The position numbers and the translations under genes were made by a program. From Paracoccaceae bacterium (GTDB taxonomy: Bacteria; Pseudomonadota; Alphaproteobacteria; Rhodobacterales; Rhodobacteraceae): a DNA stretch of 64,000 bases. Positions 1-64,000 of this stretch are shown in pieces (within the stretch, counting starts at the first letter, position 1; each line of letters starts with the position of its first letter). The DNA lies in the NCBI GenBank assembly GCA_958296035.1, contig OY282431.1, positions 3,084,037-3,148,036 on the forward strand, given 5' to 3'. The notes below the pieces were generated by a model. It saw only the letters and a list, made by a program, of their open reading frames with translations. It was not told the DNA's origin and did not search any database.

Positions 1-621
1 TGGCGTCGGTTCGCTCGTCTTTTCAGGCAAAGAACCAGAAATCGAGTCTTTACTGAAAGGAGTAGGTTCGCAGACAAATACTGTCAGGTTAACTTGGCCG
101 ACAGACTGAAGCAGTTGAAGCCAGGGCATGTTGCGGTAGTAGATATTGCCCAATTGCCAGATTACCTTCAAAGCTTTGTGGTTGCAGACATAATCTCTGC
201 CTTGAGAGAAGCAAGGACGGGTGAAGTCAACGAAGATGAACCCGATGCTGTTGCCGACGGAAGGACATTTGTACTTTTTGCAGATGAATTGAATAAGTTT
301 GCTCCACGGCAGAGTGGCAAGCGGTCGTTAGTTCGATATCTGCGCGAAGTCAGTGAACGTGGGCGCTCAGAAGGGTTAATCCTGTTCGGGGCAGAACAGT
401 TTCGGACCAGCGTTGACGAACGAGTGACTGGCAATTCAAGCACACATGTGTTCGGGCGTACAACAGCAGTGGAAGCCGGGAAAGACCCTGAAATAAGGGC
501 TCGACCTCAATCCAAGCGTGTACCTTTCTTGAGAAAGGGAGAGTTATTGGTCAGTCATACCAGATTTAGCTCTGGCACCCTCAAGCTTCGCTTCCCTCGC
601 AACGCCTATCGGCCGGGTTGA
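1..621 (+). CDS. HerA-like P-loop ATPase, C-terminal part (5' end outside window)
   Basis: The frame is open from base 1 and ends at a TGA at 619-621. A Walker B-like segment, FVLFADELNKFAP, is followed by an RYLREVSERGRSEG segment and then LILFGAEQFRTSV. This is the usual order of the HerA/FtsK-type ATPase C-terminal half (acidic strand, arginine-rich helix, sensor strand). GHVAVVDIAQLPDYLQ matches the strand that precedes it in HerA proteins. The Walker A half lies outside the window. The stop is 4 nt before the next gene, so this is the first visible member of a four-gene operon. The first 90 bases read more like protein in frame +2 (VGSLVFSGKEPEIE) than in frame +1, so a frameshift near 85-107 is possible. 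HerA proteins are hexameric DNA translocases or pumps; a role in this operon is inferred. Confidence 0.7.
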   Translation, partial: WRRFARLFRQRTRNRVFTERSRFADKYCQVNLADRLKQLKPGHVAVVDIAQLPDYLQSFVVADIISALREARTGEVNEDEPDAVADGRTFVLFADELNKFAPRQSGKRSLVRYLREVSERGRSEGLILFGAEQFRTSVDERVTGNSSTHVFGRTTAVEAGKDPEIRARPQSKRVPFLRKGELLVSHTRFSSGTLKLRFPRNAYRPG

Positions 622-625
622 CAGC

Positions 626-2224
626 ATGCCATCTACTTCTGGTCCAATACTTGGTGTCCATCTTCTTGAGAGTATTACTCTCGGAATGTACAGCAATCCC
701 CTTCACTGCATACGTGAATATGTTCAGAATGCCTTCGACAGCATCCGGAATGCACGGAGGCTTGGTCAGTTGGAGCCAGAGGAGGGGCGGATTGATATTC
801 GAGTAGACCCTGGAAATGCGCGGATAGTGATTGAAGATAATGGAACAGGGATGACTCCGGAAGAAGCGGTCGTAAAGCTTGTCGATATCGGTGCATCCGA
901 GAAGGCCAGCACATCCGTGCTAGCGGCAGGTCATGCCGGGTTTCGAGGAATCGGTCGCTTGGCAGGTATCAGCTACTGTAGGCAGCTGCACTTTGAAACG
1001 TCTGATGGTGGACATACCACATGTAGAATCAAGTTTAATGCTGAAGCGATCAATAAACTAACTAGACCTTGTCAAAAGCCAGTAACGATCGTTGACGCTA
1101 TCAACCGCAATTATAAGGCAGATGATTGGAAGACTGAGCAAGAATCGAGATTCTTTAGGATTATTCTTGAGGGTGTAAAAGATGAACAGCTGATGAACCC
1201 AGACGTTGTTCAGCAATATCTAGAGATGACTGCGCCCGTGCGATACGATTCCTCCCAGTGGAGGTACGGGCCGAAGATTTTGTCCATTGCAAGAAGGGCG
1301 AACGCTTCCGAGTCGATGGACACAATTAGGTTGTTCATTTTAGACAGTGAAATAGGCACCCCGCGAGAAGTTTTTCGCCCGTTTAAGGATTGCTTTTCGA
1401 CTCGCAACGCCAAAGGAACAAATAGACGGACGGTCATTGTAAGAAAAATTAAACCGTTACCAAGTAACGGAGTTGGCCAGGGATGGTGGGGTTGGCTGGC
1501 AGTGCACGAGCGAAAGGGCGCGCTCGGGGACGTGCCCTTCAAGGGTCTCCGCATCCGTATGCACAATATCGCGGTCGGTGACGAATCTATCATTCGCGAA
1601 TTCTGGAAAACGAAACCACTTGCCCTTTGGTGTTTTGGCGAGGTCCACATCACGGGCCAGGGCATAGTTCCAAACTCCCAGCGCAACGATTTCGAACCTT
1701 CCATACAGCGCGATCAATTGTACGAGAAGCTCAAGGATGAAATGAAGCAACTTGAGCGGGAAATACGCTATGAGTCTAACCAAAGAAGCAATTCACCAAG
1801 AAAGGCAGTTCAAGAAGCCGAAAAGAAGGTGAAAAAGGCGCGCAAAGCTGCTGACAAAGGTTTTGCTTCCATTGATCACCGAGAACGAATTCTCAAGGAA
1901 TTGAACACCGCAAAAAACAAGGTCGAAAAGATTTTTGGGAAATCCAATCTTTCTCTGGAGGACAAAGAGATTCTAGAAAGCTCTGGCCAGAATGTCCAAG
2001 CTATGATCAATGAAGTCAAGAGCATTGTCAGAACAGAAGACAAAGCTAGCCTGTCTCATCTGGACCGAAAGGCTCGAAAAGTAGTTAAGAAAATATTGGC
2101 CGTCGTTAAGGATGAACTAAAGGACGACAAACTCTTTGAAGCAATAGAACGACGCGTCAATGAGGAGCTTCGGCCCGGCAAAAAGAAACCTCGAGCTGAT
2201 GTCAAAGCGAATCTTGCTCGTTGA
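626..2224 (+). CDS. GHKL (Hsp90/MORC-like) ATPase, first of two
   Basis: 532 residues. A GHKL ATP-binding fold sits at the N-terminus: N-box EYVQNAFDS with E31, N35 and D38; G1 box DNGTGM at residues 71-76; G2 loop GHAGFRGIGRLAG at about 102-114. Residues about 350-362 carry GEVHITGQGIVPNSQRNDFEP-type sequence, which is shared with the second GHKL gene downstream. The last 160 residues are lysine- and glutamate-rich and probably helical or coiled-coil. GHKL proteins of this kind act as ATP-driven clamps. The start at 626 lies 4 nt after the HerA stop, and the 3' end overlaps the radical SAM gene by 26 nt, so translation is coupled. Fold assignment is secure from the motifs; the cellular role is not known. 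Confidence 0.85.
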   Translation: MPSTSGPILGVHLLESITLGMYSNPLHCIREYVQNAFDSIRNARRLGQLEPEEGRIDIRVDPGNARIVIEDNGTGMTPEEAVVKLVDIGASEKASTSVLAAGHAGFRGIGRLAGISYCRQLHFETSDGGHTTCRIKFNAEAINKLTRPCQKPVTIVDAINRNYKADDWKTEQESRFFRIILEGVKDEQLMNPDVVQQYLEMTAPVRYDSSQWRYGPKILSIARRANASESMDTIRLFILDSEIGTPREVFRPFKDCFSTRNAKGTNRRTVIVRKIKPLPSNGVGQGWWGWLAVHERKGALGDVPFKGLRIRMHNIAVGDESIIREFWKTKPLALWCFGEVHITGQGIVPNSQRNDFEPSIQRDQLYEKLKDEMKQLEREIRYESNQRSNSPRKAVQEAEKKVKKARKAADKGFASIDHRERILKELNTAKNKVEKIFGKSNLSLEDKEILESSGQNVQAMINEVKSIVRTEDKASLSHLDRKARKVVKKILAVVKDELKDDKLFEAIERRVNEELRPGKKKPRADVKANLAR

Positions 2225-3848
2225 ACCTGGATACAGGAATAAGTATCCACCGCTTGGTTTGATGAAACTGGCTGCGTACCACCGAAACCGGGGCGACTAT
2301 ATCCGTTTTGCTAAAGTAGGCATCGACCGTAAAGGTTCTTCTATTCTGTCGGCCGAAGGTACTTGGGACCGAGTTTATGTTACGACTCTTTTCAGCTTTG
2401 AGTGGACTAGAACATCCGTAGCAATTGATGCAGCAATAGTGGCTGCGGGCAATCAACCAGAACGTGTATTTGTCGGGGGGATTGCGGCTTCGCTTATGCA
2501 CAATGATTTTGTTGTTGTGCCACGCTGGGCGGGGGTACGCTTCATCAAGGGACTGCTTGACGGTCCCCCAGCGATATCTTTGCAACTATGTGAGGTCGAC
2601 GGAGATTTTGGCGCGGACGACACGATCGGGGTTCCGATTGAAGAGTTGATTCCAGACTATGGCATCCTGCAAGATACACGGTACTCATACCCCGTACACG
2701 ATGCCTATTTTGGTTACGCTTCTCGGGGTTGCGTCCGTAAGTGCGCCTTTTGTGGGGTACCAAAACTAGAAGGTGGTCAAAGAGAAATGCCGCCCTTGAC
2801 CAACTTGGTAGAGGGAATCAACACTGCCTACGGAAAGAAAAAAGACCTCATCCTAATGGATAACAACATAACTGCTTCTGCGAGGTATCGGGAAGTAATT
2901 GCAGAGATTCGCGATTTGGGATTTACACCCGGTGCGGTAATCAGTCGCAGGAACTCACGGAAAACAAAAAGGCGCGTCGACTTTAATCAAGGTGTGGATG
3001 CGCGAATTCTGGCCAAGTCTCCCATGTATCTTCGCGAGATGGCTACAATATGCATCAGCCCTTTGCGGATAGCCTTTGATCACCTTGGTCTGCGCAAAGT
3101 CTATGAGATTGCAGTTCGAATGGCTGCCGATAACGGTATTACCTCACTCTCAAATTATATGCTTTACAATTTTATGGAAAAGCCTCCTGACCTCTATGAG
3201 AGAATGCGGCTTAATATCTCCCTCAATCGAGAGCTTGGCCTTCGGATCTGGTCATTTCCTATGAGATATCAGCCGGTAACGCTTAAAGACCGCTCCCATG
3301 TCGGGAGGCACTGGACACGCTACAGCCTTCGGTCTTTTCAGATTATGCTTCAAGCCACACGTGGAGTTGTCAGTGGCAGCGAAAATTTCTTCAACGAAGC
3401 ATATGGCTCCAGCAAGGACGAGTTTTGCCGACTGCTCTCCCTTCCACATGCGTTCTTATATCATAGGACTCACTATAAGGTAGGCGAAGGGCGTCCCATT
3501 TTCGATGAATATCTGGCCTTGCGTAGACGCCTCTCCGTTAGTCAGGAAGTCGAGTTAGGTGATCTACTTGCTGGGCCTGCAATAGATGGACGATCGCTGC
3601 AGAAGCATTACGAGGAAATTGCTGGCGACCGGTCAATTGATCATTTGATTCGGCAACTTGTTACGTTTCACATGCTTGACACTAGACACCGCTTGGACAG
3701 CGAAGGCAAGAGGTCCCTACCGATGTTTCAGTTTGTGGAAAGTGCATCAGAATTACCAGCGGATGATGAATTCATCGAAGATGCCGGCCTTTTCGATCAT
3801 GAAAGCTTCCGGGCGCCGGATTTGGCCAAATGGAAGCAACCGGTTTGA
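2199..3848 (+). CDS. B12-binding-type radical SAM protein
   Basis: 549 residues from the ATG at 2199. This start gives MSKRILLVEPGYRNKYPPLG, a typical start of B12-binding-domain radical SAM proteins; an upstream in-frame ATG at 2160 would add 13 residues lying wholly inside the GHKL gene. The radical SAM cluster motif is CVRKCAFC (C178, C182, C185), which binds the 4Fe-4S cluster that cleaves SAM. It is followed by LMDNNITAS and by DFNQGVDARIL...ISPLRIAFD, which recur in one radical SAM subfamily. The substrate is unknown. It lies between two GHKL ATPase genes, overlapping one by 26 nt and the other by 19 nt, so it is a core operon member. It is not viperin-like: no nucleotide-cyclase-type substrate motif or neighbour is seen. 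Confidence 0.85.
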   Translation: MSKRILLVEPGYRNKYPPLGLMKLAAYHRNRGDYIRFAKVGIDRKGSSILSAEGTWDRVYVTTLFSFEWTRTSVAIDAAIVAAGNQPERVFVGGIAASLMHNDFVVVPRWAGVRFIKGLLDGPPAISLQLCEVDGDFGADDTIGVPIEELIPDYGILQDTRYSYPVHDAYFGYASRGCVRKCAFCGVPKLEGGQREMPPLTNLVEGINTAYGKKKDLILMDNNITASARYREVIAEIRDLGFTPGAVISRRNSRKTKRRVDFNQGVDARILAKSPMYLREMATICISPLRIAFDHLGLRKVYEIAVRMAADNGITSLSNYMLYNFMEKPPDLYERMRLNISLNRELGLRIWSFPMRYQPVTLKDRSHVGRHWTRYSLRSFQIMLQATRGVVSGSENFFNEAYGSSKDEFCRLLSLPHAFLYHRTHYKVGEGRPIFDEYLALRRRLSVSQEVELGDLLAGPAIDGRSLQKHYEEIAGDRSIDHLIRQLVTFHMLDTRHRLDSEGKRSLPMFQFVESASELPADDEFIEDAGLFDHESFRAPDLAKWKQPV

Positions 3849-5347
3849 CTAGTCCAGTCAAGAATCGGTTCATCAAACAACCACCTGAGCAAGCAGACCT
3901 GGTAGGAAGTTCCATACTCAATCTAATAACTGCAGGAATACATAGCGACCCTCGCTCACTGTACCGAGAATACCTGCAAAACACTGCTGATTCACTTTAC
4001 TGCAACTCTAGACAGTCAAAGCGTGTTGAAATCATGATTGATCCCGTTGGTCGTGAAGTTAGCATCCGAGACTTTGGAAACGGTTGGTCGGCTACCGATG
4101 CTGTCACTCACCTTGTCCCAATTGGCAAGAGCAACAAGGTGCGTGGTGTTGATTCCGGTTTTAGGGGAGTTGGTCGCCTTGCAGGACTGACTTTTGCGAA
4201 TTGTGTGACTTTTCTAACCCGAAATTCTCCTGACAGTACAGTAACACGCGTATCATGGAATGGTCTAGAACTTCGACAGCGGGCACGCAGCAATGACTCT
4301 CCAGAGCAAGCGATCAAACAGAGCACGTCAGTTGATAGTTTATCCAGCGATAATTACCCAGGACACTTTTTCGAGGTAAGGCTAACGGATGTGGCTCGTC
4401 ATGCGGCAGCGGCTTTGCTTAACCGCGAGGCCGTTGGTCAGTACATCGCCGAAATTGGACCAGTGCCATTCGGGCCTAGTTTCCCGTTCCGCGAACGTGT
4501 TGCAGCACAGTTGAGCCAACATCCTGCAACTAATCGGGCTCTTGACGTTTTCATTCACGGTGGGGATCGGATACTTCGCCCCTATAAAGAAGGGATTGTT
4601 TTCTCAAATGGATTTTGTGACCCTTTTGTCGATCTTGAATCGTTTTCCGTACCCTCAGCTGACAACCATGATATTGCTGCCACTGGCTGGATTGCCCATT
4701 CTTCGTACGTTCGAGCAATTCCGAAATCACTAGGAATCCGTGGAATTCGAGCCCGAGAAGGTAATATCCAAATCGGTGGCGAGGCTGTATTTGATCACCT
4801 GTTTCCGGAAGCAAGATTCAATAGATGGTGTGTTGGAGAAGTTCACGTGGTCGATTCACGGATTGTTCCTGATGCGACTCGCAACTACTTCGAGCCAGGG
4901 CCTCATCTTCGAAATCTTGAAAACCACCTGCGTACAATAGCTAGGTCAATCACAAGGAAATGCAGGTCAGCTTCCTCAAAGCGCCACAGGAAGATGCGTT
5001 ACTTTGCGGACATTCAGCGTTGGGAGGAGGCATTTGAACTAGCAGCATGTGGCTACTTGGCTGTTGAAGATGCGAGAAAGCTTGTTGCAAATACCTTGGA
5101 GGAAATGCAGCAATCTCAGGCGACCAACTCAATAGGTATAGACCAAGATACTTCAGTTGCGGAGATTAAAACCGATTTGCAGGCACGTCTGAAGGCATTT
5201 GAAATTCCGAATAACGGATCAAAGTACAACGGTCTAGACCCTAGTGAACTGCGTGTATACCAAACAGTTTGCCGAACTTTAGCAGAGACTCTGTCATCAC
5301 CGAGGCAGGCAATAGATGTGATTGAAGCAGCGCTTGCCGCTCGATGA
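3830..5347 (+). CDS. GHKL (Hsp90/MORC-like) ATPase, second paralogue
   Basis: 505 residues. The motifs parallel the gene at 626: N-box EYLQNTADS (E47, N51, D54), G1 box DFGNG (81-85, replacing DNGTG), and G2 loop SGFRGVGRLAG at about 109-119. It also shares GEVHVVDSRIVPDATRNYFEP with the first paralogue. The two proteins are clearly related but diverged, so they may form a hetero-oligomer; that is inference. The gene overlaps the radical SAM gene by 19 nt and is the last member of the operon. The following 300 bp contain no gene. No C-terminal nuclease domain is evident; the tail is helical. Confidence 0.85.
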   Translation: MEATGLTSPVKNRFIKQPPEQADLVGSSILNLITAGIHSDPRSLYREYLQNTADSLYCNSRQSKRVEIMIDPVGREVSIRDFGNGWSATDAVTHLVPIGKSNKVRGVDSGFRGVGRLAGLTFANCVTFLTRNSPDSTVTRVSWNGLELRQRARSNDSPEQAIKQSTSVDSLSSDNYPGHFFEVRLTDVARHAAAALLNREAVGQYIAEIGPVPFGPSFPFRERVAAQLSQHPATNRALDVFIHGGDRILRPYKEGIVFSNGFCDPFVDLESFSVPSADNHDIAATGWIAHSSYVRAIPKSLGIRGIRAREGNIQIGGEAVFDHLFPEARFNRWCVGEVHVVDSRIVPDATRNYFEPGPHLRNLENHLRTIARSITRKCRSASSKRHRKMRYFADIQRWEEAFELAACGYLAVEDARKLVANTLEEMQQSQATNSIGIDQDTSVAEIKTDLQARLKAFEIPNNGSKYNGLDPSELRVYQTVCRTLAETLSSPRQAIDVIEAALAAR

Positions 5348-5710
5348 AACGCTTCCGATAGGCAAATTCAATTGGCGAATCATGCGATGTATTGCTCAGA
5401 GACTGATACTCTGACCTCTTGGCAGAGCAAGTTCTAGGTATTTGAAGACAACTGATATGCTTCCACCTCAGATTTCCGAATGGACACTATACCTACACCT
5501 CAAAGCACCAATTGGCTAGAACCTAGCACTACAGTATCATGATAAGAATGCACTGCAACAGGTCATTCATTGATCCGCAATGCATGTCTCTTACCGGCCT
5601 TGAACCCGATACGATGGCCAAGAGCGGCACTTGCAAGGCGGTCTAGCCCTACCGTGTCATGAAAGATTGGACTGAACAACTCGATTTCGCCATGCTATAT
5701 CAGCCCTGTT
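5348..5710. other. Intergenic stretch after the GHKL operon
   Basis: AT-richer than the transposase DNA that follows. I see no credible ORF, RNA gene or clear terminator hairpin. It marks the junction between the operon and the transposon remnants. Confidence 0.5.
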
Positions 5711-6396
5711 ATGGTTCAATCTCAGATCAGTCGCACGTTGCAAAACGACGTCGCAATATCCCGTATAGCAGCGATCCTGGCGCAGGAAAAGTTTGCCAGT
5801 CGATCGGCCTTTGGTCGCAGGGTATGCGAGGACTTTGCATTTTACAGTGCCGCCGGCCGTCCCCAGCTTGCCGGCTGCATGAAGGCACTGGCGACGCTGT
5901 CCGACAGGGTGCCGGATATTGTCTTGCCGCCGCCCCGCGCCCCGGCGGTCAACAACCGGCCCCGGCAGCTTGACTGCGATGTACCGGCTCCGGTCGGGGT
6001 TGCAGATCTGCACGTCCAGCTGATCGACAGGTCGCCGGACCGTGCGGTGTGGAACACGCTGATCGGGCGCGAGCACCCGCATGGCATGACGACCTTTGCC
6101 GGCTGCCAGCTCCGCTATCTGGTCGGTTCGGCGCATGGCTGGCTGGGGGCGGCCGGCTTCTCGGCCGCTGCCTTGCGGGTTGCTGCCCGTGATCGCTGGA
6201 TCGGCTGGGACGATGCCGGCCGCCGGGGTCATCTGCATCGCGTGATCTGTCTGAGCCGCTTTCTGATCCGTCCTGCGGTGCGGATTCCACATTTCGCCAG
6301 CCATGTGCTGGGGCGCATCCTGCGGCGTGTGCCGCACGATTTCGAGGCCCGCTACGCCTACCGTCCGTATGTGGTGGAGAGCTTCGCCGAGTCATT
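5711..6396 (+). pseudogene. DUF4338 N-terminal part of an IS4-family transposase, truncated
   Basis: The reading frame gives the DUF4338 pattern: an N-terminal helical part with SRSAFGRRVCEDFAFYSAAGR, then CMKALATLSD, LRYLVGSAHGWLG, AARDRWIGWDD, RFLIRPAVRIPHFASHVLGR and YAYRPYVVESF. The same domain heads the longer element at 41959-44110, where it is fused to a Tn5-like DDE transposase. Here the DDE half is missing and the frame runs into an unrelated ISAs1-type tail. This is a transposon relic, not the Druantia protein DruA, which carries the same domain. Confidence 0.75.
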
Positions 6397-6760
6397 GATA
6401 TCTCCGGCCAGGGCCCGGAGACGGTTCTGCGATCTCCTTGGTCGCCAACAGGCCCTTCGCATCACCCGCTACCGCGAAACTCTCAAGACCGGCGAAGTCA
6501 GCAACAAAACCGTCTATGGGCTGACCTCACTCGGTGCCGACAACGCCTGACCCGAAAACCTCAACACGATCGTCAGCTGCCACTTACATATAGAGAACAA
6601 GCTGCATTGCGTGGGCGATTTCTCCTTCGACACATTCCGCACTGCCGGGCACGCAACGGCAACGTTCCGCGTCACCTCGCGGCGCTGGGCAGCATGGCCC
6701 TCTCACTGACCCGGCTTGAGGGGGTGTGTTTTGACTACCTCGCGGAGGCGACGCAATAAT
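6397..6760 (+). pseudogene. ISAs1-family transposase C-terminal remnant
   Basis: The same frame continues with RYRETLKTGEVSNKTVYGLTSL, which matches the ISAs1 family block RxRETxxGxxSxExxYxITSL. After an in-frame TGA at 6548 it goes on with HLHIENKLHCVGDFSF, the HWxIENxLHxVxDxxF block that carries the catalytic glutamate. The remaining sequence decays. The fragment is fused to the end of the DUF4338 relic, so one IS inserted into or recombined with another. Confidence 0.65.
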
Positions 6761-7161
6761 TTGCGGCATGCTCGCAAGCAGAGTTGGATGCGGCGATTGC
6801 CGATCATCCCTGACTAACGCAAGAGGTCCCGCCTGCTGCCGACCGTGCGGGCTTTGCCCGGGCCAACAGAGTCATTTGTGCTGCCCGAAGGTCGGCCAGA
6901 GCCGCCAGCGGCCGAGCCTGCCACTCCAGTATTCGGAGCCTAAAGGCGGCCCGCAAACTGACAAGAGCCGGTCACCATCATCACCAAACCGCTATCCGAT
7001 GACGCGTTATCGTTGATTTTGCGCCGTTCAGGCTAGCCAATGCACTTGAATTGGCCTCGCTCGCGGACAATTGAGTGGTCCCGAATAGTGTTGCAACAGC
7101 AATTGACTTAAACTGAATCTACCAATAGGTTGAGCAAAGCAATAGCCAGGAGCTCTTACCG
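6761..7161. other. Non-coding stretch, decayed DNA
   Basis: GC-rich sequence up to about 7040 gives only short frames with no family resemblance. The last 100 bases are AT-richer and probably hold the promoter of the Panacea gene, but I see no clear -35/-10 pair. Confidence 0.4.
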
Positions 7162-7665
7162 GTGGGCTACTCTGCCAAGCAAGTCGCCAATCATTTCCTG
7201 CAAAAGTACGGGATGAATGGCATTGCACCTCTCAAGTTACAGAAGCTTGTTTTCATTGCGCATGGTTGGCATCTTGCGATTTATGATCAACCCCTGGTTG
7301 ATGATGAATACGCTGAGGCATGGAAGTATGGTCCTGTATTCCCGTCTCTCTACCATGAATTCAAGCATCGAGGTGCTTTACCGATCATTGAACTCGCCAC
7401 GGATTTCGAGTTTTCTGATGTCGACGACGTCGACAGCATTAGTGAAACGACGCCTGAAATACCTCGTAATGACGAGAATACGCGGAGACTGCTTGACAAG
7501 ATCTGGGACGTGTACGGAAAGGCATCAGGTATTCAGCTTTCCAACATCTGCCACGAGCCCGGAACGCCATGGGACCTGACTAGAAAGAAAATCGGGTGGC
7601 GAAGCAATTCCAATATTGCTGATGAAATCATCAAGGAATACTACAAACTGAAAATCGAGGATTAA
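7162..7665 (+). CDS. Panacea/DUF4065-domain protein, likely antitoxin
   Basis: 167 residues. The N-terminus YSAKQVANHFLQKYG...ISPLKLQKLVFIAHGWHLA-like block (here IAPLKLQKLVFIAHGWHLAI) and the following EAWKYGPVFPSLYHEFK are the hallmark of the Panacea (DUF4065, SocA/GepA-like) family. The start is taken as the GTG at 7162; no better ATG exists upstream of the conserved block. Panacea proteins act as antitoxins for many unrelated toxins, including small membrane-acting ones. The next frame, immediately downstream, encodes a small protein with two hydrophobic segments, which fits such a pair. The family is confident; pairing is inferred from position. Confidence 0.8.
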   Translation: MGYSAKQVANHFLQKYGMNGIAPLKLQKLVFIAHGWHLAIYDQPLVDDEYAEAWKYGPVFPSLYHEFKHRGALPIIELATDFEFSDVDDVDSISETTPEIPRNDENTRRLLDKIWDVYGKASGIQLSNICHEPGTPWDLTRKKIGWRSNSNIADEIIKEYYKLKIED

Positions 7666-8056
7666 CAGAGACCTCAACGCAATTAGAGAAGACAACTCCA
7701 ATGGTAACGATGAGGATCGGGAACTTAGAAAATATCAAACGGGTCTGGAAAAAGCAAAACTTGCGATTGAAAGGAAACGTTACCGACTGCGCCAGAAAGT
7801 ATACTTTGCTGCGGTTAATGTCCTTACAATGCTTGTTGTGCTGGAAGTCGTGGTTGTCGGCTATCTTCTGCTCCGCCCGGTTTATCAGGACGGTATGTTC
7901 GTCTATGTGGCGATTATTCCCTTGATTTCTGTTTCCGCAATTATGATCGCCATGCTGGTTGGAACGTTTGGGGGAAGACGCAACATTGGCATGACTGAAG
8001 GCAATGCGTTGTCCGCCGGCAGACCAACAATTGGCACTTTTTCAGGACATCAATAG
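7661..8056 (+). CDS. Small membrane protein downstream of Panacea, start unclear
   Basis: The frame opens at 7652, and its codons read as plausible protein from about 7661: an acidic and then basic helical segment (ELRKYQTGLEKAKLAIERKR), followed by two hydrophobic segments, VLTMLVVLEVVVVGYLLL and YVAIIPLISVSAIMIAMLVG. There is no ATG, GTG or TTG in this frame before 7829, yet the protein-like sequence starts 170 bases earlier. Either a rare ATT start at 7661, overlapping the Panacea stop, is used, or a one-base change has split a Panacea-membrane fusion. The annotated start is therefore provisional; 7829 is the first standard start and would remove the coiled-coil part. By context it is the candidate toxin of the pair. 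Confidence 0.5.
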   Translation: MNRDLNAIREDNSNGNDEDRELRKYQTGLEKAKLAIERKRYRLRQKVYFAAVNVLTMLVVLEVVVVGYLLLRPVYQDGMFVYVAIIPLISVSAIMIAMLVGTFGGRRNIGMTEGNALSAGRPTIGTFSGHQ

Positions 8057-8078
8057 GGCCAACAGCAGCAGTTGGTGC

Positions 8079-9060
8079 GTAAACGGGCAAACTGGTAAGT
8101 CATCGAGTCATGTCTTTTGCTGGCGTCGGCTCTCAACAGTGCCTGTGATTCTTCAGTTATCATCATAATTATGGGGTATATTATCTATTTAACTTCGTGA
8201 CAGGCCATTGCTCTGCATAACACCTCTACAGCCTTCGTGCTACAAAGGATCATGCTCACGATCGACAAGACATCGCTTTATCCTGACACCGCTGCACCGC
8301 TTCTCCACCCAGGAGAGGCGCGTCAGGGATGCCGGTCATGACACCAAGGCAGGCACTTGCCGCATTGATCGCCAGGAACAATGAACTTGCCGATGCCAAG
8401 GCCACAATCCGCTCCCGGGCACAGGAATTTTGCACTCTCAGGCACCAGCTCCGAGAAGTGCCGGGTCGACGAGCCCGATCAGGGCCCCGACATGTTCGAG
8501 GCCGCCGGTGTTGCGTCCGGTTGCCCCGCCTCGCCATCATCCGATGATGACCCGCAGGATGACCAGTCGGCCGCAGCTGCGCAGCCGACCGGGAAGAAGT
8601 AGAAGCGGCGTGGCGATGCGGTCAATGACAGCGGGTTGCGCCTTGATGCCGATGTTCCGGTCCAGGATGTGTATCTGGAACCGGAAGGTCTTGACGATAT
8701 TCCCGCCGATGAGCACCAGTTTGTCGGCCAGCGTGTGGTCTGCAAGCTGGTTACCGAACGCGTGACCTCGCGTATGGTCCGTTACATCATCCCGGTCTAC
8801 AAGCGCCGCAAGACCAGCATCTTCACCCGGGTCCCGGTGCCGCTGTCGATCTTCGAGGGCAGTTGCGTCGAGGTCAGCTTTGTCGCCAGCATGCTGATCG
8901 ACAAGTTCACCTGGCATATGCCCCTGCATCGCCAGCACCGGCGTCTGGCCACCGGCGGCATTCATGTCAGCCGCTCAAGCCTCGGAGGCTGGACCGCTCG
9001 TGCGATTGACTTGCTGCGTCCGGTCGCCACGGCGCAGTGGCACTCTGCGCGTGCCAGGTG
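8079..9060 (+). pseudogene. IS66-family element remnant: terminal repeat plus broken tnpC
   Basis: A degenerate copy of the IS66 end repeat begins at 8079 (GTAAACGGGCAAACTGGTAA), followed by the same sub-terminal bases as the complete element at 39.4 kb. A tnpC reading starts at 8338 with MTPRQALAAL, against MTPKRALEKAL in the intact gene. It continues in shifted frames with DMFEAAGV and RLDADVPVQDVYLEPEGLDDIP, and breaks off at about 9050 after ARAIDLLRPVATAQW. The catalytic DDE region is missing and at least two frameshifts are present. The tnpC remnant points inward from this end, as in the complete copy. Confidence 0.75.
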
Positions 9061-9123
9061 TTGTAGATGTCCCGCCATTGATCACGGCTGCAAGCGGGCG
9101 CCCGCGCCGGAGTCGGGGGTCTA

Positions 9124-9660
9124 TCAATGTATCACACTTGACTCGTGTATCCCTTGCGTCTCCCATTCCCTGATGGTGAGGTAGCCAAACACCGCGTTTG
9201 ACAGTATCTGCAACCCTTCCCACAGCTGCTGCGTCCCCGGGAGTGGCTGCCGCTTCAAGGGATGAAACCCCGCCTGTCCCGCCGTCAGCACCACATACCG
9301 CTCCATGGTCATCTCGGGCGGTCCCGTGACTTGCAAAAGCTACGCTTCCAGGACAGCGCCCGCAGCATCGGCGGGCTTCTCCCGCGCCAGCAGGGCAAGG
9401 CCCCAGACCCGAAAAGCGGTGATGGCATCGAAGGCCAGACACTTCCTCAGAACATCGGCGCGGTCCAGCTTACGGTCCTCCATGCGCGTGCCGGTCTTCA
9501 GGGCATGGAAAAAACGCTCTATCCGCCAGCGCAACTCGTAATACCGCACCACCTCCTCGGCACCCGCTGCATCAGCTGATCCCCCGGTGGTCAACAACAG
9601 CCAGCCGAGCACCTTCTGCAGACGCCGCGCCGCCACCGAGGCCTGACTATTAGCATCAAT
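9124..9660 (-). pseudogene. IS4-family (DUF4338-type) transposase C-terminal remnant
   Basis: The minus strand reads GWLLLTTGG...VVRYYELRWRIERFFHALKTGTRMEDRKL and AFDAITAFRVWGLALLAREKPADA, followed after a frameshift near 9338 by TMERYVVLTAGQAGFHPLKRQPLPGTQQLWEGLQIL. The copy at 43.6-44.1 kb has the same blocks. WRIERFF includes the catalytic-glutamate YREK-like region of Tn5-type enzymes. Only the 3' third survives, abutting the IS66 relic. Confidence 0.7.
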
Positions 9661-10110
9661 ATTGATCCAGGACCCGCCCTAAACCACCACTGCAACGTTT
9701 CGAAACGTAGCATGCCAGAAATTTCTGGTTGCTGCATTGCTGTTTAGCCTGGCATCTGAAACAAGGTCAGCTAAGGAACCTATCCTTGATTACTTGGATG
9801 TTGTTGCCGAGTATGGGGGAATGCACCACTCAATACCACCTAGGAAAGGACAATTGAATCAAGATAGATTGAATTTAGGTGTTGATCTTCTGCCGACTGC
9901 CATGCGCCACGGTGTTAATCAAGCCGGTAGAATGTAAAGTTAGCCCTGTCAGGGGCCACAAAACAAACTTGCAAAATATTTATGATTTATACCCCAAGGT
10001 CTATATTGACACATATCCACAAAGCGTGATCAGCGCTGCATTTCAGCAAGGCGGGGTGGTTAACAACCGCAGTGCAATTCAAAAGGGGAACTCCGCAGGG
10101 ACAGGAAATC
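9661..10110. other. Stretch without a recognisable gene
   Basis: AT-rich. An open frame at 9737-9937 (66 codons) and its neighbours show no family resemblance and no good ribosome binding site. It may be the remains of a gene disrupted by the IS relics on its left. Confidence 0.35.
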
Positions 10111-10323
10111 ATGAACAACAAGAGACATTCTCAAGGACGCACACTGGTGTTGGCCGCATTGAAAGGCATCTCATCAATTCAAAACTTGTACCAAGCTAGA
10201 ATTTCGGCGGTCAAGTACACAAAATCTTACGGTCAAGACATGAATGCTATTGGGCGTGACATGTGGCGTGCGGTAGAATATTGCCAAAACGACAAGGCGA
10301 AAGAGAAACAAGACTCAGCGTAA
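10111..10323 (+). CDS. Small hypothetical protein
   Basis: 70 codons from the ATG at 10111, preceded by GGACAGGAA at a suitable distance. The product is hydrophilic and basic, with a helical central part (LVLAALKGISSIQNLYQARISAV) and no cysteine motif. I recognise no family. It stands alone between IS relics, so it could be a real small gene or a chance frame. Confidence 0.3.
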   Translation: MNNKRHSQGRTLVLAALKGISSIQNLYQARISAVKYTKSYGQDMNAIGRDMWRAVEYCQNDKAKEKQDSA

Positions 10324-10590
10324 AGGGCCAGCTTTAGCTGAGACAACTGGCAGTAAGATTGATAGCCAGAACGCCCGATTACCAATTCAGTTACTTAATG
10401 GGATGCCGGATGAAACGAGGACCGCATAAATCCAAGTCAGCAATTTCCGCTAACATTTGTTCATGATCAAGGATGAGGCCTCATCACGTTTTGCAATATC
10501 CTGCAAGTCACGCTTATGTTTAGCCAAATACATGTGAACAACTATTAAGTGGCAGATCAGTGCAGCCGCCAAAACACCCGCACTGCCGTC
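10324..10590. other. Short intergenic stretch before a transposase relic
   Basis: No gene, RNA or repeat seen; AT-rich up to the start of the GC-rich transposase DNA near 10560. Confidence 0.35.
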
Positions 10591-10659
10591 ACCTCAACCC
10601 AGCCCCAGAGCTCGTTCGTAATCTCCGATCACCTCAGACAAGCAGGTTTCCAGGCAGCA

Positions 10660-11884
10660 ATAAGTCATAATGCCTGCAACACACCCTGGCCTCGCCTCCG
10701 CAAGCATCTCCTGATGCCCGGTCTTTTGCGCATCACGCGCACCGTCTTCCAATACATCAAGGACCCACGGGCCAGCCGAGGCCTGCCGCCCCTCGACTGC
10801 CTGATGTCGGGTCAGGCGGTGTTTCTTCTCAAGTGTCCATCCTTGTTGACATTCGACAACGCGGCCCGCCTTGCGCCCGAGCCGGCGCTTATGGACAATC
10901 TCCTTCGCCACTTCGAGCTCCAGCGCGTCCCGTCTGACAATGCCCTGCGGGAACGCCTACACGCAACTGTTTGCGGCCTTGCAACGGGGCAAGGTCCTGG
11001 AGTGCTTCACGGTGCTGGACGGCCACTCTGTGCTGTCAATCGACGGCACCGGCTACTTCTCGTCGAAGAAGGTGCACTGTGAGCGGTGCTGCCAGACGCA
11101 GCACCGCGACGGCTCTGTGACCTATCGTCACCAGATGCTGGGAGCGGTGCTTGTGCACCCCGTCCAGCGGGCGGTGTTTGCACTGGCGCCGGAGATGATC
11201 CGGCGACAGGACGGGGCGAGCAAGAACGACTGCGAGCGCAACGCTGCCAAGCGCCTGGTGGCCGACTTCCGCCGCCAGCACCCGCATCTGCGCACAATTG
11301 TGGTCCAGGATGGCCTATTTTCGACCGCTCCGCACATCGCCTTGCTCAAGGAACTGGATTTGCGCTTCATTATCACCGCCAAGCCCGGCGACCACAACGT
11401 GCTGTTTGCCCATGTCGAGGGCAGCGATGCGGTCGAGCATCGGCAGGTGGTCGATACCGATGCCAGACGCTTCCACGACTTCCGGTGGTGCAACGATGTG
11501 CCCCTCAATGCCAGCCATGGCGAGTGCAGGGTCAACTTCCTTGCGTGCCGGCAGACCGACACCAGGCGTGGCAAGGTGACCGTTTTCACCTGGGTCACCG
11601 ACATTGATATCACCGCCGACAACGTCACCGAGTTGATGAATGTCGGCCGCTCGCGATGGAGGATAGAGAACGAGCTCTTCACGACGCTGCAACGCCATGG
11701 CTATCAGTTCGAGCATAACTTCGGTCACGGCCGCCAGCACCTGTCGGCCCTGTTTGCAACCCTGGCCATGCTGGCCTTCCTGATCGACCAGATCCAGGCC
11801 CGGTGCTGCGCCCTGTTCAGGGCCATGCACCGGCGCTATGCCTCCAACCGGGCGCTGTGGAACAGGCTCGGGAATTCAGGCTAG
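10660..11884 (+). pseudogene. DDE transposase (unclassified IS4-like clan), one frameshift
   Basis: The N-terminal part is read in one frame up to about 10950 (LKCPSLLTFDNAARL...QRVPSDNALRERLH). The rest continues in a second frame with TQLFAALQRGKVLE, SIDGTGYFSSKKVHCERCC, NDCERNAAKRLVADFRRQHPHL, IVVQDGLFS, FIITAKPGDHNVLF, DVPLNASHGECRVNFL and RSRWRIENELFTTLQRHGY. The catalytic triad candidates are the D of IDGTGYF, the D of VVQDGLF and the E of WRIENELF. Only the shift at about 10950-10960 breaks the gene, so the decay is fairly recent. No terminal repeats were found. Confidence 0.7.
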
Positions 11885-11906
11885 CGGCTCCTGGTGACCA
11901 AACGCT

Positions 11907-13398
11907 TCAAGGTATCGTTTCGCTGAACTGCAAATTGATCAGGTCAAGCATGGCAACGACATCTGGATGAATTTCTTCTGATTTCATCACGCCGGCTATT
12001 CGGTAATAATCTGCATCGCCAAGTTTCATCCCAGCGGCCGCAAGGATATCCGCAATAATTGTCTTTCCCTTTAAATTGTCGAAACCGGTTTTGCTGAACG
12101 GTTCTTCGAACAAGATCGGGGGCAGTTGACCAATCATAAATTTTTCAGCCCTATTGACTGTCTGCTCGTCCCCCAATTGCGACACAAGGCGCAGTATGGC
12201 CTTGGGGTGAATCAAGTAATTCTCGATTTCGTAGCGATTCCAAAGAACCACCTTCATGCCGCCGGGTAAATTATTCCCTTCCTTGATCGTTAGCTTTCCG
12301 GTCACTAACTCCGCGGCACTAGTTTCTTCCTTTCCGTTTCGATCCCTGATCTCAAGCCCTTTCAAGGTTGGTACCTGCGCCCTAAGAGTACGAAATCGAT
12401 CCCTTGCGAAATGCTTTCCAAGCTCCTCCGCTGTTGCAACACAGAAACTCCCGTCCAAGTATTGTTTTGCCGGGTGATCAAGAACTTTTGCCTATGTCCG
12501 CAGATTATCGCAGTCTGTCCATCCTTCCACATACAATACCCGTTTTAGTTCCATTGCATGAACTAACTGCTCAGCAGGAATTTGCAACAGATCCTTGGCT
12601 GCCTTCCGATCTATCGGGTCTAGTCCGCTTTCCGTAACTGTGAATAGTTTATTGCCGCTTTCGCGAGCAGCCTGTTCGATAAGCTTGCTGGAATGTGTTG
12701 CAATTACCATTGGACAGCCGTTGCATTGGCCATACTCTTTCAGCAGTCGGTACATCATCTCTTTGAGGAATGCATGCAAGTGAGCATCCGGCTCGTCGAC
12801 CAGAAATATGCCTGCATCAGAGTGGAGAAGTGCCGAATGGACCAATACCGTCTGCAGGAATCCAGACGCGGCACCAGCTACATCGTGCCACAGTTCGTCC
12901 TGCGCCAGCCTGTACCGTAAAGTTATCGGGTCTTCGCCTGACGGCTTTGCGAGTTCATACCCGAAGAATGAATTTATTGTATCTTGCAGTGCCTGCCATG
13001 CGTCGGTATCGCAACTCACCGCTTGCACCAGATTCCTGACAACAGACCCCCCCTTGCCATGCGCCAGTCTCTTTGCGATTACTCCCTTGATATACCCTGG
13101 CTCTTGAACATCCAAACCCGATAGAGATGAAATATACAGTGCCTCCAGTGGGTTCTCTATATAGGCCTCAAGGCTGCCTACGGATACTTCTGCCATTGGA
13201 CCGACCGTCGCAACGGAGGGGGAAACATTCAGCACAATTCTCACGCCAGAATTTCCCCAATTCTGACCACACAGCTATTGCCTGCAGAAGCGTAGACTTG
13301 CCGGAATTGTTCGGTCCACATATTACCGCGCGCTCCTGGATTTCAAACTTGATGTCTTGGAATCGCTTGAAGTGACTTATGGCGACTTTAAGGTTCAC
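11907..13398 (-). pseudogene. OLD-like AAA ATPase with TOPRIM-type C-terminus, broken
   Basis: The minus strand starts at 13398 with an ABC-type P-loop, CGPNNSGKST, preceded by ISHFKRFQDIKFEI. After a frameshift near 13245 it continues with YISSLSGLDV, the signature region, IFLVDEPDAHLHAFLKEMMY (Walker B and D-loop) and MVIATHSSKLIEQA (H-loop). The TOPRIM-type block VLYVEGWTD begins at about 12540. An in-frame amber codon at 12492-12494 interrupts it, but the same frame goes on with protein-like sequence to 11907 (AKVLDHPAKQYLDGSF...). Relatives carry about 100 more residues between the P-loop and the LSGL block, so an internal deletion is likely. The start overlaps the 3' end of the DUF6527 gene by 11 nt, suggesting it was the fifth gene of the ubiquitin-like operon. 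Confidence 0.75.
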
Positions 13399-13753
13399 AC
13401 CTGTTTTCCCTAGGTACCAGAATGACCGGAGTCTCGCTCCAGCGAATTCTGCCCCGCATTAGCCAGTAATGGCATTTGCACCTGAGCCCCGTAACATGCA
13501 CGGAAGGGTAAAGCGAGAGTTCACCTCTGGAGTGTTCGGTCAATTTCCAGTACCCCTTGATATCGGGTGACACATCAAGATGAACAAGCTGTTTGCAGGC
13601 GCGTCTGGGGCATACCAGGACTGCTTGGAACGGGTATTTCCTTCCCCCTACAACATATACTGTGTCTTTGGATGTGCAGTCCGGCAGGTCTTCCACCCAT
13701 TCCGTGCGGTATGGATGTAGTTTGGCCCAACAATTGAACAACCACTTAATCAT
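13388..13753 (-). CDS. DUF6527-type protein of a ubiquitin-like operon
   Basis: 121 residues with cysteines spaced for metal binding or disulfides (DCTS, CPRRACKQLVHL, GLRCKCHYWLMRG). The block VLVCPRRACKQLVHLDV followed by GYWKLTEHSRGELSLYPSV and CKCHYWLMRGRIRW is typical of DUF6527 proteins that accompany bacterial E1/E2/ubiquitin-like genes. The start overlaps the JAB-E1 gene by 8 nt. The function within the pathway is not certain from sequence; a processing or substrate-binding role is inferred from the constant gene company. Confidence 0.75.
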   Translation of the reverse strand: MIKWLFNCWAKLHPYRTEWVEDLPDCTSKDTVYVVGGRKYPFQAVLVCPRRACKQLVHLDVSPDIKGYWKLTEHSRGELSLYPSVHVTGLRCKCHYWLMRGRIRWSETPVILVPRENRCEP

Positions 13754-15137
13754 GACGGGTATTGTTTCTTACAAGGATGCTTTTGTCACCAGTACCCCTG
13801 AATCTACGAAATAACTTGTTTGGCACGCCAATGTCCGGTTCGCATTCGTAATGTCCATGGACGAGTCGAAACCTCTGTGTGGCAAATCGTCGATCCTCGT
13901 CAAGCCGATACGAATGTATCCTCGCAACGAAATCATTGAAGGCCATACAAGCTGCTTGCATATTGACCGACATAACGGCCGGTTGCTCTTCACCTACTGC
14001 CTCAAGATACCCCGCGATGCGTCTCCGTTCGTAGTTTTCTGGATCTGTCCTCTGCACATCCTCTGCGGTTACCTGGTCCATGCTGTATGCTCCGCGCGAC
14101 AGTAAATCGCATCCACCAGGATGGACATAGTGTGCAACTGCATCAGCTGCGTCCATGCTTCCGCTTCCATCGGCCTCAATATTTACGCCTACGTCAAAAT
14201 ATGGGATAAGATATGCGCTGGCGATACACTCCAGATGGTACCGTCCACGCGCCGAGTCCACACATCCAAAGATCACGTCACAATCAATGAGTGCCGATAC
14301 AACTCTCTTGGAATCGGTTTGGGCTTGGTGTTTTTCCACTCCTGTCTCCAAACCGGCACGTTGAATCGCATCCGCAATAGCGTTGACTTTTGCTCGTTTC
14401 TTGTCGGCATCCGCCTTCGTGCCATTCACAATTCGATTCAGATTCTTGGCTTCAATTACATCGTCGTCGACAATTACAAGCTCTCCGACGCAGTTGCGCA
14501 CCAGCAGTTCGATCACAATGCTTCCGGTTCCGGAACATCCAACTACTCCAACTCTCATTCCCCTCAGTCGCTGCAATGTCCCTTGTCCCAAGGTCTGGGC
14601 TAGCTTACCACCATACGCTGTCGGAACTGTGTGAACTTGATCTTTCCAAACAAGAATCTCTTCACCAACAACGTTGACAGACTGAATTTTCAAGAATTCT
14701 CCATTTTCAAGAACCGCTCTGGCGACAATCGTGCCGTCTGGAATCATGATTGCCGCGCCATTGATCCGGGTGTCATTGAACCACGCATTCACGGATTCGA
14801 ACAATTCTCGATCATTCCTGTCATCAATTTTCGAAAACTGTCCTTTGCCTCCTGGATGCGAATGAACTGTGATTATGGACTGGCCCAACCGATCAATCTC
14901 GCTAATTCGTGCCGGCGGCAAGTGTTTTTCAAACGGCCACACAAGACCATCAGCACTTCTTGCGGACATTTCGTGTGGCAGGAAAATGAACTCTGCCACC
15001 ACCAGTCTGTGGTGATACTTTCCCGAGCCATTATTGCACAACAAGATGCCTGCTGCCTCCAGGCCGTCGCCGGGAAAGAGGTGTCCCGACACCTCTTGGT
15101 GGGTCTGTGCCATCATGGCTAATGATATGGACCTCAT
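13746..15137 (-). CDS. JAB peptidase-ThiF/E1 fusion protein
   Basis: 463 residues with two domains. The N-terminal JAB/MPN+ metalloprotease carries E27 (EAAGILL), H92-S-H94-P and S102-x-x-D105, the complete JAMM motif that holds zinc and cleaves after ubiquitin-like C-termini. From about residue 190 a ThiF/E1 adenylation domain follows: GVVGCSGTGS at 197-206 (nucleotide-binding loop), VIVDDDVIEAKNLNRI, and a candidate thioester cysteine C343 in HPGGCDLLSRG. The start codon overlaps the E2 stop as ATGA. One polypeptide would thus both process and activate the poly-ubiquitin-like protein encoded two genes upstream. Confidence 0.88.
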   Translation of the reverse strand: MRSISLAMMAQTHQEVSGHLFPGDGLEAAGILLCNNGSGKYHHRLVVAEFIFLPHEMSARSADGLVWPFEKHLPPARISEIDRLGQSIITVHSHPGGKGQFSKIDDRNDRELFESVNAWFNDTRINGAAIMIPDGTIVARAVLENGEFLKIQSVNVVGEEILVWKDQVHTVPTAYGGKLAQTLGQGTLQRLRGMRVGVVGCSGTGSIVIELLVRNCVGELVIVDDDVIEAKNLNRIVNGTKADADKKRAKVNAIADAIQRAGLETGVEKHQAQTDSKRVVSALIDCDVIFGCVDSARGRYHLECIASAYLIPYFDVGVNIEADGSGSMDAADAVAHYVHPGGCDLLSRGAYSMDQVTAEDVQRTDPENYERRRIAGYLEAVGEEQPAVMSVNMQAACMAFNDFVARIHSYRLDEDRRFATQRFRLVHGHYECEPDIGVPNKLFRRFRGTGDKSILVRNNTRHD

Positions 15138-15523
15138 GCGCGGCCGGCCACTTCAATTTCGCACCGGACATATTCCACGTGTCGAGACAAGCTGTCGTCG
15201 CCCGGAGACCACTGATAGTGCCTGGACCATCGCTGCCACTCTCTGCCGAAGTGGTGTTCAGTCACCACACAACCGATATCCTGACCATCTGCTTTTGTCA
15301 GCGGCGGATAAAGATAGAACATGTCCAGTGGTGATGCGGGATAGCCCGGTGGTATCAGGATCAATAGATCAGCAGACTGTTGGTGGAATCCAGGCGGTAT
15401 ACGGAAGTCAGTTATCAACAAGCCGTATTTTCCGTTCCCTTCACAATGTCCATGCCATCGGCACTGATGATTTGCGTCAAGATATTCGAGATCTTCGGGA
15501 AGCAGATCAAGGAAATCGTTCAT
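15134..15523 (-). CDS. Prok-E2_E-type E2 conjugating enzyme
   Basis: 129 residues from the ATG at 15523, which overlaps the end of the poly-ubiquitin-like gene by 17 nt; a longer frame to 15622 exists but lies within that gene. The middle shows the UBC-fold pattern LLILIPPGYPASPLDMFYLYPPL. The C-terminal block WQRWSRHYQWSPGDDSL is characteristic of the Prok-E2_E family. C85 (DIGCVV) is the best candidate for the catalytic cysteine. It would accept the activated protein from the E1 domain encoded just downstream. Confidence 0.82.
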   Translation of the reverse strand: MNDFLDLLPEDLEYLDANHQCRWHGHCEGNGKYGLLITDFRIPPGFHQQSADLLILIPPGYPASPLDMFYLYPPLTKADGQDIGCVVTEHHFGREWQRWSRHYQWSPGDDSLSRHVEYVRCEIEVAGRA

Positions 15524-16259
15524 GACCTTGCTGGGCCTGCCGGCGAACGGTCTCAAATCTTTCCACTCCGGGTCTAGTGAGGTCAACCAGGTCTCCAGCC
15601 TCAATTCGCTCTCTTTTCCCACCCCCGAACTTCTGGTTCAACGCCCACTCATCGGTACTCTTGCCAACCAGGGCCAAAATGGCCTCGCCCACGATCTGAC
15701 CCTTGTCAACAACAAACTTTTGTCGATCTATTCTAATTCGGTACGTCTGCCCTTTCGGTGGATGGCGGTCATGTCGACCGCATTGTTCAATGTCGATTGG
15801 ATCACCCGCACCAGAGCCTTCGGCTGCCGGGACAACAATGAATGAGTTTCCCTCAAGAACAACAATGGTCACATCGTCTGCAATCTCGATATCAGGTCCA
15901 CAGTCGAATTCAGCAAATAGGCGGCCGTTCGGGAATGCCTCGTCATATCTTTTCAGTTCAAGGCCTGTAAATTTGGCTTTCGAAAGTTCAATGCCATCGC
16001 TGCCATTGAATCGCACTCGCAACGGAACTCGCACTAACGGATTGTCATCAATCGGGGAGTCACCGATTACAAATTCTTCGCCTCCCTGAACGATAAGCAG
16101 GTCTGCATTGTCGAGAGGGATATCAATGTCATCCGGCCTGCTGACATATAGACGGCCAACTGGATTCCCTGCCAGTTCACAGATTTCTTCGGCCGTGACC
16201 AGGCCACAATCAACCCTATGGTTGTTGCCGGCAATCGTTATGGAGCTTCGCTTGTTCAT
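15507..16259 (-). CDS. Poly-ubiquitin-like (multi-ubiquitin domain) protein
   Basis: 250 residues that divide into three ubiquitin-like repeats, at about 5-75, 78-155 and 165-240. Each ends in a similar pattern: LLIVQGGEEFVI, VTIVVLEGNSFIVV and ERIEAGDLVDLTRPGVERF. It is the first gene of the minus-strand operon and the presumed conjugated modifier. The chain ends RRQAQQG-HERFP: one glycine followed by five residues encoded within the E2 overlap. If glycine is the conjugation site, the JAB domain would have to remove those five residues first. That step is inferred. Confidence 0.85.
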   Translation of the reverse strand: MNKRSSITIAGNNHRVDCGLVTAEEICELAGNPVGRLYVSRPDDIDIPLDNADLLIVQGGEEFVIGDSPIDDNPLVRVPLRVRFNGSDGIELSKAKFTGLELKRYDEAFPNGRLFAEFDCGPDIEIADDVTIVVLEGNSFIVVPAAEGSGAGDPIDIEQCGRHDRHPPKGQTYRIRIDRQKFVVDKGQIVGEAILALVGKSTDEWALNQKFGGGKRERIEAGDLVDLTRPGVERFETVRRQAQQGHERFP

Positions 16260-16439
16260 TTCCGATAACCTGAAATGCCTCTCGTAATTGACGCGATATC
16301 GTCTTTAAAGTTTCTGAACCAGAGACATGGGATTTCAATCTTCTGCTTTCAACCACTCGACAGGGCAGGACAGGAACAGCGCGTGACTCCCGTATAGCGA
16401 CACTCTGATCCAGGGCCCGAAGGTCAATATCGTCTGTCT

Positions 16440-16570
16440 TCCCTCTCTACTCCACCGCTGGTCGGCTCGGCGCAAGACTGGCCGGGAGCTGCCGGGTTGC
16501 CTGCAGCTACACTGCGGGTTACTGCCTGTGATCGCTTGATTGGCCAGGACAATCCCGACAAGACGAGCTA
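16440..16570 (+). pseudogene. Short fragment of a DUF4338-type IS4 transposase
   Basis: The plus strand reads LVGSAQDWPGAAGLPAATLRV and CDRLIGQDN, which aligns with LVGSAHGWLGAAGFSAAALRV...DRWIGWDD of the copy at 6118-6210. About 40 codons survive. The piece separates the ubiquitin-like operon from the Fic gene. Confidence 0.6.
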
Positions 16571-16778
16571 GAAAAGTAGTGCATGCGGTAGCCGATCCAG
16601 GAAAGTACACAGGGTACAATTCCCTGGTTCCATCGAGGACATTCGATAACCAGAGACCCTTCCTTCTCCGCAATCAGACAGGAGAGAGGCAATCACCAAG
16701 CAGTATAACGAAATTAGTAGAACAGCCTACGTCTACGATAATTCCAGGCTGTCCGACCTGGAGAAGCTTGCCAGGCGC

Positions 16779-18104
16779 GTGCGCGAAATGCGAATTCAAG
16801 GTAGTCTTTCACCGGAAGTTCTTTACCGGATCCGGAAGCACTTCCGCATCAAGAACATCTATCATTCCAACGCCATTGAGGGGAACGTGCTTGCGGTCGG
16901 CGAGACCCGCCAAGTTGTTGAGCATGGATTGTCGGTCGCTGGCAAGCCCCAAAAGGATCAGGTAGAGGCGCGCAATCTCTCGCGTGCCCTGGACTATCTT
17001 GAGGATCTGGCGGGCAATCACAGAGCGCCGATCACAGAGATTGATGTCCGCCATATCCACACCCTTGTTCTTGAAGGACTCAGCGACGGGGCGGGAGTCT
17101 ACCGGTCCGTCCCGGTCACCATAACCGGCTCGGAGCACACGCCATCGGGGCCAGAGTCCGTTCCCGGCCAGATGGAAGAATTCGGTCAATGGCTTTCCCA
17201 CGAGAGTGTTCAGGTCGCCGACCATTTCGCCGAAGTCTCGGACCTCCTTGCGTCCGCAGTAACTCACACCTGGTTTGTCACAGTGCATCCGTTCATTGAC
17301 GGAAACGGTCGAGTTGCTCGGCTACTCTTGAACCTCATGCTCATGCGCTCCGGTTTTCCCATTGCGATAATCACCAAGGACGATCGCATCCGGTATTACG
17401 ATGCGCTGGAGGCTTCCCACGCGAGTGGAATATCCCGGACATGCGATTTAACCCCGTTCATTGAGCTTGTTGCGGAGTCTATCGAAGAGAGCCTGGAGGA
17501 ATACGAGGCCGCAGCAAAGGAACAGCGTGATCAGACCGAATGGGCTACTTCCCTTGCCGAGAGATTTGCCCAAACCGAGCGCATAAGCGTGGAGAACGAA
17601 TACGTTGTATGGAAGAACGCCATGGGGCTGCTGAAGAGTTATTTCCAGCAACCGGTCCAAATATTCAAACAGTTCTTGAGCAATCAGGTCGGCCCCGACA
17701 CAAAATTGGACCTCAAAGACTTCGGAACTCTGGAGTTTGAAAAGTATTCATCGTTGCGCAGTGGTGATTCTGCCAAACGCGTCTGGTTTTTGCGCGTTGA
17801 CTTCCAGCGAGGCGACATCTCGGCCCGCTACCTCTTCTCATTCGGGCATGCCAGCTACGCAATGCAAGGCCGATGTGATGTCACGCTCCAGGTCGCTCGC
17901 GAGGAGCCGCCTGACTCCTTTCATTACGAAAGCATTGAGCACATTCGACCTACAGACACCCCGCAACTCGCCGAGATCGGTTATGAGGTGTCCAAGGAGC
18001 GCTTCGTGGTCAGAATGCGATCCGGCCGGCCGCGCAAAATGGGTGTCAAGGCATTCACAAATCAGTTTTTCGAGGACGTCATATCAATACACTTTGATGT
18101 GTGA
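16779..18104 (+). CDS. Fic-domain AMPylase-like protein with N-terminal inhibitory motif
   Basis: 441 residues from the GTG at 16779. The Fic core HPFIDGNGRVARLL begins at H170 and holds the catalytic histidine and anion-binding residues that transfer AMP to a hydroxyl side chain. An (S/T)xxxE(G/N) inhibitory motif, SNAIEGN, lies at residues 30-36, the position of class II Fic proteins, where the glutamate blocks ATP. The 240-residue C-terminal part is not a known domain to me. The same frame reads as protein upstream of the GTG (KQYNEISRTAYVYDNSRLSD, from about 16698), and the only start-like codon there is an ATC at 16692 after GGAGAGAGG. The native start may have been lost or be non-standard. 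There is no antitoxin partner next to it. Confidence 0.82.
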   Translation: MREMRIQGSLSPEVLYRIRKHFRIKNIYHSNAIEGNVLAVGETRQVVEHGLSVAGKPQKDQVEARNLSRALDYLEDLAGNHRAPITEIDVRHIHTLVLEGLSDGAGVYRSVPVTITGSEHTPSGPESVPGQMEEFGQWLSHESVQVADHFAEVSDLLASAVTHTWFVTVHPFIDGNGRVARLLLNLMLMRSGFPIAIITKDDRIRYYDALEASHASGISRTCDLTPFIELVAESIEESLEEYEAAAKEQRDQTEWATSLAERFAQTERISVENEYVVWKNAMGLLKSYFQQPVQIFKQFLSNQVGPDTKLDLKDFGTLEFEKYSSLRSGDSAKRVWFLRVDFQRGDISARYLFSFGHASYAMQGRCDVTLQVAREEPPDSFHYESIEHIRPTDTPQLAEIGYEVSKERFVVRMRSGRPRKMGVKAFTNQFFEDVISIHFDV

Positions 18105-18612
18105 TGGTGCCGAATGTCGCGAGTTCTTGTTTCCGGGTGTTTGGCATGCGGCACGCAGCGGGAGGGAATTCCAGCCGTGTCCAATGGCCTTTCAGGCTCA
18201 CTCTCCAGCCAGATATCAGCCGCAATACTCTCGGCGAGCCGTTCCTCGGTCCCGTGGATCTCGTCCTGTCGCAGACGAGCCTAACATATTGCAGTCTTGA
18301 TATCCCTGTGGTGGAACAGATTGTCGGTCAGCTTTCTCCTCTGGCCGGATAGCCAAGGATCACATAGATACTACGCGAGGCTTTCTTATCCATCGTCGGT
18401 TACAGTGACCTGTTCGTCCAGCCTTTTAAAGAAGTCTCCGTCTTCCAGACGTACAAGCGCCTCGACACAAGACACCATACCGGCCTCAACGCGATAATCG
18501 TAACCCCGATTCCGGATAAGGGTGGTCGATTTTGGGTAGGAGGGATTCCCTTTCCCCATAATGCCTGTTTCCATGGGTTGTGATCTACAACAATCCAGAG
18601 GATCCCTCCCGT
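18105..18612. other. Stretch without a clear gene
   Basis: The minus strand at 18386-18520 gives a short protein-like run (GYDYRVEAGMVSCVEALVRL, DGDFFKRLDEQVTV) that could be the tail of a lost gene. Nothing else is recognisable, and no terminator hairpin was found after the Fic gene. Confidence 0.35.
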
Positions 18613-18870
18613 GAACACTTCGACCATAGCGCTCTTCTGCTGTCTCTGCGCTTGTGGCTGCCTCTGCGAGGCATGGGAAAAACATCACCTCGTCCCCACC
18701 ACACGAAAACGCATCCGCAAGACCAGGCGTACACGGGACGAAATGATGGTCATCATGACCCTGTTCCACCTGTCACCCTGCCGCAACTTCAAACGCTTCC
18801 GGTTTCATGCCATAGAGCGCCAGTACAGGGACGGCTTCGGCGACCTGCCCGCCTATGGGCGCTTTGACGC
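18613..18870 (+). pseudogene. IS982-family transposase N-terminal fragment
   Basis: The frame carries TRDEMMVIMTLFHLSPCRNFKRF and RQYRDGFGDLPAYGRF, the N-terminal block of IS982 transposases (LSxSEIMTIxILFHxSxYRxFK...LPSYxRF). The frame ends at the abutting, oppositely oriented serine recombinase relic, so the DDE part is absent. Confidence 0.65.
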
Positions 18871-18874
18871 TTCG

Positions 18875-20136
18875 TACACAAGTGGTAGTTTTTGTTGCGA
18901 TGTTGATCACTGACATCATTCGATGTCTCGGACCCGCTGCCTGGCCCGCCAGGGATCGGAATGGAATGTTGGATGACGATCTTCTCCTCGATGACCAATA
19001 TCTCCTTGAACAGCAGCCGGACGATGCGCTGCTTGTCGGCGACATCCATGGTGTCAGCAGATGAGCGCAAGCGCTCCAGAAAGCTGGTCACGGTCTCGGC
19101 CAGCCGCAGATAGTTGTGGCGACCCTTGGCTTGCTCGACAATGGACTGGAGTTCACGCTTCAGGGCTTGCTCGCGACGACGGAGTTCGGCCGTTCTTTGC
19201 CGCAACTCGTCAATGGTGATCAACTCCTCTTGACAGGCCGTGATCAGGCTGTCGATACTCGTGCCGATACAAGTCAGACCGGTCTCAAGGTCGCGCTGGC
19301 GCTATGTGTTGGGATCAGCATCCCGAGCTGCCGCCAGGCGACGGTCAAGCTCGGCGCTGATCAGGGCCGGGTCCTCAAGCAACCGCATCATTTCACCCCA
19401 GACAAGTTTATCAAGATAGTCCAGTTGCACCAGCCGATTGTCGCGCAGCGGGCCCTTGAGACGCCGCCAGGCCTCGGATGCCAGACAGCGATACTAGCAT
19501 TTCCTGCGGGCCGTCGGGCAGGTTGACGTGCGCGACATCGAATAGCCGCACTTGCCGCAGGTGAGCAATCCCTGAACAACGGTGAGCACCTTGGTGGCGC
19601 GCCGCGGGTTGAGCTTGTTCTGCTCCAGCCACTCTGCGGCCGGGGCAAAGGTCTCCGCACTGACAATCGCTGGCACTGGAATCTCTATCCACTCCCGGCG
19701 CGGTCTGGCGTGACCGCCGGTGGTGGCACTCGCCAAACCGCCCCGCAGTCGCAATGAACGCCTTACCCTCTGGCGTGGCTGCCGGCGGGTCTTGCCGAAA
19801 CAGGCCTTCCCCATGTAGGCCGGGTTGCGCAACATTTTCCAAACCGTCGAGCGCTCCCAGTGCCGGCCCCCTCAGGGGGTTCGAATGGCGGCCTCTTCGA
19901 GCTTGCGGGCAACGGCTGCGAGGCTCGGGTGATCGCAGGTATAGTAGCGAAAGACATCGCGCACCACTGTAGCTTGCGGTTCGATGATCTCGTAATAGGC
20001 ATCGCTGCCTGGCGTCTTCATGTGGTAGCGATAGCCATAGGGGCACCGGTAAGCACCGCAACCTCGCCGCCTCTGGCCCAATGAAGCCTGCCGCGGCGGC
20101 AACGTTCAGGTATCTGCGCCCGCTCGTATTCTGCAA
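18875..20136 (-). pseudogene. Large serine recombinase, C-terminal two-thirds, frameshifted
   Basis: The minus strand carries, in three frames, the recombinase domain (YYEIIEPQATVVRDVFRYYT...LRNPAYMGKACFGKT), the zinc-ribbon domain (LLTCGKCGYSMSRTST), and a coiled-coil end (RTAELRRREQALKRELQSIV...SFLERLRSSAD) closing with IVIQHSIPIP and YHLCTKR. The N-terminal resolvase domain with the catalytic serine is absent. This could be the remains of an integrase that carried part of the island, or of a transposon resolvase. Confidence 0.72.
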
Positions 20137-20216
20137 TCACACCCTAGAACTGCACAAGGGGCGGCCTGGACTCGCAATCGCATGCCGACGTCAATGCGGG
20201 TCGCCCGCCCGTTCGG

Positions 20217-20489
20217 CTGCTACTGATAGAGCACCGTCTGTTTTCGTTCATCAGTCAGAACTGGCGCGGCCAGCCACTCTTGAGTGTGGTAACGATAGTG
20301 AAGCTGACAGGAGCGACGACGCGCACTGGTCTGAAGGTCTATTGTGACGGTGACGGCACGGAATATGCGAAGGACGTGAAGGACAGTGTTGCCGAGATGG
20401 AGACCTTGAACATCTGCCGCGAGGCCTTTCACGGGGAGCGGAACTATACCTTGCTACCTGCCACTGACATGGAAGCAGTTATAACGTGA
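20217..20489 (+). pseudogene. ISAzo13-family transposase C-terminal fragment
   Basis: Read in the frame of 20280, the plus strand gives LLIEHRLFSFISQNWRGQPL, then VKLTGATTRTGLKVYCD and REAFHGERNYTLLP. These match the C-terminal blocks of ISAzo13-like transposases (IEHRLFSFITQNWRGxPL...TTTKTGLxV...FHGEWNYTI). Only the last 90 codons remain, ending 60 nt before the SMC-like gene. Confidence 0.65.
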
Positions 20490-20535
20490 CGGACACTAAG
20501 TGGCAGATTCAGATGACCAGTAAGGTAGTCAGCGA

Positions 20536-20541
20536 AGGAGT
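20536..20541 (+). promoter_or_regulatory. Shine-Dalgarno site of the SMC-like gene
   Basis: AAGGAG lies 6 nt before the GTG at 20548 and supports that start over later in-frame ATGs. Confidence 0.6.
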
Positions 20542-20547
20542 GCGGAT

Positions 20548-23500
20548 GTGACGCGCGCGGAAATCGAGAAAATTCTGCTTGAGGGAAGAGAACTACAATG
20601 TGGTCCGACGGCCAGGAATCCAATCAAATTGGACACGCCCCAAGCTAGACAGCTGCTAAGGGTCATTCTCGGAAACCTCCAGTCATCGGCTGTAGACGAC
20701 CTAGTGAAGGACGATAAGTTCTTTCGCGCGCTTGAGACTGCGTTTCTGGCGGACGCCCACGAGATGCGGCCGCGATCAAAGGAGAGCTACGAAACGAACA
20801 CGACGATAGCGGAGAAAGATCTCCGATCGTGGCGACTGCAGAAAGTGGAGAGCCGGGGATTTGGCGGTTTGAACGCTCAGCCCGATGATATCTTCGAGTT
20901 TGATGTATCGGGGCAACACTGTTGTATTGAAGGTCAGAACGGAAGCGGCAAGAGTTCTCTGGCCAACGCAGTGTTGTTCGCCTTGAGCGGTAAGGTTCAC
21001 CGCGATCAACACGGAATCTGGGAAGATTCAACGCGCCTGGAACCCGTGATGTCCGACGACGGACACAAGTTGGGGATGTGGCCGCCCTTCGCGATTTATC
21101 CGAGCAGTTGGGAAAATGAACCGCCGCTTGTAGACGTCTCGGTTACACTGACATTTGAGACTAGCAGCGACGATGAGCTAGTCAAGGCGAAGCGCCGTAT
21201 TTATGGCAGTCCCGGATCGTTCAAAGAAGAAGTATCCATAGATTCAAGGCTCACAGCGGTTCCTACGCTCATCGAAGCCGGAGTGCTAATGCCCATGCGG
21301 ATTCAGCACATCCGAATGCCAGAACACAAGGACAATGATCAACTGGTGGGTTTGATCCGCCAATTGATCGGTCTAGAGCCGGTGCTTGATGTAGCCAAAC
21401 TCGTGGACAAACTGTGCCACGGAAATCAGCGATTCCGGAGATACGCCCGCAACAATGACCATGACGGCAAGAGGAAAAACATCAGTAGGCTCTCAAGGGC
21501 GGCACAGCAGAAAATTGATGGGTTGGACACTGGGCTTGATCTGATCGTCGAAATCGAACCCATGATGCAAGTGCCCGATGCCCGCATGAAGAATCTGCTT
21601 GATGCGGAACAAAGTTTGACGCGTATGTTGTCAGAGGGATTCCAGGCGCTCGCAGGTCTTGCGTTCAGAGAATTCAATCCAGCTCAAGCTGAGCATCGGC
21701 AACGCGTCGCGAAGGCAGTCAATCGACTGTATCATGATGCCGATCGCCAGAGAAACCCGAACAACCTTCCTGAATTTCTCAAGGGCATAAAGAATCTTGT
21801 TGAATCGGTTGGGGGACGGAATTTCGAAGCCCTGAAATCTGCGCTAAGAGAGGCGCATAACGAGCTAGCCAAAGCCGCCAATTGGTCGGAACAGCAGACC
21901 AAAGACACGCTACTGCGGCTAAAGGCCATCGCGGCGGAGCATTTCGAAGACTGTGACGATCCACTTTGCCCATTGTGTAGGCAGTCAATCAAGGGTGCCG
22001 AGCACCGTAATTTGGTCGAGGATCTGCAAACCTTGAAATCGGAGGCTGAAGCGGCTCAAACCCGGCTTGCCGATGCTTGCCGACGAATCGAACAGAAAGT
22101 CAGGCAGGCCACCCGGAACGTAATTCCTGAAATATTCATGGAGGTCAAGCCCTTCACAGTGAAGCGACATATCCGGAATGAACTGCTATCGAGATTTGCC
22201 GAGGCAGACAATGTATTCCAAGACCTGCCAGGATTTTCGGAATTCGCCCAAGGCGCTTTTGAAAGGGCTTTCATTGACTTGAAGGAGGTCAAGTTTGGGT
22301 CCCAACTACCGGAGCCGGCCGACGGGAGGGACAAAGCGCGAGTCAGCAGGCTTCTCTTCCATTTGACCGACATCATCCAGGTGGCCGAGAACTCACAGCC
22401 GATTCTGCAAGCCTGCCTAGACTGCTGGACCCGCTTGTTTTCAAACTCGGAAGAGCAATCAGTTACCTCTTACATCCGGGAGTACAAGAAAGTGATTGAT
22501 GGTTTGGATCCAATCCAGTCGGCAAGTGAGAGAGTCACGCAGGTGTACAATTCTGCGAAGGTTTACAACGCGATTGTCAAGCGGCAAGCGACGCGGGAGA
22601 AGATCGCGAATGCTGTCGAGCCGCTTCGGAAGCTCCGAGAACTCGTAAGTCTAACTACCAGAAAAACAATTGACGATGTCTCCGATAAGGTGCACGAAAT
22701 CCACCAGGACATTTACAATCCAGAGTTTCTTACCTACCAAAAGGCCGATGTGTCAGAGACTCGTAGCCGGCTGTCGCTCTTTTTCATGGCCAAACTCGGT
22801 AGCGATTATGACTGGCAAGTTGATGCGTCACTCCTGGCTAATGTTTCTTGGATGAGAGGAATTTTATGGTCGTTCATTTTCGCAATCCGTGAACGGGCTA
22901 TCGAACAAGCTGGTCATTGCCCGTTCGAACCAATCATGCTGGACGACCCGCAAATTACCTTTGATACCCGAAACTTGAAAGGGTGGGCCAAGTTCCTGGG
23001 TTCTCCAGATGGGCTTAGAAACATGCAGGCATGCCAACTCCTCGTGACTACGCACAGCAGGCAACTTGCGTTGGAATTAAAGGCCGGGGGGAATACCCGG
23101 ATGGTTGGGATTGAAGCCGGCCAACCATTTTCCAGGCCTGCGCAAATTGTAGAAGGCGATTTCGCCTGTGTTCGTTTCGACAAGATGGTGGCACAGAACT
23201 CGGATGATCAAGCACTTTCTCTGATCCGCGACATCCGGGTATTGGCCGAAACACTACTAAAGCTTGCTATCCAAAGTTTCGAACCAGCAATTGTAGAACA
23301 GAAGAAGGCAACCTTGGGTGTCTTGCTCAATCAGATCAAGCAATCGAATGACAATCGGAAGCCACCTTATAACGATCCCGTGTTCGGTGACTTAGTGGCT
23401 TTGAAAGCTTCAAATTCCGCTATGTTTAAAACAATGAACGAAGCGCATCATTCGGTTTCGGAAACCATAACTGTCAATGAAGGGAAAAACATCTATCACT

Positions 23501-24444
23501 TTTGGATAAAAGATCTTTTTCCCGCTATTCAACAGATTTGGGAACGGTATCGGTTTCTGCAGGGGGCCGTTATTGGGGAAGCGGCGGCTGTTCCCCTTCC
23601 TGCAAATTGCATTCACAAACCGACCCGTTCCAATGTGCTTGCCGCCTTGAGACCCAGGATTTTCGGTCGTGTGTCGGCCTACTCGGATGGACGTGCTGCC
23701 ACTGCAGTCCGGATCGACAATCTGAGCAATGGCTATGACGTCGACCTAAGCTCCCGAGCCGCGTACCGACTTGAGAAAGACACACTCTTTCCTGTTGCCC
23801 GAGTTGGAGACATTCTTCTCACTAGTCTGGACAAACAGTGCCGCGCTTCGAATTTGGTAGTTGAGGACCGGGGCACTCACCTGATTGCCAGACGATGGCA
23901 TGAGAATAAAGAGGATCCTGCCCTTGCGGTGCTTGCCGCATTACCATCGAATCCGAGAGAGGTTCCTGCAGCGGTCATTTCCAGAGCAATAGGTGCAAAT
24001 CGGCGCAAGATCGTCGGTGTTTTGTTCGCTGCGGACCGACTGCAAACGGGAGACAGGATTGGCTCCGAACACGAAGCAACATGTCTGGAGGCTGACAATA
24101 GAGTGGTAGCCGGTCTCGTCGCCGATACGGATGCCTTCGAGGTTCAGGGAAACAGCGCAGAACCGATCGCGCTGGACAAACAGTATCTGTTAGCCAAGTC
24201 GGCTCGGGATGATCCAGCGCATACAATACGCGATTTGGACGGCAAACCCGTCATCGCAGAGGACAGCGAAGAATGCGCATACTTCAAACGTTTGCGAGTT
24301 CTAGATACCAAATCGGTTATACTCGAAAGCTTGGACAAGACAGGGTCTGAAGAACAGGTACGCCTTTGGACTGATTCCCGACAATCCGGGCCAATGCTGG
24401 TCCGTGTTCGAGAGGTGGTTGGTGTTGTATTCGACTTGAAGTAG
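20548..24444 (+). CDS. SMC/Rad50-like ATPase with C-terminal LexA/S24-like region
   Basis: 1298 residues. The ABC head is split by a long helical middle: P-loop CIEGQNGSGKSS at about residue 127, Walker B FEPIMLDDPQ at about 793 and H-loop LLVTTHSRQL at about 832. A zinc-hook-like CDDPLCPLC lies near residue 468. This is the plan of Rad50-type ATPases. From about residue 1050 an extra region begins. Its first half (FPVARVGDILLTSLD, LVVEDRGTHLIARRWHE, IVGVLFAA) and second half (FEVQGNSAEPIALDKQYLL, CAYFKRLRVL, VVGVVFDLK) both resemble the LexA/UmuD S24 fold. The second has a serine in GNSAEP (about 1203) and a lysine in YFKRL (about 1246), where LexA has its Ser/Lys dyad. It stands alone on its strand. 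A one-gene defence or DNA-repair role is inferred. Confidence 0.8.
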   Translation: MTRAEIEKILLEGRELQCGPTARNPIKLDTPQARQLLRVILGNLQSSAVDDLVKDDKFFRALETAFLADAHEMRPRSKESYETNTTIAEKDLRSWRLQKVESRGFGGLNAQPDDIFEFDVSGQHCCIEGQNGSGKSSLANAVLFALSGKVHRDQHGIWEDSTRLEPVMSDDGHKLGMWPPFAIYPSSWENEPPLVDVSVTLTFETSSDDELVKAKRRIYGSPGSFKEEVSIDSRLTAVPTLIEAGVLMPMRIQHIRMPEHKDNDQLVGLIRQLIGLEPVLDVAKLVDKLCHGNQRFRRYARNNDHDGKRKNISRLSRAAQQKIDGLDTGLDLIVEIEPMMQVPDARMKNLLDAEQSLTRMLSEGFQALAGLAFREFNPAQAEHRQRVAKAVNRLYHDADRQRNPNNLPEFLKGIKNLVESVGGRNFEALKSALREAHNELAKAANWSEQQTKDTLLRLKAIAAEHFEDCDDPLCPLCRQSIKGAEHRNLVEDLQTLKSEAEAAQTRLADACRRIEQKVRQATRNVIPEIFMEVKPFTVKRHIRNELLSRFAEADNVFQDLPGFSEFAQGAFERAFIDLKEVKFGSQLPEPADGRDKARVSRLLFHLTDIIQVAENSQPILQACLDCWTRLFSNSEEQSVTSYIREYKKVIDGLDPIQSASERVTQVYNSAKVYNAIVKRQATREKIANAVEPLRKLRELVSLTTRKTIDDVSDKVHEIHQDIYNPEFLTYQKADVSETRSRLSLFFMAKLGSDYDWQVDASLLANVSWMRGILWSFIFAIRERAIEQAGHCPFEPIMLDDPQITFDTRNLKGWAKFLGSPDGLRNMQACQLLVTTHSRQLALELKAGGNTRMVGIEAGQPFSRPAQIVEGDFACVRFDKMVAQNSDDQALSLIRDIRVLAETLLKLAIQSFEPAIVEQKKATLGVLLNQIKQSNDNRKPPYNDPVFGDLVALKASNSAMFKTMNEAHHSVSETITVNEGKNIYHFWIKDLFPAIQQIWERYRFLQGAVIGEAAAVPLPANCIHKPTRSNVLAALRPRIFGRVSAYSDGRAATAVRIDNLSNGYDVDLSSRAAYRLEKDTLFPVARVGDILLTSLDKQCRASNLVVEDRGTHLIARRWHENKEDPALAVLAALPSNPREVPAAVISRAIGANRRKIVGVLFAADRLQTGDRIGSEHEATCLEADNRVVAGLVADTDAFEVQGNSAEPIALDKQYLLAKSARDDPAHTIRDLDGKPVIAEDSEECAYFKRLRVLDTKSVILESLDKTGSEEQVRLWTDSRQSGPMLVRVREVVGVVFDLK

Positions 24445-24799
24445 GTTTGTAACCAGAGCCTCCTGTTGGATCGTGAATAGTGCGATTCCCAGCTGAGAAC
24501 CATCCCCCGTGTCCATTGGCGCTTCGGGCGGTAGCAGCCGGGGAGGTACAAGGAAGTAACGACATGGAACGAAGCCAATCGACCTGGATGTCATCCGCCG
24601 AGTTCAACACCGGGCATCGGCATCTGACCCATACTTGCACCTTGCCGGAAGTTTGCGAGAGCTTGTCCATCCAAGCAAATTACGTTGGGCCAATCTATAT
24701 CATACTGTTCCCGGCCATACCGACCTGCGTGAAACACACAACACACCTGTCGGGACTGCTTGGAAAATATCAGTTTGACTGCACCAAGCACCCTTCGCG
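24445..24799. other. Intergenic stretch between convergent genes
   Basis: The stretch lies between the SMC-like gene and the oppositely oriented AlbA_2 gene. Frames through it are short and overlap both genes; no RNA or IS end is seen. Confidence 0.4.
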
Positions 24800-26026
24800 T
24801 CAAGATTTATGCCACCCCGTCCAATTTCTGTTCTTATCGAAAAAGAAACACTTTTCGCGACCAAAGGCGTTCCATAGAAAATCCATCTGTTCAGCAATCA
24901 AGGGTTCGTAATTCCCGTTATCGCGATATTCAGTGAGAATGGTGTGAGGCAGATGAAGGGTTTCTCGTTTGTAATCAACCAGACTCACCCAATCCAATTC
25001 TTTTACCCTTAATCTAACACCGCTCAAACCCGAGAACGAAATCTTCATGAGAATGGGCGGCGATACTTCCAAAGAACGCAGACCTTTGATGTAGGCCGGA
25101 ATTGACTGAAGGATTTTCTGTGGAAGATCTACTGTAGTGATATACCGCTGTTCACCAAGTTCATAAATGAGGCCCGTGTTCGTAGCCTCCACTGAACCGT
25201 CCCTGAATATCTGCGTGTAGCCGAGGCAGCCTTGATCGAAGCCGCGATAGGAGATGTTTAGGCCATCCAGATTTATTTGATCATACATGCTTGATAATGC
25301 GCCCATTGGCCGAAACCAATCGGAGTGCTCCTTCATGGTCGCAATATCAATCCGCCGCTTTGCCCCGAGATCGGGCAAGGGGACGAGGTGGATTACAATG
25401 ACGCCCTTCTCTAAGGGAATCGGCATGGCTGCATCGCCTGCCTGAATACGTAAAAACCTCTGATCCACGAAAGCTCTGGCCTGCTCCTCAATGGTCCGCT
25501 GCTCACCGAAAAGTCTCCGCAACTCCTCCATCGAGAGCTCGTACACACCCGACGAGCCTCGTGAATAGTATCGATTGGAGTGCTTGAACTTCACGCGATG
25601 CGGCGAAATATGACTGCGAGGAACATGCATTATGATCACATTACCGCCGTGTACGAGAATGTGCTTCAAGCGAAGGCCCACAATTGGTGGCTCAATGCCG
25701 CTGCGGGCTATTTGCTCAAGCCGTAGCTGTTCCTTGTCGAAATCAGGGACTTTCAAAGCACTCACTTTTTTGGCCGTCCCGCCTTCTTCGTCGACACCGA
25801 TGACGAGATGTCCTCCCAGGCAATTTGCAAACGAGGAGATATCCTTCAAGAGTTCTTTCTTGTCATTATCTGCACGACCGTAAGTCTCTCTCTTGAATTC
25901 AAGATGGACTGACTCGGTAGCACCCGACTCTATCAATGACCGGATGGTATTATCATCTATGTCATCGAAGTTCTTCCCCAAGAGCATGCCTGTCCCCCAA
26001 TCCCCGCTAACACTTTCTTCATGCAT
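24800..26026 (-). CDS. Schlafen AlbA_2-domain protein
   Basis: 408 residues. The N-terminal AlbA_2 (Schlafen) domain is seen as ESVHLEFKRETYG...LLKDISSFANCLGGHLVIGVDEEGG, then IIMHVPRSHISPHRVKF and NRYYSRGSSGVYELSMEELRRLF. This domain is found in RNA- or nucleic-acid-acting regulators and in several phage-defence proteins. The 220-residue C-terminal half is not recognisable to me. The ATG at 26026 is used; an ATG at 25987, preceded by a G-rich run, is an alternative that removes 13 residues. It is divergent from the SLOG gene at 26495. Confidence 0.8.
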   Translation of the reverse strand: MHEESVSGDWGTGMLLGKNFDDIDDNTIRSLIESGATESVHLEFKRETYGRADNDKKELLKDISSFANCLGGHLVIGVDEEGGTAKKVSALKVPDFDKEQLRLEQIARSGIEPPIVGLRLKHILVHGGNVIIMHVPRSHISPHRVKFKHSNRYYSRGSSGVYELSMEELRRLFGEQRTIEEQARAFVDQRFLRIQAGDAAMPIPLEKGVIVIHLVPLPDLGAKRRIDIATMKEHSDWFRPMGALSSMYDQINLDGLNISYRGFDQGCLGYTQIFRDGSVEATNTGLIYELGEQRYITTVDLPQKILQSIPAYIKGLRSLEVSPPILMKISFSGLSGVRLRVKELDWVSLVDYKRETLHLPHTILTEYRDNGNYEPLIAEQMDFLWNAFGREKCFFFDKNRNWTGWHKS

Positions 26027-26494
26027 TGATTTGTTGACCGTGGTTCAGGTCTGTGTGACGAGTTATGCCACGCGTCCGGCAGGCCCGCAACAGCTTACAA
26101 CGGATGTCCGGTATGTCATGGCCAGGTTTCAAGCGTCGGAGTTGAATGGGAGGAGAGCTCCACTCCTGGAACCACACTCGGCGGGTCATAGCCCTGAACC
26201 ATAGACTCAATCATGCTTCGAATGTGGACAGTGGCTCCGGTTACCTGAGATCTGCTATCGGTCATCATATCCTGGAATTAGTATCAGGTCCCTGAAGGGA
26301 TCAAGGTATTGCCGCATCGACCATCGGTATATGCACTGAAAGGCATAAGACGAGCGGCGAGTGCGGGACAGACAAAATAACCTGTCCGGGGCCCAAGCTT
26401 ACTGAGGCCTTCAAACGAGCAGCAGAACCGCTATTGGATCAAGAAAGTTGGCGGATTGACTTGGTGACTTCCGACGAACTGGAGGTTTGCTAAC
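26027..26494. other. Divergent intergenic region
   Basis: 468 bases between the divergent AlbA_2 and SLOG genes; expected to hold both promoters. Only a GGAGG at 26481-26485, the ribosome binding site of the SLOG gene, is clear. Confidence 0.4.
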
Positions 26495-27269
26495 ATGTGG
26501 TCGGTGGGAATTTCGGTTTCTCTCTGCATGGATGCGGAGAGAATTGGCTACGATAACAGACAGATCAATCGGATTGTGATCAGGGTGGCGCAGTTCTTCC
26601 TCAATCGGGACATGCGCGTGATTTTCGGTCACGATTGGCGTGAAGAGGGAGTGATGGCCACAGGTACGAAGACTTTCGAAGAAACGGCCTGTCGTGTGCA
26701 ATTCAGGTGCAGTGCAGGCAAAAGACAGCCGCGAATGCTCAATGTCGTCCCGACGGGACAGGAATTATTTAGTAGGGCCGCGCTTGAGGCGGAGCGTGAT
26801 GGAGGTGGAGTATTGGTGGTGATCTCCACCAGGGACGGTAGAGAACGACTGAACTCGCCGGTGTCGGGTTCGGATGAGCCGTTCCGCGAACAAGCTTGGG
26901 GAGAAACCCGGTCGGCCGAACTGACAGCCCTACGCCACTGGATAACAGCTCTGCTGGACCCGGGCTGTCGGATCTGTCCGGACAGCAAGACACCCATGGG
27001 TACCAAGGCGATTTGCCAGGTATCATTGAAGAGGCACGTCTGGCGCTGGACTTTGGCAAGCCGTTGTATTTGCTGGGTGGATTCTGGGGCGCAACCCGGC
27101 TGTTCGGAGAGGGCGATATGTACGGGGGAGCACTGTATTGGAGCGAAGGCAACGTGATGGGCAATGGACCAGCAAGCAAGAGAAGAGAACGCTCTTTGAA
27201 ACGACCGACGTCGAGCGTGCACTTCGCCTGATATGTGCTGGAATCAGGAATGTGAGTGATCCCTCATAG
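26495..27269 (+). pseudogene. SLOG-domain (LOG/DprA-like) nucleotide-sensor protein, two frameshifts
   Basis: A GGAGG precedes the ATG at 26495. The start VGISVSLCMDAERIGYDNRQ, then FLNRDMRVIFGHDWREEGVM and ELTALRHWITALLDPGCRI, fits the Rossmann-like SLOG family of defence-associated nucleotide sensors. After a shift near 26998 the next frame has GYQGDLPGIIEEA...FGKPLYLLGGFWGATR, the glycine-rich block of that family. After a second shift near 27160-27190 the end reads LFETTDVERALRLICAGIRNV. The three pieces are collinear and together span about 258 codons, so this was one gene. SLOG proteins bind or process nucleotide second messengers; no effector domain is seen here. Confidence 0.65.
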
Positions 27270-27924
27270 AACCTGACAACTTACCCACTCTTGCGCGGCA
27301 ATGCCGAATCCAGATTTGCAGGTTTTTACGAGATAATCGAATGATCAAGGTCAAGCAGTATTTCTCGGGCTGCTGGGAGTGAATCTGTCATGGTGGCACT
27401 CTGTTGCTCTAATAGGTGACCATTTCAATTTGCACGCGGGCTGGTTTTCGTTCGCACAACTGCCCATAGGAGTGTCAGGGGACGCCGTATAGGTGCCTTG
27501 GCGCGCGCGGCCTGTTGCGCCATAAGATTCCTCCGCTGATTACAGGCAGCAACAGACAGTGCCGATTGGCGCGGCCGGCAAACAATCTGTTCCGCAACCC
27601 GATGCTGTCCACATTCCACATCACAGGCTGATACTCCGAAAGGGCAAGCATCACATGGCACTGGGCCACTCCTGACAATGAAGTGACAGGAGCTTGCAAG
27701 GGCGCCACAATGAATGCGCTACTTCCTGGATTGACAATGATGCCCTGCAGCGCATCTTTCCGACACCGGTTGAAACCCGATCACTGACCCGATCTGGCAA
27801 GGGTACATTCTTGCTCCACTTGATATTTGACAGATCAACTTGAACTGGCCAATTCCCGGATGGTTGCATAATATCCAACTGGAGTGTTTACTCCCGGTAC
27901 AGCACAAAACGGAGAAAGCTCAAA
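27270..27924. other. Long non-coding stretch before the RiPP cluster
   Basis: Six-frame reading gives only short unrelated frames. The last 60 bases, AT-richer, precede the precursor gene; GGAGA lies 11 nt before its ATG. The cluster promoter is probably in this stretch, but I cannot point to its boxes. Confidence 0.4.
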
Positions 27925-28122
27925 ATGCCTCAAGATCGTGATTATGATCGTGAGAATATTGAAAATCTGGCACGGCAGGCCATACAGGATATTGACCTGG
28001 ACGAGATCGATAGCCCGGTTGTGCAAAGGTTGCTTCAGGATATCCGAGGTGGTTCAGAAGATGTGGGCCAAACTCGCGGCGTCTATAACCGGATGCACAA
28101 TCGCCATAACCGGGGGCGATGA
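27925..28122 (+). CDS. Cyclophane RiPP precursor peptide (YhhA-like)
   Basis: 65 residues. The acidic leader DYDRENIENLARQAIQDID and LDEIDSPVVQRLLQDI is followed by a glycine (RGGSEDVGQTRG) and the basic core VYNRMHNRHNRGR. The core holds three aromatic-Asn-Arg triads, Y-N-R, H-N-R and H-N-R, the form used by three-residue cyclophane-forming radical SAM enzymes, which link an aromatic ring to the third residue of the triad. The Y, H, H order fits the Yhh-type cyclophane peptides. The gene lies 24 nt before the radical SAM maturase. That it is the substrate is inferred from motif and position. Confidence 0.75.
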   Translation: MPQDRDYDRENIENLARQAIQDIDLDEIDSPVVQRLLQDIRGGSEDVGQTRGVYNRMHNRHNRGR

Positions 28123-28146
28123 CAATCCAGCCAGCCGGAACCCCGG

Positions 28147-29262
28147 ATGACTATCGATACGGTCCTGCTGAAGGTCGCAAGTCGATGCAACATCGACTGT
28201 AAGTATTGCTACATATACCACTCCCCGGACAAGGGTTTTCGACGACAGCCAGCGCGCATGGCGGTGGACACAATCGACAAGATAGTCGCCCGCCTTGGTG
28301 AGTACTCGAAATTCGAGGGCACAGCGCTCGCCGTGGTCCTGCATGGCGGTGAGCCCCTGCTTCTCGGCGCCCGCAGACTTGCCAGGCTATTGCAAGGACT
28401 AAGATGGACTCTCGGCCGCGAGGCGACCCTGGCTCTGCAGACCAACGGAACACTACTTGATGATGAACTGATTGAACTGTTTGCCGAGACCCGAACCCGT
28501 GTAGCAGTAAGTATAGATGGCCCCGAAACCCTTAATGACAGGTTCCGGATAGACCGTAGAGGTCGCTCGACCTACGCTCGAACTATGGCGGCTATCCATC
28601 GCCTTAGCGATCATCCCGAGAGCACCGGGTTCTTCAGCGGTGTACTGGCGGTTGTCGATCCCCGTTCGGATCCAGTAGAAGTCTACAACTTCTTCAAGGA
28701 CTTGAACGTACCGAGTGTTGATTTCCTGTATCGAGACGGAAACCATGATCGCCTTCCCTACGGGAAGCGCTCAATGGCCTCGAGCGAGTATGGGCAGTGG
28801 ATGGCTCAGCTATGGGACATTTATGTTGCTGATCCAGATCCAACTCCCATAGAGTGCCTCGACAACATGTTTCGCGGACTATTGGGCGGCAGGAGCACGA
28901 AAGAAGGAACTGGTGAGTCTTCTTTCGGCATCATCATAATCGAGACCGATGGATCAATCACCAAGAACGATACCCTGAAGAATTCCTACGACGGTGCAGA
29001 CCGGTTTATCCAGGACTGGTCGGTCCATCGAAATCCACTCTCCGAGATTTCGAAGTCTCGAGAGTATCGTCGGTATGTGGAAGATCAGCGACCCAGCCAT
29101 GCAACATGTCTGGAATGCCCATGGCTTGCCGCGTGCGGTGCAGGAATGGTTCTTCATCGTTGGTCGGAAGAAGCCGGCTATGACAACCCTTCGGTGTATT
29201 GCGGTGATCAGAAATATCTCTGCAGTCACATGACGGCTTCCCTGCAGTCGTTCATTGAATGA
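28147..29262 (+). CDS. Cyclophane-forming radical SAM/SPASM maturase (YhhB-like)
   Basis: 371 residues. The cluster motif CNIDCKYCY (C14, C18, C21) is followed by VVLHGGEPLLLGARRLARLL and LALQTNGTLLDDELIELF, as in FxsB-type peptide maturases. The C-terminal cysteine block CLECPWLAACGAGMVLHRW (about residue 321) and YCGDQKYLCSHM form a SPASM-like auxiliary cluster site. The enzyme would cross-link aromatic rings to side-chain carbons of the precursor just upstream. The start ATG is 24 nt after the precursor stop; the end overlaps the oxygenase gene as ATGA. Confidence 0.85.
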   Translation: MTIDTVLLKVASRCNIDCKYCYIYHSPDKGFRRQPARMAVDTIDKIVARLGEYSKFEGTALAVVLHGGEPLLLGARRLARLLQGLRWTLGREATLALQTNGTLLDDELIELFAETRTRVAVSIDGPETLNDRFRIDRRGRSTYARTMAAIHRLSDHPESTGFFSGVLAVVDPRSDPVEVYNFFKDLNVPSVDFLYRDGNHDRLPYGKRSMASSEYGQWMAQLWDIYVADPDPTPIECLDNMFRGLLGGRSTKEGTGESSFGIIIIETDGSITKNDTLKNSYDGADRFIQDWSVHRNPLSEISKSREYRRYVEDQRPSHATCLECPWLAACGAGMVLHRWSEEAGYDNPSVYCGDQKYLCSHMTASLQSFIE

Positions 29263-29834
29263 GCGTTGTTCCCGACTTCGGTAATTCCAGGCGTTTCCAA
29301 CAGCCATACCGACACGCCTGGATACCGCATCTATTTCCGCCATATGCCAATGACAGCGTACTTGAGTGGATGGAGCGTGAACTCCCCTGGAAACTAACCA
29401 CGACCAGCTTTTACCAGCAACTTGAGTTCAGCCTGGCCGATGTAAGCCTTCCGGGCAAGCTGGGGTTTCTTACCTCCGGAAGTACGATGAGCGAGTGCTG
29501 CCGGTGGCTGCGGGACAATCTCGGGGCACCCGAGATTGAACCGGCAAGCATTGTGGCACATTTGCTAGTGAAGGATCATGATATCGGTCTGCACAATGAC
29601 TTTCTGCCAAATGGCGAAACATACCGTCTTATTCTTCAATTGGGGCGTGATGTCACAGGCGGGAAAACAGTCCTGTTCAGGACGCGGTCGCTATCGTCTG
29701 TCTTCCGCGTCATAAATCCATTGCATGGTACAGCCTTTGCTTTCGAGATTTCGGAATGCTCCTACCATGCGGTCAGCAGGGTTCGAGGCGGGCATCGGTT
29801 CTCGATCGTTTACTCATTCCGGCCCAGCGCATGA
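29259..29834 (+). CDS. 2OG-Fe(II) oxygenase of the cyclophane RiPP cluster (YhhC-like)
   Basis: 191 residues. The iron-binding facial triad is visible as H112-N-D114 in LHNDFLPNGETYRLILQLG and H170 in ECSYHAVSRVRGG, with RFSIVYSF at the end of the fold and an arginine in VRGGHRF placed to bind 2-oxoglutarate. The likely role is hydroxylation of the cross-linked peptide. It is coupled to the maturase by ATGA at 29259 and to the next gene by ATGA at 29831. Confidence 0.8.
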   Translation: MSVVPDFGNSRRFQQPYRHAWIPHLFPPYANDSVLEWMERELPWKLTTTSFYQQLEFSLADVSLPGKLGFLTSGSTMSECCRWLRDNLGAPEIEPASIVAHLLVKDHDIGLHNDFLPNGETYRLILQLGRDVTGGKTVLFRTRSLSSVFRVINPLHGTAFAFEISECSYHAVSRVRGGHRFSIVYSFRPSA

Positions 29835-30670
29835 CGTCAGAGGAGCTGGAATCGCTGACCACACCGGTATCCTGGTCCGGTCAATGTCTTGCCAAGCTTG
29901 CCAGACAGTCGGAGCGGGAGTTTCTCGCGCCGGAAGGATTAACGCTTGACTCCTACAGTACGACCAGAATGGCGCACGGGGACCCGGACAGGCATACGAA
30001 CTGGATAATGCCAGCACCATCAGTACAGGGAATGACATTCGGCATTGAAGTCCTGCCGGCATCACTCGGATTCCTGTCGAGTAATAACGGTGCTTCGCTG
30101 GCCAAATCATCTGACATGGACGTAAAATACATCGGTGCACTTCTTGGTTCAGCGTGTGACCTGGTCATGCGCTATGCGCCGGAATTACACTACACGGTAC
30201 GTTGCCTCGTGAGAAGCGTGCACATATTGGCCAATTCTGATCAAGGTGTTGATCTCAGCCTGTCCCTGCCGAATCTGCCCTTCACAGTGTTTCTGTCCAT
30301 TCCGGGCAAAAGCGAACGAGCAATTGTTCCGCGCCTGGCGGAAGCTCTGGTTCATGAATCTCTCCACTTGCAACTTTCCCTGGTCGAGAGGTTTTCTCCC
30401 ATGTTTTTTGCTCATGCTGAGCCGGAGTATACCTACTCTCCCTGGCGTGACGAATATCGACCAGTGTACGGTATCATTCACGGAATGTTTGTATTTCGCG
30501 GAGTGGAAATACTCTGGCACCGAGCATCCATTGAGGCAGGCGGAGACGTTCTCGAATTCGCACGGGATAGGGTTGATGAAATCCGGCAGCAGCGCGCACT
30601 TGTGAAAGCCAGGGAATTTTCTTCCTTGACTCCTATGGGCCGCAGCATCTTCTTCCGGCTGGCAACTTGA
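29831..30670 (+). CDS. HExxH-motif protein of the RiPP cluster, possible peptide hydroxylase
   Basis: 279 residues from the ATG at 29831; the longer frame from 29756 lies inside the oxygenase gene. The motif H175-E-S-L-H179 in LAEALVHESLHLQL, with E and Y residues in AEPEYTYSPWRDEYRPVYGIIHG, fits the HEXXH proteins found in RiPP clusters, some of which act as 2OG-dependent hydroxylases rather than proteases. It is the last gene of the cluster. Whether it modifies or cleaves the peptide cannot be told from sequence alone. Confidence 0.72.
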   Translation: MTSEELESLTTPVSWSGQCLAKLARQSEREFLAPEGLTLDSYSTTRMAHGDPDRHTNWIMPAPSVQGMTFGIEVLPASLGFLSSNNGASLAKSSDMDVKYIGALLGSACDLVMRYAPELHYTVRCLVRSVHILANSDQGVDLSLSLPNLPFTVFLSIPGKSERAIVPRLAEALVHESLHLQLSLVERFSPMFFAHAEPEYTYSPWRDEYRPVYGIIHGMFVFRGVEILWHRASIEAGGDVLEFARDRVDEIRQQRALVKAREFSSLTPMGRSIFFRLAT

Positions 30671-31070
30671 CAAACCGCTCTTGTCCGCGTCGCTCCAGGC
30701 TCAAGATGCCGCGAACCGGACACTGCGGGCGTCGAGGCAAATGGCTTTCGACGTCGGCGCTGCATGCTGCTTCCAGGTTCCAGTTCGTCGAACGGTACGA
30801 GCTATGGCTGGCAGGGGACTGGAAATCTTCTGATAGGGTACACCTTCAATTCGGGCTCCGATGTCCACAAAGCGGGGAATGACTGGTCGCGGGCATGTGT
30901 GCCGGAGAAGCAAGAGCCTCAAGTCAACGAAGGATAAGCCCTTCTCCCCAATTTGTGGTTGAGGCACCTGCCAAACGGCAGGAATGGAATTGTGCAGCGC
31001 GTAGATTGCTTCGCCCTTTACAAAGGGCACACATTGCGGGAAGCAGAGCAGAAACAATTTCGGAGGACTA
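30671..31070. other. Intergenic stretch before the RADAR genes
   Basis: No gene seen. GGAGGA at 31062-31067 is the ribosome binding site of the next gene. No clear terminator for the RiPP cluster. Confidence 0.45.
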
Positions 31071-33215
31071 ATGGAAAAAATGCGCGACGACTATAGCGAT
31101 AGGTTGCCGTCCTACGCTACTGGTCCTCTACCGTTTGAGGCCCTTTCGCCGAATGAAAGGAACATGCTCAAAGGCATCAATAGCCTTTTGGAGAAAATCC
31201 TGAAACTTCCTAGTTCAGCTAGCGGCAATCGCGCAAGTTCCGAGAATTCCATTTGGGCAAATCCGAAGCGTCGGAAGAACAACGTAATCCTGATAAATGG
31301 AGCCCGAGGTACCGGTAAAACGTCACTTCTCATGACGTTTCTGAAGGGATTGAACTGTCCCGAGACAGGCAAGTGTAGAAACAGAGGTGCCGATTGCGAT
31401 TGCAAAGAACTTGGTTTCCAGGACACTCAAAGAGAAGTTCGGGCACTGCCGCCTATTGATTTCGACCCGTACCCGCCCAAACTTCCTGTCTATAACTGGA
31501 TCATTCAAGCATTCTATCCTCTTGTTCGCATGCTCGACGAGGAAAAAACAAAACTTTTTCAAAACAACTCGACCTGGGGCAGCGAAGAACCCCAAACGCT
31601 AATGGAAAAATTCCGCAAGGTTGACAATTCAGCAGCTGTTGGCTGGAATACTGGTCTGCTGAAGAATGCATTGGGAAAGGATGTAGACGAGTATCTCTTG
31701 TGGCAAGAAGAACAGCAGCGGTATTGGCAAAAGCTTGCAAAGGAGTGGCAAGACTTTCTGGGCGCACTCATGGAGGGGTTGGAGTGTCACGGAGGCGGCC
31801 AGGGATTGCCATGTCCAAGGCTGATAATTCTGCCGATAGACGATCTTGACCTGCAGGTTGAAAGAGTAGGGGAATTATTGCGTGCATTGCGTCTATTGCG
31901 TCATGACCGCCTTGTTTACCTATTGACCGGCGATACCGAAAACACAGATCTTGCACTGACGACCTCTTACCAGCGGGACTTTGCCCGCGGAGTCAGTGCC
32001 TTGAGTGAGGATTCTCTGGACAAGATTGCTGAATATTCGGCGAAACTTGGATTATCTCTTAGGGAAAAGACTATCCCGCACGCTCAAACATTCCTTTTGC
32101 ACAAACTGACAGTAAAGCAGGCGATGGAATGGTGCCCAATCGATCACTTCGCAAGTGGGACTAACAATCACGCAGACAGGAGCAGAACACTTGCGGCATT
32201 ATTGAACAAACTTTGGAACGGATCGGGAGACAACAAGCGCGAGTTAGGCAGTTTTTTGAATAGCAGGCCTCCTGAACTTGATGAAGAACCGGCTTTGTCT
32301 TTCCGAGATCTCCAGAATTTCTATGACAAGTGGGCCCATGCCAGTTCAGGTAAACCCCTGCAAGGGATCAGTGAGTTTTGCAAGATCGCGATTGAGGACC
32401 CCAGCGAGGAAAGACTCTTTGTCTCGGCTCCGTCAACAGATAGTCGAATCTACATTACCGGTGAACCCGGGATTGTTGTGATTTGCCCTTTCGCAGATAT
32501 TCAGTTCACGGATATACCAGGGATCACAATCAAACATGCGATTGGACAGATGTACTTTCAAGTAGGTCAAAATTGGACCCGACCGAGTTTTCGAGAGCGT
32601 AATCAAGCATCTCCAAATCATTTGCGGGCACTCGACCTGGCAGAATGGGACGCGAACACCTTTAGAATTGACCCTCAAATAGGACTTGCGCAACGGTCAT
32701 TGGGGTTTGTATGGACAGAGGATGCTATCCGGAATGTAATCATCCCGTGGCCAATGCCAAACCTCCCTAGAGGTCCTTCCAAGTGGGTCAAGAGATTCCG
32801 CCAATGGAAGTCCGCACTGAAGATTCATGAGAATGGAGAGAATTCTTCCAGCGCGGAAGGACTCTTGATGGCCTGGTGCGATTTTGTGGTCGCGAATGAC
32901 AAGAAAAATGAAGAGAAGAAAAAGGTAGCTGCAATGCTGAGCCCCGGAGAATGTTGTCATGAGTCGCTCAAAGATCATGTCAAGAGGTTGAGGGGAAGTA
33001 GATCGGGGCGATTGGTAGCTGATTTACTGAGCCGCGAAGATTTCGGTTTGTCTCCCGAAATTCGAAAAATTCTTGAGCGCGATAATCCAAGCGAACTTGT
33101 TGACAGTAGTATAGCAAACCTTTCCAGAAAGGCTTCGGGAGATCTCGATCGAATGGATTACATATCTATAGCGTTCGATGCTGCATTCGGAGAACCGGCC
33201 CCCCCGAACACGTAA
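31071..33215 (+). CDS. rdrA: RADAR system ATPase RdrA
   Basis: 714 residues with a strong ribosome binding site. P-loop LINGARGTGKTSLLMTF is at about residue 75-90 and Walker B LIILPIDDLDLQ at about 250, followed by LLRALRLLRHDRLVYLLTGDTE, as in KAP-like STAND ATPases. A cysteine-rich insert (CPETGKCRNRGADCDCKELG) follows the P-loop and may bind metal. The identification rests on the ATPase type and on the adenosine-deaminase-like gene 64 nt downstream. In RADAR, RdrA assembles with RdrB, which deaminates adenine nucleotides or RNA on infection. It is somewhat shorter than the E. coli protein, as recalled. Confidence 0.8.
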   Translation: MEKMRDDYSDRLPSYATGPLPFEALSPNERNMLKGINSLLEKILKLPSSASGNRASSENSIWANPKRRKNNVILINGARGTGKTSLLMTFLKGLNCPETGKCRNRGADCDCKELGFQDTQREVRALPPIDFDPYPPKLPVYNWIIQAFYPLVRMLDEEKTKLFQNNSTWGSEEPQTLMEKFRKVDNSAAVGWNTGLLKNALGKDVDEYLLWQEEQQRYWQKLAKEWQDFLGALMEGLECHGGGQGLPCPRLIILPIDDLDLQVERVGELLRALRLLRHDRLVYLLTGDTENTDLALTTSYQRDFARGVSALSEDSLDKIAEYSAKLGLSLREKTIPHAQTFLLHKLTVKQAMEWCPIDHFASGTNNHADRSRTLAALLNKLWNGSGDNKRELGSFLNSRPPELDEEPALSFRDLQNFYDKWAHASSGKPLQGISEFCKIAIEDPSEERLFVSAPSTDSRIYITGEPGIVVICPFADIQFTDIPGITIKHAIGQMYFQVGQNWTRPSFRERNQASPNHLRALDLAEWDANTFRIDPQIGLAQRSLGFVWTEDAIRNVIIPWPMPNLPRGPSKWVKRFRQWKSALKIHENGENSSSAEGLLMAWCDFVVANDKKNEEKKKVAAMLSPGECCHESLKDHVKRLRGSRSGRLVADLLSREDFGLSPEIRKILERDNPSELVDSSIANLSRKASGDLDRMDYISIAFDAAFGEPAPPNT

Positions 33216-33279
33216 CAAAAAGGGAATGCAAAGAAGGTGCCAAGAATGGCAATGAAAGCAAGGCAGCAGAAAGGAACTC

Positions 33280-35595
33280 GTGCAACGTATTGGACTCGCA
33301 AGAGCCGAGGCTCTGGCCTCCCCATTCGCCAGTATTGATTCCCTTCGTGCATGTTGTACGACCCCGTCCAGGTGCACCTCGAAACCTCACCTTGCACAAA
33401 GATTCATCAAGCTGGCAATTCGGGACGACGCCGGGCTGAGGCTTCGCAGGGTTGTAGAACCGGAGGAATTTGTTGAAACTTTCCTGCGCAGGCACTCCCG
33501 AGCCTTGTTTGAAGCAGACGGTGAATCCGTATCGCTGAAACCCGATCACCTTCAGCCCGGAGCGGAAATACTCTGCTGGAGGTGGTTGAGCCTCGCATTA
33601 CCAGCCGAGCTATTGTTGGCTGCGGCCGGCCTGGGGAATGCGAGCAAGGTGCGGGTATTGGACCGCAGCATTCGCGTTCTGGAACCGACGGCACATCTCC
33701 ACTTTCACGCCACGGCAGCAATTCCATTTACAGAGATTTGGGAGAACTTCGGAAGGTCAGCAGACTTTCGTAGGATTAAGGAAGCACCACGAGGATTTAC
33801 CGATCACCTGGAGTGGATCCATTGGCTATGTCGAACGTTTGTTGCTCAACGCGTGCTTAGGGTGTGGATGAATTGCGGAATCGCAGCAGTCGATGAGCTG
33901 TGTATTCGATGGCCGGAAATTCGAGCCGCTCTGCGTGACCTGATGCGTGGTAGCATAGCCACCCAAACAAATCTCATGCTCTCTTATCTCGTACGCTTCC
34001 TGCGGGTTCCAGATAGAATGCTTGGCGTAGGTTTTGGGGAGCACCAAGCACGCAAGGGCCGGCACAGTCCGAGTTTCCAGGCTGGATGTTCGTTCGATCG
34101 CAATTGCATGAAGTTCTTGCTTTGTGGAAACTCGGCATTGGCATCCGACAGTGACCTAATCAGGTTCCGAAAACTCTGGGTGCAAGTAACGCGTATCAAG
34201 ATCATGCTTTATCGACACCTTGTGCACGACCCCGCTCAGTCCGGTCTGGACGCATTTGACAAGCGGTTCAAAAGGCTGAACCTTTATTTGGGATCAGACA
34301 TTTCTATAGAAAGGGAAGTGCAGGCAGCGAAGGAATCCGAATCTGAACTTATGATTGAAACCCTGGAACTTCGCAAGGCACCCGGCGAAGTGTCCAAATT
34401 GCGTAAGATGCATGAGCAGTCGCCCAAACCAGGGGTGGACCGATCACGAATCCAAGGGAAACGGAATCCAGCTGCAAATGGGAAGCGCCGGGATCGTCCA
34501 GAAATGACGTGGACCCTGCATTTCATCCGCGACAAATACGGCAAACATGGACTGAAGGCTCAAATTCGAGGTTGTGTAGCGAACGCACGCAAGCTTGCAG
34601 CTGTGTTCCGGCAACGCCCTGAATGGCTGGAATCGATCAGGGGACTGGATGTTGCGGGGCGTGAACTGGCTGGTCCCCTCTGGGTTGTCGCGCAGCCCTT
34701 GGAAATTGTACGCAAGGCATCACAACAGGCCTGCGAAACGCATAGCGGGATCCGTCCGCTCAGGATCACTGTACATGTCGGCGAGGATTTTCGTCACCTG
34801 CTTTCCGGGCTCAGGACGATTCATGAACCGTACTGGTGGAAACTCATGAGGCGGGGAGACCGTATCGGACATGCATTAGCATTGAGTTGGGAACCGGGCG
34901 ACTGGTGCGAAGACAATCCGGAAATCCTGCAACCTCGCCACGAACGAATGCTGGACCTTGCATGGATGCTTGATTTCGTTCGCGAGCGGCGCATGTCGGA
35001 TATTGACGGTGCGCAAATTGAACGTGCCAAGAGCGAACTTCAGGATCATCTTGATAGTTGGTGCGGCAACGGGGACTACGGTTTTCGGGAATTCATTGCC
35101 GTTGCCCGGAAACTCGGCTGTCCGCGGTTATGGACCACAATTGACAGCCTGCACTGGGAGAGCACCAAGTTCGAAGGAAAGTATTGGAGGCTACTTTGGG
35201 AATTTTTTCGAAGATGGGACATGAACGACGACATTATCGAAGTGCCAACAAGTCACGACAAGGAACTGCTTGAGGCGTTGCGCGACGAACTTGCCAAACT
35301 GCTCGCCGCGTGGCGGACTCCAATCGAGATCAATCCCAGTTCAAATCTGCTGATTGGGCATTTGCCCTATCCGCTTGCTCAACCCATGTTTCATCTTGAT
35401 CCGTTCGACCGCAATGAGCAGCGGGGACTTGCACTGACCTTGAGTGCTGACGACCCCACCTGCTTTTCCACATCCCTGGGAGACGAGTTTGCCTACGCAT
35501 GGGCCGGAATGGTCGTTGGCAAGGGTGAGTCCCCGTCCTATGCCCATGAATGGCTGGTTCGGGCAGCACGTACTGCCCGACGGGCTGCGTTCTAG
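33280..35595 (+). CDS. rdrB: RADAR adenosine-deaminase-like protein RdrB
   Basis: 771 residues from the GTG at 33280, preceded by AAAGGA; the frame is closed upstream at 33253. The metal-binding first motif is AHLHFHATAA at about residue 140. The second, VHVGEDFRHLLSGLR at about 498, is the HxGE of adenosine deaminases. GDRIGHALAL at about 526 is the DRIGHG-like block, and EINPSSNLLIGHL near 688 matches the SNxxL block. All these are in the order of the divergent RADAR deaminases. The first 60 residues are weakly conserved in appearance. It follows rdrA in the same direction. Confidence 0.85.
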   Translation: MQRIGLARAEALASPFASIDSLRACCTTPSRCTSKPHLAQRFIKLAIRDDAGLRLRRVVEPEEFVETFLRRHSRALFEADGESVSLKPDHLQPGAEILCWRWLSLALPAELLLAAAGLGNASKVRVLDRSIRVLEPTAHLHFHATAAIPFTEIWENFGRSADFRRIKEAPRGFTDHLEWIHWLCRTFVAQRVLRVWMNCGIAAVDELCIRWPEIRAALRDLMRGSIATQTNLMLSYLVRFLRVPDRMLGVGFGEHQARKGRHSPSFQAGCSFDRNCMKFLLCGNSALASDSDLIRFRKLWVQVTRIKIMLYRHLVHDPAQSGLDAFDKRFKRLNLYLGSDISIEREVQAAKESESELMIETLELRKAPGEVSKLRKMHEQSPKPGVDRSRIQGKRNPAANGKRRDRPEMTWTLHFIRDKYGKHGLKAQIRGCVANARKLAAVFRQRPEWLESIRGLDVAGRELAGPLWVVAQPLEIVRKASQQACETHSGIRPLRITVHVGEDFRHLLSGLRTIHEPYWWKLMRRGDRIGHALALSWEPGDWCEDNPEILQPRHERMLDLAWMLDFVRERRMSDIDGAQIERAKSELQDHLDSWCGNGDYGFREFIAVARKLGCPRLWTTIDSLHWESTKFEGKYWRLLWEFFRRWDMNDDIIEVPTSHDKELLEALRDELAKLLAAWRTPIEINPSSNLLIGHLPYPLAQPMFHLDPFDRNEQRGLALTLSADDPTCFSTSLGDEFAYAWAGMVVGKGESPSYAHEWLVRAARTARRAAF

Positions 35596-36147
35596 CGCAA
35601 TTGTATAGAGTTCAGGCCTGGATTGGCATTACATCTCAAGGCGGGTTTCCTTGCCGTCGGTAACAACCCTCAGAACAGGCCCAATTCACTTTTTCCAACG
35701 CTTTAGTGCAGGATTGTGCAGACCGAATCCGGGATACCATTTGGCCTCGATTCCCATGACGGTTCGATGCTTAACGCATTGTCTGTCATGAAAGTCGCAT
35801 ATTCAGGATACGGTATAGAAGACAATTTCATTTTGGTTGCTATTCGCTGACTATATCCCCGGTCAATTCGAATATGCTATCCGGCTAAATCGGCCCGCCG
35901 GTGCTAAATTGCACATTATTTCATCCCGGTAGTAGGGAATCGTGGCGAATTATGCTGAGCCCGAATTAGCGAGAATCTGATATAAAACGCCAGGAAACAG
36001 GTGCCCGAGGGGCCGGAACTGTCCGCTTTTCGAGGGTGTTCGCTTGCCACCCGCTGCGGTCGGCTGTGACGCCTGATCCTTGCTTATATTTGCAACAACA
36101 CGGGAGGCCTGCGCGGTGTATGCTCACCAGCCGGGCCAGTGGCCGCC
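35596..36147. other. Stretch after RADAR, no gene
   Basis: AT-rich at 35780-35990, with several short runs such as TATCCGGCTAAATCGG but no ORF of note. No RdrD-like or other accessory RADAR gene is present here. Confidence 0.4.
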
Positions 36148-36594
36148 ATGCAGATCATCTGCAATACAGACCTTGGCGGCGACGCGTATTTCAGGCAGAA
36201 GGCGTGGGAAAAGGCAAGTCTCGACACGTGTCCGGCGCATCCCGAAGGCGGCTGCGGCCTGGCCAGGCATGGCTACTACAAGCGCCACTACAGGTACGAA
36301 GGCAGGAACGTCGTCGTCCTCATTCCCCGTTGGTACTGCAGGCAGGCGCGTCGCACCTGGTCCTCGTTGCCAGTCTACTTTGCGGCCCGCATGACCGGGA
36401 CGCTGGATGAGAGAGAAGCGGTTGCCGTGGCGGTCGAGACCGAGGGCAACATGACGCAGGTGGGCAGGATGGCCCGCCGGGATGTGTCGAGGACGGGTAA
36501 TAGGGGCAACTTACAGGGTAACCGAATTGAATTGACTTTGAGATGTCACGCTATTCGCAATACCGTACTGGCCCGGTGGGTATACGCAGTCAGC
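36148..36594 (+). pseudogene. Zinc-finger transposase-associated protein fragment, cut by IS66
   Basis: The frame from 36148 begins MQIICNTDLGGDAYF and carries CPAHPEGGCGLARHGYYKRHYRYEG, then PRWYCRQARRTWSSLP, a pattern of paired cysteines before a helix-turn-helix that is common in short transposon-associated proteins. The sequence runs into the IS66 left end at 36595 and continues out of frame with it. The family is uncertain. Confidence 0.4.
36587..36594 (+). repeat. 8-bp target-site duplication, left copy
   Basis: CAGTCAGC immediately before the left inverted repeat; identical to 39404-39411. Eight bases is the usual duplication length for IS66. Confidence 0.9.
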
Positions 36595-36617
36595 GTAAGC
36601 GGGCAAACTGGTACGTC
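36595..36617 (+). repeat. IS66 left terminal inverted repeat
   Basis: 23 bp, perfect reverse complement of 39381-39403, starting with the GTAAGC typical of IS66 ends. Confidence 0.92.
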
Positions 36618-36685
36618 CCGATTAGCTGTTGACGATCAGCATCTGTTCTCCGATCATCTGAATTCGGTCAATCCCGTGACAACAG

Positions 36686-37012
36686 ATGGAGACAAGGCCC
36701 ATGGAGAACGGCATTTCACAATCACCACCCACCCCACAGCGCGCTCCTGTGCGGAGCCGTGATCAGTGGCGGGACATCTATGACACCTGGCAATCATCGG
36801 CGCTGACACGCCGGGACTTTTGCGACACACAGGGTCTCCGCTACAGCACGTTCCGGAGATGGTGCCAGCGCTTCCGCAAAGACACCGGCAGCCACACGGC
36901 CGCCGCCCCGGTCACGCCGCCCTTTGTCAATCTCGGACCAGCTGCACAGCCGCACTGGGAGATCGAGCTCACGCTCGGGCCCGATGTTGTCTTGCGGATG
37001 CGCCGGTCATGA
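36686..37012 (+). CDS. tnpA: IS66 accessory protein TnpA
   Basis: 108 residues (or 103 from the ATG at 36701). RDQWRDIYDTWQSSALTRRDFCDTQGLRYSTFRRWCQRF is a helix-turn-helix block of IS66 TnpA-type proteins (SxxxFCxxxGxxxxTFxxW). The stop overlaps the tnpB start as ATGA. TnpA is thought to assist TnpC in transposition. Confidence 0.8.
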   Translation: METRPMENGISQSPPTPQRAPVRSRDQWRDIYDTWQSSALTRRDFCDTQGLRYSTFRRWCQRFRKDTGSHTAAAPVTPPFVNLGPAAQPHWEIELTLGPDVVLRMRRS

Positions 37013-37362
37013 TCGGGTCCGGCTTTCCCGGCCGGGGCCGCATCTGGCTGGCCACCGAACCCGCCGACATGCGCCTGTCCTATGACGGGCTTTCGGCCTT
37101 GGTGCGCAACCGCCTCGGCCGCAACCCGATCTCGGGGGACTGGTATGTCTTCCTCAATCGACGCCGCACCATGCTCAAGGTCATCGCCTTCGACCGGGGC
37201 GGCTACTGGATCTGGTCCAAGCGCCTGGAGAGCGGCCTCTTTACCCGGCTCATCTCCAGCAATCCGGCCGAGCCGGCCTCGGCCACCGGGCTCATGGCGC
37301 TGGTCGACGGCATCGACATCATCAAGTCAAGACAACGCAAACGGTACGCCCGGGCCGCCTGA
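37009..37362 (+). CDS. tnpB: IS66 accessory protein TnpB (Orf2)
   Basis: 117 residues. RIWLATEPADMRLSYDGLSALV, then NPISGDWYVFLNRRRTMLKVIAFDRGGYWIWSKRLESGLF is the IS66 Orf2 (TnpB) signature with near full length. Start ATG at 37009 overlaps the tnpA stop. Confidence 0.9.
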   Translation: MIGSGFPGRGRIWLATEPADMRLSYDGLSALVRNRLGRNPISGDWYVFLNRRRTMLKVIAFDRGGYWIWSKRLESGLFTRLISSNPAEPASATGLMALVDGIDIIKSRQRKRYARAA

Positions 37363-37461
37363 CGGCGCCGGGCCGGCCGGCCTCGCCTCAGGCCAGGTCA
37401 GGGATGTGTCGTGTGGTCAGGATTGTCGCCATGACCGCTTGAGAGGTGACATCGGAATGGG

Positions 37462-39144
37462 CTATCCCGGCGCCGCCATGCCGGCCCGGGGAGATGCACA
37501 GGGCCGTTCCGGGTCCGGGGTATAGACGCCGGCCGAACCGCCGAAGGGCCGCTGACTGACAACCGAGCCCAAGGGCGCCGCACCAAACACGTCTGGCCAG
37601 CGGCGGGGCGTCAACTCCTCGACCAGCCGGGCCGGATGCAGGGCCACACGCTGCAGGACATCGACCAGCCAGGTCCAGGCATCAACACACTGCAATTGAC
37701 AGGTCAGAAGCAAGGACTGGATGGTGGCGATGTCGCGGGCACCGGCCTCGCTCCAGGCAAACAGCCAGTTCCTGCGACCCGTCGCTATGGGGCGGATCTG
37801 GCGCTCCAGTTCGTTGGTATCCAGACGAACACCGGCATGACCCAGACACACCTCAAGCCCGGCACGCCGCTCTCCGGCATAACACAGAGCCTGGTAGAAC
37901 GGATCCTTCGGCAACCAGTCACGCGCCAGCATCGTCCCATGCCACTCCCAGAAGGCCGCCATCGCCGGCGCCAGCAGCTTATGACGGGCAGCCAGCAACG
38001 CAACCCCCGATGTGCCGTCCGCACGCGCCTCCCGCTCGGTCAGGTACATCTTGGCAATCAACGCCAGAGCACGCCCCGCATGCTCGGGCTCATGATCCTT
38101 GCAGCCCTCGAACTTGCGACGGGTGTGCGCCCAGCACAACGCATGCGCAACCCGTCCCGACATCGCCTCCGACCAGGCCGCATAAGCCCCATAGCCATCG
38201 CTGTGCAAAACCCCGGACCAGTCGCCCAGAATGCCCCCCACATGATGGTGCTGGCGATCGGGCCGGTAATGAAACACAATCTCGCCCCGGTCGCCCAGCA
38301 CCGGCCACAACACGCCGCGGCGCATCTTGCCCCGTGATATCCGGCCGGCCCGGAGATATGTCTCGTCCATCATGATGACATCGCTCGCCAGGACAGAGCG
38401 CCACTGCGCCTCGGCCAGCGGACAGAGAAGGTCAATCGCACGTCGCACCCAGCCCCTGAGGCTCGAGCGGCTGACCTCAATGCCGTCCGCAGACAGACGC
38501 CGGTGCTGGCGATTGAGGGGCATATGCCAGATGAACTTGTCGATCAGCATTCGGGCGATGAAACTGACATCGACGCAACTGCTCTCGAAGACCGACGGGG
38601 GCGTCGGAACCGGGAGAAAGGCGTTGGTCTCGCGGCGCTTGTAGATCGGCATGATGAAGCGGGCGACGTGCGAGGTCTCGCGACGGGTGACCAGCTTGCA
38701 GACCACATGCTCGCCGACCTTCTCGAGTTCGTCCCCGGGAATGCCGTCAAGACCCTCCGGTTCAAGATACACATCCTGGACCGGAACATCGGCATCAAAG
38801 CGCAGACCGCTGTCATTGACGGCAGGGCCACGCTTCTTCTTGCCGCGCTTGCGTTTCTTCTTCTCCTCGGCCTGACCGGCACAAGTCGACGGGTCATCCT
38901 GCGCGTCATCATCGGATGACGGGGCGGTCTCGGCGCCGGACTCGACGCCGGCGGCCTCGAACATGTCGCGTCCCTGCTCGGGCGTCCTGACCGTCTGCCG
39001 TTCGGATGTGGCGCCGAAGAGCTGGCGCTTGAACCACTCTATCTGACGCCTGAGAGAGGCAATTTCTTGTGTGAGAGAGGCGACGTCTTTTCGTGCTGCA
39101 TTCCGTTCAGCCAGGGCCTTTTCGAGGGCCCGTTTCGGTGTCAT
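37462..39144 (-). CDS. tnpC: IS66 transposase TnpC
   Basis: 560 residues from the ATG at 39144, which has GGAGG seven bases upstream; the frame extends to 39264 without a better start. The order is an N-terminal leucine-zipper-like helix (LEKALAERNAARKDVASLTQ), an acidic and lysine-rich linker, and the DDE domain with VIMMDETYLRAGR (first D), VLHSDGYGAY (second D) and LDTNELERQIRP (E). It lies on the strand opposite tnpA and tnpB, ending 99 bp from the tnpB stop. Confidence 0.9.
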   Translation of the reverse strand: MTPKRALEKALAERNAARKDVASLTQEIASLRRQIEWFKRQLFGATSERQTVRTPEQGRDMFEAAGVESGAETAPSSDDDAQDDPSTCAGQAEEKKKRKRGKKKRGPAVNDSGLRFDADVPVQDVYLEPEGLDGIPGDELEKVGEHVVCKLVTRRETSHVARFIMPIYKRRETNAFLPVPTPPSVFESSCVDVSFIARMLIDKFIWHMPLNRQHRRLSADGIEVSRSSLRGWVRRAIDLLCPLAEAQWRSVLASDVIMMDETYLRAGRISRGKMRRGVLWPVLGDRGEIVFHYRPDRQHHHVGGILGDWSGVLHSDGYGAYAAWSEAMSGRVAHALCWAHTRRKFEGCKDHEPEHAGRALALIAKMYLTEREARADGTSGVALLAARHKLLAPAMAAFWEWHGTMLARDWLPKDPFYQALCYAGERRAGLEVCLGHAGVRLDTNELERQIRPIATGRRNWLFAWSEAGARDIATIQSLLLTCQLQCVDAWTWLVDVLQRVALHPARLVEELTPRRWPDVFGAAPLGSVVSQRPFGGSAGVYTPDPERPCASPRAGMAAPG

Positions 39145-39380
39145 GACCGACCTCCCGATGGCGCTTTTCGGGGCTGGAAAAGCGGCCCGAACGGGGCTGG
39201 ATACGGTGATGTACTGTCGAACTTGAGCATGACGTTCTCTAGCACGAAGGGGCAGAGGTGTCAAGCAGAAATATTCTCTAGAACCACAATATATGGAAGT
39301 TAACTAGCCCTTATTGTGTCTCTAACAAAGTTATGCAAGATGTCGACGAGCACTGTATTCACGATTAGGAATGACTCGAT

Positions 39381-39403
39381 GACGTACCAGTTTGCCCGCT
39401 TAC
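39381..39403 (-). repeat. IS66 right terminal inverted repeat
   Basis: 23 bp, perfect reverse complement of the left repeat; the tnpC end of the element. Confidence 0.92.
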
Positions 39404-39411
39404 CAGTCAGC
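39404..39411 (+). repeat. 8-bp target-site duplication, right copy
   Basis: CAGTCAGC, identical to 36587-36594. Confidence 0.9.
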
Positions 39412-39723
39412 AGCCTGATGTCATTTTGTGGTTGTGGTGCGCAAGTGCTGTCTGTCAGGGCGGGGTGCCCTGGGCAACGAGGTCGGCAAGCCCCGGCAAC
39501 GCCGAGCCGGTTGCGCAGATAGTCCCAAAACAGGATGTCTAGCCTGGCACAGGTCTTCATCATGCTGAGGCAGCCATCGCGGGCGGCTCGCCCCCGCTCG
39601 CTTCGGGTGCCGAAGGAGATCTTTCTGCGCGTCACCTGCGCCCTGATATCCTGCTCTGCGGAGTTGGTATGGAGCGGTGTCCTCGGGTGGGCAAGCACGC
39701 GCAGAAGGTCGTCCTTGTTGGCC
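39412..39723 (-). pseudogene. IS66-like transposase C-terminal fragment
   Basis: The minus strand reads NKDDLLRVLAHPRTPLHTNSAEQDIR, then QVTRRKISFGTRSERGRAARD, MMKTCARLDILFWDYLRNRL, matching the C-terminal PLHTNxSExDIR...KRKISGGTRSxxGRxxRD...KTCxKLGISFWDYL block of a transposase family different from the complete tnpC nearby. The frame stops exactly where an IS66-type end begins at 39724, so a second IS interrupted it. Confidence 0.65.
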
Positions 39724-39752
39724 GTAAGCGGGCAAACTGGTAAGTCATCGAC
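39724..39752 (+). repeat. Solitary IS66 end repeat
   Basis: GTAAGCGGGCAAACTGGTAA and the following bases match the tnpC-side end of the complete element (39403 read backwards) and the relic at 8079. No tnpC follows, so the rest of this copy was deleted. Confidence 0.75.
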
Positions 39753-40042
39753 TCATCCTAACGCAGCAGCAGTGGCCGTCCCGATGACTTGCCTGGCCCT
39801 TGCCGAGTGTGAGACTTACAAGCGCGGCAACCGGATATGCACCGATGCCTCCGACAGAAACTTCAGGGAGGGCCCGAACGATCTGGCCAACCGATACCTG
39901 CATGGATCCTGCCTTGTATTAAAGGGGCAAGTCGCTACGGGCCTGGCCGAATTCTACTATCTGTCGGATCACCAGAGCAATTCTCCCGTCGAGCGTCTTC
40001 ATTGCCGATTACCTGAGAACGGACGGAACGCTTAGGCCGGTC

Positions 40043-40561
40043 ATGACCTACACCAGACTTGATGAAGCGATCAAATACTACTACCGGACCCTCGTCATAA
40101 TTGACCTGATTCCTCACTATTCTTTCCCGGATTGGGACATCTACGAATCCGATAATCAAGCCGAACTAAATTCCGGATATTACATCCCGATGTGGCAGCT
40201 GAAGCAATTCTGGTCGAGGGTGATTTGGGAGTGGCTCAGCCGTTCGGAGACTGCCCGGACCAAACACCCGGACGATTGGGAAATTCACAATTCTATTCAG
40301 ATCGGCTATGCGAATCTGAGCACTGCCGAAGCGGCGCCGTCGGTAGCGGCCATTCCTGAAAACATGGGACGGTCAGCCGGGGAACGTGCCAATCTTCCGC
40401 AAATGCGACATTTCAGGCCTCTCCTGTATCAGACCGTAACGGGCAGCTGCCGGGACGCCGAAGAGCTGGCCCTGGACCTGCTGCAACTGGACAGGGAAAG
40501 AAAGGAAATTCTGCAAAGTCCTGCGTGCCGGAATGTGGAATTCGATTTGGATAGTCCTTGA
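40043..40561 (+). CDS. Hypothetical protein
   Basis: 172 residues from the ATG at 40043. The frame is open back to 39923 and reads SVFIADYLRTDGTLRPV just before the ATG, so the true start may be upstream or a frameshift may have split a longer gene; the preceding frame at 39790-39985 (CTDASDRNF...LANRYLHGSCLVL) also looks protein-like. Aromatic and helical, with no transmembrane segment. I recognise no family. It follows a lone IS66 end, so an N-terminal truncation is possible. Confidence 0.45.
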   Translation: MTYTRLDEAIKYYYRTLVIIDLIPHYSFPDWDIYESDNQAELNSGYYIPMWQLKQFWSRVIWEWLSRSETARTKHPDDWEIHNSIQIGYANLSTAEAAPSVAAIPENMGRSAGERANLPQMRHFRPLLYQTVTGSCRDAEELALDLLQLDRERKEILQSPACRNVEFDLDSP

Positions 40562-40659
40562 GAAAAGGCATACGATGACAACGGCAGCAAAATCTACTCC
40601 CGTGATATGGAGGTTGTCGCCGGCAATAATAGGCATTTTGAAAACATGATGCGACGGCC

Positions 40660-40995
40660 TCATTGCGCCAGACGCGGCAGCCGTTCGTCCAAGATCGCCT
40701 CGATCCGGGCTTGACCTTTCGCCAGTTCGACGATCGCGGCTCGGTTCTTGCCTATCTCCGCTCGGTTCTTGCCTATCTCCGCTCGGTTCTTGCCTATCTC
40801 CGCTCGGTTCTTGCCTATCTCCTCATAGAGAAGGCCGGCGACGACGACACCCAGCGCGGTCAGCCCGCCGATAATCCACATGAGCGTCGTCCTGTCGAAA
40901 ACTCGATCAACAGTGGGCCGGATCGCGTTGGAGCGCTTTTCCATCCAAGCAATTTGTTCCGGCGTGAAGGCGTCATTTGCGGTGTCGGCTTGCAT
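40660..40995 (-). CDS. Small membrane-anchored coiled-coil protein with heptad repeats
   Basis: 111 residues from the ATG at 40995 (an in-frame ATG at 41034 adds 13). The order is a soluble N-terminus (FTPEQIAWMEKRSNAIRP), one transmembrane segment (LMWIIGGLTALGVVVAGLLY), four tandem copies of the heptad EIGKNRA, and a tail VELAKGQARIEAILDERL. The repeat predicts a coiled coil projecting from the membrane. No partner gene is evident and the role is unknown; copy number may vary by slippage. Confidence 0.6.
   Translation of the reverse strand: MQADTANDAFTPEQIAWMEKRSNAIRPTVDRVFDRTTLMWIIGGLTALGVVVAGLLYEEIGKNRAEIGKNRAEIGKNRAEIGKNRAAIVELAKGQARIEAILDERLPRLAQ
40740..40823. repeat. 21-bp tandem repeat, four copies, in frame
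   Basis: The unit CTCGGTTCTTGCCTATCTCCG repeats head to tail. It encodes the EIGKNRA heptads on the minus strand. Identity between copies implies recent expansion. There are no spacers, so it is not CRISPR. Confidence 0.9.
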
Positions 40996-41034
40996 CCTGG
41001 CACACACTATAGGGCCGCCTGCCGGTCCAGTCAA

Positions 41035-41958
41035 TGCCGGTGCCTTCGCGGGCCGGCCGTCGTTTCCCGATCTTTGGTCAGACCCCTGTTTTCGGCCAAA
41101 TCAGGGCCGAACGGCCCTCGAAACGGACCCTCTCATCAAGCTGTGGGCCGCTTGCCCGGACAGTCCACCCACGAACGCGGCTTGAGAGTCTATCCTGAGC
41201 CATGAGAACAAGATGTATTGCCGTCAGCGGACAGAAAGACATTCGGAGCCCAAGCGACGAATACATCAACGTGCTGTTCGAGATTCGCGATGAGAGCGAT
41301 GCAGGCCGGACCGACGTCTATCCATACACCTGTCCAACCTTTTGCTGTATTCGAGCACATTCATCGTCATGAGTGATGCGTAGACTTGTGACCGAAACCG
41401 GGCACTTTACCGCCAAAATCGCGCCTCGTTTGGAAAACCGTTAACATCGCACGGTCGGTCGGAGTTAGCCGGAGCGATAATTTCAGGAAGGGTTTGAAGG
41501 TGGGTTGGGCACTCGGGATGCGGCATCATGTCAATTCCGCTCACAGTAGCTTGTCAAAGAGATTGGAATCGGCAAGCATGGGTCCGGTCAACGTCTTTCA
41601 TCTTGCCTTGGCCAGGTGCGTGTCCGAATTACGGCCAGTCAGGCCCAAATCGGAAAAATGGCCAAACAGACCTTACCAGTAGATGGTTGCCAGTACCGAC
41701 AAAGTCTTCCCTGACGTCAAGCGACCTCCTAAGCAATAGCGTGTCGCCGGATGCCGAGGGAACATTCCGGCGCTCCAGCGTCGGGTGTATCGAATAGGGT
41801 CAATGCAAGCGGTTGCTACCTGCAGCAAGGAAGACCACAGCCAAGTCTGTCTCCAGTCCTGGCCAGTATCAATTACACGCTCGTTAGAACGCAGACCTTC
41901 TTGCCTATCAACAATCCATACCTGACACAGCCTAGAGTGTGTGCCATGTTCGGCGATC
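41035..41958. other. Long stretch without a recognised gene
   Basis: A 56-codon frame at 41202-41372 and others are short, without a ribosome binding site or family resemblance. No repeat ends detected. Confidence 0.4.
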
Positions 41959-44110
41959 ATGATAATCGGTCTTCGACAGTTTTCCGCCGACACCGTGGAA
42001 TGGTTCAAGTGGGCCGGTGAGGAGGGGACTGCCTCCCGCTCGGCGCTCGCTCTCAATTTGGCCCGCCGCGAGAAGTGGCACGACTACCGCGGGCAACCCT
42101 ACGCCGCCATGGCGCGCAAAGTGATGCCCCGGCTGGCCGCCGGGCTTGATGTTGCCTTACCGGCCCGGCGGTCGTCTCCGCCCACGTCTTGCCGCCGCCC
42201 GGCCGCCGACTATCCCGACAAGACACTGTCCTGTTCGCGGGCCGAACTCGGCGAGGTGCAGCTGGTTCCCGTCGAGACGGCCGACCGGCATCGCTTCGCA
42301 TTGATGATCGAGAGCCATCATCCCGAGCGCTGGAGCCGGGCACCGGGCGGCCTTTTGCGCTACTGGATCAGTCCTCCTGCCGCGGCGTCTTGGGTGGTCT
42401 CCGCTTCGGGTCGGCCGGCTGGCAGTTGCAACCCCGCGATGCGGCCATAGGCTGGCGTGGTGATGCGCGCCGGGCGTATATCGACAAGGTGGTGATCAAC
42501 AGGCGCTTTCTGATCCTGCCTTCGGTGCGGGTTGACAAGCTGGCTTCGCATGTGCTGCGCCTGGCGTTGCGCTATGGGGTCCGGCCGCTGTTGGTCTACG
42601 GTTTCACGGGACCCGGTCAGTCGGGGTTGAGTTACCGTGCGGCTGGCTGGCGGTGCTGCGCCGAGCGGCGTTCGGGTGACAGGCGAGCGGTGTGGCTGAA
42701 GCCGCTGGCGTGCGACTTTGTGTCGTGAGCCGGGGCGGGTATTGGGGCGTTATGGTCCTCTGTACTGCGAGGGCGAGTGGGCTGAGCGGGCGTATGCGTG
42801 CAGCAGCTATTCCGACGGCCGTATCCGGCGGCGTCTGGTCAGGATGGGCCAGGCGTGGCTGGAGCGGCCCGGGGAGCCGTTGCCGGTCATCTTTCCCGGC
42901 CAGGCGGAGCAGAAGGCGGCCTATCGTCTGCTGTCGAATGCGAGGGTGAGCGAGGCGCACATATTGGAGCCGCATTACGAGGCGACGGTGGAGCGCTGTC
43001 GGCGCCAGCCGTTGATACTGGCGATCCAGGGCACGACGACGTTGAATTATGGCGGTTTGTCGTCGACGGAGGGTCTGGATGCCCTGGGCGGTGGCGGCAA
43101 GGGCGTGAGCGGGGTGCTGGCGCATTGTGGTGTGGCCGTCAATGGCGTCGGCCGTCCGTTGGGTCTGGTTTACGATGGATGCGGATTTTCGGCGTGCCGA
43201 GGGCAAGGACAGCGGTCGCTGGGTGGCGGGATTGCGGCGCAGACAGGCGCTGTCGGCGGCGTGTCCGCAAAGTCGCGTGGTGAACATCTGCGACCGGGAG
43301 GGTGATTTCCGGGCCTTGCTGGATGCGGCGCGGCAGAGCGGAGCGGAACTTCTTGTCCGGGCCAGCCGCTCGGCGCCGCGGCACGTATTGCTGCCTGAAG
43401 ACAGTTCCGGGTGTCTGTGGTTGCATATGGGCGGGCAGCCGGTGCTGGGGCATCGCAAGATCAGGCTTGCGGCCAGTGGCGGCGTGCGGCGACGGAAGAC
43501 GCGCACCGTACGCCTGGCGTTGCGGGCTGCGTATGTCGACTTGAAGCCGCCGGTGAAAGTTGGTGGTCCGCCGTTGCGGATGCTGGCGGTGTCGGCCCGC
43601 GAGGTGCGGCGGCGCAAGCAGAAGCTCAGCTGGCTGTTGTTGACGACCGGGAGGTCGTCTGCTGATATCGAGACGGCCATTGAGGTGGTGCGTTTTTACA
43701 AGTTGAGGTGGCGCATCGAGCGTTTCTTCCATGCCCTGAAGGTCGGCACGCGCATAGAGGACCGTCGGCTGGACGATGCTGACGATCTCGGGAAGTGTCT
43801 GGCCTTCGATGCCATCACCGCCTTTCGGGTCTGGGACCTGTCGCTGCTGGCGCCGGAGAAGCCCGACGATCCGGCGGCCAGGTATGTCAATGGCGATGAG
43901 ATCAAGTTTCTGACCCTGATGGCCCGCAAGTCAGGGTTTTCGTGTGGCACGGGGACCGCCGGCGATGACCATAGAGAGATTTGTGGTGCTGACAGCGGGA
44001 CTGGCGGGGTTTCATGCATCGAAACGGCAGCCATTGCCGGGGACGCAGAAACTGTGGCAGGGGTTGCGGATCCTGTCCATCGGGATGTTTGCTGTTCAAA
44101 GTCAACGTGA
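41959..44110 (+). pseudogene. IS4-family transposase with N-terminal DUF4338, multiple frameshifts
   Basis: The start at 41959 reads MIIGLRQFSADTVEWFKW, then SRSALALNLARREKW. DUF4338 blocks continue in a second frame (INRRFLILPSVRVDKLASHVL, YGVRPLLVYGF). The Tn5-like part follows in further frames: EGEWAERAYACSSYSDGRIRRRL, KAAYRLLSNARVSEAHILEPHYEAT, ILAIQGTTTLNYGG, VNICDREGDFRALLDAA and FYKLRWRIERFFHALKVGTRIEDRRL, with RFVVLTAGLAGFHASKRQPLPG at the end. At least three shifts break it. In TTTLNY a glycine replaces the first catalytic aspartate of the usual D-TT motif (IQG for IQD). It is the fullest of four copies in the window. Confidence 0.8.
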
Positions 44111-44224
44111 AGCGCAGCAGGATGAGGAAGCGATGCATCAACACATGTCGAAGTCAAGTATGCTACATTGATAGGCCGGGCATCGGGTCATGTGCCGATC
44201 ATTGCCGTCAATGTGCAATATAAC

Positions 44225-44481
44225 ACATATAACAACAACAAGGTGCTAAAAGCGCATCGCAAGAACGAGGCCCTTGCCCGCCGCTGTAGCGGCTTTGTCG
44301 ACCCGGAGGAGACGCGCTACAAGGTGCGCTCGACGTGGAACGTGCCTATGCCGCCCTGAAGGATAATATTGGCAGTCGCCATATCAGGGTCCGCGGCCAT
44401 GCCAGGGTGTATTGCCACCTGATGTTCGGCGTCCTGGCCATGACCGCCGAGCAACTGCTGCGCCTGGCGGCTCCCGACTGA
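44225..44481 (+). pseudogene. Transposase C-terminal fragment
   Basis: Two frames together read ARRCSGFVDPEETRYKVRSTW and YAALKDNIGSRHIRVRGHARVYCHLMFGVLAMTAEQLLRL. The second is the usual end of a DDE transposase family with LKDxxGGRxVRVRGxxKVxCHLMFGxLALTAxQLxRL. Only the tail remains, with one frameshift near 44340-44360. Confidence 0.6.
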
Positions 44482-44526
44482 CCCGCCAAGGCCACCTGAC
44501 CGGACAGCGATCGTCGACCTGACTGC

Positions 44527-44553
44527 CACCGTCCGCTATTTCAGCGGACGGTG
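44527..44553. repeat. Perfect 11-bp inverted repeat with 5-nt loop
   Basis: CACCGTCCGCT and AGCGGACGGTG flank ATTTC. It sits just after the transposase tail. There is no run of T after it, so a terminator is possible but not typical; it may be an IS or attachment-like hairpin. Confidence 0.6.
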
Positions 44554-44812
44554 CGATCACGCACGTCTTCCTGACAGGGCTATTGGTCGGGTAAAGCGCG
44601 AATCCACGCGCAACATGTGAAAATCACCGGTAGACGACCGGCGGTCGCCGAAGGTGATGCAATTGCCATCATCATGATGGCGCGACGGCCTCGAATGTGG
44701 ACTACTGAGATATTCTTGCAAGAGGCTTGGAGAGACTAGCTATTGTATCTTGTGGTGAGTTAAGTCGTCAGCGCAGTACGGTAAATTCAGTTAGCCCGTA
44801 TACCGATCAGCG

Positions 44813-46021
44813 TTAAGCAGTTGATCCAAAACGCTTACTGATCACATCATACCCTTCCCATATCCGCCTCATTTGCTGGAGTTCGATCGGGGACATGTGG
44901 GCCAATTCGTTGCGAGTCCTGCGAAGGAGAGTAAGAAATGACCAAATCGAGTTTGGCAGCCAACAGTAGCAGCCATTGACAAATATATCCATCATCTCCT
45001 TCGGCTCTAGTAGTACATCGATATCTGATAACTTTCTGTCGTCAGGGACTTCCTTTAGCCAGTCTTGTCCCATAACAGATATAATCAATGGTGCGACACC
45101 AAAGCCAAGTTCGACGATGACGGGGAAAAGACCGGATAGTTGTTCACGCCAGATTGCTGCACGGACATAGCGGTCCGCAGTCTCCTGCGCCATTCCAGTA
45201 ACTGCCCGTATCGTGCCTCTGTCAATGGTGTAACCAATCAACTCTCCCTTTGACCACGGTTCAATGCAACTTTGAGGTACAGTCCATCGTTGGTCCGGAA
45301 TGCCATTTATATCGAACTCGAGATTACGGAAGCCGTCTACATCTGAAAGCACAGACAAAACTACTTGATCAAGTCTGTCGGGACATTCACGGCAAAGGCG
45401 GAAGAGCAAATCAGGATCGCCATTAGAAGCACCGGCGTATGTCGCTGTTCTCCATGCACGGACCAGAGCATTCTCATCGTGAGGCAGCACATCGAACGCG
45501 AGAAGTCTAGCTTCCTCCCATCTCAACACATTCCATAGAGCGAAAACACGTGATCCAACATCATTTGTAATCGGTGGGTATTCATCGGAGCCGATAATGA
45601 GTGCAAGCACCGGACGCAGTCTGCGGTGACCAGCGCTTCGAAAAGCTCGCCGCATGGAGTCGAAAAGTGCTTTCCAGTCGGCACCAAGACTCGTCTCACA
45701 TTCGATGACAAGAACCAATGCACCTTCGCCCGGATAGTACTCCAGCAGGTCTTCCAAATTGTTGACCTGCCCTACACCATAGGTTGCAGCGATATCCGAG
45801 TACGGATCAGCAAGCGATGCAGAGAACGGAGGCAACTCAATTGGTACAGGCTCTCCAGATGCTCTAATTCGATCCCAAAGAGCTTCACGGAACCAGCCAA
45901 GCCAACGCCTGCCAGTGTTTCCTGTCGGGACGCTGACCGCGACCAATGATCCTTCCTGAATCTCTGCTAGCACCTCGGATACAAGCCCTCGAATTCCCGG
46001 AAGTTCCGAGGGAACAAGCAA
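44813..46021 (-). CDS. HEPN-type C-terminus protein, partner of the STAND ATPase
   Basis: 402 residues. Near the C-terminus, RRTRNELAHMSPIELQQM contains R-NELA-H, the Rx4-6H motif of HEPN ribonucleases, on a helix after FLTLL. The N-terminal half (VSVPTGNTGRRWLGWFREALWDRI, VLVIECETSLGADWKALFDSM) resembles P-loop-type strands but has no standard Walker A, so an inactive ATPase or TIR-like fold is possible. It starts 4 nt after the STAND gene stop on the same strand. A sensor ATPase with a HEPN RNase partner is a common abortive-infection layout. Confidence 0.6.
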   Translation of the reverse strand: MLVPSELPGIRGLVSEVLAEIQEGSLVAVSVPTGNTGRRWLGWFREALWDRIRASGEPVPIELPPFSASLADPYSDIAATYGVGQVNNLEDLLEYYPGEGALVLVIECETSLGADWKALFDSMRRAFRSAGHRRLRPVLALIIGSDEYPPITNDVGSRVFALWNVLRWEEARLLAFDVLPHDENALVRAWRTATYAGASNGDPDLLFRLCRECPDRLDQVVLSVLSDVDGFRNLEFDINGIPDQRWTVPQSCIEPWSKGELIGYTIDRGTIRAVTGMAQETADRYVRAAIWREQLSGLFPVIVELGFGVAPLIISVMGQDWLKEVPDDRKLSDIDVLLEPKEMMDIFVNGCYCWLPNSIWSFLTLLRRTRNELAHMSPIELQQMRRIWEGYDVISKRFGSTA

Positions 46022-46025
46022 AACC

Positions 46026-49000
46026 TCAGCCCTTTGTCGCGCGGATTACATCATGTACCCAGGATGCCATGACCATGGATTCCTCATTGTTGGTGTTGAG
46101 CGGACGGGCGAGTCCCATGGCACGAATCCACTCGCGGATCGTGACAGGGTGCTTCTTCCAGAACTCTGGAGCACCGCCATCTTCTTCTTGCAAATCTTCG
46201 GCCGCAAGTTCAAAGCTAGTGTCTGTCAACAAGTGGTGACCATAATCGTTCTTGTCACTCAATCTTAACACCTTCCAGACGCACGACTCAAGATCCGGTT
46301 CAGATTTACGCAAACCAAGCGCAAAAAGAGCCGATTCAGTTCCTCCGTTGGACAGTACTTCATTACAAAGTGCTTTCCACTTCTCTACGAGAGTGCCATT
46401 CTTGACGTCTGAACGACGGATGCTAATTCGAGACAGGCCGTGGTCGATAAGCCAGTGAAAACCTGAGGTCAGTTTGAACACCTCCTCACCCGCAACTAGG
46501 CTGCCTGTGCGTGCCTCAATGCTATCAAATGCGTTTGCGATTGCGCCTTCACTCCATCTGCGTAACTGAAGCCCCGTTACCCTGGATTGGTTTAGTACAA
46601 AGTCGCGTTTCCTATCACTGAGCCACTTCCAGGAATCACCAGGACCGAGCAATAGGACGATGTGAGCCTTGGAATTTGTCGTGCAGATTTGACCCAGTTC
46701 CTTAATAAGTCGGAGGAATAGTGCGGAAAGTTCTCCGTCATGACGGATGAAGTCAAGCCGAACAACTGCATATCTGTGAGCTCTTTGACGTGGTCTTAGC
46801 AAGTTTCTTAGTTTCTCCACGAAATCATTTACATCTGCCAATTCAGCGTGTTGGACCTTCCCCCATTCCATGTTATTCCCGCTGTTTACTGATTCGCGAA
46901 GTAACTTGTCGATCTGGCGTTCAACAGCGTCAAGCCCAAGCGCTTTACTGCCTGTGATCAAAGTAAGCTGAAACGGTCGGTGTTGACCACAGATCTGGCT
47001 AACCTGCTCGTTGGTCAATGGACCAAATGCGATCGGCCTTCGATCCACGATTGGATGGAAATTCCGAGGATTTGGGCGGCTAATCCTGTCCCGTTCGATT
47101 ATTCTTAACAACTCGTCCTCAATCGCTTGCTGCGGCCCGAGCAGGCGAAGTAGGTTCGGGCTCCGTAGCCGATATGTGCGCACCGACTCTTTGTGTTCGC
47201 GTAGGAGCACTCCTAATCCCACCATTTCGTCAAGTACTGCACGAAGACCCAAAGCGTCCATGTCCTGAAAGACCGCCTTCCACCAGTCTTTACCTAACAC
47301 CATAAATTCAGACTCGCGTTGCGGTGCAGTCGGGTTCGGTGTGAGGACAAGCGCGTAGGTCAGTACCTTGTACCTGTCGTCAAGGTCCAAGGTCCAATCG
47401 AAGCGATTGCGAATATCTTCCAAGATCGAATTATTCTTTTCCACAGCGAGGAGATCCTCGGGCGTGATCGGTCTAATCGGTCCAGCCGTATCTGAGCGAC
47501 ACCCTTTGTCGAAAAGATTGTCCAAGAGACGGCAGCCTATTATCTGAATCAGCCCTGGATGGTAGTTCGTCAGTGAAAGAATTCTTAGCATCAAGCGCGT
47601 ATTCTCGAACGCAAACCCAAGAGCTCGAAGTGGTCGGATGATGAGGTCTTGGGCTTCTGCTGGAGGTAGGGGATTAACGACCAATTCTTCGCCAAGTTGT
47701 GCAAAAGGATGATTCTTCCAGCCGTAGTAGCGCTGTACGCTCTGGAGCCCCGCGAAGACGGCCTTGAACCTTCGATCAGTGTTGGCCATCAGCGAACGAA
47801 TGCGACGTATCAGGTCAAAATCGCGTGTGGAATCGCAATCAAGCAGATTGTCTGTCTCATCCAATAAGAGCACAATCCGCATATGATGCTTCTCGGAAAG
47901 CCGGGTCGAAATGCTGTTTGGTACCGCCTCAACTAACCGACTGTCCCTGGTGAGTATCCCATGCGAGAGTTCCCCAATTGCAGCACATCGAATGAGCTCA
48001 TCATACACTCGACGCCAGAAAACCTTTTTCATAGCATCATGCCCCTCGGAATCCGTACCTAGGTCATTCACATCAAGATAGACCACATAGATCGACTTTT
48101 CGGGGGCATTGTGCTTTCGTCGGACATGTCTCAACAGGGCGGACTTTCCAAGTTGACGTCCACCGAAAACAATGCAACTGCCGCGGCGGCGTATCAACGC
48201 CTCAGTCTCGTGGTCCCTTCCTACAAACATCTCAGAGGCGACATTTTCTCCTTTAGTGATATACGGGCGAACCCAAGTGAACGGAAGTCCTAGATTGAAG
48301 AACACAGGAAGACGGTTGCGTTGTCCACACAGGTGCAGAAGTAGCACAGAGTCGAAGGGGAGCACCGTTAGTCGAACGCGTGCAAAGTGTTTCTGCCACT
48401 TGTTTCGATAATTTTGGCTCTGGGGACGCAAGAGGAGTGCAAGGACAGGATAGTTCGCCAAACCTCGCGCACGGATGTATTCCTCAAACTGCTCCGGCTC
48501 CTTTCTGGTCTGGGAAACTACGACTTGGTAGCGAAGTTTATTCGTGGACCCAAATGCAGGGAGTGGTGATGCCGTAACAGGACTAAAAAGTGTCACACGG
48601 ATATGGGCAAAGCCAGACTGTGTCGTGTCTGCAACCTCAATGCCCCCTTTCTTAAGCGGCAAACCAATGAATCGAAGGAGTTCTTCCAGAGAGTTCTTCA
48701 ATTCGCTATGTGCCTTGGAGTATTGGAGATTGGTCAGCGAGTTCCAAATCTTGAGCGCGCTGGCTGCTTCATCTCGCCGGACGCGATCAAGCGAGCCGAA
48801 GGGAATGTTCAAGTATGTATTGCCCTTCTCTATGCTCTCTACCAGTTTTTGAAATTCTTTTTTCGTGGATAGAGCATTGCGGTAGCCACGAGCCCGTTCA
48901 AGGAACAGTTCAAGATCATTGCTGCTGCCGGTGGAGGCACGAACCATCGGATCTGGACCCTGTGCCGCTTTTCGGCCACGGTCGAGAAGATCACGCGCGG

Positions 49001-51416
49001 CCACATGATCATTATCATTTAGGCACTCTTTGAATGCCTTACGGAGGTACTCTTGATCTGAATTGGAGAGCTCCTTCATGACATCATTGAATTCGCATTC
49101 CAGCTTCTCTCTGCGCTTCAAAGCCATTTGCTCGAAATCGTTTACAACTTCACTTACTTTGCGAGAGATGGAGCGAAGCTCACCGTCCGCCGATTCCGAT
49201 TGCTTGAGATTTAGCCGTATGTTCTGAACAGTGTCGAGGAGCTTGCTTCGTTCTATGTTGCCGGAATAATCATCTGTAAATTCGTTTTCCTGAGCATCGT
49301 CACGCAGTTCGCCGAGAAGAAATGCATTCTCAATTTCAAGCTCAAGATCACGAAGCTTTCCCTCCAACTTCGAGCATTCGTCGTTTAACTTGCGCCGATA
49401 CTCGTCGCGTGCTCTCTCTCCGAGATTGCAGTTCTCGATGATGTCGCGGGCACGGCGATATTCCCGGCGGCTCATGCACTCGTTCAGAATCGTTTCCGGT
49501 TCCGGCTCATGCTCGGCATTTTCGGCATTGAGAATCGCCTCCCTCAGGATGCCAAGGTCTTTCTCCGCTGGTTCAAGATCATCCTCGAGAGCCAAACCGG
49601 GAAGGAGACGAAGATCGCCGTCGATAGAATCAACTCTCTTTGGTTTGCCGCCCGAAATGTGTTTTTCAATGTCCTCAAGTACGCAATTGAGGGCATCTAC
49701 AGCACCCCGGCTGTTGGCTTGTTCTAGGGCCCTACGTGTGTTCGGTAGCGTCTTATTGAGCATTTTGAATAGTTCAATTGATTTGATCTTGTCGCCGCCT
49801 TGATCGCCGTTGTCAGCCGCAGATATTAGACCGACCCATGTCTTTGAAAGTGCGAGAGTGTCGTGTAAATGGCGGGTAAGTTTGTCGCGAGCGCGCCCTT
49901 CGAGTGGACGCTTGAGGGACGTGAGTTCGCCATCGTTATGAAGTGTCTTGACGACTTGGTCCGGGTCCAGATGCTCAACGAGCGAACGTGCTTCGTCGAG
50001 CCGGTTGACGTGGCGGCCTTTAACAATAGTGTGAAGTCGATGCCACTCGGAACCGGTACGATAAAGGTATCGAACTGCAAAGTCGGCGGGGGCATACTGG
50101 AATCTGATATAGGGGACACGCTGGAGGAACCAGTTAGCGTCGCTTTCGAGTTTGTCCAACTGCCATTTTCGATTGGCACTTACCGGCACTTCGCCCAGGT
50201 CTTTAGGATGGATCTTTGCATTCTGGTGAACGCAGAGTTCACGTACACGCTGCATAAGCCGAGCAACCGGGGATCTATCGTCCGGCAATTTAACAGCCAG
50301 TTGGTAAATGTCTGGTGGAAGCGGATCCACGAAAAGGCACGAACCAAGCACTGATGCGGCTAATAACAAAAGCTCGTCATCGTTCCAGCGTTGTTTTTGC
50401 GCGAGACGGTTGAAGAAATGGAACAACACACCTGGACATGGATCGCCGGGTCTGATTCGTGCACCTTCGCAGAGTGCACCATAGAGGGCATGATTGCCGA
50501 GTTTATCGTCCGCGCGTGTGAGCCAGTAAGCTCGGGCGAAGCGGCGGGAACTGAGCATCCCATTGAGCGTTTTCACGGCGACTAAATGGGAATAGCGGTG
50601 AATTGATTCAGAAGTTTCCGATGAGGTCGGCGAGTCGTCACGATGCTCGCTGGTATCTGAAGCCTCACCAGTGATACACTGCACCGGCTTTGCATCCCCA
50701 GGTTGATGGACTTCTAACGGTCGCGGCTCTGCACCGATCGTGATCTCGGGGTTCGGAGCCGATACGCCGTCACTACCAACGGCGGGCAATTCCTCCGCCT
50801 CTGTATTGAGACTGTTATCGTCATCATCGAACCCTTCAGAGGTTATCGATAAAGGGTTGGCCGGCGTTGGTTTAGTTATTACGGGTTCTTGTGAGTTAGA
50901 TTCACGGAACAACCGCAAGAATAGGCTTTCGACTGTTTTGTACAGCTCTGTTTCGGCCGCATGAAGCTCGTTAATCTCCAATAGTAACTTGCCGCGTTCT
51001 ATCCGAGTCGACTTCGAGGACTGCTGATGCTTTTTTCCTAAACTGTCCACCAGCTCTTGTATGGATCGAAGATTGCGATCGATGTCTTCCAGAATCTCGG
51101 CTGCATCCTCTGGAGGATCGATGGTAAGTGTATTTTGCTCAACCCTGTCAACGTAGGGCTTCAGGCCAGGGCAATCCGACAGCACGCGCACATGTTGTTG
51201 CAAGATCGTTTGAAGGGGCAACGAGATTGCGGCAGATCGTTCTGCCTCCGCAGCCAAGGCGAGTTCCTGCAACTCGTCCACTAGGTCTATGAACTGGTCT
51301 ACAATGCCTGATTCCGGTCGCCGTCGGTTTGCATTTTCCAGAACTTGCCCGATTCGAGATAGGCAAGTCTCCCACTTCTTAATTGAGGTTGGCAGGCCAA
51401 TTCTCGCTGTTGACAT
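46026..51416 (-). CDS. Giant STAND-like ATPase
   Basis: 1796 residues. The N-terminal 200 are helical (QELALAAEAERSAAISLPLQ), then an acidic linker, then a long helical region. From about residue 1070 a STAND NTPase follows: EMFVGRDHETEALIRRRGSC, the P-loop VFGGRQLGKSALLRHVRR, YVVYLDVNDLG, Walker B RIVLLLDETDNLLDCD at about 1182, and FKAVFAGLQSVQRYYGW. A winged-helix-like part (NPLPPAEAQDLIIRPLRALGF) comes next, and a second P-loop-fold-like segment (LTLITGSKALGLDAVERQID) near the end. This is NLR-like. It forms a two-gene unit with the HEPN gene. Confidence 0.75.
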   Translation of the reverse strand: MSTARIGLPTSIKKWETCLSRIGQVLENANRRRPESGIVDQFIDLVDELQELALAAEAERSAAISLPLQTILQQHVRVLSDCPGLKPYVDRVEQNTLTIDPPEDAAEILEDIDRNLRSIQELVDSLGKKHQQSSKSTRIERGKLLLEINELHAAETELYKTVESLFLRLFRESNSQEPVITKPTPANPLSITSEGFDDDDNSLNTEAEELPAVGSDGVSAPNPEITIGAEPRPLEVHQPGDAKPVQCITGEASDTSEHRDDSPTSSETSESIHRYSHLVAVKTLNGMLSSRRFARAYWLTRADDKLGNHALYGALCEGARIRPGDPCPGVLFHFFNRLAQKQRWNDDELLLLAASVLGSCLFVDPLPPDIYQLAVKLPDDRSPVARLMQRVRELCVHQNAKIHPKDLGEVPVSANRKWQLDKLESDANWFLQRVPYIRFQYAPADFAVRYLYRTGSEWHRLHTIVKGRHVNRLDEARSLVEHLDPDQVVKTLHNDGELTSLKRPLEGRARDKLTRHLHDTLALSKTWVGLISAADNGDQGGDKIKSIELFKMLNKTLPNTRRALEQANSRGAVDALNCVLEDIEKHISGGKPKRVDSIDGDLRLLPGLALEDDLEPAEKDLGILREAILNAENAEHEPEPETILNECMSRREYRRARDIIENCNLGERARDEYRRKLNDECSKLEGKLRDLELEIENAFLLGELRDDAQENEFTDDYSGNIERSKLLDTVQNIRLNLKQSESADGELRSISRKVSEVVNDFEQMALKRREKLECEFNDVMKELSNSDQEYLRKAFKECLNDNDHVAARDLLDRGRKAAQGPDPMVRASTGSSNDLELFLERARGYRNALSTKKEFQKLVESIEKGNTYLNIPFGSLDRVRRDEAASALKIWNSLTNLQYSKAHSELKNSLEELLRFIGLPLKKGGIEVADTTQSGFAHIRVTLFSPVTASPLPAFGSTNKLRYQVVVSQTRKEPEQFEEYIRARGLANYPVLALLLRPQSQNYRNKWQKHFARVRLTVLPFDSVLLLHLCGQRNRLPVFFNLGLPFTWVRPYITKGENVASEMFVGRDHETEALIRRRGSCIVFGGRQLGKSALLRHVRRKHNAPEKSIYVVYLDVNDLGTDSEGHDAMKKVFWRRVYDELIRCAAIGELSHGILTRDSRLVEAVPNSISTRLSEKHHMRIVLLLDETDNLLDCDSTRDFDLIRRIRSLMANTDRRFKAVFAGLQSVQRYYGWKNHPFAQLGEELVVNPLPPAEAQDLIIRPLRALGFAFENTRLMLRILSLTNYHPGLIQIIGCRLLDNLFDKGCRSDTAGPIRPITPEDLLAVEKNNSILEDIRNRFDWTLDLDDRYKVLTYALVLTPNPTAPQRESEFMVLGKDWWKAVFQDMDALGLRAVLDEMVGLGVLLREHKESVRTYRLRSPNLLRLLGPQQAIEDELLRIIERDRISRPNPRNFHPIVDRRPIAFGPLTNEQVSQICGQHRPFQLTLITGSKALGLDAVERQIDKLLRESVNSGNNMEWGKVQHAELADVNDFVEKLRNLLRPRQRAHRYAVVRLDFIRHDGELSALFLRLIKELGQICTTNSKAHIVLLLGPGDSWKWLSDRKRDFVLNQSRVTGLQLRRWSEGAIANAFDSIEARTGSLVAGEEVFKLTSGFHWLIDHGLSRISIRRSDVKNGTLVEKWKALCNEVLSNGGTESALFALGLRKSEPDLESCVWKVLRLSDKNDYGHHLLTDTSFELAAEDLQEEDGGAPEFWKKHPVTIREWIRAMGLARPLNTNNEESMVMASWVHDVIRATKG

Positions 51417-51494
51417 ATTGAGACCTTTGATTAGCTTGCTTCATTTCCGTCGTTTCCTTGTATTCATTACAAGATTTTATCATGGGTCACCAGA

Positions 51495-51905
51495 TTACCC
51501 ATGAGCTGGTGACGGCCAGCAATTCTCATTATGGCATTTTCTTTTCCTGTCAGCGGTTGCACCGGTTGTCGAGTCTGGAACTGGGGCGGTGGTGTAAGCT
51601 CGACTGTGTACATTTTCTCGTTCAGGTCCACGTCCAGAAGATGTCGGTATTGGCGAGTGATCAAGGGCTTCGTCAAGCGGGAGCACGAGGCCGCCCATGT
51701 CTCCGACATCTTTCCATCGGTTTTGCCACGACCAGTAATAGACACGCATCAGGTCGCCTGAGCCTACCGGTCCGAGCCGGGCGATCGGTGCCTGCGTGGC
51801 GGTCAGGGTGAGCGTATAGCCGCCCCGTCTCCTGGTGACGGTCACGCCGCCGCCATTGTCTTCGTCAGCTTCTATGCGCAGCAAAATGGGGTTAGGATCG
51901 GTCAT
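51495..51905 (-). CDS. Small hypothetical protein, possible broken C-terminus
   Basis: 136 residues from the ATG at 51905. The first 80 residues look genuine (LLRIEADEDNGGGVTVTRRRG, RLGPVGSGDLMRVYYWSWQN, WKDVGDMGGLVLPLDEAL) and resemble small DUF3024-like proteins with aromatic strands. After LPLDEALDH the sequence is unlike protein, so a frameshift near 51650 is likely. It ends 78 nt before the STAND start. Confidence 0.45.
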   Translation of the reverse strand: MTDPNPILLRIEADEDNGGGVTVTRRRGGYTLTLTATQAPIARLGPVGSGDLMRVYYWSWQNRWKDVGDMGGLVLPLDEALDHSPIPTSSGRGPERENVHSRAYTTAPVPDSTTGATADRKRKCHNENCWPSPAHG

Positions 51906-51939
51906 GGCACGGTGATGTGTGCGGGCGTGTGTCTTTGTG

Positions 51940-52340
51940 CCGCGGTTGCGGGACCCGCCATGTGGCGGGCGCCGACACAGCCATCGCAGTCAACGCCACC
52001 CTCTTCAGCCGGCTGCGGCTTGACGCCAGGCCTGTATGACGCCCCCGAACCGCGGCACCAGGGCCAGCTGGGCAGGCGATCTGGTATCGGACCGGCAACC
52101 GGGCCAAAGCCATCCGATGGACCCTGGTGCGGGACCCGCAGGCCTTCTTCTGCACCAACCCCGACCTCGACCCGGCACAGATCATCGCCATCTTCGTGCG
52201 ACGCTGGCAAATCGAGGTCATCGTCCAGGAAACAGGCGCCCATCCCGGCGTTGAAACCCGGCACTCCTCGGCCTCTACAGCCTGATCTTCCTGTGGGCCA
52301 GCGATGTCCTCGCCAGGCCCCCGCAATCCTGCGCCATCGC
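51940..52340 (+). pseudogene. IS701-like transposase fragment
   Basis: The plus strand reads SRLRLDARLYDAPEPRHQGQ, then, after a shift, WYRTGNRAKAIRWTLVRDPQ, AFFCTNPDLDPAQIIAIF and RRWQIEVIVQETGAHPGVET. These match the C-terminal block of IS701-type enzymes (WVLIRDP...CTDLxLxPxQIxxxFVxRWxxExTFxExRxHLGxET) with the final catalytic glutamate. It lies against the small genes on the minus strand. Confidence 0.6.
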
Positions 52341-52406
52341 CACCGTGCGCTTTTATGTTTGGCCGACGTTAAGCTTTGCAAACTTGCCAGTTGTTGCAAA
52401 AGATAT

Positions 52407-52601
52407 TTAAGAAAGACGGCGAATTTCAATAACCGGATCCGCGTGACCATCGTTTCCGAATATTTCCAACCAGTTTACCGAGAGGCCGGTTTCGGCCTCG
52501 CGCAATACGAAAGCGCCACCTTCCACCTGAGCACCAACCAATAGAGAGGGTTTCACGTATCGTAGTACGTGGTCCTTGTCGGGAATTTCATTGCCAGTCA
52601 C
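52407..52601 (-). CDS. Small hypothetical protein, coupled to the upstream gene
   Basis: 64 residues from the GTG at 52601, which overlaps the previous stop as TAGTG. DHVLRYVKPSLLVGAQVEGGAF and LSVNWLEIFGND recall a small family in which a preceding gene resembles the one at 52601-53143. The end may be truncated by the IS701-like fragment beside it. Function unknown. Confidence 0.5.
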   Translation of the reverse strand: MTGNEIPDKDHVLRYVKPSLLVGAQVEGGAFVLREAETGLSVNWLEIFGNDGHADPVIEIRRLS

Positions 52602-53143
52602 TAATACAGTATCTCATCCAGCTGGAATGCAGAAATTTGTCGGAGGGTGCCAAGAAGTGTGTCTCGTCCATATGCTCTTGATACCGGAAGGTCAGCGTGT
52701 CGCTGTTTATACAAGACATACTGGATGAATCCGTTGTCTAGGAACTGCAGCCCGATGTGTGAGGCATCGTCACCCTTCCAGGTGGCACGAAGGTTGCCGT
52801 TTCCCAAGAGCGCCAGTCGGTCGAGACGTATGAGTGGGTTGTTGCGAAAAAAATCTTGAAGAGTTTCCCTTGATCCAGAGTTGAGAAAATAGCTCTAAAC
52901 GCAGGCCTGCTCTTCCAAGACTGAGATCCGATCATCGTAGGTAGAAACGGTGTCCGGTAGACTTCCTAGTCTAGTTTCAAGCTGTCGACCATAAGCGTCT
53001 ATTGGGTCCAAGAGACGAACGGGTATGTCTTGAGCATTTGGGAGAGAATTCACACATGGATTGAGAACGTGAGACGCATCCTCGGCCGGGTTCCAAGCGC
53101 GTGTCGAGCGCTTTCTGGGAGCGGCGGCAAGTGAGGCGGTCAT
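52601..53143 (-). pseudogene. Hypothetical protein gene with an in-frame amber codon
   Basis: One frame reads from 53143 (MTASLAAAPRKRSTRAW) to VLEEQACV, meets TAG at 52895-52897, and carries on in the same frame with SYFLNSGSRETLQDFFRNNP, LIRLDRLALLGNGNLRATW, HIGLQFLDNGFIQYVLYKQR and ISAFQLDEILY. No indel is needed. The second half is clearly protein-like. It is followed by the coupled gene at 52407. I do not know the family; it may belong to the helicase operon upstream. Confidence 0.55.
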
Positions 53144-53397
53144 GTTGTGCAGTTCTTCAATTGAAGCGGATCAACACATCGGCTGGCGAGTTGGATCCAA
53201 GTCTAGCTCGACATTAATGGTATGCGGACGCGTACACTAATATAGCGAGCGAGTGGTCAGCGTGCAATGCGGCTGGCTCTGGTCACCTGCCTATTGACAT
53301 CTTGCAGAACACCTTGATTTCATCTGCGGTCACATTCCTGCAGCTGGCACAACCGTTCTTGGCGGTTATAAACCGCGACCGAAATCACCAAGAATTG

Positions 53398-56300
53398 TCA
53401 TCCTGCTCCCGCATGCCGGGTGAGCACCTGAAGCGCCAGCTTTCTGTCCAGTTTATGATGTGCAAACTGATTTTGGTAACTGCGCAGGCAACCATAACAA
53501 CTGGTATCACAGTCACACTTACCCTCAACCCGTGCTCTTGCATTCTTGAGTACTTGAGCGAATACACTCGCTTGCTCCATCTGCACGACAAGTCCTGCGC
53601 CTCCTGGAACATTGTCGTAAATTATGATCGCAGCCTCGCCCGGATTATTGCCACCGGCGATTGTCACATTGAGGTCTGTATGTGGGACATCAAGCTCTTC
53701 AGATGCACCGAGCAGAACCGCATAGGCAACCGAGTAGGCGACCCACTCCTTGCACAAACCCGGGAACTGTAAACGCAACACGTCAGTGACCAGCTCGTGA
53801 CCGAGCGAAAACCCGTCCAGTTTGCCTCTGCATTCGGAACCGGATGGACTCTTGTGCGGGTAGATCTTCCTTGTCATATGCGCCCCACAAGAACGACAGA
53901 TTATGAATCCTTCCCGGTTCTTGCCTTCGCACAGCAATACCAGCGCACCTGTCGATGCCCTGGAGACCTGAACGTCATGCACGGACCTGATCTCGGGACT
54001 CCCTTCATCTCCAAATCCACGAAAAAACGGCCGTGTTGTGTAAAGTCTTTGTGCCCGTCCGCGCGGCTCTTTAGGTCTCTCGAACAGTGGCGTTACAAAT
54101 CCGAACTCGGGTATCAGGTACTTTGGTCCCTTCCATTCGCCAGGTCGCGTTCCTTCATTCCATTGTTCAAAGTTTCGCGCGTCATCATACTTATAGTGAC
54201 GGACCGGCCACGCTCTGCCAGTCACTGTCTTCAGTCCACATGATCTCCATTCCTTCTTGTTTGCGACCACCCTGCCACCAGGAGCGAATTCAGCAATAGC
54301 TTGAGACAGATCCCGCTGCAGAGAAACACCAGCCGAGTCACTGTCCTGGGAGCGCGTTTCGAGTTCAACCACGTCGACGGGGAACCCGTATTTCGGGATG
54401 ACCGCCTTGCGTGACAGAAAATTCAGGGTGCTTTCGCAAGCAATCGTTTTGAGTCTGCGTTTGGCCCTGTGAGCCTTCCTGTATTCTTGCTCCCTTGCAA
54501 ATAATTCCCGGTTCTTCTGCATTTCAAGAAAATCTGAACAGACTTCGTCCTCTACGCGTGCAAAGCGACTGTCTGCTCCGGCAATTTCGTTTACCCAACT
54601 GTCATCTCCAAGGCCTACCTGGTCGTGCATGGCTGCGGGTACGATCTGAAGTAACGAACGCTTCAACTGCTTGTTGCCTTCACAGGCATTCTTGAAGTCG
54701 GATACAGCGCGAGGACTTGACCATGAGTCCACGAGCGTTTCGACAGTCTTGAAGCGGTGTGCATCCTGCCTGAAGAACGTGGATAGCGCGGTTGCTGCCA
54801 TGTGCCGGCAAATTATCTTCTTGTTCGACAGCTTGAGACGAGGCGGTCGAACCCTCCCTTTGACCACTCGGTTTTCAGGGTCCTGATAGTGGTACAGATC
54901 GTGCGGATTGCGGCGGCAATATGTCAATGCGAGCCCGGTGTTTCCTCTTCTGCCTGCTCTCCCGACGCGCTGCGCATAGTTGAATGCTTCCGGCGGCACA
55001 TTGCGCAGAAACACAACATCCAGATCACCAAGGTCGACACCGACTTCAAAGGTTGTCGACGAACTCAGTAGCTGGATCTCGCCCTTCCTGAAATCCTCCT
55101 GTCTCTGCCTGGCCTTTTCGTTGGCAATCTGTGCTGTATGTTCCCGAGCAACCAATTCTCCAGGAAAGTCTGCGCGTTCGTACAGGATTCGATAGTGGTT
55201 CTTTTGTAAGCGACCAATGTCAACGCGTGACAGGCTGCCGGGGCATTGGTTTCGTGGACAGACATTGCGCACATTGAATGCACTCAATTTTGCGCAGGTA
55301 TCGCATTCCCACAATTCCTCAGGGCTGGCGAGCTTAACGCGCAACCAGCCTGGGTTAAGCCGGAAAGTGCTGTCCGGTTTTCCGAGAGTCAGAATAGGGT
55401 CACGAGGGTACTCCAGCAATGCGTGTGCAATTTCCAACATCAGCGTCTCCGCTGACGAATTCCTGTCTGAACCAGATTGTTCACTATTCTGGCCAATTCT
55501 GTGAAGGAAATGGGACAGCAATGCAGATCTTGGCGAACCCCATTGTAACACGTTTCGTCGCCCATATGGGGGACCTAAACAGTAGGCCTTCTGCGGCCAT
55601 GGCGAGATATTATCCCAAACAGGTGCCCAGGAATCCTCCGGCAGGTGCATGGCACGGCGTTGGCACATTTCATCCAGAAGATATCCGAGGAATTGTCGTA
55701 CTTCATCATCAGTGAATCGCCAGGGCGCGTCGCCCAGGGTACTCGGCAGGTTCAGGTCTTCGGGGATTTCAACAAACCATTTGACCAGACCTACACCACT
55801 CAGTGATAGTCGCCTTTCCTCTGTCATTGCTTCTCGCAACAGCGATGTCAGTACTCGCCGGTTCCGATTTTCCCTGGTATCCGACGATCCAAACAAGCCG
55901 ACCTGATCCCACTGCTTGAGCAATCGATTTGTGAGGTCACTGATTGACAGGCCGGTTTCAGCCAATGGCTCGGCCCTTATCGCCCGCAGCATCAAGTTGC
56001 GGTCACGCAGCTTTTCGTAGGACTCCTGGACATACCAGGCAAAAAAGGCGGCTTCCTGCCTACTGTCTGCAAATGCCAGAACTTTTCTTCTGTCCTTTGG
56101 TAGCAGTTCATGCAGAGCTGTGGCTATGACGGAATTGGGGCCGTCCGAACCGTGAATGATTTCCTGCACTGGATCGCCTATGCCGCCCCGCCGATAACCG
56201 CATGCCCCGCATTTTTCCAACTGATCGGCGTGATCCTTGCGAAGTTTGCATTTTTTGACACGAACCTCTGCTCTACAACCACATTGCAGGCTCGACCTGG

Positions 56301-57621
56301 CAAGCGAGCCGCATTTGCGGCATAGCAATTCCTTGCCATTCTCGTCAGGCATGTAGAAGTCAACACCAAAATTGCGTTGGCTGGGATCACGAATGGCCTC
56401 CATCAGTTTTCCGTTCTGATGGCGCCCTACATAGTAGTGCTGACCGCATTCGCGGCACAGCGCGATTTCTAGCGCCTTGACGTTTGATCCGTTCTCGCCC
56501 GCGCTCGTTCGGTTGAGCGATACGGCATCTACGCCGTGCTCGTGGACAAGAAACGCCCCTTCAAGAGCACGCAGGAAGGCGTGATAGCGGCGGGGGGACT
56601 TGCCGCTCGAGCCCGTCCTGGAAGATTCCATACTTATGCCTTTTGCTGCAAACGGCTCACCGAAGAGTTCCTGCGCGAACTCGGCAACAACTTCCCTGTC
56701 TTCCTGAGCACTGCCGGAAGAGATAGTGGCGCTGGTTGCAATGCAACGAAATGGACGTTTTCGTCCACCGTCGCGAAGCCTTTGCTTGAGGCGCCGCAAC
56801 AGCATCGCCATTTCCATACCCTTGGCACCTCTGTACTGGTGCACTTCGTCAAGAACGATGAATTGCCAGTGTGTGCTACGTCCACGGTCAAACAGCGGGC
56901 TATCGTCGGGACGGAGAAGCAGGTATTCCAGCATCGAGTAGTTGGTCAGCAGAATGTGAGGTGGTTTTTCCCTCATCTGACGGCGAAAGACGAGTTCACC
57001 GGGTAACTGTTTGTCCCACCGTTTGCTCGCAAATCTCCACTTGTCTTTCTTGTCTTCAGGTGTCTGGCCGGTATATTGCCCGAATTGAAACCTGAAATCG
57101 GACCCAGCCTCGTGCAAATCCCGACAGATCTCTCCAAGTCGTTCGCGCTGGTCGTTAGCGAGAGCATTCATGGGATACAGAATCATTGCCCGCACACCCG
57201 GTGTCTTGAGTTCCCCTGTGCGGTGCTGCCTGAACAATTCAAAAAGGATCGGGTATAGAAAACACTCTGTCTTGCCGCTGGCGGTGCCAGAGGCAACAAC
57301 AGCGTTCCGGCTCTCCCCATGTACGGTGCGAATGGCTTGCTCCTGATGCAGGTACAGAGGATTGTCCAAAAGGGCTGGGCAAAGTTCGCTGCTACCGACG
57401 GAGAAGAATTCCTTTGCTAGTTCTCTTGCGCTCACGGTGCAGCCGAACTGTCGAGCAACTTCGCTGTAGGGGCCGCTGAGCAGTTGTTGATGTTGTTGCA
57501 GCGCATTTTCAAATGACGCTCTCAGTCCCGCGTCCTTGAAGAAAAAGGAAGTTTTCAGATAGTTTTCGTAGCGCTGGCGAATTTTCTCCGGCCACAAGCG
57601 GACATCATCACGATAGGGCAT
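53398..57621 (-). CDS. DEVH-box helicase with DUF1998-like C-terminus
   Basis: 1407 residues from the ATG at 57621, which overlaps the upstream gene by 14 nt; a longer frame to 57714 lies within it. LYLHQEQAIRTV (Q-motif-like), P-loop ASGTASGKTECFLYP at about 110, LILYPMNALANDQ-type motif Ib, ILLTNYSMLEYLLLRP, box FIVLDEVHQYRG at about 255, and motif VI QRVGRAGRRGNTG are present. Two cysteine clusters (CRECGQHYY, CRKCGSLARSSLQCGC) may bind zinc. The C-terminus has GGAGLVVQME and CDCDTSCYGCLRSYQNQFAHH, the four-cysteine end of MrfA/DUF1998-type helicases. The gene is the second of a minus-strand operon. A phage-defence helicase is likely from context. Confidence 0.85.
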   Translation of the reverse strand: MPYRDDVRLWPEKIRQRYENYLKTSFFFKDAGLRASFENALQQHQQLLSGPYSEVARQFGCTVSARELAKEFFSVGSSELCPALLDNPLYLHQEQAIRTVHGESRNAVVASGTASGKTECFLYPILFELFRQHRTGELKTPGVRAMILYPMNALANDQRERLGEICRDLHEAGSDFRFQFGQYTGQTPEDKKDKWRFASKRWDKQLPGELVFRRQMREKPPHILLTNYSMLEYLLLRPDDSPLFDRGRSTHWQFIVLDEVHQYRGAKGMEMAMLLRRLKQRLRDGGRKRPFRCIATSATISSGSAQEDREVVAEFAQELFGEPFAAKGISMESSRTGSSGKSPRRYHAFLRALEGAFLVHEHGVDAVSLNRTSAGENGSNVKALEIALCRECGQHYYVGRHQNGKLMEAIRDPSQRNFGVDFYMPDENGKELLCRKCGSLARSSLQCGCRAEVRVKKCKLRKDHADQLEKCGACGYRRGGIGDPVQEIIHGSDGPNSVIATALHELLPKDRRKVLAFADSRQEAAFFAWYVQESYEKLRDRNLMLRAIRAEPLAETGLSISDLTNRLLKQWDQVGLFGSSDTRENRNRRVLTSLLREAMTEERRLSLSGVGLVKWFVEIPEDLNLPSTLGDAPWRFTDDEVRQFLGYLLDEMCQRRAMHLPEDSWAPVWDNISPWPQKAYCLGPPYGRRNVLQWGSPRSALLSHFLHRIGQNSEQSGSDRNSSAETLMLEIAHALLEYPRDPILTLGKPDSTFRLNPGWLRVKLASPEELWECDTCAKLSAFNVRNVCPRNQCPGSLSRVDIGRLQKNHYRILYERADFPGELVAREHTAQIANEKARQRQEDFRKGEIQLLSSSTTFEVGVDLGDLDVVFLRNVPPEAFNYAQRVGRAGRRGNTGLALTYCRRNPHDLYHYQDPENRVVKGRVRPPRLKLSNKKIICRHMAATALSTFFRQDAHRFKTVETLVDSWSSPRAVSDFKNACEGNKQLKRSLLQIVPAAMHDQVGLGDDSWVNEIAGADSRFARVEDEVCSDFLEMQKNRELFAREQEYRKAHRAKRRLKTIACESTLNFLSRKAVIPKYGFPVDVVELETRSQDSDSAGVSLQRDLSQAIAEFAPGGRVVANKKEWRSCGLKTVTGRAWPVRHYKYDDARNFEQWNEGTRPGEWKGPKYLIPEFGFVTPLFERPKEPRGRAQRLYTTRPFFRGFGDEGSPEIRSVHDVQVSRASTGALVLLCEGKNREGFIICRSCGAHMTRKIYPHKSPSGSECRGKLDGFSLGHELVTDVLRLQFPGLCKEWVAYSVAYAVLLGASEELDVPHTDLNVTIAGGNNPGEAAIIIYDNVPGGAGLVVQMEQASVFAQVLKNARARVEGKCDCDTSCYGCLRSYQNQFAHHKLDRKLALQVLTRHAGAG

Positions 57622-60310
57622 CACTAAACCTTTTGAGTGTCTCGACGTTGACTGGGTGTATGCTCTTGCGGCGCTTGTCCGTGCAGATTTTCCGACTCGG
57701 CACCGCCACCTCAAACAAGCCCGACTGGCTTAGCTCGCCCAGGCTGAACCCCCTGCCCGGCATCCACTTTCCACCGGGCCGCTTCACGAGGGCTATCGCT
57801 TTGTCCTTTGGCAGGCACACCGGATGAACGGTCAGTGCGGCCGCTCTTGTAGTGGACCTAGTACCGGATGCCTCAAGTTTGAGAATGAAATTTGTGCTCT
57901 CCGATGGCGATACCGTACAGCTTCCACTCAGTCTTACTGTCCCAATCCCCGGGGAAATCTCCACTCTGTCCTGATCCACGCCCTGAACCCGCCAGGATAA
58001 TACAGCCTTTTCCTCTGCAACAATTGATTGTGGATTGCATGAAAAGGAGATGATTTTCGGTTTTGGATCGGCTGTAATTCGGATCAGCGTCAGTTCGCCT
58101 TCAACGAATGCAACCTTGAACGATGCGTCCCCGTTCAGTCGCCTGGTCACTTGTGGATGATATCCAAACCCTATCAGGGATAACGAAAACTCATTTTGCG
58201 TTCCGGTTCGCCTCAGTCTTTGGTCTATGGCACCATCAAACCCTACTCGCATCCTGCTGATTACATCTGGCACCAACAAACGAACGTTCGCGTTGGAGCG
58301 GGCAAGTTCGCAAAACTCCTGCCTTGAAAGTACAAATTGTTTATCGCACCATTTGTCGTCACTTTTCGAATTCTCCAGCCTCCACCAAATACGAGGCAAA
58401 TCAACTTCAACTTCAACGCTCCCGGACGAAGTCTTCAGTTCAACAGCTATGTGATCAGCAAGGTGATGCGGCTCAACGATCAGGCAATTATTCTGTATAC
58501 TTACACCTTTCGGCTGATTTCGCAGGACAGGTTCTAGGTCTGCCTGGTCCTCACTGACAAACTGAAGCTCCGTCGGTAGATACCCGGATGGAGGAGGCAA
58601 CAGAATGGTCTGCTGCCGGTATTGCCTTTTGTTGACACGGATTTCCTTGAGACGGGCCAAGTAGCGGAACTCACCGCTATCCTGCCGACGAATCTCTGAA
58701 TCATACACGCGAATATAGAAGTGTCCCTGTCTTCCGTTGAGAACATCAGCCAGAGATTGCTGATCCGGTTCGAAATTAACTCCCCAGCCATCCGGTTTTT
58801 CCTCTCCCACGCGAACCCACGTAAATTTGGTTGGGCGGTCCAGTGTCGGAGCCTTGCCGACAAACAAATCTCCGGAATCGGAATCATCGTGGACCCGGCA
58901 ACCACTCAGTTCTATTCCCGACGAGCCTGCGAGATCACCATACTCTTCGAAACCACCGACTTCCTTTACATGTTCCTTGCCAACAAAATAGTGTGCTGTG
59001 TACCTTGGCACCGTGCAATCCTGCATCTCGTGCGGAACGTCTCCAATACGTGTCCAGCCACTTGGTGCAACAACGATGTAATACCCGACCCTGATGGCCT
59101 GGGTCTCGCGACCTATGCCCTGCCAGTACTTGGGCATCTTGAAAATTAGAGGCTTGTTGGTGGGCAGTTCGAGTTTATGCTCACTGCCATTTTCAAGAAC
59201 AATCTTCAGCAACCCTGCAAGTGTTATCAGGCGAAATTCCTGTTCCCCTGAATCCAGAAGTGTCTGATCAAGATGTACTGACTTAACCCGGTCTTCAGCA
59301 TCAACGGAAACATTGACTTCCCAGCGTCGGAATCCTCGTTGTTCTCGGCAGGTCAGTCGTGGCATGATTCTGCCTGTATTCTTTGGACGCCTAGGTGGCG
59401 GGTTTTCTGGTCGCTTCCGCCGCATTCCAGGCATGGCAATCGGTTGCTTTAGCCCATCGCCAACTTGCTCACGTGTTCGATTTGCAGTGTCCTCCTCGGG
59501 ACCCGGTTCAAGCTCACTTCCATTGCCGGTTTGCCTTTCACATTCTACATTGGCGGTCTGTTCAGGTTGTGAACTCGAATTCTCAAGATCAGTGTCCGCC
59601 GTTGGGAGGTTCTCTGGCTCATGCCCTCCGGGTGCACCACTGGCTGGTTCCAGGACATCTTCACCACCTGTCCTGGTCGGTTCACAGGGTTCATCGATTT
59701 CGGCTTGAACCTCCGTAAGTTCCTCAGCCGCTGATCCAGTTGTCACAATGGGCTGGTCATCACACTCGTCCGGTGTGACCGACACTGTTCGGTCAGGTTC
59801 GCGCACATCTTCCGCACGACCATCCACCGTGGAAAATGCGCCGTCATCCCGTATTACAGTGTCTTGCTCATCGACAGTCTGCACGAGCTGTTGAGGCGAC
59901 TCCTCGGTTGCGTCTATCCGTGCTGTGCCTGGCGATTGAACCTTTTCTCTGGGGACCAGAGTTTCTGTCTCCGTGTTCTCATTTTCAGCATTCCATTTTG
60001 ATTCAGCAATACCGCTGCCTTCGGATTGCCTGCTCCGAGAAGTTTGATGTAAGTCGTTCAGCCCCGATGTCAGACTGGTCTCCGGTTTTATAGATTCCCT
60101 CTCCAATTCAGTCGCGGTGTCCGAAGAGGATTCAGTTTGCTCCTCGACTTCCTGCTTCGGTTCTTTCTCTTCCGCTGCTGCGCCAACTCCACTTGGCTGT
60201 CTTACAGATCCTTCCTGAGGAGTTTCTGGATCATTGGGTTGAGAAGGGTGCGGCCGAGATAGGCGTGTTGTTAGCCATGCCAGTATTCGGCGAAACAACG
60301 ATTTCCTCAT
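57608..60310 (-). CDS. Large protein with acidic disordered N-terminus and Ig-like domain
   Basis: 900 residues from the ATG at 60310 (a TTG at 60319 is the frame limit). After a basic start (MRKSLFRRILAWLTTRLSRP), residues 20-310 are rich in Glu, Ser, Thr and Gln and probably disordered. The remainder is beta-rich. Near residue 770 an Ig-like domain is visible: IISFSCNPQSIVAEEKAVLSW and SGSCTVSPSESTNFILKLEA. It ends with a lysine-rich segment (KICTDKRRKSIHPVNVETLK). No catalytic motif is seen. It is the first gene of the helicase operon and overlaps it. It may be the partner or target adaptor, as DruH-like proteins are for DruE helicases, but that link is a guess. Confidence 0.6.
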   Translation of the reverse strand: MRKSLFRRILAWLTTRLSRPHPSQPNDPETPQEGSVRQPSGVGAAAEEKEPKQEVEEQTESSSDTATELERESIKPETSLTSGLNDLHQTSRSRQSEGSGIAESKWNAENENTETETLVPREKVQSPGTARIDATEESPQQLVQTVDEQDTVIRDDGAFSTVDGRAEDVREPDRTVSVTPDECDDQPIVTTGSAAEELTEVQAEIDEPCEPTRTGGEDVLEPASGAPGGHEPENLPTADTDLENSSSQPEQTANVECERQTGNGSELEPGPEEDTANRTREQVGDGLKQPIAMPGMRRKRPENPPPRRPKNTGRIMPRLTCREQRGFRRWEVNVSVDAEDRVKSVHLDQTLLDSGEQEFRLITLAGLLKIVLENGSEHKLELPTNKPLIFKMPKYWQGIGRETQAIRVGYYIVVAPSGWTRIGDVPHEMQDCTVPRYTAHYFVGKEHVKEVGGFEEYGDLAGSSGIELSGCRVHDDSDSGDLFVGKAPTLDRPTKFTWVRVGEEKPDGWGVNFEPDQQSLADVLNGRQGHFYIRVYDSEIRRQDSGEFRYLARLKEIRVNKRQYRQQTILLPPPSGYLPTELQFVSEDQADLEPVLRNQPKGVSIQNNCLIVEPHHLADHIAVELKTSSGSVEVEVDLPRIWWRLENSKSDDKWCDKQFVLSRQEFCELARSNANVRLLVPDVISRMRVGFDGAIDQRLRRTGTQNEFSLSLIGFGYHPQVTRRLNGDASFKVAFVEGELTLIRITADPKPKIISFSCNPQSIVAEEKAVLSWRVQGVDQDRVEISPGIGTVRLSGSCTVSPSESTNFILKLEASGTRSTTRAAALTVHPVCLPKDKAIALVKRPGGKWMPGRGFSLGELSQSGLFEVAVPSRKICTDKRRKSIHPVNVETLKRFSDALS

Positions 60311-60319
60311 GGTCGTCAA

Positions 60320-61016
60320 CAGGAGGAGCAGGCGCGGGTTGTCAAGGGATGTGCAAGAGCACGATTATAAACTGGCAAAACTGCTAAAGGGCTTGATATT
60401 GTCGAAGCCAACCTCAACTTGGGTGAACGTCGCGGATTAAGCGGAGTCTGGGCCTAATAGTGATATTGCTCTATGCGTCAACCAGAAACCAGCCAGAACT
60501 GCCTGCGAAGTGATTGGAAAACCACTTACTCGACAATCGGTCTCAGAGGCTGCCAATCTGCCGGAATGTATCACTTTGCTTGTCTGAACAATTTCTTGAT
60601 TCTTACTCTATCCGCCACAGCACGGTATGCGCAACTCGCGAACGACGCAGTGAAGGCATCGGGCTCGCGCGGCGTCGACAGTATTGGTTTTCGTATCGCG
60701 CCCGCTGAGACAACATAGATGATCCTCGTTACAACCCTGCATCCCGTGATCCGGCACCCGGAAGTTCCTGCCGGTGTCGGCCAGATGCTCGGCTGCGGCG
60801 ACATCAAGACGACATCTCGCCACGCTAATCTGGTCCGCGACCTGGCGGGAAGGGTCAACAGTTCTTGCAACGCAAAGACAGGCCGTCCGCACCAGCTTCC
60901 TCAATGACGCAGCACTCTGAAATGTCCCAATCAAGACGCACTCCCTTCACTGTTCAACCGCACGATGATGTGAAATAATGTCGGATGATTCAGCCTATTG
61001 ACCGACGTTAATTCAC
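60320..61016. other. Intergenic region with integrase scrap
   Basis: Mostly no gene. See the recombinase remnant within it. Probably contains the promoters of the minus-strand helicase operon and of abiEi. Confidence 0.4.
60719..60870 (+). pseudogene. Tyrosine recombinase (phage integrase) C-terminal scrap
   Basis: GVGQMLGCGDIKTTSRHANLV matches the LQxxLGHxDIKTTMRYAHL block of tyrosine recombinases, here with the active-site histidine region altered. Only about 40 codons remain. Possibly the trace of the integrase that brought part of the island. Confidence 0.5.
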
Positions 61017-61643
61017 ATGCCGCCCGCGACCACAACATCGCAGAGAGATCGGGCTATCGCCCTTCTCAAGGCCTCTGGCCCTATGCGCGGCGTCGAGCTC
61101 AGCGACGCCGGAATTCATCCGGAAACGCTCGCGCGCATGCTCAAGGACCGAATTCTCACCCGCGTCACCCGTGGCCTCTATCAGCTCGCCGATGCCGAAG
61201 TCACAGCACCGCATGATCTCGCCGAGGTTGCGAAACTCGCTCCGAAAGGAGTCATCTGCCTCGTCTCCGCCCTTCAGTTCCACGAGCTCACGCTCCAGAT
61301 ACCGGGCCGGGTTTGGCTTGCCATAGGTTCCAGAGCGCGAAGGCCCAGCTTCGACTATCCCCCGACCCGGATAGTGCGGTTCGGGCCGCGAGCCCTTTCC
61401 CGCGGCGTGCAAACCCACAACGTCGATGGCGTGTCCGTGCCCATTTTCGATCCAGCCAAGACAGTCGTCGATTGCTTTCGGTTCAGACAGCATGTCGGTC
61501 TCGATGTCGCGCTCGAAGGTCTCCACAATGTCATCAGGTCCGGCAAGGCCAAGCCGATGCAGCTCGTTGACTACTCCCGCGCTACCCGCATCTGGTCCGT
61601 TCTGAGGCCCTACCTGGAAACGGTGGTCGCCGAAGGTGCGTAA
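61017..61643 (+). CDS. abiEi: AbiEi-family antitoxin (transcriptional regulator)
   Basis: 208 residues. The N-terminal winged helix (RAIALLKASGPMRGVELSDAG, HPETLARMLKDRILTRVTRGLYQL) is followed by VAKLAPKGVICLVSALQFHELT and VPIFDPAKTVVDCFRFRQHVGLDVALEGL, typical of AbiEi. It represses its operon and counteracts AbiEii. It overlaps the toxin frame by 8 nt. The gene is intact although its toxin is not. Confidence 0.85.
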   Translation: MPPATTTSQRDRAIALLKASGPMRGVELSDAGIHPETLARMLKDRILTRVTRGLYQLADAEVTAPHDLAEVAKLAPKGVICLVSALQFHELTLQIPGRVWLAIGSRARRPSFDYPPTRIVRFGPRALSRGVQTHNVDGVSVPIFDPAKTVVDCFRFRQHVGLDVALEGLHNVIRSGKAKPMQLVDYSRATRIWSVLRPYLETVVAEGA

Positions 61644-62541
61644 ACCGAGGAATGTCGCAGCTTCGGTGCGCGCACGGCAGCAAGTCTTCGCCAGGGAGCA
61701 GCAGGCCAATTTCCAGCACGTGCTGACCCGATATGCCCTTGAACGGTTACTCTTTCGACTCAGTGTCTCGCCTCACAAGGAGGTCTTCGTCCTCAAGGGC
61801 GCCATGCTCTACGCCGCATGGCTCGAGGAACCATTCCGAACGACCCGCGACCTAGACCTGCTCTCCCTCGCCGACCACGAGACGGTGCCCCTCCTTGAGA
61901 CAATTCGCGAAGTCTGCGCTCAGCCGGTCGCGGACGACTGATTGCGCTTCGATACCGAAAACATCCTCGCGGCACCGTTCGGCGTGGATCGCACCCTTGG
62001 CGCTCTTCGTGTCCGCACCTCGGCCGAACTCGGCACCGCCATCATTCCGGTCCAAATCGATGTCGGATTCGGAGACGCCGTGACCCCCAGACCCGTAGAG
62101 CTCGAGTATCCCGTCCTTCTCGATCAGCCGACGCCCACCCTTTACGCGTACCCACGAGAAACCGCGGTCGCCGAAAAGTTCGAGGCCATCGTCGCGCTCG
62201 ACCTCGCGAACAGCCGCATGAAGGATTTCTACGATCTTCTCGCGATGTCACGGCTCTTCTCGTTCGATAGTATGACCCTCGCCGCCGCGATACGGGCTAG
62301 CTTCGAAAGGCGCGCGACGGCCATTCCACGTGAACGCCCTCTGCCCTTCACACGGGCATTCTCGGAAGACCCCCAATAGCTCCGGCAGTGGCGATCGTTT
62401 CTGGCCCGGGACCCGCTGCTGATCAATGAACCTGCCCTGCATACCGTCATTCGCGAAGTCGGGGATTTCATCATGCCCGCAGCCATCGTAGCCATCGATG
62501 ATCGCCGCATCCCGCGACATTGGACTTTCGAGGGCGGCTAG
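61636..62541 (+). pseudogene. abiEii: AbiEii-family nucleotidyltransferase toxin with two in-frame stops
   Basis: GTG start at 61636. FQHVLTRYALERLLFRL, KEVFVLKGAMLYAAWLEEPFRTTRDLDLL (GS-like motif with the D-x-D metal residues) and ETIREVCAQPVADD are read, then TGA at 61939-61941. The same frame resumes with LRFDTENILAAPFG, IPVQIDVGFGD, RETAVAEKFEAIVALDLANSRMKDFYDLLAMSRL, reaching TAG at 62377-62379, and then LRQWRSFLARDPLL, DFIMPA and HWTFEGG to 62541. No frameshift is needed, so two nonsense changes have silenced an otherwise normal-length toxin. The TGA falls where relatives often have glycine. Confidence 0.8.
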
Positions 62542-63162
62542 AGACCTGCCACATAACCGCGCCCAGTCTTGGCGAACTCGGTTGTTGTGCCTGTCGACCA
62601 GGTGGGCCTGAAGGCTCCCGGCTGCGACAACGAAGTCGTCGGGAAACGCGAAACGGGATCTCTTTCGTGCGAGAGCACGGGCGAAATCTCGCCCCTCGAC
62701 GTCTGTCTCCCAGCCAGGAGAACGTGTCCACCCTGCAACTAGGGCCTTTTCGACAGTCATGACACGGTCAAGGTCGGCTACGAAACATTCGCCGGCCGTG
62801 CGAGGGACATAGGCAAACGCGGGCCGCTTCAGGCGACGGATCTCTTCGATCCAATGATCGCCCACCTCGACCAGAGGCGCGACGTCGACAAATGGCCGGG
62901 TGCTGCAGCCGCGAACGATATCGCAGGTCTGGCCGAGCATCACCACACCACGCACTTGGTCCATTATGGCCGTGGCCACGGCCTCGAAGGCTTCTCCGCC
63001 TGCTTCCAGGGCGTCAGCCACCTGAACGGAAGCAGGACTATGCGGACGCGTAAGATCTGCGAAATGAAGAAACTCCAAGTCGGTGTCCAGCGAAACATCT
63101 CCCTGACGCCAGACCTGGAGAGCCTGGTCAATCTCCTGGTCGTCCTCTCCCGTCAAGGGCAT
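62248..63162 (-). CDS. Hypothetical partner of an HTH regulator
   Basis: 304 residues from the ATG at 63162, 6 nt after the regulator gene stop. Residues 35-215 look genuine: LEFLHFADLTRPHSPASVQV, VVMLGQTCDIVRGCSTRPFVDVAPLV and ECFVADLDRVMTVEKALVAGW. The stretch after about residue 215 overlaps the end of abiEii in antisense and is less protein-like, so the native stop may be near 62460-62540 in a shifted frame. No enzyme motif is recognised. The pair with the HTH gene recurs in accessory regions as far as I recall. Confidence 0.6.
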   Translation of the reverse strand: MPLTGEDDQEIDQALQVWRQGDVSLDTDLEFLHFADLTRPHSPASVQVADALEAGGEAFEAVATAIMDQVRGVVMLGQTCDIVRGCSTRPFVDVAPLVEVGDHWIEEIRRLKRPAFAYVPRTAGECFVADLDRVMTVEKALVAGWTRSPGWETDVEGRDFARALARKRSRFAFPDDFVVAAGSLQAHLVDRHNNRVRQDWARLCGRSLAALESPMSRDAAIIDGYDGCGHDEIPDFANDGMQGRFIDQQRVPGQKRSPLPELLGVFRECPCEGQRAFTWNGRRAPFEASPYRGGEGHTIEREEP

Positions 63163-63168
63163 GAAGCG

Positions 63169-63867
63169 TTAGCCCGTCCTCTTGGGTGTCCGCTTGGGGC
63201 GGACGGCCCGGCCTTTCGCCGGCATGTCGGGCCGATCCTGTTCCGCCTCCAAGAGAAGTGCCGACGCCTGCGGCCGGTGCCTGTCCCACGCAGTACTGGA
63301 GAGCTGAAGACGCTGTCGCTCCTGTGCCGGAACGCCCTTGACGCGCCGGATGCCTTCGTAGAACCGGCCGCCCCTCAACAGATCGAATGTGGAAACCCCC
63401 ACGTCTTCGTCAACGCTCAAGAGCAGGGCACGGGTTAGCTCCCGGTCGCCCCGGTCGATATGTCGGATCGCCGCCAGCATTCTTCTGATCCTTCGATCAT
63501 GCCTCGCGGAGGCTGGCTTGCCGTTTGCCCAATAATGGACGCTTCGACGCGAGACCTCGAACAAATCGCCGAGTTCCTCCCAGGTCAGGCCAGACCGGCA
63601 GCGGATTTCCATAATGGACTCAGCCGCGGACTCTGCATGCATATAATCGATCTGCCCAATCGGGCCCGTGGCAGTTCGCTCGGCACACGGTGCGATCGTT
63701 GCCCACATGGCCATTGAGCCCTGGGCGTACGTGCTGGCTGTTGCCGGTCCTGGTAGGGCGGTAGCGATCAGCAAGGCCGCAGGAGCGGCGTCCCGCGAAA
63801 CTCGGTAAATGGACTCCACAGCGGAAGTGGCTGCCTCCGGTTTAATGCGCACCGCGATCGCGGTCAT
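63169..63867 (-). CDS. HTH transcriptional regulator
   Basis: 232 residues from the ATG at 63867, which has GGAGGA seven bases upstream; the frame to 63933 adds 22 residues without support. The helix-turn-helix GLTWEELGDLFEVSRRSVHYWANGKP is near the middle, followed by RRMLAAIRHIDRGD. The N-terminal 90 residues are alanine-rich and the C-terminus basic (KGRAVRPKRTPKRTG). It probably regulates itself and the gene at 62248. Confidence 0.75.
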   Translation of the reverse strand: MTAIAVRIKPEAATSAVESIYRVSRDAAPAALLIATALPGPATASTYAQGSMAMWATIAPCAERTATGPIGQIDYMHAESAAESIMEIRCRSGLTWEELGDLFEVSRRSVHYWANGKPASARHDRRIRRMLAAIRHIDRGDRELTRALLLSVDEDVGVSTFDLLRGGRFYEGIRRVKGVPAQERQRLQLSSTAWDRHRPQASALLLEAEQDRPDMPAKGRAVRPKRTPKRTG

Positions 63868-64000
63868 GGACTTCCTCCGTAGAATCGCAAAAACTCTTCC
63901 GTAACCATTTCCCGAAAGAGCCAATACAGACATGTGGCGAAACCCGTCGCTGTTGCCAACAGTTTTTCGCTCGCGAATGGCTGCGATTCAGTTGTGAACA

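Follow-up and report, generated by a model that had tools for sequence, protein, structure and literature searches.

What might a bacterium do with a HerA-family DNA translocase, two GHKL ATPases and a radical SAM enzyme encoded end to end? Genes for these proteins open the window, by which we mean the whole 64,000-nucleotide stretch analysed here, and a sequence-only reading had described them as a four-gene operon and a candidate new defence system.

A five-gene operon at the edge of the window

The four open reading frames lie on the forward strand where they had been placed, with the small gap and overlaps described for them. They encode the last 206 codons of HerA (1..621; assigned by its reading frame, a profile search against the PDB and its Walker residues), GHKL_A (626..2224, 532 aa; Pfam, motifs and tree), the radical SAM enzyme, hereafter rSAM (2199..3848, 549 aa; CX3CX2C motif, PHROG match and signature blocks), and GHKL_B (3830..5347, 505 aa; Pfam, motifs and adjacency to rSAM). 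By these coordinates, HerA and GHKL_A are separated by 4 nt, rSAM and GHKL_B overlap by 19 nt, and GHKL_A and rSAM overlap by 26 nt when the ATG at 2199 is taken as the rSAM start; a further in-frame ATG, at 2160, is the start used in the list of reading frames. The window start cuts through HerA: the frame seen there is the 3' part of a 558-aa gene (G000:C1:3082981-3084657) that begins upstream, and directly before this gene, outside the window, lies one for a 367-aa NurA nuclease (G000:C1:3081843-3082946, equal to 9844-10947 of locus L002). This rules out a four-gene operon. The order is NurA-HerA-GHKL_A-rSAM-GHKL_B, and what had been taken for a DNA pump alone belongs to a pump-nuclease pair.

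NurA matched its Pfam family (PF09376) with 28.3 bits against a cut-off of 21, and the D and G of its first DGS are kept in all six sequences that reach this column, two of the eight aligned rows ending short of it. Despite this recognition, a NurA profile found no match in the PDB at E up to 1. The HerA profile matched PDB entry 7f6d, annotated as HerA, at 1.2e-39 and, more weakly, 8xau (0.00074) and 9c1m (0.0059), while its match to Pfam DUF87 stayed under the cut-off for that family. Walker A residues K183 and T184 and Walker B residues D447 and E448 (the latter pair at 283-288 of the window, forward strand) are present in 9/9 aligned HerA sequences.

Both GHKL proteins matched Pfam HATPase_c_3 over its cut-off (5.9e-12 for GHKL_A, 2.5e-6 for GHKL_B). 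They share 27% identity (E about 4e-35) and a GEVH...RNxFEP block, which bears out their description as paralogues. In GHKL_A the N-box (E31/N35), D71xGxG and GFRGIGR are intact in all seven aligned sequences. GHKL_B keeps its N-box (E47/N51) in 52/52 sequences and every other position of its ATP-binding motifs in 52/52 but one, where the count is 50/52; among solved structures its ATPase domain lies nearest to HtpG/TRAP1, and its clade is supported at 100/99.

The CX3CX2C iron-sulphur/SAM motif of rSAM (2730..2753, forward strand; C177, C181 and C184, numbered from codon 2202) is conserved in all 60 aligned sequences, the window's included. Further signature blocks are EPxYxNKYPPLGL, DNNxxAS, VDFNQGxDxR and RIAFDH. 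The protein matched PHROG 9298, "radical SAM domain protein", at 4.1e-36; its Pfam Radical_SAM match was below threshold (0.005), no curated Pfam or NCBIfam family scored above cut-off, and the rSAM core matched RimO weakly (0.00024 and 0.0026). The DxHxxG motif typical of B12-type radical SAM proteins was not seen in the rSAM consensus, and no match to Pfam B12-binding appeared at E up to 1. The label "B12-type" first given to the enzyme is thus unsupported, although the protein may contain a divergent B12-binding domain.

Recurrence, module exchange and mobility

A sequence-pattern search through 84,980 genomes yielded 218 confirmed rSAM relatives, of which the best 80 were taken; the family is not rare. 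The five genes occur in identical order at ten loci: the window (L002), L026, L043, L044, L049, L050, L051, L064, L077 and L192. NurA is cut by the contig end in L026, and HerA and GHKL_A of L064 were identified by tblastn together with the list of reading frames, since antisense frames overlie them. Six loci (L207, L212-L215 and L273), five of them from viral collections, hold four-gene versions with a single GHKL gene. In agreement with the sequence-only reading, the gene order is thus conserved across genomes.

The set is nevertheless not a fixed one. Where at least 1.7 kb of downstream sequence was available, GHKL_B adjoined rSAM at 78/78 genome loci (77 by reading frames, one by tblastn), out of 81 loci in all, three being too short to judge. 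Most of the remaining rSAM-GHKL_B loci have different partners, namely ParB/SNF2 or DndB-like modules, which rules out that all four genes always travel together: the rSAM-GHKL_B pair is constant and its partners are exchangeable. An SNF2 helicase is found in 42/81 rSAM loci, and many loci with ParB/SNF2 modules have no recognised nuclease. GHKL_A is partnered by either NurA-HerA or a PIN-like nuclease (PIN_8), and the GHKL_A proteins of these two kinds of loci cluster together with moderate support (91/83). On the rSAM tree the distribution of NurA-HerA requires six changes, and modules have therefore been exchanged. Two labels call for caution in this comparison. GHKL_B of L074 was found by tblastn, and because the contig begins 360 bases before rSAM, the "none" label of this locus on the tree is uncertain; and because the rSAM proteins of L034 and L035 are identical under two phylum labels, the taxonomic assignment of a metagenome bin cannot always be trusted. 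In a version from a Marinitoga phage, no GHKL gene lies near the operon genes, and together with the single-GHKL versions this shows that two clamps are not essential.

Of the other rSAM loci read in the same genus and family (L020-L025), each belongs to the ParB/SNF2 or the DndB-like kind and lacks NurA-HerA. The genome that carries the window has no match to the DndB family (PF14072, 0/1 genome), and its sole SNF2 match spans 72 residues and contains an internal stop; a ParB/SNF2 or DndB half of the system was thus not found elsewhere in it.

Comparison of L050 with L051 gave dN/dS values of 0.06-0.16 for all five genes, which are under purifying selection; because the gene order also recurs, the operon is not a chance arrangement. 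Its GC content is low for its own genome (48% vs 54%), rSAM is present in 5/9 genomes of the same genus, and a strong HerA match was found in 3/398 genomes of the phylum, the three samples searched comprising 398, 396 and 385 genomes with some genomes occurring twice. The five-gene type was found neither on the plasmids searched nor elsewhere in the class sample; NurA-HerA types also occur on contigs from viral collections, and rSAM-GHKL_B modules on plasmids and chromosomes. Recombinases and known defence genes lie near the operon genes, and at four IMG/VR loci integrase and repressor families are nearby. PADLOC matches at least as good as 1e-60 covered eight family names for 95 flank proteins against one for 94 control proteins, a comparison that counts matching models rather than proteins. 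These surroundings are mobile and defence-rich, not those of core metabolism, so the sequence-only reading withstands both of the refuting conditions that it had named.

A putative self mark and its rivals

The nearest other HerA clade consists of five loci (L216, L274-L277) in which the NurA-HerA pair is accompanied by DNA methyltransferases; we know of no published name for these operons. N6_Mtase/Eco57I proteins precede NurA in four of the five (by scanning in L216, L275 and L277, and in L274 by 60% identity to the L275 protein), and N6_N4_Mtase proteins follow HerA in three (L216, L276 and L277), with no methyltransferase 3' of HerA in L274 or L275. A one-for-one replacement between rSAM and a methyltransferase therefore holds at 3/5 loci only. 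HerA of L277 shows 35% identity to the HerA studied here, with the stretch ISGISGLATKTSY common to both. When long branches were removed (L208, L210, L278 and L282), a HerA tree with the SbcCD-type proteins as outgroup placed the rSAM type (16 rows, 91/91) as sister to the methyltransferase type (5 rows, 90/99); in a fuller tree these two and the Marinitoga phage HerA form one unresolved fork (91/84). Judging by the neighbouring operons, these relationships suggest that rSAM may stand in for a DNA methyltransferase.

We propose to read the operon as a restriction-like system against invaders that moves horizontally between genomes. NurA-HerA would degrade DNA, while rSAM and GHKL_B would provide a self mark; we put the probability of this reading at a little under one half. 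An anti-invader role is supported by the genomic context. As effector, a HerA hexamer would feed double-stranded DNA into the NurA nuclease and so destroy it, activities that are established for relatives of both proteins and that we infer here. GHKL_A would act as an ATP-gated clamp controlling the effector and as an adaptor common to the alternative PIN_8 nuclease; the clamp function of either GHKL protein is a prediction. Together with its constant partner GHKL_B, rSAM would make the mark by which invaders are told apart from self. The likeliest such mark is a modification of host DNA, and rSAM would thereby take the role of the methyltransferases in the neighbouring operons. That rSAM acts on DNA is argued by analogy with those operons, and its substrate may instead be protein, RNA or nucleotides. 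More tentatively, the DNA mark could be made by radical-SAM chemistry in place of a methyltransferase. In such a scheme rSAM and its GHKL clamp would do the modifying; restriction would fall to interchangeable nucleases (NurA-HerA, PIN-like) governed by the second GHKL clamp, and alternative targeting to ParB/DndB-fold NTPases with an SNF2 motor. The mark might be an undescribed base or backbone modification.

Alternatively, though we consider it rather unlikely, rSAM could modify a protein (HerA, NurA or a GHKL protein), with GHKL_B serving rSAM as a chaperone of the Hsp90 kind or as a clamp on the substrate. The nuclease would thereby be switched on or off, in what would still be an anti-invader system. 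The invariable pairing of rSAM with GHKL_B, the affinity of the latter's ATPase domain to HtpG/TRAP1 and the weak similarity of the rSAM core to RimO, a protein-modifying enzyme, agree with such a role. However, rSAM has one and the same partner whether its locus carries NurA-HerA, PIN_8 or no recognised nuclease. No particular nuclease is therefore the common rSAM substrate, and the methyltransferases in the nearest HerA clade also speak against such a role.

It is less probable still that rSAM makes a small molecule, such as an altered nucleotide, which would either inhibit invaders or act as a signal to nucleases and ParB-fold proteins. Viperin, which makes an altered nucleotide, is a precedent, and ParB- and DndB-like neighbours are common. 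ParB-fold proteins are described in a passage of PMC12704722 as binding CTP, ATP or GTP. However, no viperin family appeared among the Pfam and NCBIfam matches of rSAM, a ParB-fold gene is missing from the window operon, and no DndB-family match was obtained in its genome as a whole. Of the modification of a small molecule or macromolecule first suggested, the small-molecule part is unsupported, and the nearby methyltransferase operons favour DNA.

A role in double-strand-break repair, in which NurA-HerA would resect ends with the other genes as accessories, appears improbable. End resection is known for NurA-HerA (in a portion of PMC12977600), and SbcC and SbcD genes adjoin more distant HerA matches (L211 as annotated; L279, L281 and L210 by sequence reading). 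However, those SbcCD-type HerAs fall outside the rSAM-type clade, which is sister to the methyltransferase type, and the patchy spread of rSAM and HerA, the integrases on viral-collection contigs, the low GC content and the defence-rich flanks are at odds with a repair function. Over 19 kb on and about the operon, the list of reading frames, partly scanned, held no SbcC-sized gene other than that of a SIR2 protein. Equally doubtful is a selfish function of a mobile element (exclusion of rival phages or plasmids, or addiction-type stabilisation), since the plasmid and viral-collection copies it would explain are accompanied by chromosomal ones, and it would alter mainly who benefits, not the biochemistry.

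Relation to known systems

For the restriction-like system that we favour, no description turned up in the open-licence papers searched, nor any named system joining radical SAM, GHKL ATPases and HerA, in line with what had been supposed for this locus. PADLOC-DB 2.0.0 (2023), queried with the partial HerA and no NurA, gave its best matches to general models (HerA 0.0012, GHKL_A 4.9e-5), and neither PADLOC with that query nor NCBIfam returned a useful match naming a system. HerA-nuclease systems and GHKL-based ones are each known on their own; we have not found a description of the two joined with a radical SAM enzyme.

As in the NurA-HerA genes of Deinococcus and archaea, NurA (PF09376) directly precedes HerA, whose profile match to 7f6d is strong (1.2e-39); those genes serve repair and in archaea adjoin mre11 and rad50 (according to part of PMC12977600), whereas rSAM and GHKL genes accompany the pair here. 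The SIR2-HerA and DUF4297-HerA anti-phage systems, in which a HerA hexamer is coupled to an effector enzyme (as portrayed in part of PMC11291478), resemble the operon in combining HerA with an effector and in the weak 8xau and 9c1m matches. In contrast to them, the effector here is NurA, and GHKL ATPases and rSAM are added. The MORC/paraMORC restriction-modification systems (Iyer 2008, PMC2292703), of which sections 4-5 of that paper name neither HerA, NurA nor radical SAM, likewise place GHKL ATPases in operons with nucleases, and the SNF2 helicase of 42/81 rSAM loci adds to the likeness; they comprise an SF2 helicase, an endonuclease and a DNA methylase, whereas the window operon has the nuclease only, plus rSAM.

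Likeness to Dnd phosphorothioation lies in the DndB-like (DGQHR) genes that many relatives carry next to rSAM and in the PAPS-reductase-like genes near its phage relatives, but DndB has no match in the window's genome, and DndC/D/E and DndFGH are absent from the operon. Around the phage relatives, PAPS-reductase-like (9/150) and ParB-like families are neighbours and are not among the commonest of the distance control. DNA methyltransferases occur in the near set as well as in the far one, with more such families near, and because the families overlap nothing is concluded from them. If the proposed reading is true, it would provide a first function for this rSAM family, which has distant phage relatives near PAPS-reductase-like and ParB-like genes.

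Closest of all by HerA phylogeny, the methyltransferase operons (L216, L274-L277) share the same NurA-HerA pair and carry methyltransferases where the window operon has GHKL and rSAM genes. Should rSAM replace a methyltransferase, a new DNA modification would be sought in, for example, Azospirillum sp. TSO22-1. The record of this strain does not carry the label of a metagenome bin, and its genome has both a complete five-gene operon (L064) and, as its second rSAM locus, one of the ParB/SNF2 type (L057).

Gene order and protein families of the operon

The gene order of the operon is NurA-HerA-GHKL_A-rSAM-GHKL_B (a nuclease, a DNA translocase, and a radical SAM enzyme between two paralogous GHKL ATPases), and we put the probability that it constitutes an anti-invader system at roughly three in four. 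Within the window (G000:C1:3084037-3148036; the genome is one contig of 3.64 Mb), the ORF list bore out the gene coordinates of the sequence-only reading: the 3' part of HerA at 1-621, GHKL_A at 626-2224 after a 4-nt gap, rSAM at 2199-3848, overlapping GHKL_A by 26 nt, and GHKL_B at 3830-5347, overlapping rSAM by 19 nt. Upstream DNA read beyond the window completed HerA to 558 aa and revealed a preceding gene of 367 aa, placed by Pfam in NurA with a score above the cut-off. The GC content of the operon is 48% versus 54% for the window.

The Pfam match of HerA was weak (0.0019, below the cut-off); a profile of eight sequences matched the solved HerA 7f6d at 1.2e-39, and the Walker A and Walker B residues were identical in 9/9 sequences. 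ATP-binding motifs are kept in both GHKL proteins (alignments of 52 sequences for GHKL_B and 7 for GHKL_A), whose N-terminal parts match HtpG/TRAP1, that of GHKL_A additionally MutL. For rSAM, CX3CX2C was present in 60/60 aligned sequences, picked from 81 loci on length and redundancy, together with other invariant blocks. Against solved structures, nothing matched rSAM beyond the core motif (best 0.0021), and no curated family scored above the cut-off; its initial designation as a B12-type enzyme finds no support in Pfam.

The rSAM-GHKL_B pair and its partner modules

Across 84,980 genomes, pattern-based scanning yielded 218 confirmed rSAM relatives, the best 80 of which span 51-76% identity. 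Among these 80 and the window, GHKL_B adjoins rSAM in all 78 loci with at least 1.7 kb downstream. The same 81 loci (L064 being reassigned after a second search) carried a ParB/SNF2 module in 25 cases, ParB/SNF2 with the DndB-like DGQHR in 11, DGQHR in 10, NurA-HerA in 9, PIN8 with DGQHR in 6, PIN8 with both ParB/SNF2 and DGQHR in 6, and PIN8 alone in 5, while no module was seen in 9, several of them on short contigs. NurA-HerA never accompanied another module in the flanks read at these 81 loci. HerA of the operon type was detected in 0/19 genomes with other modules, an empty result that by itself shows nothing; as a control, a profile with three rows added and two dropped gave matches by the same route. 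Azospirillum sp. TSO22-1 carries two rSAM loci in one genome, one of the ParB/SNF2 type (L057) and one of the NurA-HerA type (L064).

In the GHKL tree, from which L273 was left out, the rSAM-side GHKLs form a single clade (100/99), and the nuclease-side GHKLs, found with HerA or with PIN_8, cluster at 91/83. The single GHKLs of four-gene operons and of two further viral-collection loci split over both groups, L212 and L213 with GHKL_A, and L207, L214, L215, L226 and L232 beside GHKL_B. On the rSAM tree (81 rows), the NurA-HerA label requires six changes, all six forced by well-supported branches, and is also clustered (shuffled mean 8.7; 1/500 shuffles as low). The GHKL clades and the six label changes thus argue that nuclease modules are exchanged against a constant rSAM-GHKL_B.

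Among 72,556 plasmid records, rSAM retrieved 17, of which 12 were strong (>50% identity, coverage at least 97%). GHKL_A retrieved 16, namely the same 12 (coverage 66-91%) and four more (16-23%), with GHKL_B proteins included among the matches to this query.

Two further observations concern these loci. A conserved quartet of ParB-like protein, small protein of ~140 aa (no PHROG match), SNF2 helicase and ParB-like protein lies beside rSAM-GHKL_B in L016 (3939-7878) and relatives. L034 and L035 encode identical rSAM proteins with similar neighbours, yet the metagenome bins are labelled as two different phyla, and one label is probably wrong.

Occurrence and relatives of NurA-HerA

Searching a sample of 398 genomes of the phylum with HerA gave four matches: the own genome, two complete operons (L192 in G184; L077 in G280) and a weak fragment (G282). 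Among 385 genomes of the class the own genome alone matched; rSAM occurs in 5/9 genomes listed for the genus. Six plasmid records contain HerA at 23-39% identity, and the two that were read lack rSAM and lie among exonuclease and SMC-type genes. Of five HerA relatives in IMG/VR, four lie within NurA-HerA-GHKL-rSAM operons (L212-L215; L212 with a 1.1-kb gap behind NurA) and the fifth (L216) beside methyltransferases. The 34 flank proteins of L212-L215 include three each with matches to integrase families and to repressor-type regulators. The phage collection holds a further four-gene operon in an unverified gut clone (L207). In Marinitoga camini virus 1 (L208 5998-9824), rSAM adjoins HerA and NurA, both on the other strand, with no GHKL, which may be a minimal version or a counter-system.

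In the phylum to which L103, a Terriglobia bin, belongs, 11 of the 396 genomes searched had HerA matches. The ten read (all but G830) comprised one rSAM operon (L273), four loci with DNA methyltransferases (L274-L277), two with SbcC/SbcD, identified by reading sequences (L279, L281), and three unassigned loci (L278, L280 and L282). With L216, the methyltransferase type numbers five loci. The protein before NurA matched N6_Mtase and Eco57I in 3/3 scanned (L216, L275, L277), and its L274 counterpart is 60% identical to that of L275; L276 has no methyltransferase there. The protein after HerA matched N6_N4_Mtase in 3/3 scanned (L216, L276, L277), so that in 3/5 loci a methyltransferase fills the place taken here by GHKL and rSAM; L274 and L275 have none after HerA. 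We know of no name for this operon type, which reads Eco57I-like N6 methyltransferase (4/5), NurA, HerA, then N6/N4 methyltransferase (3/5). An Mrr endonuclease lies near the operon in L275. Compared with the window, L277 shows 35% identity in HerA, with the same P-loop stretch, and 29% in NurA. A HerA tree without long branches and with an SbcCD-type outgroup places the 16 rows of the rSAM type (91/91) as sister group to the 5 rows of the methyltransferase type (90/99); a fuller tree leaves the branching of these two and the Marinitoga HerA unsettled.

Defence context, possible rSAM target and known systems

Between L050 and L051, dN/dS of the five genes was 0.10 (NurA), 0.06, 0.14, 0.07 and 0.16; between the window and L026 (four genes), synonymous sites were saturated (pS 0.80-0.84; pN 0.17-0.34). 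The commonest non-system clusters nearby were tyrosine integrases (9/103 loci) and serine recombinases (8/103), as read from one representative per cluster and with one locus counted twice (L091 and L109). Flanks of 14 loci (95 proteins of at least 200 aa) matched eight PADLOC families at <=1e-60 (PDC-M41B, MkoB, Dsr1, AbiEii, PDC-M30B, AbiEi, Aga_Nuclease and UzuA), versus one (type IV restriction) at 1e-60 in control stretches of the same genomes (94 of 188 proteins scanned). At 1e-10 there were 43 families in flanks versus 19 in controls, an excess that is supportive only, because families rather than proteins were counted, antisense ORFs are possible and the window's own SIR2 gene is in the flank set.

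Upstream of the window, ~4.7 kb from NurA, the own-genome locus encodes a 1275-aa SIR2_2-domain protein (L002 1344-5171, minus strand; Pfam 8.6e-17), reminiscent of defence-associated sirtuins by size and domain. Directly upstream of NurA lies a decayed gene (L002 ~9387-9790) with TIR-domain-like frames, stops and a frame change. Soon downstream of the operon follow a SocA/Panacea-domain protein of toxin-antitoxin type (window 7162-7665; 3.1e-22) and transposase-like ORFs on both strands (window 9340-11884).

On viral contigs, 91/98 distant rSAM loci were recognised, 71 once near-copies were removed. Their neighbours (150 of 229 proteins scanned) include PAPS-reductase-like proteins (phrog_424, 9; phrog_2302, 7) and four ParB-like families of 2-3 members each, absent from the 25 commonest control families, which reach down to two members (149 of 176 proteins further off); methyltransferases occur in both sets. 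These neighbours point weakly to nucleic acid as the rSAM target, and that rSAM marks DNA is a tentative reading to which we give somewhat less than even odds. In Phocaeicola phage PV4-TP1, genes annotated as PAPS reductase and DNA methyltransferase lie near a short rSAM relative (L209 5974-6891).

Among the matches listed, we found no published description of the operon's combination in papers on radical SAM with HerA, NurA, GHKL, DGQHR, ParB/SNF2 or phage modification, nor in the MORC/HerA, NurA-HerA defence and DndB/ParB literature, an absence that is not proof because the search covered open-licence papers only. One listed paper, PMC11229311, came up for radical SAM, HerA and NurA together. 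In the mechanism we propose, rSAM-GHKL_B would serve as a marking module and GHKL_A as a gate on a NurA-HerA effector, which would destroy DNA by analogy with HerA-NurA and DUF4297-HerA, as described in PMC12977600 and PMC11291478.
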